NCBI RefSeq assembly: GCF_001435845.1
Contig: NZ_CM003596.1
Span: forward strand, 1,984,001-2,048,000
DNA from: Psychrobacter sp. P11G3
Lineage (GTDB): Bacteria > Pseudomonadota > Gammaproteobacteria > Pseudomonadales > Moraxellaceae
Reading direction: 5' to 3'
DNA length: 64,000 nt
Shown here: one piece after another, positions 1-64,000 of the stretch
Layout: every line of letters starts with the position of its first letter
Position numbering within the stretch: the first letter of the stretch is position 1
The notes under the pieces: generated by a model
Databases searched by the model: none
What the model saw: the letters and a program-made list of their open reading frames with translations, nothing else
What the model was told of the DNA's origin: nothing
Position numbers and translations under genes: made by a program

Positions 1-836
1 TTTTCATTGACGATCAAATCCATCAACGTATCAGGCGCATAGCGACCTGGATAGACTTGCTTTAGACCTACCATCGTTGCTGTAAATGGAAAACCCCACG
101 CATGTACATGGAACATTGGCGTCATCGGCATATAGACATCACCATAGCTTACGCCTTGCTTATCAGGCAACATACCCAAAGTTGCCGCTTCTGCTAGGGT
201 ATGTAGCACTAGCTGACGATGGCTAAAGAAAACCCCTTTTGGATCACCTGTCGTGCCTGACGTATAAAAGGTCGTCGCAATGGTATTTTCATCAAAATCT
301 GGGAAATCAAATTCGCTATTGGCAGCTTCTAATAGCGCTTCATACTCGCCTGTGACACGGCTTTGATTGCTACCAAAGATACCTTCAGCAGTGACACCGT
401 TATCATCAAGCCAGATAATATGCTCAATACTTGAATTTTCAAACTGATAGTCTTTAACCAATGGCGCAAACTCAGAATTGAGCATGAGTACTTTGGGCTT
501 GGCATGGTTGATGGTATAAAGAATTTTCTCAGGCGATAGACGGATATTGACGGTCTGTAAAACATACTCTGACATTGGCACGGCAAAATAAGACTCAAGA
601 TAGCGATGACTGTCCCAATCCATCACGGCAACCACATCACCTGCATCAAGCTTTAAGTCTGCCAATACATTGGCCAGGCGATTGATCCGCTCAAACAACT
701 CTTTATAAGTCAGGCGCTTTTTGTCCGCATACACAATCTCTTGATCTTGCGATACCGTTTTTGCACGGCTTAATAGCTGCTTGACCAGTAATGGATAATC
801 GTAGGCAGATGGTGCACTGTGGTAAATGTTTGACAT
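1..836 (-). CDS. Fatty acyl-CoA ligase (AMP-binding), N-terminal part
   Basis: Partial gene: it starts at ATG 836 and runs off the left edge, leaving about 278 residues. The product would activate a fatty acid with ATP and CoA through an acyl-adenylate. The clearest motif is the AMP-binding signature near residues 190-205 (YTSGTTGDPKGVFFSHRQ), followed by a MFHVHAWG segment typical of medium/long-chain acyl-CoA ligases of the AlkK/FadD type. Start residues read MSNIYHSAPSAYD. The C-terminal domain and substrate pocket lie outside the window, so chain-length preference cannot be read. The next gene on this strand is an MFS transporter more than 200 bp upstream, so the ligase probably has its own promoter. 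Confidence 0.85.
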   Translation of the reverse strand, partial: MSNIYHSAPSAYDYPLLVKQLLSRAKTVSQDQEIVYADKKRLTYKELFERINRLANVLADLKLDAGDVVAVMDWDSHRYLESYFAVPMSEYVLQTVNIRLSPEKILYTINHAKPKVLMLNSEFAPLVKDYQFENSSIEHIIWLDDNGVTAEGIFGSNQSRVTGEYEALLEAANSEFDFPDFDENTIATTFYTSGTTGDPKGVFFSHRQLVLHTLAEAATLGMLPDKQGVSYGDVYMPMTPMFHVHAWGFPFTATMVGLKQVYPGRYAPDTLMDLIVNE

Positions 837-1051
837 AGATTTGACTTCCTTGTTTGTCGTACTTATAAGGGGTAAATAACAATAATAATAACAATCAAGT
901 TAATAGCAGCATAAAACCTACTGCGCTAACCATTTTAATTTTTATAATAACATCGTTATTGATAGTAAGAAAAAAGCGACGCTGTGTAAAGCGGTCTTAC
1001 ATTAAGTATCACAAGATGGCCGACCAGACCTATGCTACATAAGACAGCCAA

Positions 1052-2332
1052 TCACTTTGTACGTACTGTGGTTTTAATCATCCCAAAGCTGGCTATTAAT
1101 AACGCCAGTACCTGCACAAACAATAACAACCATACGGTAAGAGACCACTGCCCTCGCGCATAAGCTATGCCACCCAGCCAGGCCCCTAGCGTACCGCCTG
1201 TATAGTAGCCCATATAATATAGACCCGATGCTAATGAGCGGCCTTTTTTGACATTGACAGCTATGTAGCTGATGGTCGCCGACTGCGTGATAAATACACC
1301 AGACGACATAATGGCCAGTCCTATAATCACCCCCCATAATGGCGTGACCAAAGTCAATAATACTCCGGCCATAGATACGACGATAGCCACCCGTACGGTA
1401 CGCGCCGATCCAAATCGGCGTAGCAATGTCGTAGATAATGGCGTGATAATAACACCAAGCAAATATACTGCAAAAATATTGGCGAGCGCACCAGTACCAA
1501 GCTCATAAGGCTTATCTGCCAAATGTAAATTGATAAAAGTGAAGCAGCCTACAAGGGAGAACAGCACGCAAGCGCCAAGCAGACAAGCTGTCACCACATA
1601 GCGGTTGGTGACATGCTCACCTAGCGTCTGTATCGCTGAGCGAAAATTAGGATTAGCCACAAAGTGACGAGACGATGGTAGCATCTTGCCAACCCATATT
1701 GCCCCCAGTAGCGTCATCGCCGTCATCACATAGTAGCCATGACGCCAGCCAATCAGCTCATGTAAATGACCCAACAAGAACCGACCCATAAAGCCGCCAA
1801 GCACGCATCCTGACACATAAAAGGACATCAGCTCAGTCATCGCCCGGCCCTCAAACTCCTCACCGATATAGGCAATTGTCACCACCGTAATACCCGGCAC
1901 CGACAGTCCTTGCATAAAACGCCAAATGCCGACCCATTCAATGCTCGAGCTCTGGGCAATGAGCGCTGTTGGTATCGCTAAAAACAATAAAGCGCCAACG
2001 ATAAACGACTTGCGCCCGACTGCATCTGAGAGCATACCCAGAAATGGTGACATAATCGCAATGGCCAACACAGTAGCACCAACGATCATACCAGCCTGTA
2101 CTTCGGTCGCAGCAAAGTCCACCATCATGACTGGTAGCACCGCCTGAATAGAGTACACTTGCAAAAAAGCAAACATACCTATCAGGCCAATTGTGAGCTT
2201 CAATATCCACGACGTTGAATGATTGGAGGTGACTGGTGGCACAGCTGTTATATCTTGGATCTGATCTTTAGAATTATTCACAGGGGATCTGACTATATTG
2301 GTTATACCATGACTGTAAATGATAACCGTCAC
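1052..2332 (-). CDS. MFS transporter, YnfM/arabinose-efflux-like
   Basis: A 426-residue inner-membrane protein of the major facilitator superfamily with about 12 hydrophobic segments after a polar N-terminal tail of roughly 40 residues. The MFS motif between TM2 and TM3 is visible as GMLSDAVGRK (around residues 98-107). The opening of the core (a SIQAVLPVMMVDF-type segment) resembles the YnfM group of drug/metabolite exporters. The substrate cannot be read from sequence. It is transcribed towards the acyl-CoA ligase but separated from it by about 215 bp, and divergent from the secreted hydrolase gene. The first ATG gives an unusually long polar leader, so a start further in is possible. Confidence 0.85.
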   Translation of the reverse strand: MTVIIYSHGITNIVRSPVNNSKDQIQDITAVPPVTSNHSTSWILKLTIGLIGMFAFLQVYSIQAVLPVMMVDFAATEVQAGMIVGATVLAIAIMSPFLGMLSDAVGRKSFIVGALLFLAIPTALIAQSSSIEWVGIWRFMQGLSVPGITVVTIAYIGEEFEGRAMTELMSFYVSGCVLGGFMGRFLLGHLHELIGWRHGYYVMTAMTLLGAIWVGKMLPSSRHFVANPNFRSAIQTLGEHVTNRYVVTACLLGACVLFSLVGCFTFINLHLADKPYELGTGALANIFAVYLLGVIITPLSTTLLRRFGSARTVRVAIVVSMAGVLLTLVTPLWGVIIGLAIMSSGVFITQSATISYIAVNVKKGRSLASGLYYMGYYTGGTLGAWLGGIAYARGQWSLTVWLLLFVQVLALLIASFGMIKTTVRTK

Positions 2333-2766
2333 TGGCGTGGATGGTAGAGAGGAATAACGGTGATTTATGCTAAATGTATAAGCAAAAGTACCGTTATTAA
2401 ACGATAAATGCTCATCATAATGACAAGTAAATTATGGTAGCACATTCACTAATATACTCAGGTTTAAAAGTGTTATTAACGCTTGATAGATTCTTTATTT
2501 GAGCTAGAGATTAATGTAGGAAAACTTGGCTAGGAATCACATTTCGACTTGAGACGGTGAAGACAGTTTTCGACTCACGAGGTCATGATCAACGTTACGT
2601 TTAGCGCATATACAGGATAGTATGGTTAGATACTATTGACACACTTGTTAATCATTTAACTGCTTTAACGATTGATAGCATTGACAGTTAACAATCACTA
2701 CCTACGTCTATCTTTTTTAGCCTAGAGACGTGCAAGACCACACAACCTTTTAAAATACAATTTACT
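2333..2766. other. Divergent intergenic region, no clear element
   Basis: 434 bp between the divergent MFS gene and the secreted hydrolase gene. Two TTGACA hexamers on the + strand (near 2636 and 2681) could be -35 elements for the hydrolase, but no convincing -10 sits at the right distance. No operator-like palindrome or coding potential is evident. Confidence 0.4.
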
Positions 2767-3711
2767 ATGATGAAAAATATGGTGCTTTCAAAACTTATTA
2801 TTGTGATGAGTACATTGGTTTTCTCTACGATGGCTGTAGCAGAAATAACTGTGTCCGAGACTAGCGTTAAAGATCTCAGTCCAGTTGGATCAACACTCGA
2901 CGCTACAAACTCACTAGCGGCAGTAGACTGTATAAAGGATGATGCTATCACTGCTACTGAGCTCACTAAAACACGCGATAACGGTCCGTTTTCTGTCAGT
3001 ACCAAGCACGTGAGTCGCCAATCAGCCAATGGCTTTGGTGGCGGTACCATACATTATCCAACGGATGCTGCTAACTGTGGTCTGCTAGGTGGTATCGCGG
3101 TGGTGCCAGGTTACGTGTCTTATGAGTCTTCTATCAAATGGTGGGGACCGCGTTTGGCCTCTTGGGGATTTGTCGTTATTACTATCAATACTAGCTCTAT
3201 TTACGATAATCCAGATAGCCGTGCTGAACAATTGAGCGCGGCTCTCGATCATCTCCTCGCTGATAAAACAGTGGGTCATATGATCGATCCAAATCGTTTG
3301 GGCGCGATTGGCTGGTCAATGGGCGGCGGCGGTGCGCTACGATTGGCAACTGAGCGCAGTACGGTGCAAGCCATCATTGCACAAACGCCCTATCACGATA
3401 CGAGCTATGGTACGATGGATACGCCTACTCTATTCATCGCTTGTGAAAATGACCGTATCGCCCCGAATAAAAAATATACCAATACTTTTTATCAAAAAGC
3501 TGACGGTCCAAAAATGAAGGTCGAGATTAACAACGGCAGTCATTTCTGTGCCAGTCATCGTTTTAACGAAAAGCTATTGAGCAAGCCTGCTATCGCATGG
3601 ATGCAGCGTTATATTAATGGTGATACCCGTTTCGATAAATTCTTATGTGGCAATGACAGCTACAAAGACGATACTCGTATCTCAGCCTATGATTACAAAG
3701 ACTGTTTATAA
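2767..3711 (+). CDS. Secreted polyester hydrolase / cutinase-like lipase (PETase family)
   Basis: A 314-residue alpha/beta hydrolase with a signal peptide (cleavage likely after the VAEI-type region near residue 25). It carries the polyesterase/cutinase signature: G182-W183-S184-M185-G186 nucleophile elbow, Asp229 in ACEND, His259 in NGSHFC; Tyr116 (VPGYVSY) and Met185 would form the oxyanion hole. Runs such as SIKWWGPRLAS and FVVITI match Ideonella PETase. From memory it is closest to the lipase/polyester hydrolase of Antarctic Moraxella TA144 (Lip1/Mors1). Predicted disulfides: C226-C261 and C294-C313 as in Ideonella PETase, plus an extra pair C55-C104. The Ideonella W185 position is Tyr209 and S238 is Phe260. 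No strong Shine-Dalgarno is seen. Natural substrate is unknown; triglyceride or cutin-like esters are as plausible as plastics. Confidence 0.93.
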   Translation: MMKNMVLSKLIIVMSTLVFSTMAVAEITVSETSVKDLSPVGSTLDATNSLAAVDCIKDDAITATELTKTRDNGPFSVSTKHVSRQSANGFGGGTIHYPTDAANCGLLGGIAVVPGYVSYESSIKWWGPRLASWGFVVITINTSSIYDNPDSRAEQLSAALDHLLADKTVGHMIDPNRLGAIGWSMGGGGALRLATERSTVQAIIAQTPYHDTSYGTMDTPTLFIACENDRIAPNKKYTNTFYQKADGPKMKVEINNGSHFCASHRFNEKLLSKPAIAWMQRYINGDTRFDKFLCGNDSYKDDTRISAYDYKDCL

Positions 3712-3857
3712 GCTATTTTTTAATCTACTTACGAAAGGAAGAACAGCTTTCACTGTTAATGATGACATTTGAATAACAACTCTTTTTTATTTTTACACAT
3801 TTACATTGCTTCTATCTTTTTTCTTACAGACTTTACTGCCATAAAAATTAATAATCA

Positions 3858-3965
3858 TATAGTCAATCCTTTATAGATTGGATACGGTGTCAGGCTCGCT
3901 TAGTCTACAACTTGTAGTACTTTCACTCGCCTTCCTTGTATCCAAATTATATTGAACCGACTATA
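3858..3965 (-). repeat. 108-bp inverted-terminal repeat, copy A
   Basis: Read on the - strand this 108-bp unit begins TATAGTCGGTTCAATATAAT and ends GATTGACTATA, nearly identical to copy C at 37895-38002 and more distantly related to copy B at 7963-8069. The termini form an imperfect inverted repeat with TATAGTC at the outer edge. It lies between the secreted hydrolase and the first metallo-hydrolase-like gene, and has no coding capacity. It is best viewed as a MITE-like or REP-like intergenic element. Confidence 0.75.
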
Positions 3966-4021
3966 GGGTGCTACAAACAAGTAAAACGATTGAATAAATG
4001 AACGATTAAGGAGCAATGTTG

Positions 4022-4768
4022 ATGACTGATGAAATGTATGATTTAGGTGCAGGATTTTGGAGTATTCGAGGATCATTTATCAAAAACGGTATCCTTGATA
4101 TCGGTGTCCAATGTGCGCTCATAAGACTATCATCAGAGCGATTTATCTTTTTAGATAGCTATACATTAACTGGTGATGTGCGTCAGCAAGTCATGGCATT
4201 GACCAATGATGGTCAAAATGTCGAAGCCGTCCTCAATGTTCATCCGTTTCATACAGTACACTGTGCTCAAATGGCAGAAGATTTTCCGCAAGCAATATTC
4301 TATGGGAGTAGCCGACATCCAGAGCAGGTACCTGAAGTCAATTGGGCAAATGATTTGGTAGAAAGCGATGCCGTTGCTGTGCGCTACCCTGAACTCAAAT
4401 TCTCTATACCTCAAGGCATTCATTACATCTCACCTGACGAGACAGTTCATGCCAGCTCATTATTGGTCTATCATCCTGCCAGCCAAAGCATTTATGTCGA
4501 TGATACCTTTGAGATACCCCCTTCCAAGTTAATAAATGCCGTGCAGCCTAACCTAGGCTTACACCCTACTACCAAAAAAGCGCTCAAAGATGAGCCAAAT
4601 GCAGCTAAGCATTATTGTGATTGGGCAGTAGAGCTGGCAAGCGAGTGGCGTGATGGTCGAAATTTTTGCGGTGCGCATTCGGGATTGGTTATATTTGATA
4701 AAGGTCAATTTGAGACAGCACTTATCTCAGCGATTGATCTGGCTCGCCCTGAGCTTGGGAAAGCTTAA
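4022..4768 (+). CDS. Metallo-beta-lactamase-like protein, copy 1
   Basis: A 248-residue cytosolic protein of unassigned function. The start at 4022 is preferred over 4016 because AAGGAG lies 8 nt upstream and the protein then aligns end to end with its neighbour. Features resembling an MBL fold: a strand with LDSY near residue 48, a degenerate metal motif NVHPFHTVHC (near residue 76) in place of HxHxDH, a late Asp in YVDDTF, and a C-terminal His in CGAHSG. The H-x2-H-x2-H spacing suggests altered or lost metal chemistry. The next gene (4901) is a paralogue with roughly 70% identity by eye. No partner gene indicates a pathway. Confidence 0.7.
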   Translation: MTDEMYDLGAGFWSIRGSFIKNGILDIGVQCALIRLSSERFIFLDSYTLTGDVRQQVMALTNDGQNVEAVLNVHPFHTVHCAQMAEDFPQAIFYGSSRHPEQVPEVNWANDLVESDAVAVRYPELKFSIPQGIHYISPDETVHASSLLVYHPASQSIYVDDTFEIPPSKLINAVQPNLGLHPTTKKALKDEPNAAKHYCDWAVELASEWRDGRNFCGAHSGLVIFDKGQFETALISAIDLARPELGKA

Positions 4769-4900
4769 AAACAAACATAAAGGCGTAAAGAGTTAGAACA
4801 CATACCATTAAAACAGCTCGAAAGATGAAGTTTACAGTGAAAAAGTAGCTTGGTTTTGTTTACATATTTTATTTCATTTACTAGACGAGGAAATTTATAA

Positions 4901-5647
4901 ATGACTGATCACATTCATGATTTAGGCGCAGGATTTTGGAACATACGCGGAACATTCCGTCTCGGTGGCGTGCTAAATATCGGCACTCAATGCTCGTTGG
5001 TCAAGCTACCATCAGGGAAATTTATCTTTTTGGACAGTTACGCCCTAACGGGTGATGTTCGAGATGAGGTTATGGCACTCACTAACAATGGTCAAGATGT
5101 CGAAGCGGTGCTGAACGTACATCCGTTTCATACAGTCAGCTGTGCTCAAATGGCCAAAGACTTCCCGCAAGCGACATTTTATGGCAGTAGTCGTCACCAT
5201 AAAAAAGTACCAGAAATCGATTGGGCAGATGACTTGGTAGAAAGTGACGCAGTCGCTGCACGCTATCCTGAGCTTAAGTTTTCAATGTCAGAGGGCATTT
5301 ATTATATCTCGCCCAATGAGATGATCCATGCAGGTTCTTTATTGGCTTATCATCCTGCTAGTCAAAGCTTGCATGTAGATGATACTTTTATGAGTCCACC
5401 AATTAAGTTATTAGAAGCTGTATTGCCTGAGCTGATATTGCACCCCACGACCAAAAAAGCACTGAAAAACGAACCAAACGCTGGCGCGCAATACTGCGAC
5501 TGGGCGACCAATTTGGCTCATGAATGGCGTGACGTACGCAATTTCTGCGCTGCGCATTCTTATCTTGTTCAGTTCAAAAAAGGTGGGTTTGAGAAAGCTC
5601 TGGTGAAAGCCGTTGAGAAAGCACGTCCAAAACTAGAAAACGCCTAA
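4901..5647 (+). CDS. Metallo-beta-lactamase-like protein, copy 2
   Basis: A 248-residue paralogue of the preceding gene, colinear from MTDHIHDLGAGFW to the C-terminal ARPKLENA. It keeps the same putative metal-site residues (HPFHTVSC, HVDDTF, CAAHSY), but the third His of the first motif is replaced by Ser (HTVSC against HTVHC). A GAGGAA Shine-Dalgarno lies 8 nt upstream of the ATG. The 132-bp gap from copy 1 carries no clear terminator, so co-transcription is possible. A strong terminator follows at 5684. Function is unknown; the pair looks like a local duplication that has begun to diverge. Confidence 0.7.
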   Translation: MTDHIHDLGAGFWNIRGTFRLGGVLNIGTQCSLVKLPSGKFIFLDSYALTGDVRDEVMALTNNGQDVEAVLNVHPFHTVSCAQMAKDFPQATFYGSSRHHKKVPEIDWADDLVESDAVAARYPELKFSMSEGIYYISPNEMIHAGSLLAYHPASQSLHVDDTFMSPPIKLLEAVLPELILHPTTKKALKNEPNAGAQYCDWATNLAHEWRDVRNFCAAHSYLVQFKKGGFEKALVKAVEKARPKLENA

Positions 5648-5683
5648 TTTCTCACACCTTAGACATATATTTTTTATAGATAT

Positions 5684-5731
5684 AAAAATGGGTCGCTATT
5701 ACTGTATTTACTAGTGTAGCGACCCATTTTT
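5684..5731. terminator. Bidirectional terminator
   Basis: A 15-bp stem, AAAAATGGGTCGCTA with TAGCGACCCATTTTT, between the converging metallo-hydrolase-like gene and nsrR. The A/T flanks allow termination in both directions. Confidence 0.9.
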
Positions 5732-5772
5732 GTGAGCTGATCATAATCATATCAACACTATTATCGAAGCTG

Positions 5773-6288
5773 TTACCGAAACAGCAATGTCGCAAGCTCA
5801 TCTTCGTTGTTCAGAATATCTGCTAATGTATAACGCTCAAGCACATTGATAAATGCGGTGAGTGCTTCAAAAAACACGCTTTTTAGCTGGCAGGCTGGAC
5901 TAATCACACAGCCTAGTGATTTATTCTTTTCTTCCTCAATGAATGTCACTGGTAAATCCGTCTGATGATCGCCCTGCTCACTATCATTATGAGACACTGG
6001 TACGGCAAAGCACTCAACCAAATTAAAATCAGGCTCTATCTGTTTGATCAATACGCCCAAATTTATATCTTTAGGTGCACGTGCCAATCGTATGCCACCG
6101 TTTTTGCCGCGCACACTTTCTATATAACCCAGCTGACCCAGCTGATGAATAATCTTGGTCAAATGACTTTTAGAAATGCCATAGCTGTCAGCAATATCGC
6201 TAATATTAGCCAATAGTGATGGATCTGGTCTCACAGCCAAATAAATCAATGAGCGTAGCGCGTAGTCACTATAATTGGTCAGTCGCAT
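5773..6288 (-). CDS. nsrR: Rrf2-family nitric-oxide-sensing repressor NsrR
   Basis: A 171-residue Rrf2-family regulator that should hold a nitric-oxide-sensitive Fe-S cluster and repress NO-defence genes. The N-terminal winged helix reads MRLTNYSDYALRSLIYLA, with recognition helix ISKSHLTKIIHQL and the wing VRGKNGGIRLA that is typical of NsrR. Three cysteines are present: C93, C127 and C133. The C127-x5-C133 spacing matches E. coli NsrR, but about 29 acidic residues are inserted between the first and second cysteines. AGGAG lies 9 nt upstream of the ATG. nnrS lies upstream on the same strand and carries an NsrR-like operator, which supports the assignment. Confidence 0.9.
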   Translation of the reverse strand: MRLTNYSDYALRSLIYLAVRPDPSLLANISDIADSYGISKSHLTKIIHQLGQLGYIESVRGKNGGIRLARAPKDINLGVLIKQIEPDFNLVECFAVPVSHNDSEQGDHQTDLPVTFIEEEKNKSLGCVISPACQLKSVFFEALTAFINVLERYTLADILNNEDELATLLFR

Positions 6289-6330
6289 TCATTTGCGCTC
6301 CTATTTTTATAAATTTTATATATTAAGCTA

Positions 6331-6500
6331 GGGCGTGTCCTCATTTTAAAAATGGTGATAAAAATGAGATAAATTGCCGTCAAACGAGAAAAATAGTGCA
6401 GATAATATCGAGATATTGACCAACTATTTGACGATGTTTGGCAAAATTTAGCTATTTTTAGCCCATTTAAAGGACACTCGTTCGAATTGAGGACACGCCC
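6331..6500. mobile_element. 170-bp IS5-like MITE
   Basis: The ends are inverted repeats: GGGCGTGTCCTCATTT on the left and AATTGAGGACACGCCC on the right. They are flanked by TA on both sides (CTAG if read one base wider), which fits target duplications of IS5-superfamily elements. At 170 bp there is no room for a transposase, so it must have been mobilised in trans. It occupies most of the gap between nnrS and nsrR. Confidence 0.8.
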
Positions 6501-6572
6501 TAGACAAAGTAAGTCGCATTTTTGGTAATAACATTTGGACATAGCATTTGTAAACAGGATCGTTAGCCTGCT

Positions 6573-7826
6573 TTAACCAAATAAACCATCAGGCCGAGGA
6601 CGTGCCAGCATTGGCAGATAACTGATGCAAAATAGCACAAAACACGCTATCCAAGCACTTTGCGCCACCATAATCCATATTAGGTAATGACTCATATCTA
6701 CTAGCGGTAGTAGTACACGACTGATAAATACCAATACCATCAAGCCATACATAACGTTTACCGTTTTTGACGGTTGATGAATGCTGCGACCCGTATGTCC
6801 CAAAGATACTCTAGTCATCATGGCTAACGTCATCATACCAACACCAGAAATCGCTAGTCCATGCATAGCGATGCTGTGCGGATAACCGAGCCAAGGTTGT
6901 AATGCGTATAGTAAAAAACTCAAACACATGCCTAAAAACGCAATATACAACGACCAAAGTAATGGTTTCTGCCAAATACCGTGATGATACCACCCTATCA
7001 GACGTACAATATTAATCACTGCTACACCGAGCGCGGTAACCGTCAAGGGATACTGGTTTGGATAAAATACATCACTAATAAAAAAGGCGAAGAAAAATCC
7101 TAAGCTTGCGATATCTTGTGTCTTACTATTACGTAGTTTAATGGGTTCTGACGTTTCCATATCTATACTAAGACCACGTTCAATAAAAAATGGCACCACA
7201 CGTCGGCCAATTGTCAGAACCAGCCCGATAATCAAATAGAACCCACTATAAATGCCTATCTTGGTTGTGTTCATATCAGCATTGATAATTCCCCAATAGC
7301 AAAGTCCGTTGCCAAATGTCAGCAGGGCCAGTTTTGCCAAGATACCCATTTGCTTATATTGTTTAACTTGCCATACCGCTCGACATATTACATATGCCAT
7401 CGAGGCGACAAATACTACATCAAAAAGGGCTGCTATATATAGCCAAGATATACTATGATCTATGAGCGTTATGCCAAGCCCAAAACCTAACCAGCTCAGA
7501 CGTGCCAGCAACCAACAGACAAAGATACCTAGCAACTTATAGCCATGCGGCATCATAACCCCTGTCCATGTTTTGACCGCGGTTAGCAAAAACCCGGCTA
7601 CCACTGCCAAGGCATAACCATACACCATTTCATGGCTATGCCAGTATAACGGGTTCAAAACCTGTGCATCGATATCCGTGTGACCAGTAAACACAAACGC
7701 CCATAGCAACATCGTTACTACGGAAAATAGCGCAGCAGCACTAAAAAATATGCGAAAGCTCAAATTAAGGATAGGATGCGGAGATCTTGGTGGTTTGCTA
7801 GGTAACTTGATAGAGTGCATAGCCAT
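6573..7826 (-). CDS. nnrS: NnrS family heme-copper membrane protein (NO stress)
   Basis: A 417-residue polytopic protein with about 12 membrane segments, of the NnrS family linked to nitric-oxide tolerance. Family features include the N-terminal HPILNLSFRIFFSAAALF segment, the conserved YWHSHEMVYGYALAVVAGFLLTA stretch (split here only by description) with histidines proposed as heme/copper ligands, and the C-terminal HGLAISGVGMMTLAMMTRVSLGHTGR region. A near-perfect NsrR operator lies 36-54 bp upstream of the ATG. No nitric oxide reductase or flavohemoglobin gene is in the window, so NnrS and NsrR form a minimal NO-response pair here. A start 6 nt downstream at 7820 is also possible. Confidence 0.92.
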   Translation of the reverse strand: MAMHSIKLPSKPPRSPHPILNLSFRIFFSAAALFSVVTMLLWAFVFTGHTDIDAQVLNPLYWHSHEMVYGYALAVVAGFLLTAVKTWTGVMMPHGYKLLGIFVCWLLARLSWLGFGLGITLIDHSISWLYIAALFDVVFVASMAYVICRAVWQVKQYKQMGILAKLALLTFGNGLCYWGIINADMNTTKIGIYSGFYLIIGLVLTIGRRVVPFFIERGLSIDMETSEPIKLRNSKTQDIASLGFFFAFFISDVFYPNQYPLTVTALGVAVINIVRLIGWYHHGIWQKPLLWSLYIAFLGMCLSFLLYALQPWLGYPHSIAMHGLAISGVGMMTLAMMTRVSLGHTGRSIHQPSKTVNVMYGLMVLVFISRVLLPLVDMSHYLIWIMVAQSAWIACFVLFCISYLPMLARPRPDGLFG

Positions 7827-7857
7827 CTTCTTAAAGAATATAGATGGCTTTAATTAT

Positions 7858-7880
7858 AACATTCATTTTAAATGAACTTT
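7858..7880. promoter_or_regulatory. NsrR operator upstream of nnrS
   Basis: Perfect 7-1-7 inverted repeat TTCATTT-T-AAATGAA at 7862-7876. Extended to the 11-1-11 form, the left arm AACATTCATTT matches the known NsrR half-site AAGATGCATTT at 9 of 11 positions. The site sits just upstream of nnrS, where a repressor would block its promoter. Confidence 0.8.
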
Positions 7881-7962
7881 ATAAATCTTTAGTCTGATTA
7901 TTGAAATATTCTATCCATTAAAGTGCAGCGCCTACGGAAATCTCTAGAAGCAAAATCTCAAG

Positions 7963-8069
7963 TATAGTTAAATTCAAATAATTTCGATACAAGGAAACCG
8001 AGCGCAAGTTATACATTAGTATGCTTAGCGAGGATGACGATGTAGCGGATTTATATGGATTTGACTATA
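7963..8069 (+). repeat. 108-bp inverted-terminal repeat, copy B (diverged)
   Basis: A 107-bp relative of the elements at 3858-3965 and 37895-38002. It begins TATAGTTAAATTCAAATAAT, keeps the core GATACAAGGAAACCGAGCG, and ends GGATTTGACTATA. More substitutions than copies A and C suggest an older insertion. It lies between nnrS and the DUF3429 gene. Confidence 0.65.
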
Positions 8070-8135
8070 TAAAAATAGAGAAAGCAATCTGGCTGTTCTT
8101 TAGCTATTATTTAGCCATGACTTAGTCAATACCAC

Positions 8136-8573
8136 TTACAACTGTAATGCCGTAACGACTAACGATACGACGACTATCGCCGTTACATATTGTCTAATTT
8201 TAAAATATACATCGCTAATAATCTGCGCGCGATGCAGACTATAATCAATAACCAATAGACTTATAAAACCGACAACCAGTAGCCAAATAAAGCTACTGGC
8301 TGATAAGATTAAAAACCCAAGCCAAAGGCCAAGCGCAATGACATTGCTATACAGTGGAAGCCTAACTGCCCACTTATTGTCATCAGCTAAATCTAAATGA
8401 TTGCCCCAATGTGCGCCTGCCATAAATGATGCAATCACTAGCCCATAAGCACTTAATACATCGATTACTGAACCAAGCATAGGCACGGTAACAACGTCTA
8501 CTATCAATAAAAATGCACAGGCGACAAACGGAATAGCACCTGCAAAAGTGAGATAAGGACTGGGCTTTTTCAT
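8136..8573 (-). CDS. DUF3429 membrane protein
   Basis: A 145-residue integral membrane protein with four or five hydrophobic segments. The YGLVIASFMAGAHWGNHL stretch (about residues 43-60) is the hallmark of the DUF3429 family. Biochemical function is unknown. It lies 69 bp downstream of the cryptochrome DASH gene on the same strand, so the two may be co-transcribed, suggesting a link to light or membrane stress, though this is only contextual. Confidence 0.8.
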   Translation of the reverse strand: MKKPSPYLTFAGAIPFVACAFLLIVDVVTVPMLGSVIDVLSAYGLVIASFMAGAHWGNHLDLADDNKWAVRLPLYSNVIALGLWLGFLILSASSFIWLLVVGFISLLVIDYSLHRAQIISDVYFKIRQYVTAIVVVSLVVTALQL

Positions 8574-8642
8574 TGTTTAAACCTATCTTATAATTAGTCT
8601 AATAATGGCTATCATCTGTTGAGTGGGAGTTTTCAACATACA

Positions 8643-10025
8643 TTAATCGCTCTTTTGAGTGTTTCCTTGCCACTCACGGATAAACTCACCGTTTGGATCG
8701 TATTGCTGAGTTTGCTTGTCGAGATTAAACTGTCTGCATCCTCTTGGGTCAGCGCCGACGCCTGCCAGATACTGCCAATTGCCCCAATTACTAGCGACAT
8801 CGTAGTCGATAAGTTGTTGCTCAAAGTAAGCTGCACCGTAACGCCAATCAAGCCCTAGCTCGTGAATAAAGCAACTTGCGACTAGTTGTCGCCCCCGATT
8901 CGACATATAACCTGTCGTGCGCAATTGGTTCATACAGGCGTTGACAATAGGATATGCTGTATCACCATTTCTCCATTGTTCTAATTTTTTCTGATCCAGT
9001 TGGGTTGATGGCGTGTGCTGACCAATACCTTTAAACCAGAATAATTTTTGCTGATGGGTGACAGCGTACCAATAAAAATATTCACGCCAAAGCAGCTCAA
9101 ACCATATCCAATAAGTGGATTCATTTGCGATGACATCACGCTCATAACGGCGCAGTCGATTCAATACGGTGTTGACAGACAACGAGCCGTTAGCCAGCCA
9201 AGCAGAAAATTTTGTGGAATGCGTCCATTCATCAAGCGCGTTTCGTGTGATTTTATAAGTACTTGGCGCGTCGGAATTAAAATAACTATTTAAGTGATTT
9301 AGCCCGTTCGACTCACCACCTTTGAAATTAGGCGCTTGCTGTTTTTGTTGGGAGATTGCCTGCGCATTATCTTCGCCTGCTTTAAAGAAGTACTCGCACC
9401 TATCCACCAGACTCTCAGGTATTAGGGCCAATCGCTCTGGCGTCGCGCAAATAGCGATGTCTTGTGCTGCATGCAATAAATCATAATCTGCTTCAATTTT
9501 TTTGCGGAACTGCGTAAAGCTTTTGGGCAAATCATTTAGCGGTAATTCATCAAACAAAGTAGCCGCTGTCTCAATATGCCAACGTATCTGCGGATGTTTC
9601 GCCTGTAGAAAGTCATATACTTTGTTTTGATTATAATCTGCCGTCTGGCTGATGCAGATATCTGTCACTCGTTGCTGCGCTATTAGATCACTCAACTGAG
9701 TAAAGACGTCCAATGCTTCATCGCCTTTCTGTAAATACAGCAACCTATTACCACGCTGTATCAGTGACGCATTTAAATCAGCTAGGCTCTCATGCAAAAA
9801 CTGCTGGCGGGCTTGACCCATAGCCTCATAACGATAGGCGTCGTAATGGTCTTTATCGTCTAATATATCTGTCAACGATGACGCATAAACCAATAGCAGC
9901 TTTCCATCAGTGGAGATTTCAGATGCTTTTAATAGAGTGGCATTGTCCGCTACCCGCAAGTCATTATTAAACAGTACCAATGTGACATTGTTGTGCTCTG
10001 AGTTGTTCGTTGCTTGATTTGACAT
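8643..10025 (-). CDS. Cryptochrome DASH / DASH-type photolyase
   Basis: A 460-residue flavoprotein of the photolyase/cryptochrome family. The N-terminal antenna domain starts at VTLVLFNNDLRVADNATLL (about residue 14). The C-terminal FAD domain contains TGYMSNRGRQLVAS, DWRYGAAYFEQQLIDYD and SNWGNWQYLAGVGADPR, a combination specific to the DASH subfamily rather than CPD class I photolyases (where the terminal region differs). It should bind FAD and a folate antenna, and repair cyclobutane dimers in single-stranded or looped DNA. The reading ends soon after the YDPNGEFIREW motif, giving a compact length for the family. A DUF3429 gene follows. Confidence 0.9.
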   Translation of the reverse strand: MSNQATNNSEHNNVTLVLFNNDLRVADNATLLKASEISTDGKLLLVYASSLTDILDDKDHYDAYRYEAMGQARQQFLHESLADLNASLIQRGNRLLYLQKGDEALDVFTQLSDLIAQQRVTDICISQTADYNQNKVYDFLQAKHPQIRWHIETAATLFDELPLNDLPKSFTQFRKKIEADYDLLHAAQDIAICATPERLALIPESLVDRCEYFFKAGEDNAQAISQQKQQAPNFKGGESNGLNHLNSYFNSDAPSTYKITRNALDEWTHSTKFSAWLANGSLSVNTVLNRLRRYERDVIANESTYWIWFELLWREYFYWYAVTHQQKLFWFKGIGQHTPSTQLDQKKLEQWRNGDTAYPIVNACMNQLRTTGYMSNRGRQLVASCFIHELGLDWRYGAAYFEQQLIDYDVASNWGNWQYLAGVGADPRGCRQFNLDKQTQQYDPNGEFIREWQGNTQKSD

Positions 10026-10249
10026 ACCCTATCCTTCTGGCTGTTTAGCGCTTATCTATTATTTTTAATATTTAGTCTTTAATCTTGAAATATCATATAC
10101 GATGTAAAACATAGTTAGGGCGTATTGAACATTCAACTATGATGCGAGCCTAACACTTGTAAGGCAATGCGCTCAGCCCCAGAAACCAATTATAAGCATT
10201 GACTCTCATATGTCTGACTGCTTAAATGGCTTACCTCTAGGAGAACACC

Positions 10250-10498
10250 ATGACTCAAAATAATACTACGACTGAAGAAAATAAATCAGATGAAAAACGT
10301 AAACTTATCAATCGATTTTTGATGAGGTTGACAAAAGAGCAGCCTCAAATGTATTACGCGACCACCTCTGAGATATCACGAAGTATTCATACGATGATAA
10401 AAGAACATACCAACCGCTTGTCAGTAGAAGAGCAAGCACTGGTAAGACGGATGACGATGGAAGAAATTGAAGGATTACTTGGCTTTCATGCCAGATAA
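10250..10498 (+). CDS. Small hypothetical protein (82 aa)
   Basis: A short polar protein of unrecognised family: an acidic/Asn-Thr-rich N-terminus, then two predicted amphipathic helices (residues about 18-30 and 42-80). No membrane segment, signal peptide or Cys is present. A good Shine-Dalgarno (TAGGAG, about 8 nt before ATG) and a downstream terminator support it as a real gene. It is divergent from the cryptochrome gene across a 224-bp gap. Function unknown. Confidence 0.65.
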   Translation: MTQNNTTTEENKSDEKRKLINRFLMRLTKEQPQMYYATTSEISRSIHTMIKEHTNRLSVEEQALVRRMTMEEIEGLLGFHAR

Positions 10499-10552
10499 CT
10501 TATTGACTAGCTTTCAAATATATCGCTCTCAGTAAAACACTGAATGTCTCAC

Positions 10553-10584
10553 AAAAAAAGACCGCTATCAAAGCGGTCTTTTTT
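10553..10584. terminator. Bidirectional terminator
   Basis: Stem AAAGACCGCT with AGCGGTCTTT flanked by A and T runs, between the small hypothetical gene and the convergent aldehyde dehydrogenase gene. Confidence 0.9.
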
Positions 10585-10614
10585 ACTAGCTATTAGCATT
10601 CTATTTTAGGACAA

Positions 10615-12093
10615 TTAGAACGGATATTCACGTGGCTCATTTTGCATTGAGATCCAATGTGTTCTGGTGAATTCTTCTAGTACCCACTCACCGTTGAAAC
10701 GGCCGATACCTGAATTTTTCTCACCACCAAAAGCCACGTTACTTTCATCGTTTACTGGAATATCATTTATATGGGTCATACCTGCTCGGATACCACGAGC
10801 GAAACGTAAACCTTTTTGCATGTCTGCGGTAAACACCGCACTAGATAAACCATACATAGAGTCATTAGCTATCGACAAAGCATCCTCTTCATTTTTGGCT
10901 CGAATAATGCCTATCAATGGTCCAAATATTTCATTATAGGCAATATCCATCTCTCTAGTAACTTCGGTAAAGACATGGGGCGGGACTAATTGACCATTGA
11001 TTTCACCGCTCAAGAGCATTTTTGCGCCCTCTTTCTGTGCCTCATCAATCTTATCTCTAAGTGACTGAACTTGTTTCTCATTGATGATTGGGCCAATAGC
11101 AGTACCTTGATCGTTAGGATCACCTACCTGTAACGTTTTAACATGAGACAAGAAACGCTCTACAAACTCATCGTACACTTCATTTTCAACAATAATTCGG
11201 TTAATAGCCATACAAATCTGGCCTTGATGCAAGAACTTACCGAACACGGCTGCTTTTACTGCCTGATCAATATCTGCATCCTTGAGTACAACAAATGGAC
11301 TGTTTCCACCTAACTCAAGTGCCACTTGTTTGATATGCTCACCACCATTAGCTAGCTCACCGATGTGTTTACCCACTGAAGTTGATCCTGTGAATGACAC
11401 AAAACTTGACGCTTTGTGTTCAACGATTGCATCGCCTATCTCGCTGCCTGAACCCACAACCACGTTTAACAGGCCTTTTGGTAGACCCGCTTCTTCAAAT
11501 ACTTTGGCCAATAGCAAACCACCTGTCACTGGCGTATCGCTAGCAGGCTTGAGTACCACGGCATTACCAAGCGCTAAGGCTGGCGCGATTGAGCGCTGCG
11601 TTAAATGTAATGGGAAGTTCCATGGGCTAATGACAGCGACAACGCCGATTGGCTCACGATAAATGAAGTTTTCTTTACCAGGGGTATTTGATGGACGAAT
11701 CTCACCATGAACACGATTAGGGAATGTCGCTGCTTCAAGGGTAATCGCGCGCGTCGCACCGAACTCGACCATGGCTTTGATACGAGTACTGCCCGACTCT
11801 TTGATTAGCCAATCAACGATTTCCTCTTGGCGCTGATCGAGTATGTTGACCACTTTATACAACACTGCGGCGCGCTCTGCTGGTGTCTGCTTGGCCCATG
11901 CTTCTTGAGCTTGGGTCGCCGCATCATAGGCTTCGTTCAACTGATCTTTGGTCGCTTGCTGGATCTCTACAAGCGTATCACCGTTATATGGATTGGTATT
12001 GGTGTTGGTGCTATCGTCTTTACCGGTTTGCCATTCACCAGCGATGAACTGTAAATGAAAGTCACTATATGCACTCGTAGTATTGGTTGACAT
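10615..12093 (-). CDS. NAD(P)-dependent aldehyde dehydrogenase
   Basis: About 492 residues of the aldehyde dehydrogenase superfamily, oxidising an aldehyde to the acid. Visible signatures: the cofactor-binding SPWNFPLHL segment, [11 protein letters not shown], the general-base Glu in LELGGNSPF, and the catalytic Cys in HQGQICM. The overall pattern resembles benzaldehyde/vanillin-type dehydrogenases; substrate is not determined. The ATG at 12093 is preferred to one 6 nt earlier because AAGG is then spaced 6 nt away. The gene is divergent from the NemR-like regulator, and the gap contains a palindrome identical to the one before yqhD, so it probably belongs to the same electrophile-response regulon. 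Confidence 0.92.
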
Positions 12094-12521
12094 AATCATC
12101 CTTATTTTTAGTTTGTTATGTTAAGTATTGGTTTTCGATTATTAAAATAAAATTGTTAAGTCGGCGATATCTTAATGAGAAAATATCTGGCAGGTAGTAA
12201 GTCTGAAATCGTTACCAAGCTATCAATCAATAGTCATCAATTAAAAAAAGCTCTAATGAAAAATGATCTTTAGCAGTAAATACTAACGGTAACGGATAAC
12301 AACAAAACCTACCTTGCTAGACGACTGGTCTAATGCTACCATAGCTACTAATAAAACAAGACTATTTTGTCAGTGAATATTGTTGATAAAACGTAACACA
12401 TATAACTATATCCTATTACAATACGCCATCAACGTGACGTTCAAATGAACGCTAACGGTTTTAACTGACTATCTAATGCATACGCTAATACAAGCAACTA
12501 CTAAGGGAGATAATCCTGTTT
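12094..12521. other. Control region between aldehyde dehydrogenase and nemR
   Basis: 428 bp of AT-rich DNA between divergent genes. The only clear element is the 15-bp palindrome at 12318-12332. No coding potential is evident. Confidence 0.6.
12318..12332. promoter_or_regulatory. NemR-type operator, site 1
   Basis: TAGAC-GACTG-GTCTA, inverted repeat of 5 bp around a 5-bp spacer, in the gap between the divergent aldehyde dehydrogenase and nemR-like genes. Eighteen bases (CTAGACGACTGGTCTAAT) are identical to the site before yqhD. The arms resemble the TAGAC/GTCTA arms of the E. coli NemR box as I recall it. Confidence 0.8.
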
Positions 12522-13121
12522 ATGTCTAATACAGACGCAACGACACCAGATACTAAAGCTCATTTACTTGCCACTGGCTACCAATTAATCGCCAAAAAAG
12601 GTTTTACCGCTGTTGGTCTAAAGCAAATTTTAGATACAGCAGGTGTGCCAAAGGGTTCTTTTTACCATTATTTCGCTTCTAAAGAAGCCTTTGGTGAAGC
12701 CATTATTAATCATTACTTTAGCTTATATAAGACTCGGTTGGATGTCATCGATGCACAAGATGTCAGTGCACAGCAAAAGCTATATGATTATTTTCAAAAC
12801 TGGTATGACACCCAGCAGAATGGCTGTGACCATGAGAAATGCTTGGTAGTGAAGCTCAGCGCAGAGGTAGCCGATATGTCAGAAACCATGCGTAAGGCAC
12901 TCGATACTGGCTATCAGCAGACGACCATGTGGCTCGCTAAGCAGATCAAAGCTGGCTGGCTCGATGAGTCCGTCCCTCGTCACGATAACATCTCGGCTGA
13001 GAGTATGGCCAAGCGTTGGTATTTTGCATGGCTTGGCGCAAGCTTGATTGCAAAGATTAGCCAAACTAATACCCCTTTAGCAGAAATTTGGCAGATGACC
13101 ACGACCCAAATGGGACGCTAA
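12522..13121 (+). CDS. nemR: TetR-family electrophile/hypochlorite sensor, NemR-like
   Basis: A 199-residue TetR-family repressor. The DNA-binding region spans residues 12-55 (LLATGYQLIAKKGFTAVGL ... VPKGSFYHYFASKEAFG), which is almost superimposable on E. coli NemR. The sensor region also matches: Cys107 in KCLVVKLSAEV corresponds to the reactive NemR Cys106, and Lys178 in LGASLIAKIS corresponds to Lys175, the proposed Cys-Lys switch partner. It should release DNA when modified by aldehydes, quinones or HOCl-type oxidants. Matching palindromes lie before this gene and before yqhD. Unlike E. coli, no nemA or gloA follows; the likely targets are the aldehyde dehydrogenase and the yqhD-curA cluster. 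Confidence 0.88.
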   Translation: MSNTDATTPDTKAHLLATGYQLIAKKGFTAVGLKQILDTAGVPKGSFYHYFASKEAFGEAIINHYFSLYKTRLDVIDAQDVSAQQKLYDYFQNWYDTQQNGCDHEKCLVVKLSAEVADMSETMRKALDTGYQQTTMWLAKQIKAGWLDESVPRHDNISAESMAKRWYFAWLGASLIAKISQTNTPLAEIWQMTTTQMGR

Positions 13122-13490
13122 TCGTCAACTGTTCGGATTTCTAGCGACTGCACTTCTAACGTAACCATTAAGGCACATTGAATATTCATAACGCTCATAG
13201 ATAGTAGCTGTCAGTACTATGCTTGATTATTCAGTGTGCTTCATTGCCTTCTCTTTTTTAAACGAATTTCTTAAAGACATTTGAATACGGCTTAGACAGT
13301 TATACGAGAGTTTTGTAAATATAACTAGACGACTGGTCTAATTGGTGTACAATGCGCATAAATATTAAGAATGAATGTCTATACGAGCATTGCTTATCAT
13401 TCATTGATTGATATCAGACAATATCCCATGTCAAAACCATTTAATTGAACCGTTTTTATTAAAAACTTTTTATTACTAATTAGGAATCTT
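13122..13490. other. Control region upstream of yqhD
   Basis: 369 bp between nemR and yqhD. It contains the NemR-type palindrome at 13326-13340 and a possible -10 element TACAAT at 13348-13353, which would place the operator over the -35 and spacer. Nothing else stands out. Confidence 0.55.
13326..13340. promoter_or_regulatory. NemR-type operator, site 2
   Basis: TAGAC-GACTG-GTCTA, identical in 18 bases to the site at 12318. A TACAAT hexamer begins 8 bp downstream, so a bound repressor would cover the promoter of yqhD. Confidence 0.8.
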
Positions 13491-14702
13491 ATGAATAACT
13501 TCCAATACTACAACCCAGTCCGTATCGTTTTTGGTGAAGGTCAAATCGAGCAATTATCAGATCTAGTCCCTACTGATGCGCGTGTACTCATTACTTATGG
13601 TGGTGGTTCAGCACAGCGTACTGGTACTTTAGACGAAGTAAAAACTGCATTAGCGGCAAGCGGTAACCGTACTGTATTTGAATTTGGTGGCATCGAAGCC
13701 AACCCAGAATTCACTACGTTATTAAAAGCCGCTGATATGGTTAATGAGCACAACATCGACTTCTTATTAGCAGTTGGCGGTGGTTCTGTGATTGACGGCA
13801 GTAAATTTGTCGCACTCGTTTCTTCGTTAACTGAAGAAGACGGCACTGTCTCACGTGACCAAGCTTGGGATGCCTTAACGGGTTATTGCAAAAACATCGA
13901 CTCTGCTGTCGACTTGGGTGCTGTATTGACTATCCCAGCCACAGGTTCTGAGATGAACTCAGGCGGCGTGATTAACTATAGTGAGCGTCAAGCAAAACTA
14001 CCATTTGGTAACCCACTTGCCTTCCCTAAATTCTCGATTCTAGATCCAATCAAAACACTTACCTTGCCTGAGCGTCAGGTGATGAATGGTGTGGCTGATG
14101 CATTTGTTCATGTAATGGAACAATATCTGACTTACCCAGTAAACGCTAAAGTACAAGATGCCTTTGCTGAAAGCTTGCTTAAAATCCTTATCGATGAAGG
14201 TCTAGTTGTTAAGCAAGATCCAGAAAACCTAGAAACACGTAAAAACATTATGTGGACAGCAACCATGGCATTGAACGGTCTGATCGGTACTGGTGTACCA
14301 CAAGATTGGACAACTCACATGGTTGGTCATGAGCTGACGTCACTACACGCTATCGATCATGCACGTACGCTAACCATCGTATTGCCATCAGTCATGCGTG
14401 AGCTAAAAGAAGGCAAAAAAGAAAAACTACTTCAGTATGCACGTAACGTATGGAACATTACTGATACTGACCTAGATGACGACGCCATCATCGAAACTGC
14501 TATTGTTTACACTGAAAACTTCTTCCGCGAGCTTGGCTTGCCAGTTAGCCTAGAAGATGTTGACTTGACGGAATCAGCGATTGATCCAATCATCAAGCAG
14601 CTTGAAGTACATAACATGGTTAAGCTTGGTGAACATGGTACCAACGACCTAGAAGTATCACGTCGTATCCTGCAGCGTGCTGTAACTAGCAAAGCGTCTT
14701 AA
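13491..14702 (+). CDS. yqhD: NADPH-dependent iron/zinc-type aldehyde reductase YqhD
   Basis: A 403-residue group III alcohol dehydrogenase that reduces short-chain and lipid-derived aldehydes with NADPH. It aligns closely with E. coli YqhD from the first residues (MNNFQYYNPVRIVFGEGQI). The nucleotide site is VLITYGGGS (residues 31-39) and LLAVGGGSVIDGSKF. Metal ligands are the Asp and His of NGVADAFVHVMEQ, and His residues in MVGHELTSLHAIDHARTL. TAGGAA lies about 6 nt before the ATG. It heads a colinear run with curA, a DJ-1 protein and a GST, behind a NemR-like operator, consistent with aldehyde detoxification rather than fermentation. Confidence 0.94.
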   Translation: MNNFQYYNPVRIVFGEGQIEQLSDLVPTDARVLITYGGGSAQRTGTLDEVKTALAASGNRTVFEFGGIEANPEFTTLLKAADMVNEHNIDFLLAVGGGSVIDGSKFVALVSSLTEEDGTVSRDQAWDALTGYCKNIDSAVDLGAVLTIPATGSEMNSGGVINYSERQAKLPFGNPLAFPKFSILDPIKTLTLPERQVMNGVADAFVHVMEQYLTYPVNAKVQDAFAESLLKILIDEGLVVKQDPENLETRKNIMWTATMALNGLIGTGVPQDWTTHMVGHELTSLHAIDHARTLTIVLPSVMRELKEGKKEKLLQYARNVWNITDTDLDDDAIIETAIVYTENFFRELGLPVSLEDVDLTESAIDPIIKQLEVHNMVKLGEHGTNDLEVSRRILQRAVTSKAS

Positions 14703-14869
14703 TAAGCGCTTTAGCAAGAACTGTCAAAAGAATTATAAGAAAAATCGCGACAGTAACAATAAATACATATCGTTATGCTATTTATAATAGTAGCTATTCC
14801 ATGCTGAGTAGCTACTACATTTACCACTACTATAATAATGACAATTAACAAATATAAAGGAGTCCTACA

Positions 14870-15919
14870 ATGAGCTTCGACAAACAACAGAACCAACAAA
14901 CAAACCGTCAAATCAAATTGGCTAGCCGTCCTAATGGCGTACCTACTGCTGACAATTTTGATATGGCGACTAGTGACGTTCCTACGCCAAAAGATAACGA
15001 GATGCTACTACGCACCGTATATCTATCACTAGATCCATATATGCGTGGACGTATGAGTGATGCAAAAAGCTATGCAGATCCATTAGAAGTCGGTGACGTC
15101 ATCATGGGTGGTACCGTAGCGCAAGTGGTCGAGTCGAATATCGATAAATTTGCTGTCGGTGATTTGGTCGTATCAAATTCCGGCTGGCAGGACTACAGCG
15201 TCAGTGATGGCGAAGGTGTCCTGAAACTGGATAAAAACATGGCAAACCCTTCTTATGGTTTAGGTGTGTTAGGTATGCCAGGGTTCACCGGTTACATGGG
15301 TCTGACTGATATCGGTAAACCACAAAAAGGCGAGACTTTAGTCGTGGCAGCAGCAACTGGACCGGTCGGTGCCACTGTCGGTCAAGTGGGCAATCAATAT
15401 GGTCTGCGCACTGTCGGTGTGGCAGGCGGTAAAGAGAAATGCGACTTTGCGGTCAATGAGCTTGGTTTTGATATCTGTATCGATCACAAAGCTGACGACT
15501 TCGCTGAGCAATTAAAAGCAGCATGTCCAGATGGTATCGACATTTACTATGAAAACGTTGGCGGTAAAGTATTTGATGCAGTAATGCCATTACTTAACGA
15601 CCACGCTCGTATTCCAGTATGTGGTCTGGTATCGCAGTACAACGCAACTGATTTACCTGATGGCAAAGATCGCCTAGGTATGCTGATGGGTCTTATCTTA
15701 AGCCAACGCCTAACTGTCAGAGGTTTCATTATCTTTGAAGAGTACGGCGACCACTTCCCAGAGTTCTTAGAAACCATGAGCAAATGGGTAGAGTCAGGCG
15801 AAGTAAAAACCAAAGAGCACATTACTGACGGTCTAGATAATGCCCCAGATGCATTTGTCAGTATGTTAAACGGTGATAACTTTGGTAAGACTGTAATCAA
15901 AGTGTCTGACGTCAAATAG
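14870..15919 (+). CDS. curA: NADPH-dependent alkenal/curcumin reductase (MDR family)
   Basis: A 349-residue medium-chain dehydrogenase/reductase without zinc ligands, of the leukotriene B4/curcumin reductase group that saturates the C=C bond of unsaturated aldehydes and ketones. Nearly every family block of E. coli CurA is visible: LRTVYLSLDPYMRGRMSD, LGVLGMPGFTGYMGL, the nucleotide loop AAATGPVGATVGQ, IDIYYENVGGKVFDAV and IPVCGLVSQYNAT. A strong AAAGGAG lies 7 nt upstream of the ATG. No operator is seen in the 167-bp gap from yqhD, so read-through from the yqhD promoter is likely. Confidence 0.93.
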   Translation: MSFDKQQNQQTNRQIKLASRPNGVPTADNFDMATSDVPTPKDNEMLLRTVYLSLDPYMRGRMSDAKSYADPLEVGDVIMGGTVAQVVESNIDKFAVGDLVVSNSGWQDYSVSDGEGVLKLDKNMANPSYGLGVLGMPGFTGYMGLTDIGKPQKGETLVVAAATGPVGATVGQVGNQYGLRTVGVAGGKEKCDFAVNELGFDICIDHKADDFAEQLKAACPDGIDIYYENVGGKVFDAVMPLLNDHARIPVCGLVSQYNATDLPDGKDRLGMLMGLILSQRLTVRGFIIFEEYGDHFPEFLETMSKWVESGEVKTKEHITDGLDNAPDAFVSMLNGDNFGKTVIKVSDVK

Positions 15920-16158
15920 TTACTGGTTAAACATTGAGTAGTTAAGCAGCTACTGACAGTTAACAATCGTTGTGAATAACTACTTAACAACATAAATTGC
16001 TAATATCACTACTGACAGCTGCTTACAAAGCAGGAATAATGCTAACAGTCATTATTTGCATTTAGGCTAATTAAGTAAAAACAGCTAATGATGCAACGGA
16101 AAACTTATGACTGTTGGCTATATAGTTACTAACACATAAATAATAAACAAGGATAATT

Positions 16159-16836
16159 ATGAACATTTTAATGGTACTAACTTCTCATGACCGTTTAGGC
16201 GATACTGGTAAGAAAACTGGCTTTTGGCTAGAAGAATTCGCTGCGCCTTACTACGCATTTCTTGACGCCGGTGTAAATGTAACCCTAGCCTCTCCAGCAG
16301 GCGGTCAGCCACCACTAGATCCTAGTAGTGACACAGAAGACACGCAAACCAAAGATACCACTCGTTTTAAAGACGATAAAGACGCACAAGAGCATTTGGC
16401 TAACACCAAAAAGCTTGCTGACATGAACGCTGAAGATTTTGATTCAGTATTCTACCCTGGTGGTCATGGCCCGTTGTGGGATTTGGCAGTAGATAAAAAC
16501 TCTATCAATCTGATCGAGACTTTTGTTAAGCAAGACAAGCCTGTTGCTTTTGTTTGTCATTCTCCTGCAGCACTTAAAAACGTTAAAGTCGATGGCGAGT
16601 ATTTGGTAAAAGGCAAAACAGTGACTGGTTTTACCAACTCAGAAGAAGACGCAGTTGGCCTAACAGACGTAGTACCCTTCCTAGTAGAAGACGCATTGAA
16701 AGCCAATGGCGGTAACTACGAAAAAGCAGCTGATTGGGAATCATTTGTCGTTGAAGATGGTCTGCTAATCACAGGTCAAAATCCTGCATCATCAGAAGAA
16801 GCTGCTAAGCGCCTAATGGCAAAGCTGAAAGGTTAG
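16159..16836 (+). CDS. DJ-1/PfpI-family protein, Hsp31-like
   Basis: A 225-residue class I glutamine-amidotransferase-like protein. The nucleophile elbow is VAFVCHSPAAL with Cys133-His134, a Glu around residue 25-26 could complete the site, and the FYPGGHGPLWDL motif (98-109) is typical of the Hsp31/glyoxalase III-like branch. Such proteins act as chaperones, deglycases or glutathione-independent glyoxalases; which applies cannot be told here. It sits between curA and a GST, which favours a role in methylglyoxal or carbonyl stress. The 239-bp gap from curA may contain a separate promoter. Confidence 0.88.
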   Translation: MNILMVLTSHDRLGDTGKKTGFWLEEFAAPYYAFLDAGVNVTLASPAGGQPPLDPSSDTEDTQTKDTTRFKDDKDAQEHLANTKKLADMNAEDFDSVFYPGGHGPLWDLAVDKNSINLIETFVKQDKPVAFVCHSPAALKNVKVDGEYLVKGKTVTGFTNSEEDAVGLTDVVPFLVEDALKANGGNYEKAADWESFVVEDGLLITGQNPASSEEAAKRLMAKLKG

Positions 16837-16866
16837 TCAAATCCACTACGCAATAAGGTCGATACC

Positions 16867-17496
16867 ATGATTCGCTTACATCATCTCAATCAATCACGTT
16901 CATTACGTACGCTATGGCTCTTAGAAGAGCTAGGCGTTCCTTATGAAGTCGTTAGTCATCAGCGCGATGCCAAGACTCATTTAGCACCAGACTCTCTAAA
17001 GGCTGTACATCCACTCGGTAAGTCTCCGGTTATCGAAATGGATGGACAGATTTATGCTGAGTCAGGTGCTATCACTGAGTTATTGATTGAGCGGTTTGCG
17101 CCAGAGCGTCTGCGCCCTGCTACAGGAAGCTCAGACTATGGCTACTATTTACAGTGGATTGATTTTGCAGAAAGCTCGCTCATGTTGCCATTAATGCTTG
17201 AGTTATTTACTAACAAAGCAGGCATCAATGACAATGAGTTTTTAAACGGCTACATCGAGACAGAAAAAACCAGACTGTTTAAGTATCTGGATACCTCCGT
17301 TGAAGGTAAGTCGTTTATTGTAGGTGATAAGCTAAGCGGTGCCGACTTTATGCTGTCATTCGATTTGATTATTCTTGCTAAGCGTCAGAAACTTGATGCT
17401 TATCCGCATATCAAACAGTATGCTGAAAAGCTGGCCAGTCTTGATAGCTATCAGCGTGCAATGCAGCTAGAAGCAAAATATGATGAATCAATTTAG
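16867..17496 (+). CDS. Glutathione S-transferase
   Basis: A 209-residue soluble GST. The thioredoxin-like domain (residues 1-80) has the catalytic Ser10 region HLNQSRSLRTLWLLEEL, a cis-Pro in GKSPVIEMDG, and the glutathione-binding ESGAI; the helical C-terminal domain carries GDKLSGADFMLSF, the N-capping box. It starts 30 bp after the DJ-1-like gene, so the two are probably co-transcribed. It closes the electrophile-response cluster and is followed by a strong terminator. Confidence 0.9.
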   Translation: MIRLHHLNQSRSLRTLWLLEELGVPYEVVSHQRDAKTHLAPDSLKAVHPLGKSPVIEMDGQIYAESGAITELLIERFAPERLRPATGSSDYGYYLQWIDFAESSLMLPLMLELFTNKAGINDNEFLNGYIETEKTRLFKYLDTSVEGKSFIVGDKLSGADFMLSFDLIILAKRQKLDAYPHIKQYAEKLASLDSYQRAMQLEAKYDESI

Positions 17497-17897
17497 TATT
17501 TGGTATTATTAGTACTTAGTGTTAATTGATACCTCGGTATTAACCAAAATACTATGTATTGACTGACCAATTTTTTGATACACAAAAACAGCTCTATATA
17601 GAGCTGTTTTTTATGCGTATCACATTTTTTGCTTTTTTAATGTTCGTTGAATTGCATAAAATACTGCTATCTCTTTATTCAGCAGCGCCGATGAGTTACG
17701 CGGTGATGACAAAAGCGTTGTAAAAGTTATGATAAAATATGCCCTGCATTTCTTAGGTTATCTTCCAAGTTTAACCAGCATTTATATCAGTAGCCTCACT
17801 GCGTTTTAAGCTATGAACATTCATCGTACTGACCTGATTTTGCGTCTGGAATCTGTTCTATGTCATTCTATTTCCTTATACAGATTATGGTACGTCC
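17497..17897. other. Intergenic region before the efflux pair
   Basis: 401 bp containing the terminator at 17584-17612 for the upstream cluster. The remaining ~280 bp should hold the promoter of the MFS/adaptor pair, but I see no clear palindrome or strong promoter hexamers. Confidence 0.5.
17584..17612 (+). terminator. Terminator after the GST gene
   Basis: Perfect stem AAAAACAGCTCTA/TAGAGCTGTTTTT with a short loop and terminal T run, about 90 bp after the GST stop codon. Confidence 0.9.
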
Positions 17898-19586
17898 ATG
17901 AGTAACGAATATCAGTTTAAGCCCCACGAACAACCGATAATGGTGGGCTCTCCTGCCAACCCTGATCATCCTGCACGCCGTAAATTATTTTACTTACTGA
18001 TTGGAATTTTCGTTGGTCTCACTGCTAGCTTCCAAAACGGTCTACTCGTCGCAAATCTTACTCAAATTCAAGGTCAACTGGGCTTAACACCAGCCGAAGG
18101 TGGTTGGATATCTGTTAGCTATAATATGACCAATGCCTGTATCACCGTTCTGCTGTACAAAATTCGCCAGCAGTTTGGCATGTCACTGTTTAGTAAAATC
18201 ACTCTGTTCTTTTTATTAGCCGCCACGAGTCTACAGTGGCTAATCAGTAGTCACTTATTAGATACGCCTAATATAAGAATTGAGCCTTATTATCTAGAAA
18301 TTGTCGCCAGAGGACTTAGTGGTATGGTCGCAAGTGGCATGACCATTTTAGGTTTATTCTACTGTTTGCAAGGTATGCCAACCGTCAAGCGTACCAGTGG
18401 CTTGATATTGGGTTTTGGCTTGGTGCAGTTTGGTATTCCATTATCACGAATCATCTCGCCCTATCTCGCCATCGACGGTCAGCTTGAGAATTTATTTTTA
18501 TTTCAATTTGGTTTGGCACTGATTTGTTTTGGACTGATTAATATATTGGAGCTACCACCAGGCAATACAGAAAAAGTGTTTGAGAAACTCGATTTTCTCA
18601 GCTTTGCTTTTTTTGCGAGCGGTCTAGCTGCACTGGCTGTAATTTTGGTGCAAGGTAGGATTTTATGGTGGACGACACCTTGGCTCGTCTATCCACTGAT
18701 GATTGCCATTGTTGGAATTGGCGTCGCTCTATGGATTGAGACACATCGCAAAAACCCGATGCTACAAGTGCGCTGGATGCGTAGCCGCAATATTATTGCT
18801 TTTATGATTACCGGCGCGGTCATGCGAATTTTGCTGTCTGAGCAAAATGTCGGTGCTGCAGGCCTACTTGCTAATTTGGGTTATGGTAACGATCAGTTAG
18901 TTACTTTTTATGCTGTCATAATGGCTGCCAGTGTGTTGGCTTTGGTGATTAGTATTTTTAGTACCAATCCAATGGACTTGCGCCGTCCTGTTATTTTTGC
19001 AGTGGCATTGATTGCTTTGGGTTCTTGGATGGACGTTGGGGTGTCTATCAACTCCGCTCCTTATATGTTTTATATTAGTCAGTTTTTGATTGCATTTGCC
19101 GCGGTATATTTTATGGGACCTTTGGTTTTCGAAGGATTTCTGCGTGCTATTGCCAGTGGGCCTGCTTATATCATTAGTTTTTCGGTTATCTTTGGTATTT
19201 CCCAAACGGTTGGTGGATTGGCAGGTGCAGCGGCTATTCAGGCATTTACGACCATTCGTACACAGGCCCATTATGCAGATATGGTCAGCTCACTGAACTT
19301 GGGTGATCCTACGTTCAGCGCTCAAATTGCCGGTACTCGTAGTGTATTGTCAAACCAAACGACGGACGCAGCGCAAGCGAATGTGGCTGCAATGAGTCAA
19401 GTGTTGCAAGGGATTCAGCGCCAAGCAACTGTCTCCGCTTATAGCGATCTGTTCTTTTTGATGGCCAGTTTTGCTACTTTCGTTACAGCTATTTTATTGA
19501 TCAATTATTTTTATAACCGTTACCACAAACGCAATCCCCTTGCTAAAGAGCTTGCCGTTATTGCAAAAATGCGTGAGTCAAAATAG
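17898..19586 (+). CDS. DHA2-type MFS multidrug exporter (EmrB-like)
   Basis: A 562-residue inner-membrane protein with about 14 membrane segments, as in the DHA2 (EmrB/QacA) family. The first segment is followed by a conserved LTQIQGQLGLTPAEGGWISVSYN stretch that places EmrB-like proteins in this group. A long periplasmic loop precedes the last membrane segment near residues 460-520. The adaptor gene follows 85 bp downstream, which makes an EmrAB-type pump; no TolC-like outer-membrane partner is nearby. Specific substrates cannot be read. Confidence 0.88.
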   Translation: MSNEYQFKPHEQPIMVGSPANPDHPARRKLFYLLIGIFVGLTASFQNGLLVANLTQIQGQLGLTPAEGGWISVSYNMTNACITVLLYKIRQQFGMSLFSKITLFFLLAATSLQWLISSHLLDTPNIRIEPYYLEIVARGLSGMVASGMTILGLFYCLQGMPTVKRTSGLILGFGLVQFGIPLSRIISPYLAIDGQLENLFLFQFGLALICFGLINILELPPGNTEKVFEKLDFLSFAFFASGLAALAVILVQGRILWWTTPWLVYPLMIAIVGIGVALWIETHRKNPMLQVRWMRSRNIIAFMITGAVMRILLSEQNVGAAGLLANLGYGNDQLVTFYAVIMAASVLALVISIFSTNPMDLRRPVIFAVALIALGSWMDVGVSINSAPYMFYISQFLIAFAAVYFMGPLVFEGFLRAIASGPAYIISFSVIFGISQTVGGLAGAAAIQAFTTIRTQAHYADMVSSLNLGDPTFSAQIAGTRSVLSNQTTDAAQANVAAMSQVLQGIQRQATVSAYSDLFFLMASFATFVTAILLINYFYNRYHKRNPLAKELAVIAKMRESK

Positions 19587-19671
19587 CTCATCTTATTATA
19601 TTAATCATGTCTCACCCCATTCATTTATAGCCAGTCTATTTTAATATTTATTGAAAATTTAGGAGCACGTC

Positions 19672-20934
19672 ATGAGCCAAGAAAAACCAAATGAGCTTAA
19701 TCAAACACCTCAGACGTCCACTGGCGCTCCAGCAACAGACACACCTATAACGTCCGATATAAGCAAAGAAGAGTCTGCTACAAATTCTTCGCCATCAGTA
19801 ACTAAGACAGCAGAAGGTGTTGTAGAAAACAGTACAGACAGCAATGAACCACCGATGCCACCAAAAGAGCCAATACCCGATACTACAGGTTGGTCGCCCA
19901 AGAAAAAATCCTATCTAAACTTAGGTTTATTAATTCTATTGATTGTCATTGGTGTGGCATTGATTTTGTATGCATGGAAGCTCCCACCGTTCACCCCAAC
20001 GGTACAGCAAACCAATAATGCTTTTGTCAAAGGTCAGACGACTATTATTAGCCCGCAAGTTTCTGGCTATGTGACCAAGGTAGCAGTGCAAGACTTCGCC
20101 AACGTAAAAGCTGGCGACTTACTCATAAAGATTGACGATCGAACCTTTCAGCAGCAGCTCGATCAGGCACAAGCAAATACTGAGGTAGCTCTTACTAACC
20201 GCTCTACCAATGACCAGGATACGCAAACCAGCCAAGCACAAATCGAAGCACGTAGAGCTGATTTGTATAGTGCCAAAATCAATGTAGAAAGCGCGCGTGA
20301 AGATGTCAACCGTTATCAAGGTTTAGATGCTATTGGTGCGGTATCAAAGGCAGAAGTTGCTCATATCAAGGCACAATTGGCTCAAGCACAAGCAGGGGTA
20401 CAGCAAGCAGAAGCTAATTTACAGGCGGCTCAAGAAAACCGTGAAAAGACCAGTGGCAGTCGCTCATCGCTGGACGCAAATATCAAAAATGCTGAAGCAG
20501 GCGTCAAGCAAGCGCAAATCAATCTAGACAATACTATCATCACTGCACCTGAATCTGGCCAGCTAAGCCAAGTTAGTGTCAAAGAAGGCCAATACGTCAG
20601 CGCTGGTACGCAGCTTATGTATATCGTGCCAAAAGGCATTTGGATTATTGCAAACTTTAAGGAAACTCAAATAGCCAATATGGCAATCGGCGAGCCTGCG
20701 ACCATTCATGTCGATGCGCTTGGCGGTGCCAAATTTACGGGGCACGTGAGTAATATCTCGCCAGCGACTGGTAGCGAGTTCAGTGCTGCTGCTGCCAACC
20801 CTGCGACAGGTAACTACATAAAAATTGCTCAACGTATTCCTGTACGCATCGACCTAGAACGAAACCAGCCTGAGCTGGCACGCTTACGCCCTGGCATGTC
20901 AGTCTCAGTGGATGTCGATACCAATATTAAATGA
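19672..20934 (+). CDS. HlyD/EmrA-family membrane fusion adaptor
   Basis: A 420-residue periplasmic adaptor. A polar Thr/Ser/Pro-rich cytoplasmic tail (residues 1-80) precedes one membrane anchor (about 84-104, LNLGLLILLIVIGVALILYAW). Then come the barrel-sandwich half-motif ISPQVSGYVTKVAVQDFANVKAG (in part), a long coiled-coil hairpin rich in Gln/Ala (about 155-285) and the second half TIITAPESGQLSQVSVKEGQ. This is the EmrA pattern. The tail is longer than in E. coli EmrA. The gene has an AGGAG site before its ATG and follows the EmrB-like gene, with a terminator after it. Confidence 0.9.
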   Translation: MSQEKPNELNQTPQTSTGAPATDTPITSDISKEESATNSSPSVTKTAEGVVENSTDSNEPPMPPKEPIPDTTGWSPKKKSYLNLGLLILLIVIGVALILYAWKLPPFTPTVQQTNNAFVKGQTTIISPQVSGYVTKVAVQDFANVKAGDLLIKIDDRTFQQQLDQAQANTEVALTNRSTNDQDTQTSQAQIEARRADLYSAKINVESAREDVNRYQGLDAIGAVSKAEVAHIKAQLAQAQAGVQQAEANLQAAQENREKTSGSRSSLDANIKNAEAGVKQAQINLDNTIITAPESGQLSQVSVKEGQYVSAGTQLMYIVPKGIWIIANFKETQIANMAIGEPATIHVDALGGAKFTGHVSNISPATGSEFSAAAANPATGNYIKIAQRIPVRIDLERNQPELARLRPGMSVSVDVDTNIK

Positions 20935-20991
20935 AAGGTTGAATAAAAAGCTAAATAAAAAATAATGTCAGATAAGATAAATAGCTAACGT

Positions 20992-21041
20992 AAAAAAGCC
21001 ACTCTAGACACCAAAGAACTTGGATTTAGAGTGGCTTTTTT
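20992..21041. terminator. Bidirectional terminator
   Basis: Stem AAAAAAGCCACTCTA pairing with TAGAGTGGCTTTTTT across a 20-nt loop, between the converging adaptor and pdxH genes. Confidence 0.9.
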
Positions 21042-21076
21042 AGTTTTGTATAATCTATAGCTTCAAACTACAGCAA

Positions 21077-21745
21077 CTATGGTAATAAACGTTTGGTTGT
21101 CCAGCCTGTATTACCTTCATTGTCGTCGCCGCTACTCTGCGTATACACAATTCGGTCATGCATCCGATTGGCGCGACCTTGCCAAAATTCAATACTTTCA
21201 ACCGTAATTTCATACCCACCCCAAAACTCTGGCGTTGGCACGTTAGTGTTATCAGGGTGCTCTGCTTGAAGCTGTTCAAACGTTTGCTCCATGACTTCAC
21301 GATTAGCTACCTCACCACTTTGCGGTTGACTAACCCAAGCGCCTACTTGACTATCATGAGGACGCTTTTGGAAGTAAGCAGCCGATTTATCAGCATCAAT
21401 TTTAGCGATACTACCACTGATACGGACTTGACGCTCCAGCTCATGCCAGAAGAATAATGCTTCGGCATTAGGGTTTTCTGCGATATCCTGCCCCTTCGCG
21501 CTTTCGTAATTGGTATAGAAAACAATACCTGTCTCAGTAATCTCGCGTAGTAACACAATACGGACACTAGGCTTATTGTCTGCGCCACATGTCGCCAAAC
21601 TCATTGCATAAGGCTCTTGCACCTTTTGCGCTAGCGCTTCATTCATCCAAGCTTTAAAAAGCTCGAATGGTGACGTTGGTACTGACTGTTGGTCAAGCTC
21701 ACCTTTCTCGTATGAGAGGCGTTGGTCGGTAAAGTCCATGCTCAT
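21077..21745 (-). CDS. pdxH: Pyridoxamine/pyridoxine 5'-phosphate oxidase
   Basis: A 222-residue FMN-dependent oxidase that makes pyridoxal 5'-phosphate in the final step of B6 synthesis and salvage. Family blocks are visible: RIVLLREITETGIVFYTNYESAKGQ (as two blocks) for FMN binding, WHELERQVRISG, SQVGAWVSQPQS and the C-terminal FWQGRANRMHDR with substrate-binding Arg and His. AAGGAA is 6 nt upstream of the ATG at 21745. The C-terminal tail beyond VYTQ is longer than in E. coli. A stand-alone gene. Confidence 0.95.
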   Translation of the reverse strand: MSMDFTDQRLSYEKGELDQQSVPTSPFELFKAWMNEALAQKVQEPYAMSLATCGADNKPSVRIVLLREITETGIVFYTNYESAKGQDIAENPNAEALFFWHELERQVRISGSIAKIDADKSAAYFQKRPHDSQVGAWVSQPQSGEVANREVMEQTFEQLQAEHPDNTNVPTPEFWGGYEITVESIEFWQGRANRMHDRIVYTQSSGDDNEGNTGWTTKRLLP

Positions 21746-21844
21746 GGCAGTTCCTTATTTGAAAACTATAATATTGTTGTCTTGAATATCAGTCATTTAG
21801 ATATCAGTCATTATCTTGAATACCACTTATTGCCTCAAATACTA

Positions 21845-23212
21845 TTAGCCTAGTACCGATTGTATAAGATCAGCTAAGTCATTAGCCATTACATCACATT
21901 CTATTTCATCATCTGATTCTACCATCACGCGAATCATAGGCTCTGTACCTGACTGACGTATCAACAGACGACCACGACCCTCTAGCGTTGCCTGTGCTTT
22001 ATCAAAAGCAGCAACCAACTCCTCATGTTTAAATGGATCTTGCATTTGAGACAAACGTACATTGACTAGTTTTTGCGGTAACACCTCAAAACCTTCAACA
22101 AGTTCACTTAGCGCACGCTCTCTGGCTTGCATGACTGCCAGTACTTGCAAACCAGCAATGATAGCGTCCCCTGTGCGACTTTTGTCTAAACAGAGAATAT
22201 GACCAGATGGCTCACCGCCCAATATCCAGCCATTAGTTTCTAAGTCCTGCATCACATAGCGATCACCCACCTTTGCACGGGTAAATTGAATGTCTGCATC
22301 TTTTAGCGCCAGCTCTAATCCCATATTGCTCATGAGCGTGCCGACAACACCTTCAGCTTTAGTTTTACCTTGGGTAGCAAGTACATATAAGATACCATCG
22401 CCGTCGACTAGCTTACCCGTCTCATCAACCATTATAATACGATCGCCATCACCATCTAGTGCAATACCGACATCTGCGTCATGCTCAAGCACAGCCTTTT
22501 GTAAGCTTTCAGGATGAGTAGAACCACATTCAGCATTGATATTAATGCCGTCTGGCGTATTATTGATGGCAATCACGTTGGCACCCAACTCGCGCATCAC
22601 TCTAGGTGCTACGCTATAGCCTGCACCATTGGCACAATCCACTACTACCGTCAGATGACTGAGGTCATATTGATAAGGAAAACTGCCTTTGCAAAACTCA
22701 ATATAGCGACCTTTAGCATCATCAATACGATTGTTCTTACCTAAATTTGCAGGATCAAGAATAGGCATCATAGCAACGTCACTACTAACGTCGTTCATAA
22801 TTGCCGTCAATTTATCATTGATTGCAGTTTGCATCTCATCAGTAAGTTTTTTGCCGTCACCTGAGAAAAACTTGATACCATTATCATAATAAGGATTGTG
22901 CGAGGCTGAGATAACCACGCCAGCATCTGCATTAAAGCTACGGGTCAGATGCGCAATCGCTGGAGTTGGCAGTGGTCCAAGCATATAAACATCAACACCA
23001 GCCGCATTAAAACCTGCTTGTAATGCTCCCTCTATCACATAGCCTGATAGACGCGTATCTTTACCAATCACCACACTTGGCTTACGCGTAGGATTTTCAT
23101 TTTTTTCTATGAGAACAAGCCCAGTGACGTAGCCTAGTTTTAAAATAAAATCCGGTGTAATTGGTAATTCACCAAATTTTCCGCGAATTCCATCAGTGCC
23201 AAAATAGCTCAT
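21845..23212 (-). CDS. glmM: Phosphoglucosamine mutase
   Basis: A 455-residue mutase converting glucosamine-6-phosphate to glucosamine-1-phosphate for peptidoglycan and LPS. Signature blocks: start [13 protein letters not shown], phosphoserine loop [16 protein letters not shown] (around residues 98-113), metal-binding ALDGDGDR (around 240), sugar-binding GGEPSGH (around 325) and phosphate-binding [12 protein letters not shown]. Length is normal for the family. It stands alone between pdxH and guaB rather than in the usual folP-glmM or ftsH-folP-glmM order. Confidence 0.96.
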
Positions 23213-23298
23213 TATGTGTTCCTCAAGTCAGAAAAATAAAAGGCCAAACGTATACGCAGGCAATACTATTGTTGTAATAATCTGTTTCTGTATTTTAC

Positions 23299-23339
23299 AA
23301 AAAAAACAGCCAACAATAACAGAGCATTGTTGGCTGTTT
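23299..23339 (-). terminator. Terminator after guaB
   Basis: On the - strand: CAGCCAACAA with TTGTTGGCTG, followed by a run of eight T, about 90 bp after the guaB stop codon. Confidence 0.88.
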
Positions 23340-23424
23340 GTATCTTAAGCTCGCTGCAGCCTTACGTCTCAGCTAACATCAATACATTTTAAATCTACAA
23401 AAGAGAAGTATTTCACGAAACGAT

Positions 23425-24915
<1,491 letters not shown>

Positions 24916-25174
24916 TTATTTTGATGGGTAGGAGCTCAGGGTCAAGCGTATCAATCATTGCAGCTGCATACACAGTGCTGACTCATCGCCAACCACTCAG
25001 TTATCCTATAAAAATAACGCCACATTATAACAAATAAGCACCTCACTGACACACTATATTTGTCAGATTATTTTACACAAGTGCGTCTTCATCGATGTCA
25101 GTCATGTCTCAAACCATTCATAGCTCGCTTTTAAAGCTAATCAGGCTCGCAGAGCTCATCGCTATTCCCAATCT

Positions 25175-27160
25175 CTAGTCGCCTTTTGTTAACGTAAAGC
25201 GCTCTGTAGGTAGATATTTGTTTTGCTGCGCATGCAAATAACCAAGCATGTGCTCCCGTATCTCACAGGCCAGCGTCCATGCTTCTATAGGCCCTACTGA
25301 TGAAACAGCGCCGCGCAGTTGAATGGTATTTTCGGTCACATCAACCACATACATTTCGGGTTCCGTTTTATTATCCCAAAGCTTATTGTCTTTGACCATC
25401 GATATAAATGCCTCTCGGATAGCGTCGATATCTGCGCCATAATCGATATACAAAAACACAGGACAGGTCTGATGAACTTCTGTATGCGACCAGTTTTCTA
25501 CCCGTTCAGTGATTAGCTCACGCATCGGCACGATCAATCGTCGCTCATCCCATGTTTTTAGCACGGCATACGTGTAACGCAGGTCTTCAACCGTACTAAA
25601 ATTACCATCCATTATCACACTATCGCCAATCCGTACTGGCTGCGTCACTGCTACCTGCACACCAGCGATGATATTCCCTAATATTGGCTGTGCTGCAATA
25701 CCGATAACCACACCTGCAATACCCGCTGAAGTCAGTAACGTCTTGCCAAGGCCTTCCATATTGGCAAATTCACTAAGACCTATCCAGAAACTTCCCAAAA
25801 TCATCGCGAAAATAAACACACGACGGAATATCGATACATAGGTACGGCGGCGACGTTCTTTATCAAAATGCTCTGCAGCCAAATTTTCAATCTGCATGTC
25901 TTGATAGCGATTGGCAAAAAAGTTAATGATACGAATACCCAACCACATGGTACTAAATACCAGACCAATCCAAATAAGTGGACGAGTAGATGAGGCGACT
26001 GCATCTAAATAGGGGAAACCACCAGAAACCAAGGTAAAAACCAGTGAAAAACTGATGGTAAAAGTTAATGGTACTGTTAGTTTACTAACCAAATCTGCGA
26101 CACCGTTGGTACTGCCAACATACATGCTGTATTTTTCTTCATCGATATAATGATTGATGATCTTTGCAGTACCTTTACTCAGTAGCCAACCCATACCCAT
26201 GGTTAATAAAAAGAACAATATGAGCGCTGAGAATTCCCATAACGCAATTCCAAAAAACTTTAACTTTAACCAAGTGGGCAAATAACGCTCGAACTCAGCT
26301 GGATGATACTGCTCATAGAGATTATCAATATTGCCTACTGTCTGCGCCGAAAACACCCAAACAGGGGCTTCATCTCCCACTCGCACTCGCTGCAAATAAA
26401 TAGGAACACGGCGCTCGCGATAGTCAACATAGCCAAGCTGAATAGAGCGTCTAGCAATACCCATGACACTGCTATTATTACCAAGCGGTGGTTCAATTAA
26501 GCCATCGGGACGATCTGGCATATCGTCGAATACATAGAGTTCTTTTTCGGACAATAAGAAATCCAGTCGCTTTGTGAGATCAAGTGCACGGCTACGTTGA
26601 CTTTTCTCATCAATCAAATTCATGTTTAGTGCGTAAGCGGCCAAATCATACTGCTGCTTCATTAACGCTGATTGAAAAAACTCTAAGGCTGCAAGCGGTG
26701 TTTCTAAATTAGGTGGCTCAGATAACGGCGGCAACCCTGCATTTAGTTTATCGAGTATATAGTAGCTCTCACTGTATTCTCCAGTCAGTGCCGTATCACC
26801 TTGTAGCCTGCCTGCCTGCTCTACTGCGTTACGCTCAGTAGGATCAAAGATCTCTTCAGTAATACCAGAAATACTGACACTCTCATCTTTAAGCGCATTG
26901 ACTTGCTGAGTGGCATATTCAGCAAAACTATCAGGCTTACTAGGCGTTTGTTTTTCTGACTCGCTCGTACTCTGTCCATTTTCACTATTTGCGGCATAAA
27001 CAGGTGAATAGATCACACTTATAGCGACAATGAAAAAGCCCAACAATACTTGCAGCACATGGCTTTTAAAACGACTTTTCTCTACATCTAATTGATGATT
27101 ATCATCTGAGCGCAAAACAGCACAATGATTGTTCATAGGATTGTCTTTAAGAGTATTCAT
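25175..27160 (-). CDS. Mechanosensitive ion channel, MscS family (large, YnaI/MscK-like)
   Basis: A 661-residue membrane protein. The N-terminus has a hydrophobic leader (about residues 34-55, ending SPVYA) that looks like a signal peptide. Residues 60-310 are a periplasmic domain, followed by membrane segments from about 320 on. The pore-lining helix and beta domain of MscS are clear: TSAGIAGVVIGIAAQPILGN followed by VTQPVRIGDSVIMDGNFSTVEDL. The C-terminal vestibule follows. It would open under membrane tension. The length and periplasmic domain exceed E. coli MscS (286 aa). No operon partner. Confidence 0.9.
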   Translation of the reverse strand: MNTLKDNPMNNHCAVLRSDDNHQLDVEKSRFKSHVLQVLLGFFIVAISVIYSPVYAANSENGQSTSESEKQTPSKPDSFAEYATQQVNALKDESVSISGITEEIFDPTERNAVEQAGRLQGDTALTGEYSESYYILDKLNAGLPPLSEPPNLETPLAALEFFQSALMKQQYDLAAYALNMNLIDEKSQRSRALDLTKRLDFLLSEKELYVFDDMPDRPDGLIEPPLGNNSSVMGIARRSIQLGYVDYRERRVPIYLQRVRVGDEAPVWVFSAQTVGNIDNLYEQYHPAEFERYLPTWLKLKFFGIALWEFSALILFFLLTMGMGWLLSKGTAKIINHYIDEEKYSMYVGSTNGVADLVSKLTVPLTFTISFSLVFTLVSGGFPYLDAVASSTRPLIWIGLVFSTMWLGIRIINFFANRYQDMQIENLAAEHFDKERRRRTYVSIFRRVFIFAMILGSFWIGLSEFANMEGLGKTLLTSAGIAGVVIGIAAQPILGNIIAGVQVAVTQPVRIGDSVIMDGNFSTVEDLRYTYAVLKTWDERRLIVPMRELITERVENWSHTEVHQTCPVFLYIDYGADIDAIREAFISMVKDNKLWDNKTEPEMYVVDVTENTIQLRGAVSSVGPIEAWTLACEIREHMLGYLHAQQNKYLPTERFTLTKGD

Positions 27161-27235
27161 GTTTTCAAAGCCATCAGTCTACAAAAGGAAAGTATAAAAA
27201 ATATATCGCTGCTGCTTTAACCTAATTCAGTAAGC

Positions 27236-27264
27236 AAAAAAAAGCCAGCCTAAAGCTGACTTAA
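27236..27264 (-). terminator. Terminator after cysS
   Basis: On the - strand: GTCAGC-TTTA-GGCTGGC stem followed by eight T, about 50 bp after the cysS stop. Confidence 0.8.
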
Positions 27265-27313
27265 TTTATTACGAGATTTGTAGCTACTTACCCTATAAAC
27301 GGCAAAAATTATT

Positions 27314-28774
27314 TTAAGCGCGGCGCCATGTCGTGCCAGCACGGCTGTCTTCGAGCTCAATACCCGCCTCTTTTAGTTGCTCACGTATCTCATCAGCACG
27401 AGCAAAGTTTTTGTTGGCTTTAGACTCTGCACGTTCGATAATTAAATTATCAATAACCGCATCCGTTAAACCATCTTCTGCCTGATCACCAGTCATTGCT
27501 TGCAAAAACTGCTGCACTGGCTGCTGTAAAATATTTAATACCTGAGCCAATGCTTTTAGTTGCTGGGCTAATTGCCATGCGGTATCGACGTCTTCCGCTT
27601 TAATGGCTTTATTGATATCGCGAGCCAATCCAAATAAGACGCTAATGGCCGTCGAGCTATTGAAGTCGTCATTCATCGCCTTTATGAAGTCTTGTCCAAC
27701 CGCGCTATTGTAAGCTTCGGCCACTAAATCTTCATTTATTGCGATTGACTGTCCTTTTTGCTGCTCAGCCAATTTTAGTGCATTGTATAATCTGCTTAGG
27801 CTATTATGCGCTTCATCTAAGGCGCTATCAGAGAAGTTAACTTGGCTGCGATAATGGCTCGATAATAAGAAAAAACGCACCGTCTCAGGTAAGTACTTTG
27901 CCATTACATCACGAATGGTAAAAAAGTTGCCCAATGATTTAGACATTTTTTCGCCATCGACATTGATAAAACCAACATGCATCCAGTTGCGTGCATACTC
28001 ACAACCAGTTGCTGCCTCAGATTGGGCGATTTCGTTTTCATGATGCGGGAACTGTAAGTCATGACCACCGCCGTGAATATCAAAGGTGCTACCTAAGCAC
28101 TTAGTCGACATCGCTGAACATTCAATATGCCAGCCTGGACGCCCTTGACCCCATGGTGATGCCCACTGCGGCTCGTCAGGTTTTGCCGCTTTCCATAGTA
28201 CAAAGTCAAATGGATTGCGTTTATCATTTTCAACTTCGACTCGCGAACCTGCCTGCATATCGTCCAGATTGCGCTTAGATAATTTGCCATAACCGTCAAA
28301 GCTATCGACGGCATAATAGACATCACCGTTGTCGCCTGCATACGCATAGTTACCAGTGACCAACGTCTCAATCATATTCTGCATATCATCGATATGATCG
28401 GTCGCACGTGGCTCAGCATTTGGCATCTCACAACCAAGGGCTGTCGCGTCTTCATGCATCGCTTCAATAAAACGCTGCGTCAATGTACCAATCTCTTCAC
28501 CGTTTTCAGCAGCACGGGCAATGATTTTATCATCGATATCAGTGATATTACGTACGTAATTCACGTCGTAACCCAAACGTGCCAACCAACGAACAGCCAT
28601 ATCAAAACCGACCATCACTCGCGCATGACCAATATGACAATAGTCATAAACGGTCATGCCGCATACATACATACCAACCTGCCCTGCTTTGAGTGGTACA
28701 AACTGACGCTTGCTGCCAGTCAATGAATCGTAAATGGCAAGTTGGGACATCGCATCTGCAAGTGGTGTGGTCAT
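27314..28774 (-). CDS. cysS: Cysteinyl-tRNA synthetase
   Basis: A class I synthetase of about 486 residues. Counting from the ATG at 28774, Cys38 in MYVCGM is the first zinc ligand, HIGH is at 47-50 (YCHIGHARV), the other zinc ligands are in HIECSAMS and [11 protein letters not shown], and KMSKS is in [12 protein letters not shown]. The in-frame extension to 28846 would add 24 residues not expected in the family; AAGG 9 nt upstream of 28774 favours the shorter start. Confidence 0.95.
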
Positions 28775-29006
28775 AGTAAAAAAGCCTTGTAACGTAAATA
28801 AAATAGAGAAATGGGAAATCTCAGCCGCCGTGTATGAATAAGCCATACCAACGACTGTAACTATAAATCAAGAAAATAAAAAATTCAGACCAAAAAACGT
28901 CGTGATATAAAACGTAACCCATTATCTTAGCGAAAACAGGCGTAAAATACTACAATGAGCGTGCAACTAACGCTATTCAATCATAAAAACCGTTAAGGAT
29001 GTAAAG

Positions 29007-29603
29007 ATGGGCAATCGCTTAAGCAAAATATACACACGTACTGGAGATGATGGCAGCACTGGTATGGCTGATGGCAGCCGCCTTAGTAAAGCGGACGATC
29101 TATTTAGCGTCATGGGTGACATCGACGAGCTCAACTCGCATATTGGCTTGGTACGTGCGCAATTAAAGCACAATAAAGGGCAATCTATAGAGAAAGAGTT
29201 CTCTGAAGCCTTGGTCATCATTCAGCACTTGTTATTCAATATAGGCGGCGAGCTTGCCATGCCAGAGTATGAAGGGGTTAATGCCACTCATATTGAATGG
29301 TTAGAGCAGCAAATAGATATGATGAATGCCACATTGCCACCGCTAAAAGACTTTATTTTGCCGACAGGTTCTATATTGGTGAGTCAATTACACGTGGCGC
29401 GTAGCGTATGTCGCCGCGCTGAACGTCAAGCTGTGATATTGCAGCAGCAGCGTCCACAAGCGATTCGAAGTACTGCTGTCAGCTTTATCAATCGCTTATC
29501 TGATTGGTTATTTGTTGCTGCACGCTTCTGTACAGACCCAGAAAAAGTCTCTGAGGTATTGTGGGACAGTCAAGCATTGAAAACGTTCACTGACAGTCAA
29601 TAA
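29007..29603 (+). CDS. Cob(I)alamin adenosyltransferase, PduO type
   Basis: A 198-residue ATP:corrinoid adenosyltransferase that converts cob(I)alamin to adenosylcobalamin. The N-terminal ATP-binding loop IYTRTGDDGSTGMADG and the helix motif VMGDIDELNSHIGLVRAQL define the PduO-type family; RSVCRRAERQAV and FINRLSDWLFVAAR complete it. No cobalamin synthesis or B12-dependent enzyme genes lie nearby, so the gene probably serves salvage of imported cobalamin. It is divergent from cysS and ends at a strong terminator. Confidence 0.93.
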   Translation: MGNRLSKIYTRTGDDGSTGMADGSRLSKADDLFSVMGDIDELNSHIGLVRAQLKHNKGQSIEKEFSEALVIIQHLLFNIGGELAMPEYEGVNATHIEWLEQQIDMMNATLPPLKDFILPTGSILVSQLHVARSVCRRAERQAVILQQQRPQAIRSTAVSFINRLSDWLFVAARFCTDPEKVSEVLWDSQALKTFTDSQ

Positions 29604-29640
29604 TACAAACTAAGTATTTAACAATAAATAGCTTAAACAC

Positions 29641-29675
29641 AAAAAACCCCGCGACATGATTGTTGCGGGGTTTTT
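29641..29675. terminator. Bidirectional terminator
   Basis: AAAAAACCCCGC stem with GCGGGGTTTTT between the converging adenosyltransferase and lipoprotein genes. Confidence 0.92.
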
Positions 29676-29735
29676 ATTATTCAGCGACAGTAATTCGGTT
29701 TACTGGATATCGCTATCTCTTACTACAATGATAAA

Positions 29736-30674
29736 TTAATAAGTCGCGCTGTTGTCTTCAATGATGACCATATCAATGGTTTCATCTTTAGGTACGGCTT
29801 TTGGCGTGGCTGGCTTGCTAGGCTCGGCAGCTGCTGCTTGGGTGTTTGCAGTTGAACTGCTCTGACTTTCAGCAGGCTTATTGATGGTTGGCGGCGGCGT
29901 AGGTTCAGTTGGACGAATTGGCTCAACTGGCGTTACGGTTCTTGGCTGACGGATTGGCGCTGTTTGAGTCGTATCGTTGTTCTGTGTTGCACGGCGCTCA
30001 GCAGCACGTTGGGCGCGTTGCTCATCCATTGCAGTTTTAAATACAGAACCTGCCATCACATCTGCAACGACAGTAATCAAAGCAGGCTGACCTGCAATAC
30101 GCGTACGCACTTGACCGCCTTGAGTACCGACGATGTAAGTGAACGCGTCATCAACGAGCATATTGTTATTGATACGGATATTGTCTTGCGCTAAACGCGA
30201 TTGTAGACTTGGCTGATTATTGGCCGCTTGTACCTGACTGGCTTGATACAAGTCTTCACTTGGTAGCGTCATGCCGACACTTGCTTGGCAGGTGGTCATG
30301 CCGTTCTCATTGGCTTGTTGCAAGATCGCAGCGTTTTGAACGTCAATGACAACACCATTGGTTTTTTCGCTAACCACACCATTTGCTAAACTGATTTCAG
30401 CATCATTTGCATAATTGGCAGCCAATGACTGTGCTTGTTGATTGAGCGTATTCTTTAGAGCTGACTTAAGGCGATCTTGCACCATAGGATCATCACAACT
30501 GATCGCAGGCGCAACACTATTTTCAGCATCGACCGTCTCTTGTTCTGTTAGCTCTGCCTGCTCAGTAGTGTCTTCTTTATCTGAGCGATCACAGCCTGCA
30601 AGCGCCAAACCACATACCAATCCAATCCCAGCAACTTTATGCCACTTGCTCAAACTTATATTTGCTACGCTCAT
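29736..30674 (-). CDS. Hypothetical lipoprotein
   Basis: A 312-residue protein with a lipoprotein signal: basic N-terminus, hydrophobic core and lipobox LALAGC, giving lipidated Cys28. Residue 29 is Asp, an inner-membrane retention signal in enterics though not necessarily here. The middle (about 60-200) has two Cys (around 59 and 128) and looks like a folded domain; the tail (about 210-300) is Pro/Thr/Ser/Gln-rich and repetitive (RPTEPTPPPT). I do not recognise the family. It has no operon partner. Confidence 0.75.
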   Translation of the reverse strand: MSVANISLSKWHKVAGIGLVCGLALAGCDRSDKEDTTEQAELTEQETVDAENSVAPAISCDDPMVQDRLKSALKNTLNQQAQSLAANYANDAEISLANGVVSEKTNGVVIDVQNAAILQQANENGMTTCQASVGMTLPSEDLYQASQVQAANNQPSLQSRLAQDNIRINNNMLVDDAFTYIVGTQGGQVRTRIAGQPALITVVADVMAGSVFKTAMDEQRAQRAAERRATQNNDTTQTAPIRQPRTVTPVEPIRPTEPTPPPTINKPAESQSSSTANTQAAAAEPSKPATPKAVPKDETIDMVIIEDNSATY

Positions 30675-31005
30675 ACTAACTCTACTCCCAATTTACAGGT
30701 TCGTACCGCCACTGACTGACAGTGTTCAACATTCAAATCGCAACGCTAGCTGCTACAGATATGAAAACCACATCATTATACGGTGTTTAAATCAAATGGT
30801 CATTAGTGTAGCCCATGGATATACAAATAGTGCCCCTCATTGTGGAAAAAACCTGCGTTTGGTTGCAAAAACATAACAAACATTCGCAGATTTGGACTTT
30901 AAAAAGTCATATTCAAAAAAGTACGGATTGCATCGCAGTTTTTGTTAGACGTCGTTGATATGACGCTATATGATTGGGCATAAAAATCATCGATAATTGG
31001 TGCAT
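30675..31005. other. Divergent intergenic region, nothing recognised
   Basis: 331 bp between the lipoprotein and glycerophosphodiesterase genes. AT-rich; an AAAAAGTCATATTCAAAAA-like direct-repeat run near 30900 is the only texture. No operator or promoter could be assigned. Confidence 0.4.
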
Positions 31006-31734
31006 ATGATAAATTTTAGAGATACGTTATTACTAGGTCATCGAGGCGCACGCGGTGAAGCGTTAGAAAATACCTTTTCAGGCTTTCAATACTCTCAAAA
31101 TCTTAAGTCAAGAGGCTTAGCAGGCGTAGAGTTTGATATACAACTAAACGCTGACGGTCACTTAATCGTATTCCACGATGACGATCTAGAGCGTATGTGC
31201 GGTCGACAATCACGTATTGACCAGTTAAAACTGACTGAGATTCAATGCCAATTGCAGTTTGGCCAACCCATTATGACATTGGCAAGCATAGCGCCTGCAC
31301 TTAGTGGATTTAACGTTATTGAGCTGGAAATTAAGACGCATAGCCGTACCAACTATGCAGTATTGATTGCAGCGCTTCGGCAGGCATTTATTAATACACC
31401 TCTTGCCAGCTTACCAGTTGTATTGACGAGCTTCGATGTAGAGTTACACAACCGTTTGCAACGTCACAAACTATTATCTCATATGCCTCGCGGCTTGCTC
31501 ATTCGTACGCCAGAAGCGTTGGCAAGCGCGACCAATACCGCATTGCAACTCGGCTGTATTCAACTGGGCATTCATTATCCGCTTTTGACCCAAGCTATCA
31601 TCAAGCATAGCCACCGTTATGGATTGCCCGTAAGTGCTTGGACGGTTAATGATATTCCCACCATTGAGCAGCTCGTCAAATGGCAGACTGATGTCATCAT
31701 TACGGATTTTCCAAGTCATTTGCTGTTACCTTAA
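31006..31734 (+). CDS. ugpQ: Glycerophosphodiester phosphodiesterase
   Basis: A cytosolic enzyme of about 242 residues that releases glycerol-3-phosphate from deacylated phospholipids. The GDPD signature is complete: LLGHRGARGEALENTFSGF (catalytic His and Arg), GVEFDIQLNADGHLIVFHDDDLER (metal Glu/Asp and second His, described in two parts), then IELEIKTH and the C-terminal VSAWTVND. There is no signal peptide, which fits UgpQ rather than periplasmic GlpQ. The ATG at 31006 is taken over upstream TTG/GTG codons, though no clear Shine-Dalgarno is seen. Confidence 0.9.
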   Translation: MINFRDTLLLGHRGARGEALENTFSGFQYSQNLKSRGLAGVEFDIQLNADGHLIVFHDDDLERMCGRQSRIDQLKLTEIQCQLQFGQPIMTLASIAPALSGFNVIELEIKTHSRTNYAVLIAALRQAFINTPLASLPVVLTSFDVELHNRLQRHKLLSHMPRGLLIRTPEALASATNTALQLGCIQLGIHYPLLTQAIIKHSHRYGLPVSAWTVNDIPTIEQLVKWQTDVIITDFPSHLLLP

Positions 31735-31980
31735 CCGATTTAACTGTACTTTTTTGATATTTAATCATTTTTTCGATAAACGCATTCTTTCCTACATATC
31801 TACCCTCCTTGTTACACTTCTCCTTCATGTCTGATAAGTCACTCGTATTTTTGACCAATACATTCTATAATCCATACAAGTTATTGTTATTTAGCAATAT
31901 TTTTATAGTGTATAAGTGTTCACTTTACACGCTTTTTAAGGTACTATGGTGGCTTAAATTAATACCGTTAGGGATATTAT

Positions 31981-33384
31981 ATGATTGCAAAAAAAGCACT
32001 TGGCTTACCGCTTAAAGGCTTACGTTTCGCTATCAAATCTGGTGACACGCTTGTAAAGACCGCCAGCACTCAAGTAACGCGTTTTAAGACTCGTTTTGAT
32101 GAGAAAAAAGCGCAAATGGCGCTTGATGAGCAGCCTGTTGCAAAACGCAATTATGCTAAAGCTTCTGAGCAAGCGGATCTTTCTGCGCAAGAGCAAAGCA
32201 TTGATATGCGCGAGTTTGAATTTACCAAAGCACCGATTAACTGGATTCCGGCGACTATTTTGGTGGCGACGCCGATTGCTGCTGCTATCATTACGCCGTG
32301 GTACTTGTTCACTCATCAAGTGAGCGCACCTGTTTGGGGTGTATTTGGTGCCTTTATGGTATGGACTGGTATCAGTATCACGGCGGGTTACCATCGTCTA
32401 ATGGCGCATCGTGCTTATAAAGCGCATCCAATTGTTAGAAACTTTTTATTGCTTGGTTCTACCCTAGCGGTACAGGGTTCTGCGTTTGATTGGGTTTCTG
32501 GTCACCGTACTCACCATCGTCATGTAGATGATCGTTTGGATGATCCGTATTCAGCACAGCGTGGATTCTGGTTCAGTCATATTGGCTGGATGCTACGTAA
32601 CTACCCTAGCGGCAAGTTCGACTACAAAAACATTCCTGATTTGACTAAAGATAGAGTTTTACAGATTCAGCATAAATACTACGGTCTATGGGTAGTTGCC
32701 ATGAACGTTGGTATGGTTGCCGCTATCGGTTGGTTGCTTGGTGATGTTTGGGGTACGTTGGTTATCGCAGGCCTACTACGTTTGGTATTGACGCATCACT
32801 TTACGTTCTTCATCAACTCGTTCTGTCATATGTTTGGTACACGTCCTTATACGGATACCAACAGTGCTCGTGATAACTTCTTCTTGGCTATCTTTACGTG
32901 GGGTGAGGGTTATCATAACTACCATCACTTCTTCCAATACGACTATCGTAATGGCGTGAAATGGTGGCAATATGACCCAACCAAATGGTTAATCGCTGGT
33001 TTATCAAAACTTGGTTTGACTTCTGAGCTGCGTACTGTTGATGATACGACTATCAAACATGCAGAAGTACAAATGCAGTTTAAGAAAGCTCAGCAGCAAA
33101 TCGATACAGCAGCAGTAAGCGGTATTGACCTTCCTCATGCGATGAAGAGCTTCCAAGACCGTATTAAGTTTGAATATGATGCCTTTACGCAGACTGTTGA
33201 AGAATGGCAAGCGCTAAAAGCAAAAACTATCGAGCTTAAGAAAACAGAGTTTGCCGATCGTTTGCATGAAGTTGATGATAAGTTAAAGCATGATTATGCC
33301 AAAATCGAACAGAAAATCCTTGAGCATAACAGCAATCTAAAAACCGCTTTCCGCTCTATCGGCGCGAACGAAAAAGCTGCTTAA
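31981..33384 (+). CDS. Acyl-CoA/acyl-lipid delta-9-type fatty acid desaturase
   Basis: A 467-residue membrane di-iron desaturase that introduces double bonds in fatty acyl chains, important for membrane fluidity in the cold. Three histidine boxes are present: HRLMAHRAYKAH (about 139-150), HRTHHRHVDD (about 176-185) and EGYHNYHHFF (about 311-320), separated by paired hydrophobic segments. The first 75 residues are charged, and the last ~110 residues (from about 360) form a predicted coiled coil rich in Lys/Glu, an extension beyond typical bacterial desaturases. A single gene with its own 246-bp upstream region and strong terminator. Confidence 0.93.
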   Translation: MIAKKALGLPLKGLRFAIKSGDTLVKTASTQVTRFKTRFDEKKAQMALDEQPVAKRNYAKASEQADLSAQEQSIDMREFEFTKAPINWIPATILVATPIAAAIITPWYLFTHQVSAPVWGVFGAFMVWTGISITAGYHRLMAHRAYKAHPIVRNFLLLGSTLAVQGSAFDWVSGHRTHHRHVDDRLDDPYSAQRGFWFSHIGWMLRNYPSGKFDYKNIPDLTKDRVLQIQHKYYGLWVVAMNVGMVAAIGWLLGDVWGTLVIAGLLRLVLTHHFTFFINSFCHMFGTRPYTDTNSARDNFFLAIFTWGEGYHNYHHFFQYDYRNGVKWWQYDPTKWLIAGLSKLGLTSELRTVDDTTIKHAEVQMQFKKAQQQIDTAAVSGIDLPHAMKSFQDRIKFEYDAFTQTVEEWQALKAKTIELKKTEFADRLHEVDDKLKHDYAKIEQKILEHNSNLKTAFRSIGANEKAA

Positions 33385-33422
33385 TTAATCTCTGATTAGT
33401 TTTATAATTTTGAAGCTTCTCC

Positions 33423-33458
33423 ATCCCCCTATCCGTCCTAGATAGGGGGATTTTTTTT
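33423..33458 (+). terminator. Terminator after the desaturase gene
   Basis: ATCCCCCTAT pairing with ATAGGGGGAT followed by eight T. The remaining ~240 bp before selO (33459-33714) show nothing recognisable. Confidence 0.93.
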
Positions 33459-33714
33459 GCTTATAATTTATCGCTTATGTCATTTTAGCTACTTCTAATG
33501 ACCTTATTATCATAACAAATGGTCAAATACCTTGGCTGAACCATTGCTTTCTCTAATCCAAAAACAATAACCATCCATCATATTCAGTTAATTAAAGAAC
33601 GAAACTTTATTTTTTGGTTAGATATTACAAGAGACGGACAGAGTGCAACGATGCCATATGAGAGCTATGCTATAGTGACATTCTCACTTTTATATTTTAA
33701 TGGAAACGGCCTGT

Positions 33715-35181
33715 ATGCGTTATCAAAACACTTACGTCAACCTAGACACGCGCCTTTATCATGAGCAGCCACCGACGCCACTAGACAATCCTCGTGTCGG
33801 TCACTTCAACACTCAAGTTGCTAAGCAGTTAGGCTGGACAAACGACGAGGACTTGATGACTAACTGGGTTGAGATATTGGGCGGTCAATACGTGCCAGCT
33901 GATTTCAAACCACTATCGATGGCCTATGCTGGTCACCAGTTTGGACAGTGGGCTGGGCAATTGGGCGACGGACGCGGTTTACTCATGGCGCAGGTACTCG
34001 ATAATGATGGGCAGCCACAAGACTTGCATCTTAAAGGTGCTGGCTTGACGCCCTATTCACGCATGGGTGATGGACGAGCAGTCTTACGTAGTACTATTCG
34101 CGAATACCTGTGCGGTCATGCATTGACCCAGCTTGGCATTCCCTCATCTAACGCTTTGGGGTTTGTGGTATCTGATACGAGAGTGCGCCGTGAGCGTATC
34201 GAAGTAGGTGCAGCGTTGATGCGTGTGGCAGACAGTCATATACGTTTAGGTCATGTCGAATGGATTGCCAGCTTTGCCCCTGATGTACTGGGTGAGTTCA
34301 CTGATTATATGATTGACACTTATTATCCAGAGTGCCGCAATAGCGAAACGCCTGTCTTAGCTTTCTTGACCGCAGTGGTTGAACGTACGGCTCGTATGAT
34401 TGCTGATTGGCAATTGATTGGCTTTGCTCACGGTGTCATGAACACAGATAACTTATCTATCACAGGCAGTACTTTGGACTTCGGGCCGTTTGGCTTTATG
34501 GAGCGCTTTAATCCTGCATGGATTAATAATCACTCAGACCACACTGGTCGCTACGCTTATCAGAATCAGCCTGCTATCGGGCATTGGAACCTAAACGTTT
34601 GGCTGCCACACTTTATGCGTTTAGAAGGCGTCACCCGTGAGACGCTTGCTGAGTGTTTAGCGCCTTACGAAGCAACCTTTATGCAGCACTATCAGCAAGG
34701 TCTGTGCCGCAAGCTTGGCTTACCGCATCAAAGAGAAAGCCTCAGCTTAGCCTTTGAATGGTTGACACTATTAGAAGACAACTTGCTCGACTATACTAAT
34801 AGCTTTCGCGCCCTACTCGGTTTGGTCGCACCAGCAGATTATCCTTATGAGCAAAAGCTACTGGCTACCATGACCACTGAATTAAGCGTTGAGGCGCAGC
34901 AAGTATGGCAAGACTGGTCAGCACGTTATCTGGCACAGATTGAGCAGCTGCCACTTGAGCAGGCAGTTAACGACATGCAGACCAACAATCCTGTTTATGT
35001 CCTTCGTAATAGCATGGCGCAGCGTGCAATTACTGCCGCAGAGCAAGGTCAGTTTGAAGAAGTTGATCGGGTATTCCGTTTACTGGCCAATCCTTACATT
35101 GTGCAAGATATCGCTAATGATTTAGATAGCAGTGCGCCTGCGCCTGATACACCGCAGATGCCTATTAGCTGCTCATCTTAG
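33715..35181 (+). CDS. selO: Protein adenylyltransferase SelO (YdiU)
   Basis: A pseudokinase-fold enzyme of about 488 residues that transfers AMP to protein Ser/Thr/Tyr residues, linked to redox stress. Core motifs: AYAGHQFGQWAGQLGDGR (about 77-94), the nucleotide-binding LHLKGAGLTPYSRMGDGRAVLRS, and the catalytic-loop-like HGVMNTDN (about 237). The C-terminus is Cys-Ser-Ser, the position of selenocysteine in animal SelO, as in other bacterial members. The start at 33715 matches family N-termini; an in-frame ATG at 33700 would add five residues. Confidence 0.93.
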   Translation: MRYQNTYVNLDTRLYHEQPPTPLDNPRVGHFNTQVAKQLGWTNDEDLMTNWVEILGGQYVPADFKPLSMAYAGHQFGQWAGQLGDGRGLLMAQVLDNDGQPQDLHLKGAGLTPYSRMGDGRAVLRSTIREYLCGHALTQLGIPSSNALGFVVSDTRVRRERIEVGAALMRVADSHIRLGHVEWIASFAPDVLGEFTDYMIDTYYPECRNSETPVLAFLTAVVERTARMIADWQLIGFAHGVMNTDNLSITGSTLDFGPFGFMERFNPAWINNHSDHTGRYAYQNQPAIGHWNLNVWLPHFMRLEGVTRETLAECLAPYEATFMQHYQQGLCRKLGLPHQRESLSLAFEWLTLLEDNLLDYTNSFRALLGLVAPADYPYEQKLLATMTTELSVEAQQVWQDWSARYLAQIEQLPLEQAVNDMQTNNPVYVLRNSMAQRAITAAEQGQFEEVDRVFRLLANPYIVQDIANDLDSSAPAPDTPQMPISCSS

Positions 35182-35535
35182 TAGTTGCTTGTCTTAGCAC
35201 CTTTCAATTCTGTAATATTTTGAAACATTATGAAATTAAGGTTGATATCTAGACGCATTTTTTGGCATTATCAACGAGATAAATAACGAATATCATTTTA
35301 TTATATTATTCGCATAATTCATTGTTGTTGACTAGGCAGTGAATTAGCAATAATGCTAGAATGAATATTTTAGCTAGTTTGCTTTTTTGACCTGATCTTT
35401 GATCGTCGACCATGATTCTGATGGTCGTGAGTCGTTTAACGTTTTTATACCTTTCAATTATTATCATTCAATGATTTTTGGAGGGTTAGACGTTGTTTTT
35501 TATCACCATTTAATTTATTCCAATTTATTCCAACC
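35182..35535. other. Upstream region of maeB
   Basis: 354 bp. It contains a hairpin CGACCAT-GATTCTG-ATGGTCG at 35407-35427 without a T run, and a short tandem AATTTATTCC x2 immediately before the start codon. No known riboswitch or operator recognised. Confidence 0.45.
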
Positions 35536-37866
35536 ATGGCAATTATTATGAATGACGATACCACTTCGAATACGGATAACCTCAGTACAGAAAAAGAGCA
35601 GTTTGAACAAGCTGCCTTACATTACCATGAGTTTCCACGCCCAGGTAAAATTTCGGTAACCCCTACTAAGCAGCTAGCCAACCAACGTGATTTAGCACTC
35701 GCCTACTCTCCAGGCGTTGCTGTACCTTGTCTTGAGATCCAAAGAGATCCAAAACTTGCGTCTAAATACACTGCACGTAACAACCTAGTTGGTGTTATCA
35801 CTAACGGTACTGCTGTATTGGGTCTGGGTAATATCGGTCCATTGGCATCGAAGCCAGTCATGGAAGGTAAAGGCGTTCTATTTAAGAAGTTCGCAGGTAT
35901 CGACGTTTTTGATATTGAAATTGCTCAAAACGATCCAGATAAATTCATCGAAGCGGTTGCCTCGCTTGAGCCTACCTTTGGTGGTATCAACCTAGAAGAC
36001 ATCAAAGCACCAGAATGTTTCAAAATTGAGCGCGTACTACGTGAGCGCATGAACATTCCTGTGTTCCATGATGACCAACATGGTACGTCAATCATCGTTG
36101 CCGCAGCCATGCTAAATGCTTTGTTGATTACTGGCAAAAAAATCGAAGAGATTAAAATTGTTTGTTCAGGCGCAGGCGCAGCAGCCATTTCTTGCCTAGA
36201 TATTATTTGCGCACTTGGCGTTAATAAGAACAACATTATTGTTTCAGACTCACGCGGTATCATCAATACTAGCCGTGAAAACCTTGATGAAACTAAACAG
36301 CGTTATGCTCGTGATATCACGGCTACTTCTATCGAAGAAGTCATGGACGATGTCGATATGTTCCTAGGCTTATCAATGCCAGGTACATTATCAGAAGATA
36401 TGGTTCGCCGTATGGCAAAAGACCCTATCGTCTTTGCACTTGCCAACCCTACACCTGAAATCATGCCAGAATTGGCCCATGCGGTACGTCCAGACGTCAT
36501 CATGGCAACGGGTCGTTCAGACTATCCAAACCAAGTAAACAACGCGCTATGCTTCCCGTATATCTTCCGCGGTGCATTGGATGTTGGTGCAACCACTGTT
36601 AACGAAGAGATGAAAGTGGCTTGCGTAAAAGCAATCGCTGCGATGGCACATGTTGAAGCCACTCCAACTACCAGTGCTAGAAACATCGAAAAGATGCAGA
36701 GCTTTGGTCGTGACTACTTAATCCCAGGCCCTCTAGAGCCAAATCTAATCATTGAGATCGCATCTGCTGTTGCCAAAGCAGCGATGGATTCAGGCGTTGC
36801 CACGCTACCGATCGATGACATGCAAGCCTATCGTCAGCGTCTGTCTGAGTTTGTTTATAACTCAGCGTTTGTGATGAAGCCAATCTTTGCTCGTGCTAAA
36901 GCCGATCCAAAACGTATCGTGTACTGTGAAGGTGAAGACAACAACATCTTGCTTGCTGTACAAGTGGTCGTTGATGAGAAGTTAGCACAACCTATCTTGG
37001 TTGGTCGCCCTTCAGTTATCGAAGCCAATATCAAAAAACTGGGCCTACGTCTAAAAGCTGGTGAGAATATTACCATCGTCAACGTTGATGACGATCCTCG
37101 CTACAAAGACTACTGGCAGGGTTACTACGAGAAGAACAAACGCCGCGGTGTAAGCATTGAGCTTGCTCGTCGTGATGTTCGCCGTAAGACGACTTTGATT
37201 GGTTCTTTGCTGGTTGAAAATGGTGCGGCAGATGGCATGGTATGTGGTACCTTTGGCCATTACCAATTGCATCTAAAATACGTTGAAAGCGTCATTGGCA
37301 AAAAACAAGGTATGAACGACTTCTATGCGATGAATGCGGTACTCATGCAAGATCGTAATATCTTTATCGCTGATACTTATGTCCATGAAGACCCAACAGC
37401 TGAACAATTGGCTGAAATGACTGTCTTGGCAACGGATCAGCTACGTCGCTTTGGTATTACGCCACGCGTCGCGCTAGTGTCTCATTCTAACTTTGGTGCT
37501 TCAGATCGTGCCAGCGCTGTCAAAATGCGCAAGGTTCATGAACTATTAACAAATATGAATGTCGACTTTGAGTTTGAAGGCGAAATGCAAGGTGATGCCG
37601 CGCTTAACGAAAATATTCGTCTAAACGATATGCCATCAAGCCCATTGAAAGGTGCAGCGAACTTGCTTATCTTGCCAACCCTTGATGCCTCAAACATCGC
37701 TTTCAACCTGCTTAAAACAGCGACTGGCAGTGCTTCTATTGGCCCTATCCTATTAGGTACTAATAAGCCGGTACACATTTTGACGCCATCAGCGACAGCG
37801 CGTGGTATCGTTAATATGACTGCATTGACCGTCACTGAAGCGCAAGACCTAGAAAACGAAAAATAG
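35536..37866 (+). CDS. maeB: NADP-dependent malic enzyme, MaeB type
   Basis: A 776-residue two-domain enzyme decarboxylating malate to pyruvate with NADP. The malic-enzyme half occupies about residues 20-430: [38 protein letters not shown] (in pieces) with catalytic Lys, [11 protein letters not shown] and the nucleotide site [14 protein letters not shown]. The second half (about 450-770) is a phosphotransacetylase-like domain, regulatory in MaeB, with [12 protein letters not shown]. It is a single gene; a 108-bp repeat follows the stop codon. Confidence 0.95.
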
Positions 37867-37894
37867 TCATATACCATACACAGTATGAATGCAC

Positions 37895-38002
37895 TATAGT
37901 CAGTTCAATATAATTTGGATACAAGGAAGCCGAGTGAAAGTACTACAAATAGTAGACTGAGCGAGGCTGACACCCTACCCAATTTATAGAAGATTGACTA
38001 TA
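37895..38002 (+). repeat. 108-bp inverted-terminal repeat, copy C
   Basis: Begins TATAGTCAGTTCAATATAAT and ends GATTGACTATA; over 90% identical by eye to the reverse complement of copy A at 3858-3965 and related to copy B at 7963-8069. The two ends pair as imperfect inverted repeats. It lies 28 bp after maeB and just before a long hairpin. Confidence 0.8.
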
Positions 38003-38005
38003 TTA

Positions 38006-38042
38006 AGAAGGGCTCTGTCATCCATTGACAGAGCCCTTCTGC
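38006..38042 (+). terminator. Strong hairpin after maeB
   Basis: A 15-bp perfect stem AGAAGGGCTCTGTCA / TGACAGAGCCCTTCT with a 5-nt loop. It lacks a long T run, so it may act as a weaker terminator or a 3'-end stabiliser. Confidence 0.7.
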
Positions 38043-38144
38043 TATACTAAAACCAGTCAATGCAACTTATAGAGCATTGGCTGTTTTTTTGATTTATAAA
38101 AATTGGGCTAGCAATATAAAGCTCGATAATAAGAAGAGGCTTCT

Positions 38145-39326
38145 ATGCAAATTTACCTCGTAGGCGGTGCTGTACGCGATCGACTGCTCAAGCGTCCTAT
38201 CAAGGACAAGGACTTTGTCGTCGTTGGCGCTACTGTGGCAGAGATGATTGATGCAGGGTTTCAACAAGTGGGCGCTGACTTTCCTGTGTTTTTGCATCCG
38301 ACCAGTCATGAAGAGTATGCATTGGCACGCACAGAGCGCAAGCAAGGCTCAGGCTACAAAGGTTTTAGCGTACATGCCAGTCCCGATGTCAGTCTAGAGG
38401 ATGATTTGCGCCGTCGTGACTTAACCATCAACGCGATGGCAATCGAAGTTACCAGCTTAACTGACGACACCCCGATTAATGGACAGGTCATCGACTACTA
38501 TGGCGGACTACAAGACTTAAAAGACAAGACATTACGTCATGTGTCCAGTGCTTTTAGTGAAGACCCATTACGTGTGCTTCGGACCGTGCGTTTCTATAGT
38601 CGTTACTACGATTTGGGATTTACCATCGCGGATGACACTTTAACGCTGATGCGTCAATTGGTCGATACAGGAGAGCTGGCTCATTTGAGCGCCGAACGTA
38701 TTTGGCAAGAGTCGAGTCGCGCAACCATGCAGCTATCACCGCAAGTCTATTGGCAAAAACTGTTTGAAATTGGTGCACTCACAGAGTATTTCGCGCCTTT
38801 GCATCAAGCTTGGGACAATGTCCAAATAAGAGAAGCAGTGCAGACAGCGTTATACTTTGCAGGACAGATGCATTTAAATTTATCACAGCGTTGGGCGCTA
38901 CTAATGACTAGCCTGTCTTCATCATTATTTAATAGCGAAAACTCTGAGTCTCCGTCTAACGTATCAACCGCTACAAAAAATATTAACGCTATCGGTAATA
39001 AAGCCAAAGTCCCCAAAGCACATACTCAGTTCGCAACCTTATTCGCTCAGCAAGCTGAAAAACTAAGCACAATAAACAGTCTAAATGCGGCTGAAAAAAT
39101 CGATCTAATCCAAGCCTGCGGTGCGCATAAGGAGCCTGATAAGCTCTCTCAACTGCTAGTGTGCAGTCATGTGTTACAGCTGGCAACACAGCATCGCCAA
39201 ATGATGCTAGCCCTAAATAGCTTTCACGCTGTCAGCATGACTGACATTGCGCCAGACCTTAAAGGCCCCGCTATTGGTACAGCCTTACGCCAAAGCAGGA
39301 TTGAACACTTGCAAGCGCAACAATGA
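38145..39326 (+). CDS. cca: CCA-adding tRNA nucleotidyltransferase
   Basis: A 393-residue enzyme that builds or repairs the 3' CCA of tRNAs. The class II nucleotidyltransferase start MQIYLVGGAVRDRLL, the DKDFVVVG metal motif, RRRDLTINAMAIE and SEDPLRVLRTVRFYSRY are all present. The C-terminal half is unusual: where E. coli Cca has an HD phosphohydrolase motif, this protein reads ALLMTSLSSSLF with no HD, followed by a Ser/Asn-rich linker. So it probably has polymerase activity only. The pteridine-reductase-like gene starts 37 bp after its stop. Confidence 0.93.
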   Translation: MQIYLVGGAVRDRLLKRPIKDKDFVVVGATVAEMIDAGFQQVGADFPVFLHPTSHEEYALARTERKQGSGYKGFSVHASPDVSLEDDLRRRDLTINAMAIEVTSLTDDTPINGQVIDYYGGLQDLKDKTLRHVSSAFSEDPLRVLRTVRFYSRYYDLGFTIADDTLTLMRQLVDTGELAHLSAERIWQESSRATMQLSPQVYWQKLFEIGALTEYFAPLHQAWDNVQIREAVQTALYFAGQMHLNLSQRWALLMTSLSSSLFNSENSESPSNVSTATKNINAIGNKAKVPKAHTQFATLFAQQAEKLSTINSLNAAEKIDLIQACGAHKEPDKLSQLLVCSHVLQLATQHRQMMLALNSFHAVSMTDIAPDLKGPAIGTALRQSRIEHLQAQQ

Positions 39327-39363
39327 TATAGACACGTGCACTAGAGAAAAAAGTAGTATTGCT

Positions 39364-40176
39364 ATGAACCAAAAACTTAATGCCTACCAAGCAGAAAATA
39401 TAAATAACCAAGCGCCAGTGATGCTTGTCACAGGTAGTGCTAGGCGCATTGGGGCGGCTATTGTTAAAGCGGCTCATAGGCAAGGTTACCGCGTCATTAT
39501 TCATTGTCACCGTAGTGAACAAGACGCTAATGACTTGGCTGACTATCTGAACAACATCCGTGCTAATAGTGCAAAAGTTATCGTTGCTGATTTAACGATA
39601 GTCAACGATGGAGCGGCTTTAGACAGCTTTGTTAAAAATATCGTAGAGGCATTTGGACAGCTTGATGTACTGGTGCATAATGCTTCGCGGTTTTATCCTA
39701 GCCCACTCGGTAGTATCAATCATGCACAGTGGGATGAGTTGCTTTTGACCAATGCGAAAGCCCCTTTATTACTAAGCCAATCCCTACTACCTTATCTTAA
39801 GCAACAACAAGGCTGTATTGTCAGCTTATTGGACATACACGCACATGATAGACCGTTTAACAACTATACTGTCTACAACATGGCAAAGGCTGCGCATCGA
39901 ATGATGGTACAGTCGCTAGCGTTAGAGATGGCGCCAGAAGTACGGGTCAACGGAGTTGCTCCTGGAGTCAACATTTTGCCTGACCCTACTAGCGACCAAG
40001 CTATTGATAACGATCAACAACAAAGTATCATCGATGCTATCCCTATGCGGCGAATAGGCCAACCTGATGAGATTGCTCATAGTGTGCTGTATCTTGTGCA
40101 GGCAAATTATGTCACAGGAGAGATCATCACTGTGGATGGTGGACGTAGCCTAACCATAGCTGGCGGTCACCTGTAA
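39364..40176 (+). CDS. Pteridine reductase / FolM-like short-chain dehydrogenase
   Basis: A 270-residue SDR. The nucleotide-binding motif is TGSARRIGAAIV, where the Arg-Arg in place of the usual Gly-x-Gly pattern is typical of pteridine reductases and FolM; catalytic YNMAKAAH (Tyr-x3-Lys), the NAS motif as HNASRFYPS and the C-terminal GEIITVDGG are present. It would reduce dihydrobiopterin, dihydromonapterin or dihydrofolate with NADPH. The ATG at 39364 was chosen because the longer in-frame start overlaps the end of cca. Closely follows cca, so an operon is likely. Confidence 0.85.
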   Translation: MNQKLNAYQAENINNQAPVMLVTGSARRIGAAIVKAAHRQGYRVIIHCHRSEQDANDLADYLNNIRANSAKVIVADLTIVNDGAALDSFVKNIVEAFGQLDVLVHNASRFYPSPLGSINHAQWDELLLTNAKAPLLLSQSLLPYLKQQQGCIVSLLDIHAHDRPFNNYTVYNMAKAAHRMMVQSLALEMAPEVRVNGVAPGVNILPDPTSDQAIDNDQQQSIIDAIPMRRIGQPDEIAHSVLYLVQANYVTGEIITVDGGRSLTIAGGHL

Positions 40177-40271
40177 TACAAAAATACGGCTCAATAAAAA
40201 ATATCTTGATTACTGCCTATCTTTTGCTTGAAAAATTAAAAAAATCAGGTATCATTGTGCGTCTAACGTTA

Positions 40272-40348
40272 GGGCCCATAGCTCAGTTGGTTAGAGCAGA
40301 GGACTCATAATCCTTTGGTCGTAGGTTCAAGTCCTACTGGGCCCACCA
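40272..40348 (+). tRNA. tRNA with CAT anticodon (Met; Ile2 possible)
   Basis: 77 nt with encoded CCA. Acceptor arm GGGCCCA pairs with TGGGCCC, D-arm GCTC/GAGC, anticodon loop CTCATAA (anticodon CAT at 40305-40307), T-loop GTTCAAGTCC. It lacks the unpaired first base of initiator tRNA. Elongator Met is the first choice; a lysidine-modified Ile2 tRNA cannot be excluded from sequence alone. Confidence 0.93.
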
Positions 40349-40363
40349 TTTTTAAGTATTAAT

Positions 40364-40397
40364 AAAAAAGACCTTCAAGAGATTGGAGGTCTTTTTT
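40364..40397 (+). terminator. Terminator after the tRNA
   Basis: AAAAAAGACCT stem with AGGTCTTTTTT, 16 bp after the CCA end. Confidence 0.9.
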
Positions 40398-40564
40398 ATT
40401 GTCTACTGTTTTCTTAGTAAATAACAACCATATGTATAAGCATAGATATAGGCACTTTATTCAAGCCTCTCCGCTGACAACGGATAATTATTGATAGTTT
40501 TGTAGTGCTGATTTTTTTCAGACCTCTTACGAGCCGCTACAGCGTAATGCGCTAGTTTTAGACC

Positions 40565-40599
40565 CAAAAAGCCTAACTATTAATATAGATAGGCTTTTC
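40565..40599 (-). terminator. Probable mntP terminator
   Basis: AAAAAGCCTA with TAGGCTTTTC around an AT-rich loop, about 90 bp after the mntP stop on the - strand. The rest of 40398-40688 shows nothing further. Confidence 0.65.
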
Positions 40600-40688
40600 T
40601 TAGGTAAACAGGTTTCCTACATCCAAAAGTCAGTAACAGATCTATACACGTAATGACCATCTGTTCGTAGTAGACAGTTTTTATATAA

Positions 40689-41264
40689 TCATTGAAGATG
40701 GCTTAATAAAATCCATGTACCGATGGCAATTAGCATCACACCACCAAATATTTCAGCTCTATGACCGATTAATGAACCTAACACCTTACCTAACATCACC
40801 CCTAGCGTGACCATTACTGTAGTGGCCAAGCCAATAAGACCTGCCGCCAGTAAAATATTGACCTTTACAAATGCCAGGCTTACACCGACAGCCATGGCAT
40901 CGATGCTGGTACCAAATGCAGTTATGGCAAGTTTAAGGAAAGAGTGTCTCGACGGCGCTTCTGCCATTTCATCACTTGGCTTCAGTCCCTCATATAGCAT
41001 GTGCAGACCAAGCGCAAAAAGTATGACAAACGCGACCCAATGATCCCATGCCTCAATAAAAGACGCATCTACAAAAGATGTGGCAGAATGACCAATTAAC
41101 CAACCAATAATAGGCGTGATCGCTTCAATGGTGCCAAAAGTAACACCCATTCTTAAAGCTTCGGTAAAACGAGGGTTTTTAAGACTTGCGCCTTTACTGA
41201 TTGCCACAGAAAAGGCATCAGTAGACATAGAAAGCGCAAGTAATAGAAGTGCGATAGGGTTCAT
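40689..41264 (-). CDS. mntP: Manganese efflux pump MntP
   Basis: A 191-residue inner-membrane manganese exporter with six hydrophobic segments. The start [25 protein letters not shown] and the second half repeat [20 protein letters not shown] show the twin Asp-containing motifs (STDA, SIDA) of the family. The ATG at 41264 is chosen; a longer in-frame reading to 41429 simply translates the riboswitch leader. A yybP-ykoY riboswitch lies directly upstream, so expression should rise with manganese. Confidence 0.95.
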
Positions 41265-41334
41265 GTGATTTTCTCTGGTCGAGTATAGAGTCCACGACAT
41301 AGCTACACCCCCGACCTGCAGTGTAGATATATCG

Positions 41335-41434
41335 ATGGTCTCGCCAACCGAGAGGTGTTCGCACCATGGCATGTGGCCAAGTATGTTGATACGAACGCTT
41401 TCGCAGTACGAAAGCAGGCTACTCCCCAAAGAGA
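41335..41434 (-). promoter_or_regulatory. yybP-ykoY manganese riboswitch
   Basis: The mntP leader on the - strand starts TTTGGGGAGTAGCC, continues with paired CTTTCG...CGAAAG and GTTCGTAT...GGTGCGAAC segments, and ends GGTTGGCGAGACC. GGGGAGUAG and the AACAUACUUGG-type internal segment are hallmarks of this aptamer in gammaproteobacterial mntP/alx leaders. A CTACAC...GTGTAG hairpin between the aptamer and the ATG (41305-41330 region) may be the expression platform. Confidence 0.88.
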
Positions 41435-41570
41435 GATTAGATTAGCATTGATACGCTATAAGTCAATCATAAAATGCCAAAAAATAATTTTTGCACCTGA
41501 TAAAGCGTAAAGTTGGAAACGCTAGCAAATACTCTTGGAGCAGATGAATTCTTTAGAGAGTTATGAACAT

Positions 41571-41615
41571 AAAAAACCCCTTCATGCTAAATTTTCATAG
41601 CCTGAAGGGTTTTTT
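41571..41615. terminator. Terminator after the TonB-dependent receptor
   Basis: AAAAAACCCCTTCA stem with TGAAGGGTTTTTT, 15 bp after the receptor stop codon on the - strand. Confidence 0.9.
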
Positions 41616-41629
41616 AATGCATGATTTTT

Positions 41630-44014
41630 TTAATAATCGACGGTATAGCTTAAGCCATAAGTCGTGCCTGAGGCAGGTAAACGGTTCAGATCGCCATACG
41701 TGGTTTGATGATAGACCGTTAAATAGTCCTTATTAAGCAAGTTATAAACGCCATAATCTACTCGGCCGACTGGCATATTTACTTGGCCCAATACATCAAG
41801 GGTCATATAACCGGTAACTGGTAAGGCACTAGAGTCAGGGTCTTGTTGTTGGTCTTTAAAGGCTTTATCATCACCGCCGATTGCCAGTGCTTGCAGACGA
41901 ATATTGCTGCCTTCATCGAAATTATACTGAGCAAATGCCGTACCTTTTAGCGGTGTTAGACGTACTGCATCGAGCTCCAGCCAATCACCATCCTTATCGT
42001 ACTGACCGCGGGTATACGCCACACTGCCGCCTACTTGCCACTTGTCACTGATATCATGACTAAGCGACCCTTCCACGCCATAGACACGCTCATCGGTATC
42101 GACAACTTCTACGGTATAGCTGTCAGTAAAGCGCACGACCTTATCTGATTCGTTGTAAAAACCACTTAAGCGTGCTGCTGTATCGCCATGTTTGCCTTGC
42201 CAGCCAAACTCGTAGTTATTGGTTGTAATCGGTTGTACGTTGTCTGAATTAACCACAAACCCTGCACGCACATCACGCAGCGCCCGTTGAATATCGGCTG
42301 TCGTAAACCCTTGTGAAAAATTAGCAAAAACTTGATCATTCGGTGTTATCTGATAGCTAGTACCGAGATTAAACAAGGTTTTGTCGTGATCTGTGCTACC
42401 TTTTTCTACGTTGCCAGCTTGATAGTCAATGCCGTAAGCTGCACTTGTTCCACTGATAGCAGAACTATTAAAATACTCTTCAAGCAGTTGCTCATAGATG
42501 GGCGTAAAGGTATCAGTCTCAGATTTTAGCTTTTGGTAACGCACACCAGCACTGGTATGCCACTTGTCAGTTATATCTACATCTGCATTGACAAAAGCGC
42601 CCCATTTATCGATGGTAGTATCTGGTCCACCATTATAAGTAAGCCCATTTGTTTGGGCACTTAAGCCATTACTAGCAAGAAACGTATTTAGGTCTTGACC
42701 GTAGTAAGTTTGCTCACTGTTTTCGCGCTCGAAATCAGCACCGTAGCTAAACAGTGTCTTTTTGCCTGCGACTTCCGTCTCGGTTTGCATGGCGGCACGT
42801 AAGCCCATTACTTCGATATCAGCTTCTGATTGAGTGACAAATGTTGCAGCACTTGCCAGTTTCTTCAGTGTGGCTGTATCAGTTAGACCATTGTTTTGCC
42901 ATACTTCAGTCGCTTGGTCTCCTGCAGTTTTACCAGAAGGGTAAAAACGGCCTTTCTCATCTCGGTAGTAACCCGTCAAGCTTAGGCTAGACCCTGAGCC
43001 TACAAAATCATCGTCGTTATAGCTCAAATTTACTGAGCTTTTTTCGGTATATGGCTCATTTTCTACGTTGGCACCATCAATGGCCTTCAAAGAAGGTTTT
43101 GCGCCAAATAACGCTGCCAAACCATCACCATAATCTGGGCCGTAGTCAGTATCTTGCTCATCCTTATAATAAGTCACTGCAAGGTCAAGACGTTGGCTGT
43201 CGGTGAGTTCTACACCCAAGCTACCATTCACACTTAGCGATTCGGTATCTTGTTGATCCGTTTGGTTGACATCAGGGCTAACTCGGTCGCCCTTGCTATC
43301 AAACTTACCACCTTTGGTCTCATAATCAACATCTAAGCGCCCATAAACCCGCTCACCGCCATATCCTAAAGATTGCCCTACATTATAGCCAAATGAATCT
43401 GAATCAAAGTCACGACTGCTACTAACGCCCACTCTGGTTTGTCTAATAGGGCCATAACCCACCAGAGATTTAGTCACAAGGTTAATCAGACCACCTGACG
43501 CGCCAGCACCATAGATACTAGTGGCACCCGAAAGCACCTCTACCCGCTCAAGCTGTGACGTATCAATACTGTTAAGCTCACGGGAAAGACTGCGTGAACC
43601 GCTTAACGGCACACCATTTAGCAAAAACTGTACTGGACGGCCATGCATGGTGGTGCCGTAGTTACTGGTCGAGCCACTACTGGTACCCAAGCTCGGAATC
43701 AGCTGTGCCAAGATGTCACCAGTGGTACGGTTACCCGTCGCCTGCATCTGAATCTCGTTTTCAGTAATTACTTGCGTGACGGCTGGCATCTCACTAATCT
43801 TCTGAGCCAGCGCCGTACCCGTTCTAGCTTTAGCCGTGACATTGATAGTGTCTAAAGTCACATTAGGCGTCTCATTAGACACTGTACTTGAAGCCAGTTC
43901 CGCTGAATCCTGCGCATTTAATGAAACGTCTACTGCATTGTCGGTTTGTGCATATAATTGCTGACTAATACAAAGGGTAAGAACAGATAGAGCAACTTGA
44001 TGATGGCTTTTCAT
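41630..44014 (-). CDS. TonB-dependent siderophore receptor
   Basis: A 794-residue outer-membrane beta-barrel receptor. Signal peptide residues 1-22 (MKSHHQVALSVLTLCISQQLYA). The plug domain (about 70-185) shows MPAVTQVITENEIQ, LAQLIPSLGTSSGST, RPVQFLLNGVPLSG and the ERVEVLSGATSIYGAGASGGLINLVTK block (in parts), typical of ferric-siderophore receptors. The barrel runs to a terminal Tyr (YTVDY), as needed for outer-membrane assembly. A Fur-box-like site lies about 105 bp upstream. With the fhu genes on the same strand it should import a hydroxamate-type ferric siderophore; the exact ligand is unknown. Confidence 0.93.
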   Translation of the reverse strand: MKSHHQVALSVLTLCISQQLYAQTDNAVDVSLNAQDSAELASSTVSNETPNVTLDTINVTAKARTGTALAQKISEMPAVTQVITENEIQMQATGNRTTGDILAQLIPSLGTSSGSTSNYGTTMHGRPVQFLLNGVPLSGSRSLSRELNSIDTSQLERVEVLSGATSIYGAGASGGLINLVTKSLVGYGPIRQTRVGVSSSRDFDSDSFGYNVGQSLGYGGERVYGRLDVDYETKGGKFDSKGDRVSPDVNQTDQQDTESLSVNGSLGVELTDSQRLDLAVTYYKDEQDTDYGPDYGDGLAALFGAKPSLKAIDGANVENEPYTEKSSVNLSYNDDDFVGSGSSLSLTGYYRDEKGRFYPSGKTAGDQATEVWQNNGLTDTATLKKLASAATFVTQSEADIEVMGLRAAMQTETEVAGKKTLFSYGADFERENSEQTYYGQDLNTFLASNGLSAQTNGLTYNGGPDTTIDKWGAFVNADVDITDKWHTSAGVRYQKLKSETDTFTPIYEQLLEEYFNSSAISGTSAAYGIDYQAGNVEKGSTDHDKTLFNLGTSYQITPNDQVFANFSQGFTTADIQRALRDVRAGFVVNSDNVQPITTNNYEFGWQGKHGDTAARLSGFYNESDKVVRFTDSYTVEVVDTDERVYGVEGSLSHDISDKWQVGGSVAYTRGQYDKDGDWLELDAVRLTPLKGTAFAQYNFDEGSNIRLQALAIGGDDKAFKDQQQDPDSSALPVTGYMTLDVLGQVNMPVGRVDYGVYNLLNKDYLTVYHQTTYGDLNRLPASGTTYGLSYTVDY

Positions 44015-44116
44015 AATTTTTTCACTTAGGTTATTTTACTTAGTTGAATAAATAAACAGTGATATGAGTAATATTTAGCTAATAATACTGTGTGTACTAA
44101 CTTTGTGAAGAGCATT

Positions 44117-44135
44117 GTAAATGATAATCGTTTTT
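44117..44135. promoter_or_regulatory. Fur box upstream of the receptor gene
   Basis: GTAAATGATAATCGTTTTT matches the 19-bp Fur consensus (GATAATGATAATCATTATC) at 14 positions, about 105 bp before the receptor ATG. Confidence 0.75.
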
Positions 44136-44223
44136 ATTTCCATATGTATTAATATCTTGTTAGCAGCGTTTATTTGTGTTGTTTTCACAGGTATAGTTTG
44201 CTATTTAATCTTTGATAATTTCA

Positions 44224-44595
44224 TTAGTCATTGAATAATTTATCTAGCTCATTGTTACGATAGACATTGAAGAAACGTTGGAGTTCCATCTCATCCTCTC
44301 TATATTCATTTTGACGACCTGATAATAGCTGCTATGCTACATCAACAGATAATATAAATGCATCATCACTATCCATAATGGCAATATCGCCTGAACGAAT
44401 AATCGCTATCTGCTTACCTAAGCGACAGGCAATATCGGGCGCTAGCTTACCTTGTGTTTGGTTACTCTTGAAGGTAGTTATAGCGCCGATACCCTGCGCA
44501 AACACAGGGAAACCTAACTTACTTTTATCCAGTGGGTGAAAAGGACGATTGATCAAGATGCCCACTGCCCTAAAGCGATTAATGTCTAGTGCCAA
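44224..44595 (-). pseudogene. Decayed RraA-family gene (C-terminal remnant)
   Basis: The frame from 44595 reads ALDINRFRAVGI, then LGFPVFAQGIGA and GDIAIMDSDDAF, the C-terminal half of an RraA/HMG-aldolase-like protein. No ATG start exists and the N-terminal half is missing. A TAG stop at 44332-44334 interrupts the frame, yet the same frame continues with a plausible C-terminal helix (EMELQRFFNVYRNNELDKL) to a TAA at 44224. Truncation plus an in-frame stop points to a dead gene. It lies between the MFS exporter and the receptor gene, so it may be scar tissue from insertion of the siderophore locus. Confidence 0.65.
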
Positions 44596-44629
44596 AAATC
44601 AGTGATATTTCAGTCTTGATAAGTTAAAG

Positions 44630-44651
44630 AAAACCCCGATACGGGGTGTTT
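44630..44651 (-). terminator. Terminator after the MFS exporter
   Basis: On the - strand CCCCGTATCGGGG is followed by TTTTCTTT, directly after the exporter stop codon. Confidence 0.8.
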
Positions 44652-44653
44652 GC

Positions 44654-46153
44654 CTATGGGGATCGTGGCAATTTGCACGCTGAAGGAATCGTGAATAATA
44701 AAATCACCGCGATGACCACCAGTATTTCTTGGATCGCGCTTGCCATGCCATCACTACTACCTGCTGCTAATAACTGCGCACTTCGACTGCCTATATAAAG
44801 GGTCGACAGCGTGATAAATATGGTAGAGATGATGCGGCGACTGATGTTATTAAGGGCGGCTCCTTCAGTGACTGAGTCTTTGGGTAAGCTGCTAAACCCA
44901 ACGGTCGTAGTTGGCAGGTATGCTAGACCCACTCCGACACCGCGCATACTCATAATCAACATTAATAGCCAAAGTGTGGGCTGATACAAGCACCATGCCA
45001 GCATCAAGGTAGACAGCGCACTAATCGCAATTCCTACGATGCCAATCCCTCTGGCACCTTGCTTATCTACCATCTTGCCAGCGTAATGCGTGATGATACT
45101 GGCCACGAGCGTCGCGACCATCAGGACAACACCTGTCCATAAAGCACTCTCGCCCATCACGTCTTGTATCAACACGGGTAATAACAAGAGACACAGCATC
45201 AAACCGACTGTTTGGGTAATGCTAATGATATTACTGTGCAAATAGGTTTTATTGTTAAACAAGCGCACGTCTAATAATGGATGTTTCTGACGCCGCTCGT
45301 ATGCCCACCAAGCCATCGCGGACAGTAAAAATCCAATAGACAATAAACCCAACGTGGCTATTTTTAATAAGCCGTCACTGTTGAATAAGCCACCAGTAAA
45401 ATCTATTTTCAGCGTGCTCAGCCAAACCATCATCGCAAGCAGCCAAGTGAGTAAGCTGATAAACCCGATCGTATCGAAAGGGCTCTTTTTTTCATATGAG
45501 CGCATGTCAGGTATTAACCACCACACCATCGCCATGACCGCCATACTAAGTGGTAACGTAATGGCAAACAGTGTCCACCACGCAAACTGCTCAACCAAGT
45601 AAGCACCGACCAAAGGGCCAAACGCTAATGACATCATAATAACAATGCCCCATAGCGCCATTACTCTACCGTGCTGCTGCTGCGGATAAATCTGATACAG
45701 CATACCAATAGACAATGGGATAATCAGACCGCCACTCAGTCCTTGTATGGCTCTGGCAATGATGACAAAGCTCATACTAGACGCCAGCATCCCAATGACT
45801 GAGCCCAGCATAAATCCAAAAATTGCCGCCAAATAAACATGCTTAAACGGAAACTTTTTGTTTAAGTAGCCACTCAGCATTAGCCCCACACTCATGGCCA
45901 AGACATAAGCATTTAACACCCAGCCCCCCATCACGATATCGACATCAAACGCCGACATAAAGACAGGAATCGCTGGATTGAGCGCACTATTACTAAAGCT
46001 GACCACCGTACCGCCGAGCAGTAGTGTCAGTAACACCTGCTGTACCTGTTTGTCGGTAAAGCCATTACCACTACTATTCGAGGCTTCGTTTATAGATGTC
46101 TCATTTGTAGAGGTTTTATTTATAGGTGCTTTATTTATAGGGGCGTTGCTCAT
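44654..46153 (-). CDS. DHA2-type MFS exporter in the siderophore locus
   Basis: A 499-residue membrane protein with about 14 membrane segments of the EmrB/QacA (DHA2) family. The first ~35 residues are polar and repetitive (PINKAPINK...), then TLLLGGTVVSFSNSALNPAIPVF begins TM1, and the motif C-like LAFGPLVGAYL follows in TM5. It lies downstream of fhuB on the same strand, 201 bp away, with no adaptor gene. Position suggests siderophore or drug export, but there are no siderophore synthesis genes here, so this is uncertain. Confidence 0.85.
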   Translation of the reverse strand: MSNAPINKAPINKTSTNETSINEASNSSGNGFTDKQVQQVLLTLLLGGTVVSFSNSALNPAIPVFMSAFDVDIVMGGWVLNAYVLAMSVGLMLSGYLNKKFPFKHVYLAAIFGFMLGSVIGMLASSMSFVIIARAIQGLSGGLIIPLSIGMLYQIYPQQQHGRVMALWGIVIMMSLAFGPLVGAYLVEQFAWWTLFAITLPLSMAVMAMVWWLIPDMRSYEKKSPFDTIGFISLLTWLLAMMVWLSTLKIDFTGGLFNSDGLLKIATLGLLSIGFLLSAMAWWAYERRQKHPLLDVRLFNNKTYLHSNIISITQTVGLMLCLLLLPVLIQDVMGESALWTGVVLMVATLVASIITHYAGKMVDKQGARGIGIVGIAISALSTLMLAWCLYQPTLWLLMLIMSMRGVGVGLAYLPTTTVGFSSLPKDSVTEGAALNNISRRIISTIFITLSTLYIGSRSAQLLAAGSSDGMASAIQEILVVIAVILLFTIPSACKLPRSP

Positions 46154-46354
46154 AAAGCAGTGGCATCATAAAATTGGGTGACGGTCGGCATGACTTGCTC
46201 CTAGTTATTATTTTGCTAGCCTATCGAACACGTCATCCAATCTCGCTGAAACTTAGCATCGTTATTCTCATCAAAATGCTGATCAAATAAGATTCGATAG
46301 GCCTCTGCTGAATAAAGTCAAAATTGTCGGCTATTTAATGCTTGAAGACATGAG

Positions 46355-48529
46355 CTATCTATTTACTGAGGCTGGTACCTTACGAATGAGCCATAAGAAG
46401 TAGCCACCACCGATAATCGCTGCAATCGTGCCCGCTGGCAGCTCATAAGGGAAAATAACATAACGGCCAATCCAATCCGCTATCACCATCACCCCTGCCC
46501 CTAAAAGTGCAGCTAGTGGCAATTGTCGTTCAAGCTTCACAGCTCCCAGTGAGGTAGCTAAGTGAGGCACCATTAAACCAATAAAGCTCAATGGTCCAAC
46601 GGCAAGCGTGCTGGCCGTACTAAGTGCTGCTACTAATGCCAATAATGACAAAGTCACTGGCGTAACTGCCACACCTAAATTACGCGCCACACCTGTACCT
46701 AGTCCAAGAACTCGCAAAGGCTTAATCAGCAGTAGACTGAGTATAAATAAGATAGCGGCAATGCCAATGAGATACCATACTGTACTGGGCTGAGCGCTAT
46801 AAGTTGTCCCTGATAACCAGCTAAGCATAGCTTCTAGACGCGGATCTCCTGAAAGCTTGACCATATGCATCACCCCATCCATCATGGCGGCAATGCCTAT
46901 ACCTACTAACAATAAATAACCTGAGCTGACCCTGCGTGCCAGCCAAATAATCAATAGCAGCACGGCCATCGCCCCTGACAGTCCTGAAACCAGCAACGTC
47001 CCTGCTCCCGCAGATAGCCCCAAACTTGGCAGTAATAAAAATCCTAAAATAACTCCAAGTGCCGCGCCTGAACTGACACCCAATACCTCAGGACTGGCCA
47101 TAGGGTTACGCGTTAAGGTTTGCAGTAGCACACCGGCCACTGCCAGCATCAAACCTGTGGCAGCAGCGCTCAAACTACGAGGCAAGCGGTACTGCTGCGT
47201 GAGCGCCCAGTCCGTACTGAGCCCCCACCCATTGATGTCTTGTACAAAAAGACAAGCCAGCATGATGATAGCGAGCACACCAACGCCCCATCGCCAAAAG
47301 GCAATGGATGTATGCTTACCCGCAAGCATCGGTGTCACTGTCTCTATCCGCTCGCGACGCTGACGCAAAATTAGCCAAATAATCAGCGGCGCACCCAAGA
47401 TACCTGTCATGGCACCAGCTGGAATCTGCATATCGAGTATTGGCTCAAGCAATAACGCAACATTGCTAGTCAATAGTAAAAGCAGTGCCCCTAACCCAAA
47501 AGCAGTAGCCAAACGCTTACCAATAGAAGAAATGCCCAGTGCATTGACCAAGCTTGCTGCACCAAGACCAATAAAACCAATTAAGCCAACTTCACTAATC
47601 ACTAAGGCGGTCACGACTGCGACCACCAGCACAACAAGTGCGCGAATCCCATTAATAGGTACACCCAGACGTTTTGCCTGCGTGTCATCTAGACTCATCA
47701 GCGTTAATGGTTTTAGTAATGGTAGACATACGACCGCCATCAAAATAGCCGTGATGACTAGCGATATACTGGTATGCCAGCTGTTTTGTGCCAAAAACCC
47801 AGCAGCCCACGACAGCATGCCATTGCTACGTTCAGCGAAGAACAGCACCAGTACATTAGCCACTGCGGCCAGCAAAATATTGACCACCAAACCGGCCAGT
47901 ATCAAAATCAATGGATTAAATCGACTGGGTGCTGATAAGGCAAATACCAGACCCATACTGATGATAGCCCCCACAAAGGCCACATAAAGTCCGCCATAAA
48001 TAGCCAAGCTTGGCAAAAATAACGTGACGATAAGCATGGCTAACTGTGCACCCACGCCCACACCTAGCGTCGTATCTGATGCTAGTGGGTTTTTTACCAA
48101 TTGCTGCAGTAGAATACTGACCACACCTAATAGCCCGCCAGCCAACAACGCCACCACGCTGGTTGCCACTATATGTAGCTGTATCGCCATACTGGCAATA
48201 TCCAATTGCGAGCTTGATATAAGCAAGTCACGAAGTGGGCGCGTCCATTGCTGATCTATCAGTACCCAACTACTCCATAACGACAAAGCCGCTAGTCCGA
48301 TGAGCATGGCCCACAGTCGCCAAGACAAATTGGCAAACAAGGAAGTTTGAGAATTGGGTTGGTTCGGTGGCTGATTCAGTGGTGATGATGAATGTTTCGA
48401 TGACGTTGATGAGGGTGACGATAGCGATGAATCTGAAACCGTTGCTGCTTGAGAGGTTGATGTCATCGTATGAGCACTGTCGGTGTGGTTATTGATAGAG
48501 TTGTTGTTAGTGTCTGCATTGGCGCTCAT
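46355..48529 (-). CDS. fhuB: Ferric hydroxamate ABC permease, double-length FhuB
   Basis: A 724-residue inner-membrane permease made of two fused FecCD-type halves of about 330 residues each, the arrangement unique to FhuB. Each half contains an ABC-interaction segment: VGLIGFIGLGAASLVNAL (about 320) and VGPLSFIGLMVPHLATSLGA (about 645). The N-terminal 70 residues are a Ser/Thr/Asn/Pro-rich extension missing from E. coli FhuB, which explains the extra length. It overlaps fhuD by 4 bp (ATGA), so the two are translationally coupled. Confidence 0.94.
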   Translation of the reverse strand: MSANADTNNNSINNHTDSAHTMTSTSQAATVSDSSLSSPSSTSSKHSSSPLNQPPNQPNSQTSLFANLSWRLWAMLIGLAALSLWSSWVLIDQQWTRPLRDLLISSSQLDIASMAIQLHIVATSVVALLAGGLLGVVSILLQQLVKNPLASDTTLGVGVGAQLAMLIVTLFLPSLAIYGGLYVAFVGAIISMGLVFALSAPSRFNPLILILAGLVVNILLAAVANVLVLFFAERSNGMLSWAAGFLAQNSWHTSISLVITAILMAVVCLPLLKPLTLMSLDDTQAKRLGVPINGIRALVVLVVAVVTALVISEVGLIGFIGLGAASLVNALGISSIGKRLATAFGLGALLLLLTSNVALLLEPILDMQIPAGAMTGILGAPLIIWLILRQRRERIETVTPMLAGKHTSIAFWRWGVGVLAIIMLACLFVQDINGWGLSTDWALTQQYRLPRSLSAAATGLMLAVAGVLLQTLTRNPMASPEVLGVSSGAALGVILGFLLLPSLGLSAGAGTLLVSGLSGAMAVLLLIIWLARRVSSGYLLLVGIGIAAMMDGVMHMVKLSGDPRLEAMLSWLSGTTYSAQPSTVWYLIGIAAILFILSLLLIKPLRVLGLGTGVARNLGVAVTPVTLSLLALVAALSTASTLAVGPLSFIGLMVPHLATSLGAVKLERQLPLAALLGAGVMVIADWIGRYVIFPYELPAGTIAAIIGGGYFLWLIRKVPASVNR

Positions 48530-49500
48530 AATACTTCCCCGCCTTTTAATGAAACTTCTGACAAGTTATCTGCTAAGCTAACCAATGATGACATCCCGCC
48601 ATAAATCCATACTGGTGGTAGCTCGCCCACACAGCGGGTATTGCCATAACCTAGGCGCTGCCAAATCAAGCTATTATCGATTTCAGCTCTAGTAATTGGA
48701 CTCAGCGGGTCGATAATTAATAGACAAGTCTCATCATCTAATTGCGCTAAATCTCCCATTCGTATTGGCACAAACCCCCACTGATTGCCCTTGCCCAATA
48801 CCACAAGCTCTCTATTCATCTGCTCTAACGCAGGCTGAAATAAGCTATTTGCCACATACATACGCATGTTATTAGCATCCGCAAACTGTACCACTGCGAA
48901 TTTATTGGCTTTTGGATAACGCTGCTGGAATTGCTGACTGGCCAGCTGTATGTCTTTCTGACTTTGTACAATATAGTCTTCAGCCATCTTTGGGTTATCG
49001 ATCAGCATGCCAAGCTTCCGCGTTGGTTCGGTATAGTCCGCCCACGTTGCTGTCTCTCCTTTTGCCGCAGACATTACAGATTCTGCAGGCACATCGCCGT
49101 ACAAGTTGCGTGCATGCTCATAAAAATAATTATCTATGACCATATCGACAGGCAGTTGAGCGATTAGCTCAGCATTGGGCTGATAACGGATGCCTAAGTC
49201 TGTGATCGATATTGGCAGTTTGGGGCTACCCACCCATCTATCCCAAACCCTGACATCACCTGTCGCAATTGGTGCGTGCCCCATCGCTGTCAAAGTCGCT
49301 GCATTACCCCAGTCGGGAGACACGATATTCATCCTGTCGCTATGACTGTTTTCTGCTTCTGAGGTAGTGGATGTTTGACTATTACAGGCGGTCAATACCA
49401 AGCACAATGTGAGGGCGAACCATTTCAGTGTTGTCATTACTGATACTGACGTCACTATTGGACGTTTCGATAATTTATCTGTATAAAAGACGGGAGGCAT
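48526..49500 (-). CDS. fhuD: Siderophore-binding periplasmic protein FhuD-like
   Basis: A periplasmic substrate-binding protein of up to 324 residues. The hydrophobic leader ends in a lipobox-like LVLTAC, suggesting a lipoprotein; the ATG at 49437 (MTTLKWFAL) probably marks the true start, giving about 303 residues. Family blocks include IVSPDWGNAATLTAMGHAPIATG, VWDRWVGSPKLP, and the C-terminal LGYGNTRCVGELPPVWIYGG, close to FhuD. It should present ferric hydroxamates to FhuB. The 3' end overlaps fhuB by 4 bp, and fhuC lies 50 bp upstream. Confidence 0.9.
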   Translation of the reverse strand: MPPVFYTDKLSKRPIVTSVSVMTTLKWFALTLCLVLTACNSQTSTTSEAENSHSDRMNIVSPDWGNAATLTAMGHAPIATGDVRVWDRWVGSPKLPISITDLGIRYQPNAELIAQLPVDMVIDNYFYEHARNLYGDVPAESVMSAAKGETATWADYTEPTRKLGMLIDNPKMAEDYIVQSQKDIQLASQQFQQRYPKANKFAVVQFADANNMRMYVANSLFQPALEQMNRELVVLGKGNQWGFVPIRMGDLAQLDDETCLLIIDPLSPITRAEIDNSLIWQRLGYGNTRCVGELPPVWIYGGMSSLVSLADNLSEVSLKGGEVL

Positions 49501-49550
49501 AGAAGCGTATCTTTGTAGGCGAATTAAAAAGAAGGAGCAGAAACCAAACG

Positions 49551-50327
49551 TTAAGCGACTGCGACAGGCTGTCCAGTAATAGGATGACTGAGTAGCTGCA
49601 TATCGACATTAAAGATATCGTGTAGCACGGTGGGTTGCATGGTACTGGCGATATCGCCGTTATGACATATTTGACCATTTTTCAGCGCGATGACTCGATC
49701 AGCATATTGCGCGGCCAAATTAATATCATGAATAATAATTACCACGCTTAAGCCTTGCTCATCCACCAAACGACGAATAAGCTGAATGACTTCGATTTGA
49801 TAGTGCATATCAAGTGCAGCAAGTGGCTCATCGAGCAATAAGTAACGGGTATCCTGTGCCAGACACATCGCGAGCCACGCACGAGCACGCTCACCACCTG
49901 ATAGTGTGGCAGTAATTCGATCAGCAAACGCTTCGGTTTGAGTCACTTTTAATGCTTGCGCAACTTTGTCTTTATCTGTTTCAGTTGGCTTTTGCAGCCA
50001 TTTTTGATGGGGATAGCGCCCTAGCATGACCAGCTCGCGCACAGTAAATCCAGCAGCTTCTGGCAATTGCTGCGGCAGATATGCCATTTGCCGCGCTAAC
50101 TCCTTACTGCCGTAGTCATTGATAGTGTGCTCATCTAAAGTGACATTGCCGCTACTACTTGCCATCTCACCTGCTAGCGCTTTGATCAAGGTCGACTTTC
50201 CAGACCCATTATGCCCAACCAAAGCCACCAGCTGATTGGTATCAATCTCACAAGTCACGTTGTCTAATAGAGTATTTCCTTGACGGCTGATAGTCAGCTG
50301 GTTTGCACGTAGCATATAAGCACTCAT
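49551..50327 (-). CDS. fhuC: Ferric siderophore ABC ATPase FhuC
   Basis: A 258-residue ATP-binding subunit. Walker A GHNGSGKST (about 37-45), Q-loop YLPQQLPEA, signature LSGGERARAWLAMCLAQD, Walker B YLLLDEPLAALD and the switch His in VIIIHDINLAAQ are intact. It energises FhuB for ferric hydroxamate import. First gene of fhuCDB, with a Fur-like site about 110 bp upstream shared with the divergent reductase gene. Confidence 0.95.
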   Translation of the reverse strand: MSAYMLRANQLTISRQGNTLLDNVTCEIDTNQLVALVGHNGSGKSTLIKALAGEMASSSGNVTLDEHTINDYGSKELARQMAYLPQQLPEAAGFTVRELVMLGRYPHQKWLQKPTETDKDKVAQALKVTQTEAFADRITATLSGGERARAWLAMCLAQDTRYLLLDEPLAALDMHYQIEVIQLIRRLVDEQGLSVVIIIHDINLAAQYADRVIALKNGQICHNGDIASTMQPTVLHDIFNVDMQLLSHPITGQPVAVA

Positions 50328-50427
50328 TGTTGATAAAAATAATATGTCATAAAAATGATTGTTTATCGGTCATCGGTTGTAGACCAATTTTTGACGATCA
50401 AACCACAATAAAAATTGATTTTACTCG

Positions 50428-50457
50428 TAAATGATAACAAAAACAATTATCATTAAC
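50428..50457. promoter_or_regulatory. Divergent Fur-box region (fhuC / SIP gene)
   Basis: The 19-mer at 50439-50457 on the - strand, GTTAATGATAATTGTTTTT, matches the Fur consensus at 14 positions; a weaker overlapping match GTAAATGATAACAAAAACA is at 50428-50446. Together they form the symmetrical ATGATAA...TTATCAT. Well placed to repress both divergent genes. Confidence 0.75.
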
Positions 50458-50508
50458 TATAAACTCATTCACTTTAATTTCAACGCTCTGTTGATTGCGA
50501 GTATTTAT

Positions 50509-51804
50509 ATGACCAACCTTCTTTTAGCTTCTACAGAAAACACTGATAACCAAAACAGCCAATACACTCCCCTAAACGATCCTGAAATAGCAAGTGTGGT
50601 CGCTCATATTAATGAAGAACACCTTGACGAACTGCTTGGATTCTTAAGTGCATTTACCTCATTATCTACCGCCGAATTGGATCTGGTCGATGCGCAAATA
50701 ACTGATATTTATGCTGAAGGCATTGCCATACAAACTCGTTCAAAAGGCTCAGAGAAACAACCAACTGACGCTCAAGACAGCTCGCTCCATGACCAGACCT
50801 TCTTTATCGCTTTTGCTGCACCTCTCTCCCAGCTTGATGACTTGCAAGCCCAATATATCTTGCTAAAACAGAGAGCAGATAAAAAGCTAGGCAAAAAAAC
50901 AATCAAACTGACCAAGCAAGTATTTGAGGTACAAGACAGTTATAGAGTTAGCAAAAATATGCTGCGCCTTGAATTGAGCATGCCGTCATTAAATAGTGAT
51001 ACGCCATTAAGTAATACCGCTCAGTTAAGTAATGCTAAGGGCGCAACAAGCTCGACGTCAGTACCTACCAATGAAGCAGGTTACGCATACTTGTTTGATT
51101 TAGAACACAATGCAATGAACAACGCATTGATGATAGACAGCACTGATGGCAATAAAGCTGGTGACTATAAAACTAATGGTAGCGATAAGGAGAACGTACG
51201 CCCTGCTCGTCCTCACTGTTATTACACTTTGAGAAAAGCATGGCAAGCTGATGATGAGATACGAGCTTGGGTCGATGTTTTTTTGCATGGAGATACGCCA
51301 GGCGGCAACTGGGCAGCAGCACGCCAAGCAGGCGAGACCGTCGTCACAAAACGAGAGTTTCCAGAAAAGGTAGAGCACTTACGAGACGGTCAAGCGGTAC
51401 TAATTGTCGATGAGACCTCAATGCCAACGGCAGCACGACTGCTGGAACTATGGAACAACCCTACGCCACCATTAGTCATTTGTGTGACGCAAGATGCAGG
51501 CGATCAAAGTTATTTCGATACAGTAAAAATGCGCAGTGGCCTTGATTGCGAAACTGAAAGCCGCAAGGATGATCATTTTACCGTACTGCCCATAGTAACC
51601 AATCAACCAAACTCAGGAGCAGAGTTAGCCACGCTAATCAACAGTAAGTTAGGCGACTATTTGACTAATAACCCTCTACAGATTGATAAAGTTTGGGGAG
51701 CACTAGAAGCGAATACTGCAAAAGCATTGCGCCCACTGCTGAAAGACCGATTTGGGCTAAGTCGTACTGATGTCGTGGTAAAGGTATATTGGCGTCACGA
51801 TTAG
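50509..51804 (+). CDS. Siderophore-interacting ferric reductase with N-terminal DUF2470-like domain
   Basis: About 431 residues. The N-terminal part contains AHINEEHLDELLGFLSAF (about 32-49), resembling the HMNxDH motif of DUF2470, a heme-related domain. The remainder is a SIP flavoreductase: YRVSKNMLRLELS, then RPHCYYTLRKAW and VFLHGDTPGGNWAA for FAD binding, DETSMPTAARLLEL for NAD(P)H, and the terminal KVYWRHD. It would release iron by reducing the imported ferric siderophore. The central region has a poorly conserved Asn/Thr/Ser-rich insert (about 160-225). The ATG at 50509 is preferred because the upstream one (50431) lies inside the Fur box. Confidence 0.88.
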   Translation: MTNLLLASTENTDNQNSQYTPLNDPEIASVVAHINEEHLDELLGFLSAFTSLSTAELDLVDAQITDIYAEGIAIQTRSKGSEKQPTDAQDSSLHDQTFFIAFAAPLSQLDDLQAQYILLKQRADKKLGKKTIKLTKQVFEVQDSYRVSKNMLRLELSMPSLNSDTPLSNTAQLSNAKGATSSTSVPTNEAGYAYLFDLEHNAMNNALMIDSTDGNKAGDYKTNGSDKENVRPARPHCYYTLRKAWQADDEIRAWVDVFLHGDTPGGNWAAARQAGETVVTKREFPEKVEHLRDGQAVLIVDETSMPTAARLLELWNNPTPPLVICVTQDAGDQSYFDTVKMRSGLDCETESRKDDHFTVLPIVTNQPNSGAELATLINSKLGDYLTNNPLQIDKVWGALEANTAKALRPLLKDRFGLSRTDVVVKVYWRHD

Positions 51805-52083
51805 TTTAGCCTTATAAAATGAAACTCAAAATCTATCCTATATCAAAACCTATCCTATATATAGTGGATGCTACTGACGCATCCACTATTAATGTTTGCA
51901 GCAATGAATGCATGTAGGGTATAGTTTTCATTTTGAACGTTTAATCAATATAGACTATAGGTAGATAGACTTATCGCTAGAATTACCAGTGATAGTCGAG
52001 TAGCACCCAAAGACTCACTTCTAATAGACTGTCTAACCCCTGTGCCAGAATGCACTGTTATTTTTCTAACCCAAGGATGATAT

Positions 52084-53001
52084 ATGAAAAAACTCAGGAC
52101 GCCTGATTCGTATTTTGCTAACTTGCAAGATTACGATTTTGAACCGAACTATTTGATGGTCGATGATACAGAAGGTGGTGAGCTGCGCGTACACTACCTT
52201 GATGAAGGTCCAAGCGACGCCGACCCTATATTGCTACTACATGGTGAGCCTTCTTGGTCTTATCTGTACCGCAAAGTCATTCCAATACTAACAGCAGCAG
52301 GACACCGTGTTATCGCGCCAGACCTTCCTGGGTTTGGACGTTCAGACAAACCTGCATCGCGTACTGACTACACTTATCAGCGCCATGTCGATTGGATGCA
52401 ATCGGTACTTGATCAATTAGATTTAAAAAATATCACACTGTTTTGTCAAGATTGGGGCGGCTTAATCGGTCTACGTTTAGTAGCAGCGCATCCTGATAAA
52501 TTCGATCGCGTCGCAGCAGGCAACACGATGCTACCGACTGGGGATCATGATCCTGGCGAAGGCTTTCGCAAGTGGCAGAAGTTCTCTCAGGAAACGCCGC
52601 AGTTCAATGTAGCAGGCACCATTAAAAGCGGTACCACAACGACGTTATCACAAGCCGTACTGGATGCTTACGATGCACCCTTCCCTGATGAGTCTTATAA
52701 AGAAGGCGCCAGACAGTTTCCTATCCTAGTGCCCACGACACCCGATGATCCTGCTTCAGAAAACAACCGTGCAGCTTGGGTCGTGCTAAGCAAATGGAGC
52801 AAGCCATTTATTACACTGTTTAGTGATTCCGACCCCGTAACTGGTGGCGGCGATCGCATCATGCAAAAGCTAATTCCGGGTACCAAAGACCAAAATCATA
52901 CGACTATCACTAACGGCGGTCATTTCCTGCAAGAAGACCAAGGCGAAACATTGGCTGAGCTTCTACTGAAGTTCATCAACGATAATCCAAAAGCACAGTA
53001 A
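52084..53001 (+). CDS. Haloalkane dehalogenase (HLD-I, DpcA-like)
   Basis: A 305-residue alpha/beta hydrolase that replaces halogen on haloalkanes with hydroxyl. Nucleophile Asp123 lies in LFCQDWGGLIGLR, with Trp124 the halide-stabilising residue next to it; the oxyanion-region HGEPSWSYLYRK contains Glu/Trp at the expected positions; Asp250 in FSDSDPVTGG and His280 in NGGHFLQED complete the triad. The layout fits subfamily HLD-I. A cold-active dehalogenase of this kind (DpcA) is known from Psychrobacter. There is no signal peptide. It starts a detoxification island and is followed by its own terminator. Confidence 0.93.
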   Translation: MKKLRTPDSYFANLQDYDFEPNYLMVDDTEGGELRVHYLDEGPSDADPILLLHGEPSWSYLYRKVIPILTAAGHRVIAPDLPGFGRSDKPASRTDYTYQRHVDWMQSVLDQLDLKNITLFCQDWGGLIGLRLVAAHPDKFDRVAAGNTMLPTGDHDPGEGFRKWQKFSQETPQFNVAGTIKSGTTTTLSQAVLDAYDAPFPDESYKEGARQFPILVPTTPDDPASENNRAAWVVLSKWSKPFITLFSDSDPVTGGGDRIMQKLIPGTKDQNHTTITNGGHFLQEDQGETLAELLLKFINDNPKAQ

Positions 53002-53009
53002 TAGATGAC

Positions 53010-53049
53010 AAAAACCCTGATTGCTAATGTACTAGCAATCAGGGTTTTT
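53010..53049 (+). terminator. Terminator after the dehalogenase gene
   Basis: AAAAACCCTGATTGCTA stem pairing with TAGCAATCAGGGTTTTT. Confidence 0.92.
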
Positions 53050-53127
53050 AGTAATACTATGATGATTGGTCACCGACAAAAGGCGCGAGCTGTCATAACT
53101 AAAAAATCTGCTTTTTATACAACCTTA

Positions 53128-53721
53128 CTATACGATATTTTTAAAAATATCATCGATATATTTCTCTACCGCATCATTGTCATTAGTAACCTGCGCATAC
53201 GTCCTGAGACCTATAATTTGAATTTGGAAATAACGCGCCAGCTCAACTGGATCTTTTTCTGCGCTAATCTCACCGCTATCAATGGCTTGTCCAAAGAGCA
53301 CGGCAAACGACGCCTCTATACTTTCCAATATATTTGTCGCATGTGCGAGCAAATCTGGACTATCGTTTTGAGTAAGCTCAGCGACTGTCTTTACGATCAT
53401 GCACATACCACTAGGCGCGGTAGCGCTATTACAGACAATCACCGTATGGATAAAATGTTTTAAGCCATCTAACACTGTGTCTTTTTGTTCAATACAGTCG
53501 GCCAATCTCTTAGCACCATCTGCGGCATAGCGATTCAGTGACTCTGTAAATAGTTTATCTTTACTACCAAAAGCTGCATAAATACTACCTGGGTGCATAT
53601 TTACCACATCTTGCAAATTACGCATTGATGTCGCGTGATAGCCTTTTTCCCAATAGAGATTTTTTGCTTTTTCGATCACATCCTCACGATTGAACTTTAT
53701 CGGAGCACTCATAATTTTCAC
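53128..53721 (-). CDS. TetR/AcrR-family regulator
   Basis: A 197-residue TetR-family regulator. The helix-turn-helix is at about residues 15-55 (NLYWEKGYHATSMRNLQDVV ... GSIYAAFGSKDKLF). The ligand domain contains two Cys in VIVCNSATAPSGMCMIVKTVAEL (about 96-108), the same general location as the reactive Cys of NemR, so thiol-based sensing is possible. It lies between the dehalogenase and GST genes, with both of which it could interact. Candidate operators are the palindromes at 54683 and 55302-55409, but no sequence link proves this. Confidence 0.85.
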   Translation of the reverse strand: MKIMSAPIKFNREDVIEKAKNLYWEKGYHATSMRNLQDVVNMHPGSIYAAFGSKDKLFTESLNRYAADGAKRLADCIEQKDTVLDGLKHFIHTVIVCNSATAPSGMCMIVKTVAELTQNDSPDLLAHATNILESIEASFAVLFGQAIDSGEISAEKDPVELARYFQIQIIGLRTYAQVTNDNDAVEKYIDDIFKNIV

Positions 53722-53851
53722 CTTAATATCTTTGCCTTAAAATCTATTTTAAGGCAAAGTTTGTATAATCAACCTTAGTTACTGGTTTTAATCACTTTTT
53801 ATATTATAAGACTTATTAAGTCTCTTTGCTTCGATTAACTATTTTTATCGA

Positions 53852-54532
53852 TTAACTGTTTTTATCAAAGTTCTGCGGATAAAGCGCACGTGCAGCAACA
53901 TCATCAAACTCAGTTTTGAAATCAATACCTTTAGGAATGTCACGAGCTTTTTGTACCGCTGGGCGGGCATTAATGCTATCAAACCAGCGCTTTAGATTTG
54001 GATAATTATCCAAGCCGCCTTCGCCTAGCACGACTGTCGCCTTATCAATCCAGCCCCAAGTAGAAATATCAGCGATTGAGTAGCTATCACCAACCATATA
54101 TTCACGGCCTTCTAGGTGCGTATCTAGCACTTCATAATGACGCTCGGCCTCACGAAGGTAGCGATTAATCGCATATGGGATTTTCTCTGGCGCTTTATGT
54201 CTAAAGTGAACAGACTGACCAGAAAAAGGGCCCAATCCAGATGCTACAAACATTAGCCATGACAGCATCTCGCTACGATCTTCTGGTTGCCCTGCCAGCT
54301 TGCCTGTTTTTTCAGAAAGATACATCAAGATTGCCGTAGAATCAAATACGCGTTTGCCATCATCTTCTAGCGCAGGCGTTTTGCCGTTTGGGTTAATAGC
54401 ACGGTACTCAGGCGTATGCTGCTCGCCTTTTAGCGTATCCACTGCTACAAGCTCATAAGGTAGCCCAGTTTCTTCAAGAAACAATGCTACTTTCATTGGG
54501 TTTGGCGTTTGATGAAAATAAAATTTAAGCAT
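53852..54532 (-). CDS. Glutathione S-transferase, Nu-class/YfcG-like
   Basis: A 226-residue GST. The thioredoxin-like domain starts LKFYFHQTPNPMKVALFLEE with the TPN segment typical of Nu-class disulfide-bond oxidoreductases, and continues with NPNGKTPALEDDG and DSTAILMYLSEK for glutathione binding. The helical domain has the FSGQSVHFRHKAPE motif and N-capping box GDSYSIADISTWGW, as in YfcG/YghU. It likely reduces organic disulfides or hydroperoxides with glutathione. A degenerate NemR-type site lies 20-35 bp upstream of the ATG. Confidence 0.9.
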   Translation of the reverse strand: MLKFYFHQTPNPMKVALFLEETGLPYELVAVDTLKGEQHTPEYRAINPNGKTPALEDDGKRVFDSTAILMYLSEKTGKLAGQPEDRSEMLSWLMFVASGLGPFSGQSVHFRHKAPEKIPYAINRYLREAERHYEVLDTHLEGREYMVGDSYSIADISTWGWIDKATVVLGEGGLDNYPNLKRWFDSINARPAVQKARDIPKGIDFKTEFDDVAARALYPQNFDKNS

Positions 54533-54550
54533 AACTTTATCCTATTATAT

Positions 54551-54565
54551 GAAGACAGTCGTCTA
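54551..54565 (-). promoter_or_regulatory. Degenerate NemR-type site before the GST
   Basis: On the - strand TAGACGACTGTCTTC keeps the first ten bases of the NemR-type operators at 12318 and 13326, but the right arm is GTCTT and is shifted by one base. A possible weak or different-spacing site. Confidence 0.4.
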
Positions 54566-54682
54566 ATGACCATCAAATCTAGTGACTATACTAATGACTA
54601 TAAAAACTGTAACGAGATAACAAAAATAGACGTCGAAATTTGAAGCACATTTTTATTGTCTGATATACACTATAACCATAAA

Positions 54683-54696
54683 TGAACGGTCGTTCA
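54683..54696. promoter_or_regulatory. TetR-type palindrome TGAACG-GT-CGTTCA
   Basis: Perfect 6-2-6 inverted repeat in the divergent gap between the GST and ABM monooxygenase genes, typical in form of TetR-family operators. Confidence 0.65.
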
Positions 54697-54819
54697 AGTA
54701 ATGTTATATATTGATATAATAAACACAGTGTCGATATACCTCTGTTCTTATATAGACTCTTTTACCAACAGTCACCCTCAAAACTCATCTAACCATCACA
54801 CCAATTCAAAGGATTAAAA

Positions 54820-55110
54820 ATGACTACATTAACCGTCATCGCTCACATAACAGCAAAGGACGGTAGCATCGCTCTCGTAAAATCTGAACTCGAAAAACTC
54901 ATACCAGCTACTCGCAGCGAAGAAGGCTGTATTCGTTATGATTTGTTCCAAGATAATGAAAAACCCACTCACTTTATGTTTCATGAAAGCTGGGCTACGC
55001 GCGAGCTATGGCAAATCCATATGGAAAACCAACATCTAAAAGACTTTTCCACCGCCACAGAAGGCGCGGTTGAATCGTTCGTTCTACATGAGATGACTGA
55101 AGTTAATTAA
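54820..55110 (+). CDS. Antibiotic biosynthesis monooxygenase (ABM) family protein
   Basis: A 96-residue ferredoxin-like alpha+beta barrel protein of the ABM/YgiN family. It starts TTLTVIAHITAKDGSIALVKSELEKLI and carries RSEEGCIRYDLFQDN and FMFHESWATRELWQIHMEN, with the family's His residues. Members oxidise quinols or act in small aromatic metabolism without cofactor. AAGGA is about 8 nt before the ATG. It is upstream of an AhpD-like gene across a 392-bp regulatory gap, so it may have a separate transcript. Confidence 0.85.
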   Translation: MTTLTVIAHITAKDGSIALVKSELEKLIPATRSEEGCIRYDLFQDNEKPTHFMFHESWATRELWQIHMENQHLKDFSTATEGAVESFVLHEMTEVN

Positions 55111-55301
55111 TTCTGATTCACTCAATCATTCCAATAAGCTTTGTTCGTAATACTAGAGAAAATAACGTTATTAACGCTAACAATCATTTTTTTACCATTA
55201 TTTTCTCTTATTACTTACACAGTGTTACCTTATTAAGGTACTGATATTAATAGAATAATATGTATTACGCAGAGGAATGTAATTGAGCCATTACAATTTA
55301 C

Positions 55302-55317
55302 TTGAACGATTACTCAA
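55302..55317. promoter_or_regulatory. Tandem palindrome site 1
   Basis: TTGAAC-GATT-ACTCAA, an imperfect form (one mismatch) of the sites at 55325 and 55394. Confidence 0.55.
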
Positions 55318-55324
55318 ATAATTA

Positions 55325-55340
55325 TTGAGCGATTGCTCAA
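55325..55340. promoter_or_regulatory. Tandem palindrome site 2
   Basis: TTGAGC-GATT-GCTCAA, a perfect 6-4-6 inverted repeat, 23 bp from site 1 start to start (about two helical turns). Confidence 0.7.
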
Positions 55341-55393
55341 TATCATTTATAGTATTCTCTATTGACTCGCTTACTAAGCAAAGTTGCTAATTT

Positions 55394-55409
55394 TGAGTAA
55401 CTACTCAAG
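55394..55409. promoter_or_regulatory. Tandem palindrome site 3
   Basis: TTGAGT-AACT-ACTCAA, a perfect 6-4-6 inverted repeat that falls just downstream of a candidate -10 (GCTAAT at 55386), over the expected transcription start. Confidence 0.7.
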
Positions 55410-55502
55410 CCAATAATTAAATGTAAATCAGCGATTGCTTTGAAGCGAGCATGAAAACTCTAAAACACACCAAATCTCAAACCTATTATTAGGAATTATG
55501 TT

Positions 55503-56057
55503 ATGACCGAATTTACTCTACACGATAAAGACACAGCCCCAGCAGAAAGCAAAGACTTACTTGATTCTTCAATTAAAGCATTTGGCATGGTACCTAACCT
55601 ACATGCTGTGATGGCTGAAGCGCCTGGCTTGCTAGAAGGCTACCAACAGCTACATCAACTGTTTTTAGACAGCAGTTTTGATGATGAAGAAACTACCGTT
55701 GTATGGCAGACTATCAACGTTGAACATGCTTGCCATTACTGTGTGCCTGCACATACTGGTATTGCTAAGAGCATGAAAGTAGATGACGCTATCACTGATG
55801 CATTACGTAATGAGACGCCACTACCAACTGCACGTCTAGAGGCGCTACGTGACTTTACTCTTTCTGTAGTACGTGGTCGTGGTAACGTTGATGACAGCGC
55901 GGTTCAAGCATTTTTAGATGCTGGCTACACTAAGCGTCAGATTCTTGAAGTTATTCTTGGTGCTGCTCAAAAAGTCATGAGCAACTATACGAACCACCTA
56001 GCTAACACACCAGTCGACAAACCATTCCAGAAATTTGAATGGCATAAAGCCGACTAA
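55503..56057 (+). CDS. AhpD-like / carboxymuconolactone decarboxylase family protein
   Basis: A 184-residue all-helical protein of the AhpD/CMD superfamily. The redox motif EHACHYCVPAH gives Cys77, Cys80 and His84, the CxxC plus His needed for disulfide reductase or peroxidase activity. The N-terminal FGMVPNLHAVMAEAPGLLEGY is the standard family opening. Three palindromes and a candidate promoter precede it. It heads a colinear row with the FrnE-like, YghU and peroxiredoxin-like genes, all thiol-redox proteins. Confidence 0.92.
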   Translation: MTEFTLHDKDTAPAESKDLLDSSIKAFGMVPNLHAVMAEAPGLLEGYQQLHQLFLDSSFDDEETTVVWQTINVEHACHYCVPAHTGIAKSMKVDDAITDALRNETPLPTARLEALRDFTLSVVRGRGNVDDSAVQAFLDAGYTKRQILEVILGAAQKVMSNYTNHLANTPVDKPFQKFEWHKAD

Positions 56058-56167
56058 TACGTTTTTCAGCTAACGCTGACACAGTCCATTTGATGTTTTC
56101 ATACTGTTGTTCGAAACATCTTCGGGCAGCAGTTTTTCATTTTAATTTATCGCTAATGAGAGATCCT

Positions 56168-56821
56168 ATGGAACAGGCAAAAAAACCCTTACAAATAGAC
56201 ATCGTGTCAGACGTTGTATGCCCTTGGTGCGCTATCGGCTATAGCCAATTGGCCGAGGCACTAAAACAAACCAACACGCCGCACGAAATTCACTGGCACC
56301 CATTTGAATTAAATCCTAATACGCCGCACGAAGGACGAAACTATCGTGAGCATATTATGGAGAAGTACGGTACGACTGCTGAGGACATCAAAGAGAGCCG
56401 AGCTAGAATGACAGCAGTAGGTGCAGAAGCTGGATTTAACTTTCAGTTTACCGATGATTTCCGTACCTACAATACTTTTAATGCGCATCAGTTGCTGCAT
56501 TGGGCTGATCAGCAAGGACGTATGCACGACCTAAAACAAGCATTGTTCGTTGCGCATTTCGTTGATAATAAAAACGTGGCTGACAGTACCGTACTGGCAG
56601 ATGTCGCAGCAGATATTGGACTAGATCGTAATGAAGCACTCGCTGTCATCGCAGATCAACGCTTTGCCAATGTGATACGTGAAGCCGTACAGCATTCAAA
56701 GCAGCAAGGTGTTCAAAGCGTACCATCGGTTATCTTTAATGGTCGTCATCTGGTGAGCGGCGCGCAAGGTGTAGAAAACTACAAAAACATCTTAAAGCAA
56801 CTATCAGACATGCCAGAATAA
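56168..56821 (+). CDS. DsbA-family oxidoreductase, FrnE-like
   Basis: A 217-residue cytosolic DsbA-like protein. The active site is Cys18-Pro-Trp-Cys21 in SDVVCPWCAIGY; the helical insertion spans about 60-150 with FNTF/NAHQLLHWA (family-typical), and the cis-Pro loop is GVQSVPSVIFNG. There is no signal peptide, consistent with FrnE/polyketide-isomerase-like members that act in the cytosol. The ATG at 56168 is preferred over 56090; an AGAGA lies just upstream and the longer version adds an unrelated leader. Confidence 0.9.
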   Translation: MEQAKKPLQIDIVSDVVCPWCAIGYSQLAEALKQTNTPHEIHWHPFELNPNTPHEGRNYREHIMEKYGTTAEDIKESRARMTAVGAEAGFNFQFTDDFRTYNTFNAHQLLHWADQQGRMHDLKQALFVAHFVDNKNVADSTVLADVAADIGLDRNEALAVIADQRFANVIREAVQHSKQQGVQSVPSVIFNGRHLVSGAQGVENYKNILKQLSDMPE

Positions 56822-56891
56822 AAACAATAAACTGGATCTGATTTACCAATTACCCCCTACTGAGCACAGTATATAAAAAGGTATCATCATT

Positions 56892-57779
56892 ATGTCAAAC
56901 ACTAATTATTACGAGCCACCCAGCGTCTGGACATGGGATGCAGAAAGCGGTGGTAAGTGGGCAAGCGTCAACCGCCCTATCGCTGGTCCAACGCATGAAG
57001 CAGAACTACCTCGAGGCAAGCACCCGTTGCAGATCTACTCAATGGGCACCCCTAACGGCCAAAAAGTCACCATTATGGTCGAAGAGTTATTGGCATTAGG
57101 TGTAACAGAAGCTGAGTACGACGCGCACCTGATTCAAATTGGTGAAGGCGGACAGTTCTCATCAGGTTTCGTTGAGCTAAATCCAAACTCAAAAATTCCT
57201 GTGCTTTTGGATACAGAGACTGGTAGCCGTGTCTTTGAGAGTGGCGCTATTTTATTTTATCTTGCCGAGAAATTCGGAAAACTACTGCCTAAAGATGCAG
57301 CAGCACGCACTGAAGTCATGAATTGGCTCTTCTGGTTACAAGGCTCTGCCCCTTACTTGGGCGGCGGTTTTGGGCATTTTTACTTTTATGCACCAGAAAA
57401 ATTTGAGTACCCTATCAATCGATTCACGATGGAAGTAAAACGCCAATTAGATGTACTAGAACGAGAGCTTGCAGAAAATCGCTATCTAGGTGGCGATGAG
57501 TATACGATTGCAGATATCGCCACTTGGCCTTGGTATGGCAATCTAATACTAGGTGAAGCATACAATGCAGGAGAATTCCTACAAGTTGAGAGCTATCCAA
57601 ATGTACGCCGCTGGGCAACTGAGATTTTAGAGCGTCCTGCTGTGCAACGTGGTCGCAAGGTAAACCGTACTTGGGGTGAACCTGCTGAGCAATTACACGA
57701 ACGTCATGATGCCTCAGATTTCGAGCTAAAAACTCAAGATAAACTAGATGCTCAGACAACTGAAGAAGCGAAAAAATAG
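56892..57779 (+). CDS. yghU: Glutathione-dependent disulfide-bond oxidoreductase YghU
   Basis: A 295-residue Nu-class GST. It is near-colinear with E. coli YghU: YYEPPSVWTWDAESGGKW, the RPIAGPTHEAELPRGKHPLQ segment, YSMGTPNGQKVTIMVEELLALG, QFSSGFVELNPNSKIP and the FWLQGSAPYLGGGFGHFY block. It binds two glutathione molecules and reduces disulfides or hydroperoxides. The C-terminal tail beyond RHDASDFE is longer than usual, Lys/Thr-rich. It sits 70 bp after the FrnE-like gene. Confidence 0.95.
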   Translation: MSNTNYYEPPSVWTWDAESGGKWASVNRPIAGPTHEAELPRGKHPLQIYSMGTPNGQKVTIMVEELLALGVTEAEYDAHLIQIGEGGQFSSGFVELNPNSKIPVLLDTETGSRVFESGAILFYLAEKFGKLLPKDAAARTEVMNWLFWLQGSAPYLGGGFGHFYFYAPEKFEYPINRFTMEVKRQLDVLERELAENRYLGGDEYTIADIATWPWYGNLILGEAYNAGEFLQVESYPNVRRWATEILERPAVQRGRKVNRTWGEPAEQLHERHDASDFELKTQDKLDAQTTEEAKK

Positions 57780-57962
57780 ACGCTTTGTCTATGACTTACT
57801 AGCTTACTTAAGTAGTCTTATTGAGCAATTTTAAAGGTGATGTTAACTTTTCCTGTTACTACTTGGGACTACTGTAAACATCCCATACTTTTGCACTTAA
57901 GACTGCTAATGTAAGGCTGTTAAATACCAACCATAAAAATACTATTAAAAAGGATAAGAACT

Positions 57963-58505
57963 ATGTCAACAGATTATGCTCAAAAAATTCAAGCCGGTAC
58001 TACGTTTCCTAAAATGGAAGTACAAGTATTAAACAGTGAAATGACTTCGTTAGGCAAACCTGAAAACGGTCATGACTGGAAACTGGTTGTTGTATACCGT
58101 GGTAAACATTGCCCAATTTGCACAAAATACTTAAATACCTTAGAGACAGTAAAACAGTCTTTCTATGACGTCGGTGTCGATATCATCGCAGTATCTGCAG
58201 ACAGCAAAGAGCAGTTAGAAGGTCATCTCGATCAAATAGATGTCAGTTTCCCTATGGCTTATGGTCTGACTATCGAGCAGATGAACACGCTAGGTCTATA
58301 TATCTCTGACCCACGTTCAGAAAAAGAAACCGATCATCCTTTCGCTGAGCCTGCTGTATTCGTTATCAATGCTGAAGGAAAAGTACATATCGTTGATATC
58401 TCAAACGCACCGTTCTCTAGACCAGATCTTGAAGCCTTGGCAAACGGTTTGGCTTTTGTTAGAAACCCAGAAAACAACTACCCTATCCGTGGTATGCACG
58501 GCTAA
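57963..58505 (+). CDS. AhpC/TSA-like peroxiredoxin-family protein
   Basis: A 180-residue thioredoxin-fold protein. The redox centre is Cys50-Pro-Ile-Cys53 in YRGKHCPICTKYL, a CxxC where classical peroxiredoxins have PxxxTxxC, so it belongs to the peroxiredoxin-like branch. IIAVSADSKEQLEGH and the C-terminal EPAVFVINAEGKVHIVDIS are standard. It has AAGGA before the ATG and is the last gene before a terminator, closing the thiol-redox row. Confidence 0.88.
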   Translation: MSTDYAQKIQAGTTFPKMEVQVLNSEMTSLGKPENGHDWKLVVVYRGKHCPICTKYLNTLETVKQSFYDVGVDIIAVSADSKEQLEGHLDQIDVSFPMAYGLTIEQMNTLGLYISDPRSEKETDHPFAEPAVFVINAEGKVHIVDISNAPFSRPDLEALANGLAFVRNPENNYPIRGMHG

Positions 58506-58577
58506 TTGATATAGTAAATATAGAGTGTTGATTCACTCGATTATTTAGCTGATCGATATCTAACGGGTTAAATTATA

Positions 58578-58616
58578 GAGGGCGTATCGAGATAATTCTT
58601 GATACACCCTTTTTTT
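58578..58616 (+). terminator. Terminator after the peroxiredoxin-like gene
   Basis: AGGGCGTATC stem with GATACACCCT (one mismatch) followed by seven T. Confidence 0.88.
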
Positions 58617-58898
58617 GTTTATTGATAACTTAATTGCTATCAAACGCAGTCGCTTCATATCTAACTTCATTAGTATTTGCTCAGTACTAATGTGTGAGTA
58701 GCACTGTGAATCTATAAAAAGAGGTTATAGACGAAACTCATAGACTAGCCAGCATATAAGGGCTATATTTGAGCTCGAAATATCATCATAGACACTTACC
58801 CTTTTAATTAATCTGTATTTCATTTTTTATCGGTTAGTTTTTATAAATAAAACAGACTGTGTTTATGGTCTGGTTCGTATTTCGCTTTGGCAAAATCT

Positions 58899-58907
58899 TG
58901 ATATAAT
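58899..58907 (+). promoter_or_regulatory. Extended -10 promoter for the acyltransferase gene
   Basis: TGATATAAT is a perfect extended -10 (TGnTATAAT), about 130 bp before the ATG. No good -35 is present, as expected for this promoter class. Confidence 0.5.
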
Positions 58908-59036
58908 TGTACGTTCTAATTCACCAATGCTGTTTATTATTTGTTGTTAACACTCGTACACTGAGATTGATTTCTGCTAAAATCATGCAGCAACATTATC
59001 AATATCTCATCATAGGCATGAGTAAAAGGATTCGAT

Positions 59037-60059
59037 ATGCGATTGAAATCAATCGTTCAAAAACTACATGAACGCGCTCCAAAACTGGGCAAAGCTGCCT
59101 CACTGACGACGGCAACCAGCGTTATTACTTTTAATAGTATGTTAGCTGGGCTACCTGTATGGGTAATGGGTGCTACCAAGGCTATCACCGGTGCTGCCAT
59201 CGCTGACAAAGCCGTTATCGATGTGACGAACTATTGGATCAATAGTAACAATGCATTGATCGATAACGTATTACCGCGCAAAGACTGGCGCATTAACTTA
59301 CCTGATGATGTGCATACCAACGGTAAGTATCTACTGGTGAGCAATCATCAGTCATGGGTTGATACCAGTATCGTGCAATATATCAGCGAAAAACGTTTGC
59401 CATTAACGCGTTTTTTTACCAAGTTTGAGCTCATATACATCCCCGTCATTGGTCAGGCTTTCTACTTTCTCGACTTTCCTATGATGCGTCGACATTCCAA
59501 AGAAGCCATCGCTAAAAACCCTGCTCTAAAGGGTAAGGATATCGAAGAAGCGAAACGAGCGTGTGCATTGCTCAAGGACAAGCCTTTTACACTATTGAAC
59601 TATCTAGAAGGGACTCGCTTTACCCCTAGCAAACATGATAAACAAGAATCCCCTTATACGCATTTACTGAAGCCACGCGCTGGCGGGTTATCACTGGCTA
59701 TGAGTGCATTAGGGGAAGAGATTGATGGAATTTTGGACATGACGATCGTCTACCCTGACGGTGTACCCACTTATAGCGATCTATGGAAAGGTAATATCAA
59801 ACGTTTAGGCGTCGATGTACGACATATTGAGATACCTGAAGATCTGTTTACGGCAATCAAAAACGGTGGCTATGAAACAGATGAGGCTATAAAAGCACAG
59901 ATGTTTGAATGGGTAGAGCAAATATGGCATCAAAAGGATCAGCTAATCACAGAAATGTTGGCTGACTTTGAGAACAGTGAATTTGAGAGCAATGATTTTG
60001 AGAGCAATGACTCTGGAAATAAAGCATCTGAAATTAAAGATAATATTGAACAGGCTTAG
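59037..60059 (+). CDS. Lysophospholipid acyltransferase, YihG-like
   Basis: A 340-residue membrane acyltransferase of the PlsC superfamily. A hydrophobic stretch (about 20-60) precedes the catalytic HX4D motif in VSNHQSWVDTSIVQY (about 102-107), followed by FFTKFELIYIPVIGQAFYFLDFPMMRR, which marks the YihG/YihG-like branch. The LLNYLEGTRFTP motif binds glycerol phosphate. It would acylate lysophosphatidic acid or lysophospholipids. The C-terminus (about 310-340) is an acidic tail with short repeats (FESNDFESND). Confidence 0.9.
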   Translation: MRLKSIVQKLHERAPKLGKAASLTTATSVITFNSMLAGLPVWVMGATKAITGAAIADKAVIDVTNYWINSNNALIDNVLPRKDWRINLPDDVHTNGKYLLVSNHQSWVDTSIVQYISEKRLPLTRFFTKFELIYIPVIGQAFYFLDFPMMRRHSKEAIAKNPALKGKDIEEAKRACALLKDKPFTLLNYLEGTRFTPSKHDKQESPYTHLLKPRAGGLSLAMSALGEEIDGILDMTIVYPDGVPTYSDLWKGNIKRLGVDVRHIEIPEDLFTAIKNGGYETDEAIKAQMFEWVEQIWHQKDQLITEMLADFENSEFESNDFESNDSGNKASEIKDNIEQA

Positions 60060-60146
60060 CCTATTCTCTCTACCAACAATCCTAATTATTTGATAACCTC
60101 AAGGTGTGTTGCACGTGTACTAATATGATGAAGGTAAAGCCATATA

Positions 60147-60881
60147 ATGATGAAGTTCCGCGAAAAATGGTTTTGGGCGTTGTGCCTTGCAGTATTAGTA
60201 CATGTTGGGGTTTTCTTTGTTTTCTATCTCAATACTCATCAGACGGATTCAGTAGAAGTAGCTGATAGCCAAACGAACACGACTAAACCTGCTGCTATCA
60301 ACAATGTAGATCTACCTGAAAAGATCTATACCACTACTGTCACCAGCACTAAGACATCTAATGACACTAACAACAATGTAGAAGACACGGTCAATAAAAA
60401 ATCTGAGATTGGTAATGAGCCTGAAACATCTCAGCTAATAAGTAGTGATGAGCAAACAGCTAGCGTGGAAAGCAGAAAAGCACCCTCTTCTCCAGCGACC
60501 AACAACGTCAATGATAAACCCAAAAAACCAGCTTCTACATCGATAGAATCATCTCAAGCAAACAAAACTCCACCGCAAAATGAAAAAATTCCAAATGTCC
60601 AAACAGATAGCAATACCCAATCTATAGTTGCGAGTACTGACGATAAATTAGAAGATATTAAAAACAATGCAAGCTTATTGGATATAGATGTTCCTGCTCA
60701 AAAAAGTAACGTCAAAATAGATAAAGACTATCTTTCAGCAAAATCTGAAGTGGAAGCGATAAACGATCAATTGAGTTCGGCTATCAACGAAGTTAAAAAG
60801 CGTAATCAGCAGAAAATTGACGAGCAACAACAGTTAAGAAATGAGGCGAATAGCCAAAGACTTCCTGAAAGTTCCAATTAA
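60147..60881 (+). CDS. TolA/TonB-like orphan membrane protein
   Basis: A 244-residue protein with a single N-terminal membrane anchor (about 8-29, FWALCLAVLVHVGVFFVFYL) whose His position resembles the SxxxH signature of TolA and TonB anchors. Residues 35-195 are a Ser/Thr/Asn/Lys-rich linker with little predicted structure, and 200-240 form a coiled coil (SAINEVKKRNQQKIDEQQQ). No TonB or TolA C-terminal domain is present. The family is not recognised. It lies between a phospholipid acyltransferase and a type I secretion pair, without a clear operon link. Confidence 0.65.
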   Translation: MMKFREKWFWALCLAVLVHVGVFFVFYLNTHQTDSVEVADSQTNTTKPAAINNVDLPEKIYTTTVTSTKTSNDTNNNVEDTVNKKSEIGNEPETSQLISSDEQTASVESRKAPSSPATNNVNDKPKKPASTSIESSQANKTPPQNEKIPNVQTDSNTQSIVASTDDKLEDIKNNASLLDIDVPAQKSNVKIDKDYLSAKSEVEAINDQLSSAINEVKKRNQQKIDEQQQLRNEANSQRLPESSN

Positions 60882-60931
60882 GACTATAAGAGTTATAAGC
60901 AGTAGCACAATTAGACCGAATACCTCTATAT

Positions 60932-60960
60932 AAAAAACCCAGCGATTAACTGGGGTTTTT
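60932..60960. terminator. Bidirectional terminator
   Basis: AAAAAACCCAG stem with CTGGGGTTTTT between the converging orphan gene and the secretion adaptor gene. Confidence 0.88.
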
Positions 60961-60994
60961 ATTATCTTATCAATAAATACTCAATATTAAACTG

Positions 60995-62164
60995 TTAGCG
61001 CTCACCCAAACCTTCTGATAAGGTTTTAGTAATTGGCTTAGTTAAATAAGACAATACCGTACGTTCCATCGCTTTAATATCAACAGAAGCTGTCATACCA
61101 GGTTTGATGACAATCTCATCACCGCGCCCCTTAAACTCAGCACCATTAATTACAATTAATACACGGTAGTAAGGCTCTTCGCCTTTAGGTGTTTGCTCCA
61201 TTAGCGTGTCTGGACTGATATAGTTAACTGTACCTTTCATGGCTCCAAAGATAGAGTAATCATAAGCATCGAGCTTAACCGTCGCTTCTTGACCTTCTTT
61301 GACATAAGCAATATCAGCGGGACTGACCTTGGCATCTATAACCAAGTCACTACTGGTCGGTAGAATCTGCATGATAACTTCACCGGGCTTGACGACACCG
61401 CCAATAGTGGTCACATTGATGTTTTTAATTTTACCTTCTGTAGGCGCCATCAAGCGCTTCTCTTCAAGTACTTGTGCTCGATCTCGCAATTGCTCAAGCT
61501 CTGTATCTAGCTCTTCTTGAGCCTTGGTCATTTCAGCCTGTGCTTCTTCAAAATACTTATTGCGCTTGTTATTAATCTGCGCTTCGATATCAGCAACTTG
61601 ACGACTGAGCTTGATGACATCAGCTTGGCTCACATCGCCATATTTTAATAAAGGCTCATTCATGCGCAATTCTTGACGCGCCAGCACCAGCATTTTTTCA
61701 AGGGAAGAGACTTCTTCATTGATAGCTTGACGACGTCTATTGTATAGCGCCCTTTGGTTTTGCACGTACTCAGGATAGTCCTGTACCCCTTTAGGAAATA
61801 CCAACGGTTTTTCAAAAATCTCAGCATTTAGTCTTGCTAGCTTAGCAGTTAGCGCGGCTGTTTTAGAAGCAGAATTATCAACAGCCGCTTTAGCACGCTC
61901 TTCCTCCAACACTACCAATAACTGACCTGCCTTAACTTCTTCACCTTCTGTGACAGCCAGCTGAGTCAATACGCCGCCTTCTGACGCTTGGATTTCTTGC
62001 GTTCGAGCACTGGCGATTACCGTTGCTTGCGCACGGGTCACTTGGTCAATCTTGGCAAATGAGGCCCAGACAATTAAAGTGACGATCCCGATTAATGCTA
62101 TCCAAATACTCAATCTTGAACGGTTAACTTGGGGTTTAGTGGGTGTGTACTTATACTCTGACAT
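60995..62164 (-). CDS. Type I secretion periplasmic adaptor (HlyD family, LapC-like)
   Basis: A 389-residue adaptor linking the inner-membrane ABC transporter to an outer-membrane channel. An N-terminal anchor (about 19-36) is followed by the first barrel half IQASEGGVLTQLAVTEGEEVKAGQLL, a long coiled coil (about 110-235), the second half MAPTEGKIKNINVTTIGGVVKPGE, and the HlyD domain with RVLIVINGAEFKGRGDEIVIKPGM (in part). The C-terminal TVLSYLTKPITK is the family signature. It begins 2 bp after the ABC gene. The cargo and TolC-like partner are not in the window. Confidence 0.93.
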   Translation of the reverse strand: MSEYKYTPTKPQVNRSRLSIWIALIGIVTLIVWASFAKIDQVTRAQATVIASARTQEIQASEGGVLTQLAVTEGEEVKAGQLLVVLEEERAKAAVDNSASKTAALTAKLARLNAEIFEKPLVFPKGVQDYPEYVQNQRALYNRRRQAINEEVSSLEKMLVLARQELRMNEPLLKYGDVSQADVIKLSRQVADIEAQINNKRNKYFEEAQAEMTKAQEELDTELEQLRDRAQVLEEKRLMAPTEGKIKNINVTTIGGVVKPGEVIMQILPTSSDLVIDAKVSPADIAYVKEGQEATVKLDAYDYSIFGAMKGTVNYISPDTLMEQTPKGEEPYYRVLIVINGAEFKGRGDEIVIKPGMTASVDIKAMERTVLSYLTKPITKTLSEGLGER

Positions 62165-62166
62165 GC

Positions 62167-64000
62167 CTACTTCCCTTGATCGTCTGTTAAATGTTTAGCA
62201 TTGATAGGTTTTACGCTGATATTTCTGACTCTAGAGGTAGCAGGCTTATTTTCGTCGGCACCTTCTTTCGACGGTTGATTGGTTTTATCAACGATTCTAT
62301 CTTTTTGCTGTACGGTGGTTTTATTTTTTGCTTGATCGTTTTTTCTGAGCTCATCAAGTACAGCTTGTTTTGGACCATCAATAATAATACGCTGGTTATC
62401 CATAATGATCAGACGATCTACCAAGTCTAGCAATGCTGTCTTGTGGGTAGACACAATAAACGTTTGCCCTTGCGTCAACTCCTGACGTAGCACTTGTAGA
62501 CAGCGCTGCTCTTGTCGGTTGTCCATAGAAGCCGTCGGCTCATCTAGCAAAAACACATCAGGTTTGGTCAATAATAAACGGGTAAATGCCACCAGTTGCT
62601 TTTGTCCACCCGATAGTCCTTTACCGCCTTCACTAATCGGCAAATCCAAACCGCTTGAGTGACTCGATACCAAATTAATGAGCCCTGTCCTATTTAAAGT
62701 CTCTTGAAGGACATCGTCATTGGGCGCTGCCATACCGATTAATAAATTCTCTCGCAGGGTTCCTTGAAACAGTCGATGATCTTGTTGCAGATAACCCAAG
62801 CGCTCACTAAGTGTCTCACGACTGATTTGATGTATATCCAGTCCGTCTAATAACACGCGTCCTTCCGTGGGTGCATACAGTCCTGCCAGCACTTTAAGCA
62901 AGGTAGATTTACCTGAACCAATAGGCCCAAGTATCGCGATACGCTCTCCTGGTTTAATCGACAGTTGCGGAACCGTAATGGCTGGTCGATCGTTGCCTTG
63001 GTAATTGAACGACAATCCATCGCACTGATACGCGCCTTTTATATGCGTAGGCGATAATGGATACGCAACGCCTTGGTTGTCTTGCTCCAGTGCAAACAGA
63101 CTCTCAATATTCATTTTGGCGGCTTTGGCATGAGCATACTGTACTAGTAGATTGGGTATTGCCATAACAGGCGCCAACACTCTACCACCAAGTATCGAGC
63201 AGGCAATCAGTCCGCCCATTGTCATGTCACCTTGCATAACGACAAACGACCCGACTATCACGATACCAACGTAGCTTACTTGCTGTAGCATCTGCGTAAA
63301 ATACGTTAAGTTGTCATTGGCGTGCTTCATATCCAAGTCGTTTTTGATGGTGACATCCATCACATCTAGCCAACGCGAGAGAAACTTCCAGCTGCCCGCC
63401 CCCGCCTTTATCGTCTCGACGCCTTCCACAGCTTCTACTAACAGACCTGTCTTATAATAAGAGGCAGTCGCACCCTCTGAAGCAATAGCATCAATGCGTT
63501 TGCGTGCAATCAGTCCCATCGTAATTGCGATGACCGCCGCTATTACTGGTACAACAGCGACTAATGGCGAGCCAATAAAAGCTATTAAACTGATAAAAAT
63601 AATGGTCATGGGCAAATCGACCAAACCAAAAAGCGTGCTCGCCGTAAAAAAGCTACGTACTTGCTCATAACCACGTAACTGTGCTGCCATAGAGCCAACT
63701 GACCCCGGCATTTGGTCGATACGTACTTTGAGTAGACGTTGGAACACTTCTCGAGATAGGTACTGGTCTAGACCGACAACGACCTTATCCATGATTCTTG
63801 AGCGAGAAAACTTCATGAATGCTTCAAACATGATCACTAAGAAGACGCCACTGGCTAAAATGATCAGCGTGTATTCACTACGCGTTGGTATGACACGGTC
63901 ATAAACCTGCATAGAAAACAGAGAAACGGCTAATGCCAACATGTTGATCAGAAAAGTGGCGATAACGGCTTCAGCTAAAATGCCTTTATAATTACCCAAA
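62167..64000 (-). CDS. Type I secretion ABC transporter, LapB-like (partial)
   Basis: Partial: the gene continues beyond the right edge, and the visible 611 residues lack the N-terminal part (probably an inactive C39-like domain as in LapB). The membrane domain shows QVYDRVIPTRSEYTL and QRLLKVRIDQMPGSVGSM; the ATPase domain has Walker A LGPIGSGKSTLL, signature EGGKGLSGGQKQLV and Walker B VFLLDEPTASMD. An unusual polar C-terminal tail of about 55 residues (KTTVQQKDR...) follows. With the downstream adaptor it would export a large adhesin or RTX-type protein. Confidence 0.93.
   Translation of the reverse strand, partial: LGNYKGILAEAVIATFLINMLALAVSLFSMQVYDRVIPTRSEYTLIILASGVFLVIMFEAFMKFSRSRIMDKVVVGLDQYLSREVFQRLLKVRIDQMPGSVGSMAAQLRGYEQVRSFFTASTLFGLVDLPMTIIFISLIAFIGSPLVAVVPVIAAVIAITMGLIARKRIDAIASEGATASYYKTGLLVEAVEGVETIKAGAGSWKFLSRWLDVMDVTIKNDLDMKHANDNLTYFTQMLQQVSYVGIVIVGSFVVMQGDMTMGGLIACSILGGRVLAPVMAIPNLLVQYAHAKAAKMNIESLFALEQDNQGVAYPLSPTHIKGAYQCDGLSFNYQGNDRPAITVPQLSIKPGERIAILGPIGSGKSTLLKVLAGLYAPTEGRVLLDGLDIHQISRETLSERLGYLQQDHRLFQGTLRENLLIGMAAPNDDVLQETLNRTGLINLVSSHSSGLDLPISEGGKGLSGGQKQLVAFTRLLLTKPDVFLLDEPTASMDNRQEQRCLQVLRQELTQGQTFIVSTHKTALLDLVDRLIIMDNQRIIIDGPKQAVLDELRKNDQAKNKTTVQQKDRIVDKTNQPSKEGADENKPATSRVRNISVKPINAKHLTDDQGK

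What the first reader, a model, noticed from the sequence alone, without database searches (positions are those of the whole stretch)
2767..3711. Secreted PETase-family polyester hydrolase homologue in a cold-adapted bacterium
Seen: signal peptide, GWSMG elbow (S184), D229 in ACEND, H259 before FCA, conserved SIKWWGPRLAS, and cysteine pairs matching both disulfides of Ideonella PETase. Known: the Antarctic Moraxella enzyme (Lip1/Mors1) of this type hydrolyses polyesters at moderate temperature. Inference: this is a cold-active polyester hydrolase.
Basis: partly seen in the sequence, partly recalled or inferred. Interest (0 to 1): 0.85.

Follow-up and report, generated by a model that had tools for sequence, protein, structure and literature searches.

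The report
Psychrobacter PETase-like secreted esterase
This is an intact gene for a probably secreted ester-cutting enzyme, closely related to an Antarctic enzyme already known to act weakly on polyester plastics; it looks like an ordinary, long-standing gene of its bacterial genus rather than a new plastic-eating invention.

Summary
In detail: window 2767-3711 (+) encodes an intact 314-aa protein with an apparent signal peptide and a full PETase-family domain (PF12740, E 4e-85). Its best solved relative is 8SPK, "Antarctic PET-degrading enzyme" (Mors1, Moraxella TA144), with 201 of 261 aligned residues identical. The site is type IIa (F260, not Ser), with Mors1's Tyr (Y209) in place of IsPETase Trp185. 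The organism is a Psychrobacter: 50 of 105 genomes of the genus carry a strong copy, under purifying selection, at one conserved locus in 27 of 28 titled loci. It is an inherited genus trait, not a recent plastic adaptation. Weak polyesterase activity at moderate temperature is the likely in-vitro property, inferred from Mors1/MoPE, whose PET yield was almost 300-fold below LCC-ICCG; natural esters are the likely substrate. New member of a known kind; interest low. A side observation, relatives with Ser at the IsPETase Ser238 place, may be worth more.

The parts
2767..3711 (+). PETase-family (PF12740) probably secreted alpha/beta hydrolase, 314 aa
2767..2841 (+). probable Sec signal peptide, residues 1-25 (AVA|E), read by eye from sequence and hydropathy
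   Evidence: no predictor run
2923..3705 (+). residues 53-313, the part that aligns with the sequence of the Mors1 structure 8SPK
   Evidence: model superposition
3316..3318 (+). nucleophile S184 in GWSMG
   Evidence: 47 of 47 loci
3451..3453 (+). catalytic D229
   Evidence: 47 of 47 loci
3541..3543 (+). catalytic H259
   Evidence: 47 of 47 loci
3391..3393 (+). Y209, at the place of IsPETase Trp185 and Mors1 Tyr214 (subsite I)
   Evidence: 47 of 47 loci
3544..3546 (+). F260, at the place of IsPETase Ser238: type IIa, not IIb
   Evidence: 46 of 47 loci
2929..2931 (+). C55, predicted third bridge with C104 (3076-3078)
3442..3444 (+). C226, predicted active-site bridge with C261 (3547-3549)
3646..3648 (+). 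C294, predicted C-terminal bridge with C313 (3703-3705)
1052..2332 (-). MFS transporter, divergent upstream neighbour, conserved at the locus
4016..4768 (+). downstream neighbour of unknown family, first of two paralogues
4901..5647 (+). downstream neighbour of unknown family, second paralogue

Best explanation
A Sec-exported serine hydrolase of the PETase/cutinase-like family (PF12740), type IIa, very probably orthologous to Mors1/Lip1. It is exported, folds as an alpha/beta hydrolase held by three disulfides, and cleaves esters through Ser184-His259-Asp229, with Y116 and M185 at the oxyanion hole. In vitro it should cleave short triglycerides, PCL and, weakly, amorphous PET at moderate temperature. 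In nature it most likely works on natural esters (lipids or biopolyesters); plastic hydrolysis is a side activity. Shown: sequence, family, residues, homology, conservation. Inferred: export, bridges, activity, temperature range, natural substrate.
Confidence: 0.85

Rival explanations
1. It is purely a lipase/esterase for natural lipids, with no measurable polyester activity.
For: Mors1 is recorded in UniProt as a triacylglycerol lipase (P19833, as told in PMC12224614). The gene is an inherited locus of the genus, and Tyr replaces the subsite I Trp. Public databases call several relatives dienelactone hydrolase family protein. A plain lipase has nearly the same fold score (1jfr).
Against: Mors1, 77% identical over the aligned part and with the same Tyr, cleaves PCL and PET.
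Confidence: 0.12
2. It is a recently selected plastic-degrading enzyme that lets this bacterium grow on PET.
For: PETase-family membership; Psychrobacter is reported among cold plastic biofilms (review passages).
Against: 50 of 105 genomes of the genus carry it; one conserved locus; synonymous divergence above 1.6 between deeper copies with low dN/dS; no MHETase-family gene found in the genome. Genes for terephthalate or ethylene glycol use were not searched.
Confidence: 0.02
3. It works with the two downstream paralogues and the MFS transporter as one ester-utilisation module.
For: MFS gene and unknown protein are each kept in 27 of 28 titled loci and each in 19 of 20 shorter loci, the window included.
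Against: The MFS gene points the other way and the gap to the next gene is about 300 bases. P. frigidicola has the hydrolase without these neighbours within 6 kb (L036). It was not tested whether the neighbours stand together in genomes without the hydrolase; shared order among species of one genus is expected anyway.
Confidence: 0.08

Closest known systems
Mors1 / Lip1 / MoPE, Moraxella sp. TA144 (PDB 8SPK)
   Same: 201 of 261 aligned residues identical; triad, oxyanion residues, Y209, F260 and the three cysteine pairs; its nearest Psychrobacter relatives in the tree sit at the same locus as the window gene (L013, L019; L037)
   Different: 60 of 261 aligned residues; N148 for Asp, A262 for Pro, H264 for Tyr near the active site; a different branch within the genus
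PET6, Vibrio gazogenes (PDB 7Z6B)
   Same: told to share features of type IIa enzymes (review); Trp before the nucleophile and Phe after the catalytic His
   Different: 125 of 233 aligned residues identical; Trp at the Y209 place; no Cys at the C104 place in the stretch aligned
IsPETase, Ideonella sakaiensis (PDB 6EQD)
   Same: triad, two cysteine pairs, Trp159; fold
   Different: 113 of 279 aligned residues identical; its Ser238 is Phe here and its Trp185 is Tyr; the active-site loop is one residue shorter here; no counterpart of C55/C104

Membership tests
Pfam PF12740 (PETase, PET hydrolase-like) | score above the curated cut-off of 28 bits | tested here: met
   285.8 bits, E 4e-85, residues 70-308
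PETase-like serine hydrolases (Joo 2018, passages) | Ser-His-Asp triad with the GxSxG motif | tested here: met
   S184, H259, D229 align with S160, H237, D206
Type II PETases (Joo 2018, passages) | additional disulfide beside the active site (C203-C239) | tested here: met
   C226 and C261 align; the bond itself is inferred
Type II PETases (Joo 2018, passages) | extended beta8-alpha6 loop | tested here: met
   no gap against Mors1, one residue shorter than IsPETase; Mors1 has 15 residues there against 13 in LCC (review); no type I sequence was aligned here
Type IIa | Phe or Tyr at the Ser238 place | tested here: met
   F260
Type IIb (IsPETase-like) | Ser at position 238 | tested here: not met
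   F260
M5-PETase motif (PMC12224614; passages and section 19) | Met after the nucleophile plus DxDxR(Y)xxFxC | tested here: inconclusive
   Met is present, but the string as printed fails here and in Mors1, although the paper counts the Moraxella TA144 protein as M5; the full pattern was not seen
PET hydrolase (EC 3.1.1.101) | releases MHET/TPA from PET | not testable with these tools
   needs an assay
NCBIfam NF051441, BHET hydrolase equivalog | score above 520 bits | tested here: not met
   237.2 bits

The most novel reading that the evidence does not exclude
The Psychrobacter locus encodes a genus-specific lineage of triple-disulfide polyesterases evolved for a natural cold-environment polyester, with the unknown downstream proteins taking part; PET activity in Mors1 would be a by-product of that role, and this protein would keep useful activity below 10 C.
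Probability: 0.1. Interest if true: 0.5.

Novelty: new member of a known kind. Interest (0 to 1): 0.2.

Why it matters
It adds a natural series of Mors1 orthologues, with varying active-site loop residues at one locus, that could be used to see what sets temperature optimum and polyester activity. It also shows that this gene type is an inherited trait of about half of the sampled genomes of one genus, so finding it in a genome or metagenome is by itself no sign of selection by plastic.

Tried and rejected
A search for tannase/MHETase-family genes (PF07519) in the own genome found none, but no control genome rang either. The same search over 145 genomes of the order, the own one again among them, rang in 24 of 145 and not in the own, so the absence is believable. 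Genes for terephthalate or ethylene glycol use were not searched.

Recent gain was considered and rejected: conserved locus, 50 of 105 genomes, gene GC 0.451 against 0.43 for the window. A second copy in the own genome was looked for: one PF12740 match only. In the family sample 45 of 249 genomes matched at E 1e-30, in 1 of 16 genera.

The AlphaFold model is moderate; its 48 rows are all 65% or more identical to the window protein. Loci from the genome search were not given to structure prediction, since its rule does not list them. Model coordinates were not at hand, so the cleft was not measured. Promoter-like and terminator-like sites were no more frequent than in shuffles. The first downstream neighbour found nothing in the PDB up to E 1; in Pfam up to E 5 the first found nothing and the second only DUF4336 at E 0.12.

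Rows dropped: searches left out L021 and L022 (second fetches of the window's own genome) and L038 (broken draft copy, 245 aa). The 47 loci include the window (L001) and some identical copies. In one search, 69 of 105 genomes match at E 0.001; 19 of these have a best match of only 9.2e-7 or worse and were not counted; the 50 counted (by eye) have best E 4.2e-64 or lower, agreeing with the tally. One of the 50 (G049) has its gene in two pieces.

Full report
What is there. The ORF at window 2767-3711 (+) encodes 314 residues without interruption. The protein scores 285.8 bits against Pfam PF12740 (cut-off 28). It scores 237.2 bits against the BHET hydrolase equivalog NF051441, whose cut-off is 520. 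In the PDB its best relative by far is 8SPK (E 3.6e-141; next 1.4e-74), titled 'Crystal structure of Antarctic PET-degrading enzyme'. A review (passages read, PMC11509169) describes Mors1 from Moraxella sp. TA144: found by similarity to IsPETase, clearing PCL with optimum 25 C, Tm 52 C, 1.98% weight loss of amorphous PET film in 6 days at 25 C, crystal structure with three disulfides, Tyr214 and Asp153 in subsite I. The original paper was not held. That 8SPK is Mors1 rests on its title, the molecule name 'Lipase 1' and the residue numbering (offset 5), not on a direct statement read.

Active site. In an alignment with 8SPK, PET6 (7Z6B), Ple628 (7VMD) and IsPETase the window protein has Y116, W183, S184, M185, D229, I231 and H259 at the places of IsPETase Y87, W159, S160, M161, D206, I208 and H237. 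F260 stands at the place of Ser238, which by the scheme of Joo et al. 2018 (passages read, PMC5785972) makes it type IIa. Y209 stands for Trp185, as in Mors1. N148 stands for Gln119 (Asp in Mors1). Aligned residues identical: 201 of 261 to Mors1, 125 of 233 to PET6, 114 of 234 to Ple628 and 113 of 279 to IsPETase.

Distribution and age. The own genome (3.28 Mb, 5 contigs) has one copy. In the genus, 50 of 105 genomes have a strong copy (best E 4.2e-64 or lower, counted by eye; 50 of 105 at E 1e-30). In the family sample 45 of 249 genomes match at E 1e-30, in one of 16 genera. In the order sample 18 of 293 genomes carry a PF12740 gene at E 1e-40. The genus is Psychrobacter by the titles of all 28 loci found in genome contigs, which are 62-95% identical in their best segment. 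In 27 of these 28 loci an MFS gene and at least one copy of an unknown 250-aa protein flank the hydrolase (P. frigidicola, L036, is the exception). In the shorter loci L001-L020 (L001 is the window), 19 of 20 show the MFS gene and 19 of 20 the unknown protein. dN/dS is 0.07-0.36 in 10 comparisons, two of them with identical sequences; the highest value is with one of the closest copies, and dS is above 1.6, close to saturation, in the five deeper ones. S184, D229, H259, C55, C104, C226, C261, C294 and Y209 are kept in 47 of 47 loci, F260 in 46 of 47 and C313 in 45 of 47 as aligned.

Tree. With 51 rows, 44 of them different, the window groups with P. immobilis Liston1000 and other Psychrobacter copies (10 rows, support 100/97). 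Mors1 falls inside the Psychrobacter set, with P. glaciei and two unnamed loci of the genus (4 rows, 100/95; the inner fork is weak, 94/48). The tree program warned that the long outgroup branches may be joined falsely. The nearest relatives of Mors1 have the same neighbours as the window gene (L013, L019; L037). So Mors1 and the window protein are very probably orthologues, and Moraxella TA144 may itself be a Psychrobacter (inference from one gene).

Function. The direct inference is a secreted, three-disulfide, type IIa hydrolase with Mors1-like side activity on polyesters. That activity is small. In one comparison the Moraxella polyesterase MoPE released almost 300-fold less product from PET powder than LCC-ICCG, which reached about 450 mg per mg of enzyme; enzymes taken as unable to degrade PET released at most 0.54 (PMC11187625, passages read). 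On a small fluorogenic PET analogue, however, MoPE had the highest turnover of the three PET enzymes (same call). MoPE and Mors1 are taken as one protein because PMC12224614 ties the TA144 lipase to the paper cited for MoPE. Absence of MHETase-family genes and the inherited locus argue against PET as the natural substrate. Natural lipids or biopolyesters are the likely targets, but nothing here says which.

Literature. Searches with Psychrobacter and PETase, polyester hydrolase, cutinase, polycaprolactone, polyethylene terephthalate, type IIb and Moraxellaceae showed 20 of 208, 15 of 197 and 10 of 188 papers. Among those shown no title reports a characterised Psychrobacter PF12740 enzyme. A cold-active lipase of Psychrobacter SC65A.3 is in the listing (PMC11547725); its family was not checked. 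Most subscription journals are not held. PMC12224614 (passages and section 19) reports Moraxellaceae among the taxa transcribing such genes in the ocean and counts the TA144 protein in its M5 set.

Side observation. A second copy in one Psychrobacter genome (L010, G019; 61-71% identical to the other copies of the genus) has Ser at the IsPETase Ser238 place. Of 135 collected proteins 7 do (P0122, P0123, P0124, P0125, P0126, P0129 and P0135, which is L010 itself; P0122 is 99% identical to it), all with HSCANSG as in IsPETase. P0126 and P0129, whose organisms are not named, also carry Trp at the Trp185 place and Gln at the Gln119 place, together with the C55/C104 pair. In Joo et al. 2018 all four type IIb enzymes came from Burkholderiales (passage). 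Whether this has been reported since was looked for only in the listings. The 135 proteins are the 120 best of each of two searches, duplicates counted once, plus the two queries, and so lean to close relatives.

Verdict.

Noticed in passing
L010:1486-2370 (-), genome G019; proteins P0122-P0126, P0129: A sister group with Ser at the IsPETase Ser238 place and HSCANSG; P0126 and P0129 (organisms not named) also have the Trp185 and Gln119 equivalents plus the third cysteine pair. L010 lies in a Psychrobacter genome, so a type IIb-like Ser occurs outside Burkholderiales.
   Followed up: partly
window 4016-4768 and 4901-5647 (+): Two paralogous proteins of about 250 aa (70% identical) with no Pfam or NCBIfam family at 1e-3; at least one copy beside the hydrolase in 27 of 28 titled loci.
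   Followed up: partly
L013, L019, L037 and PDB 8SPK: Mors1 of 'Moraxella sp. TA144' falls inside the Psychrobacter set of the tree, so the strain may be a Psychrobacter.
   Followed up: partly
window 5773-6288 (-) and 6573-7826 (-): An Rrf2-family regulator whose best NCBIfam match is NsrR (136.9 bits, below the cut-off of 182) beside an NnrS gene, suggesting a nitric-oxide response pair.
   Followed up: no
window 3616-3648 (residues 284-294): The published M5 string DxDxR(Y)xxFxC as printed is matched by 0 of 47 loci and not by Mors1, although its authors count the TA144 protein as M5; the printed form seems stricter than the one they used.
   Followed up: partly
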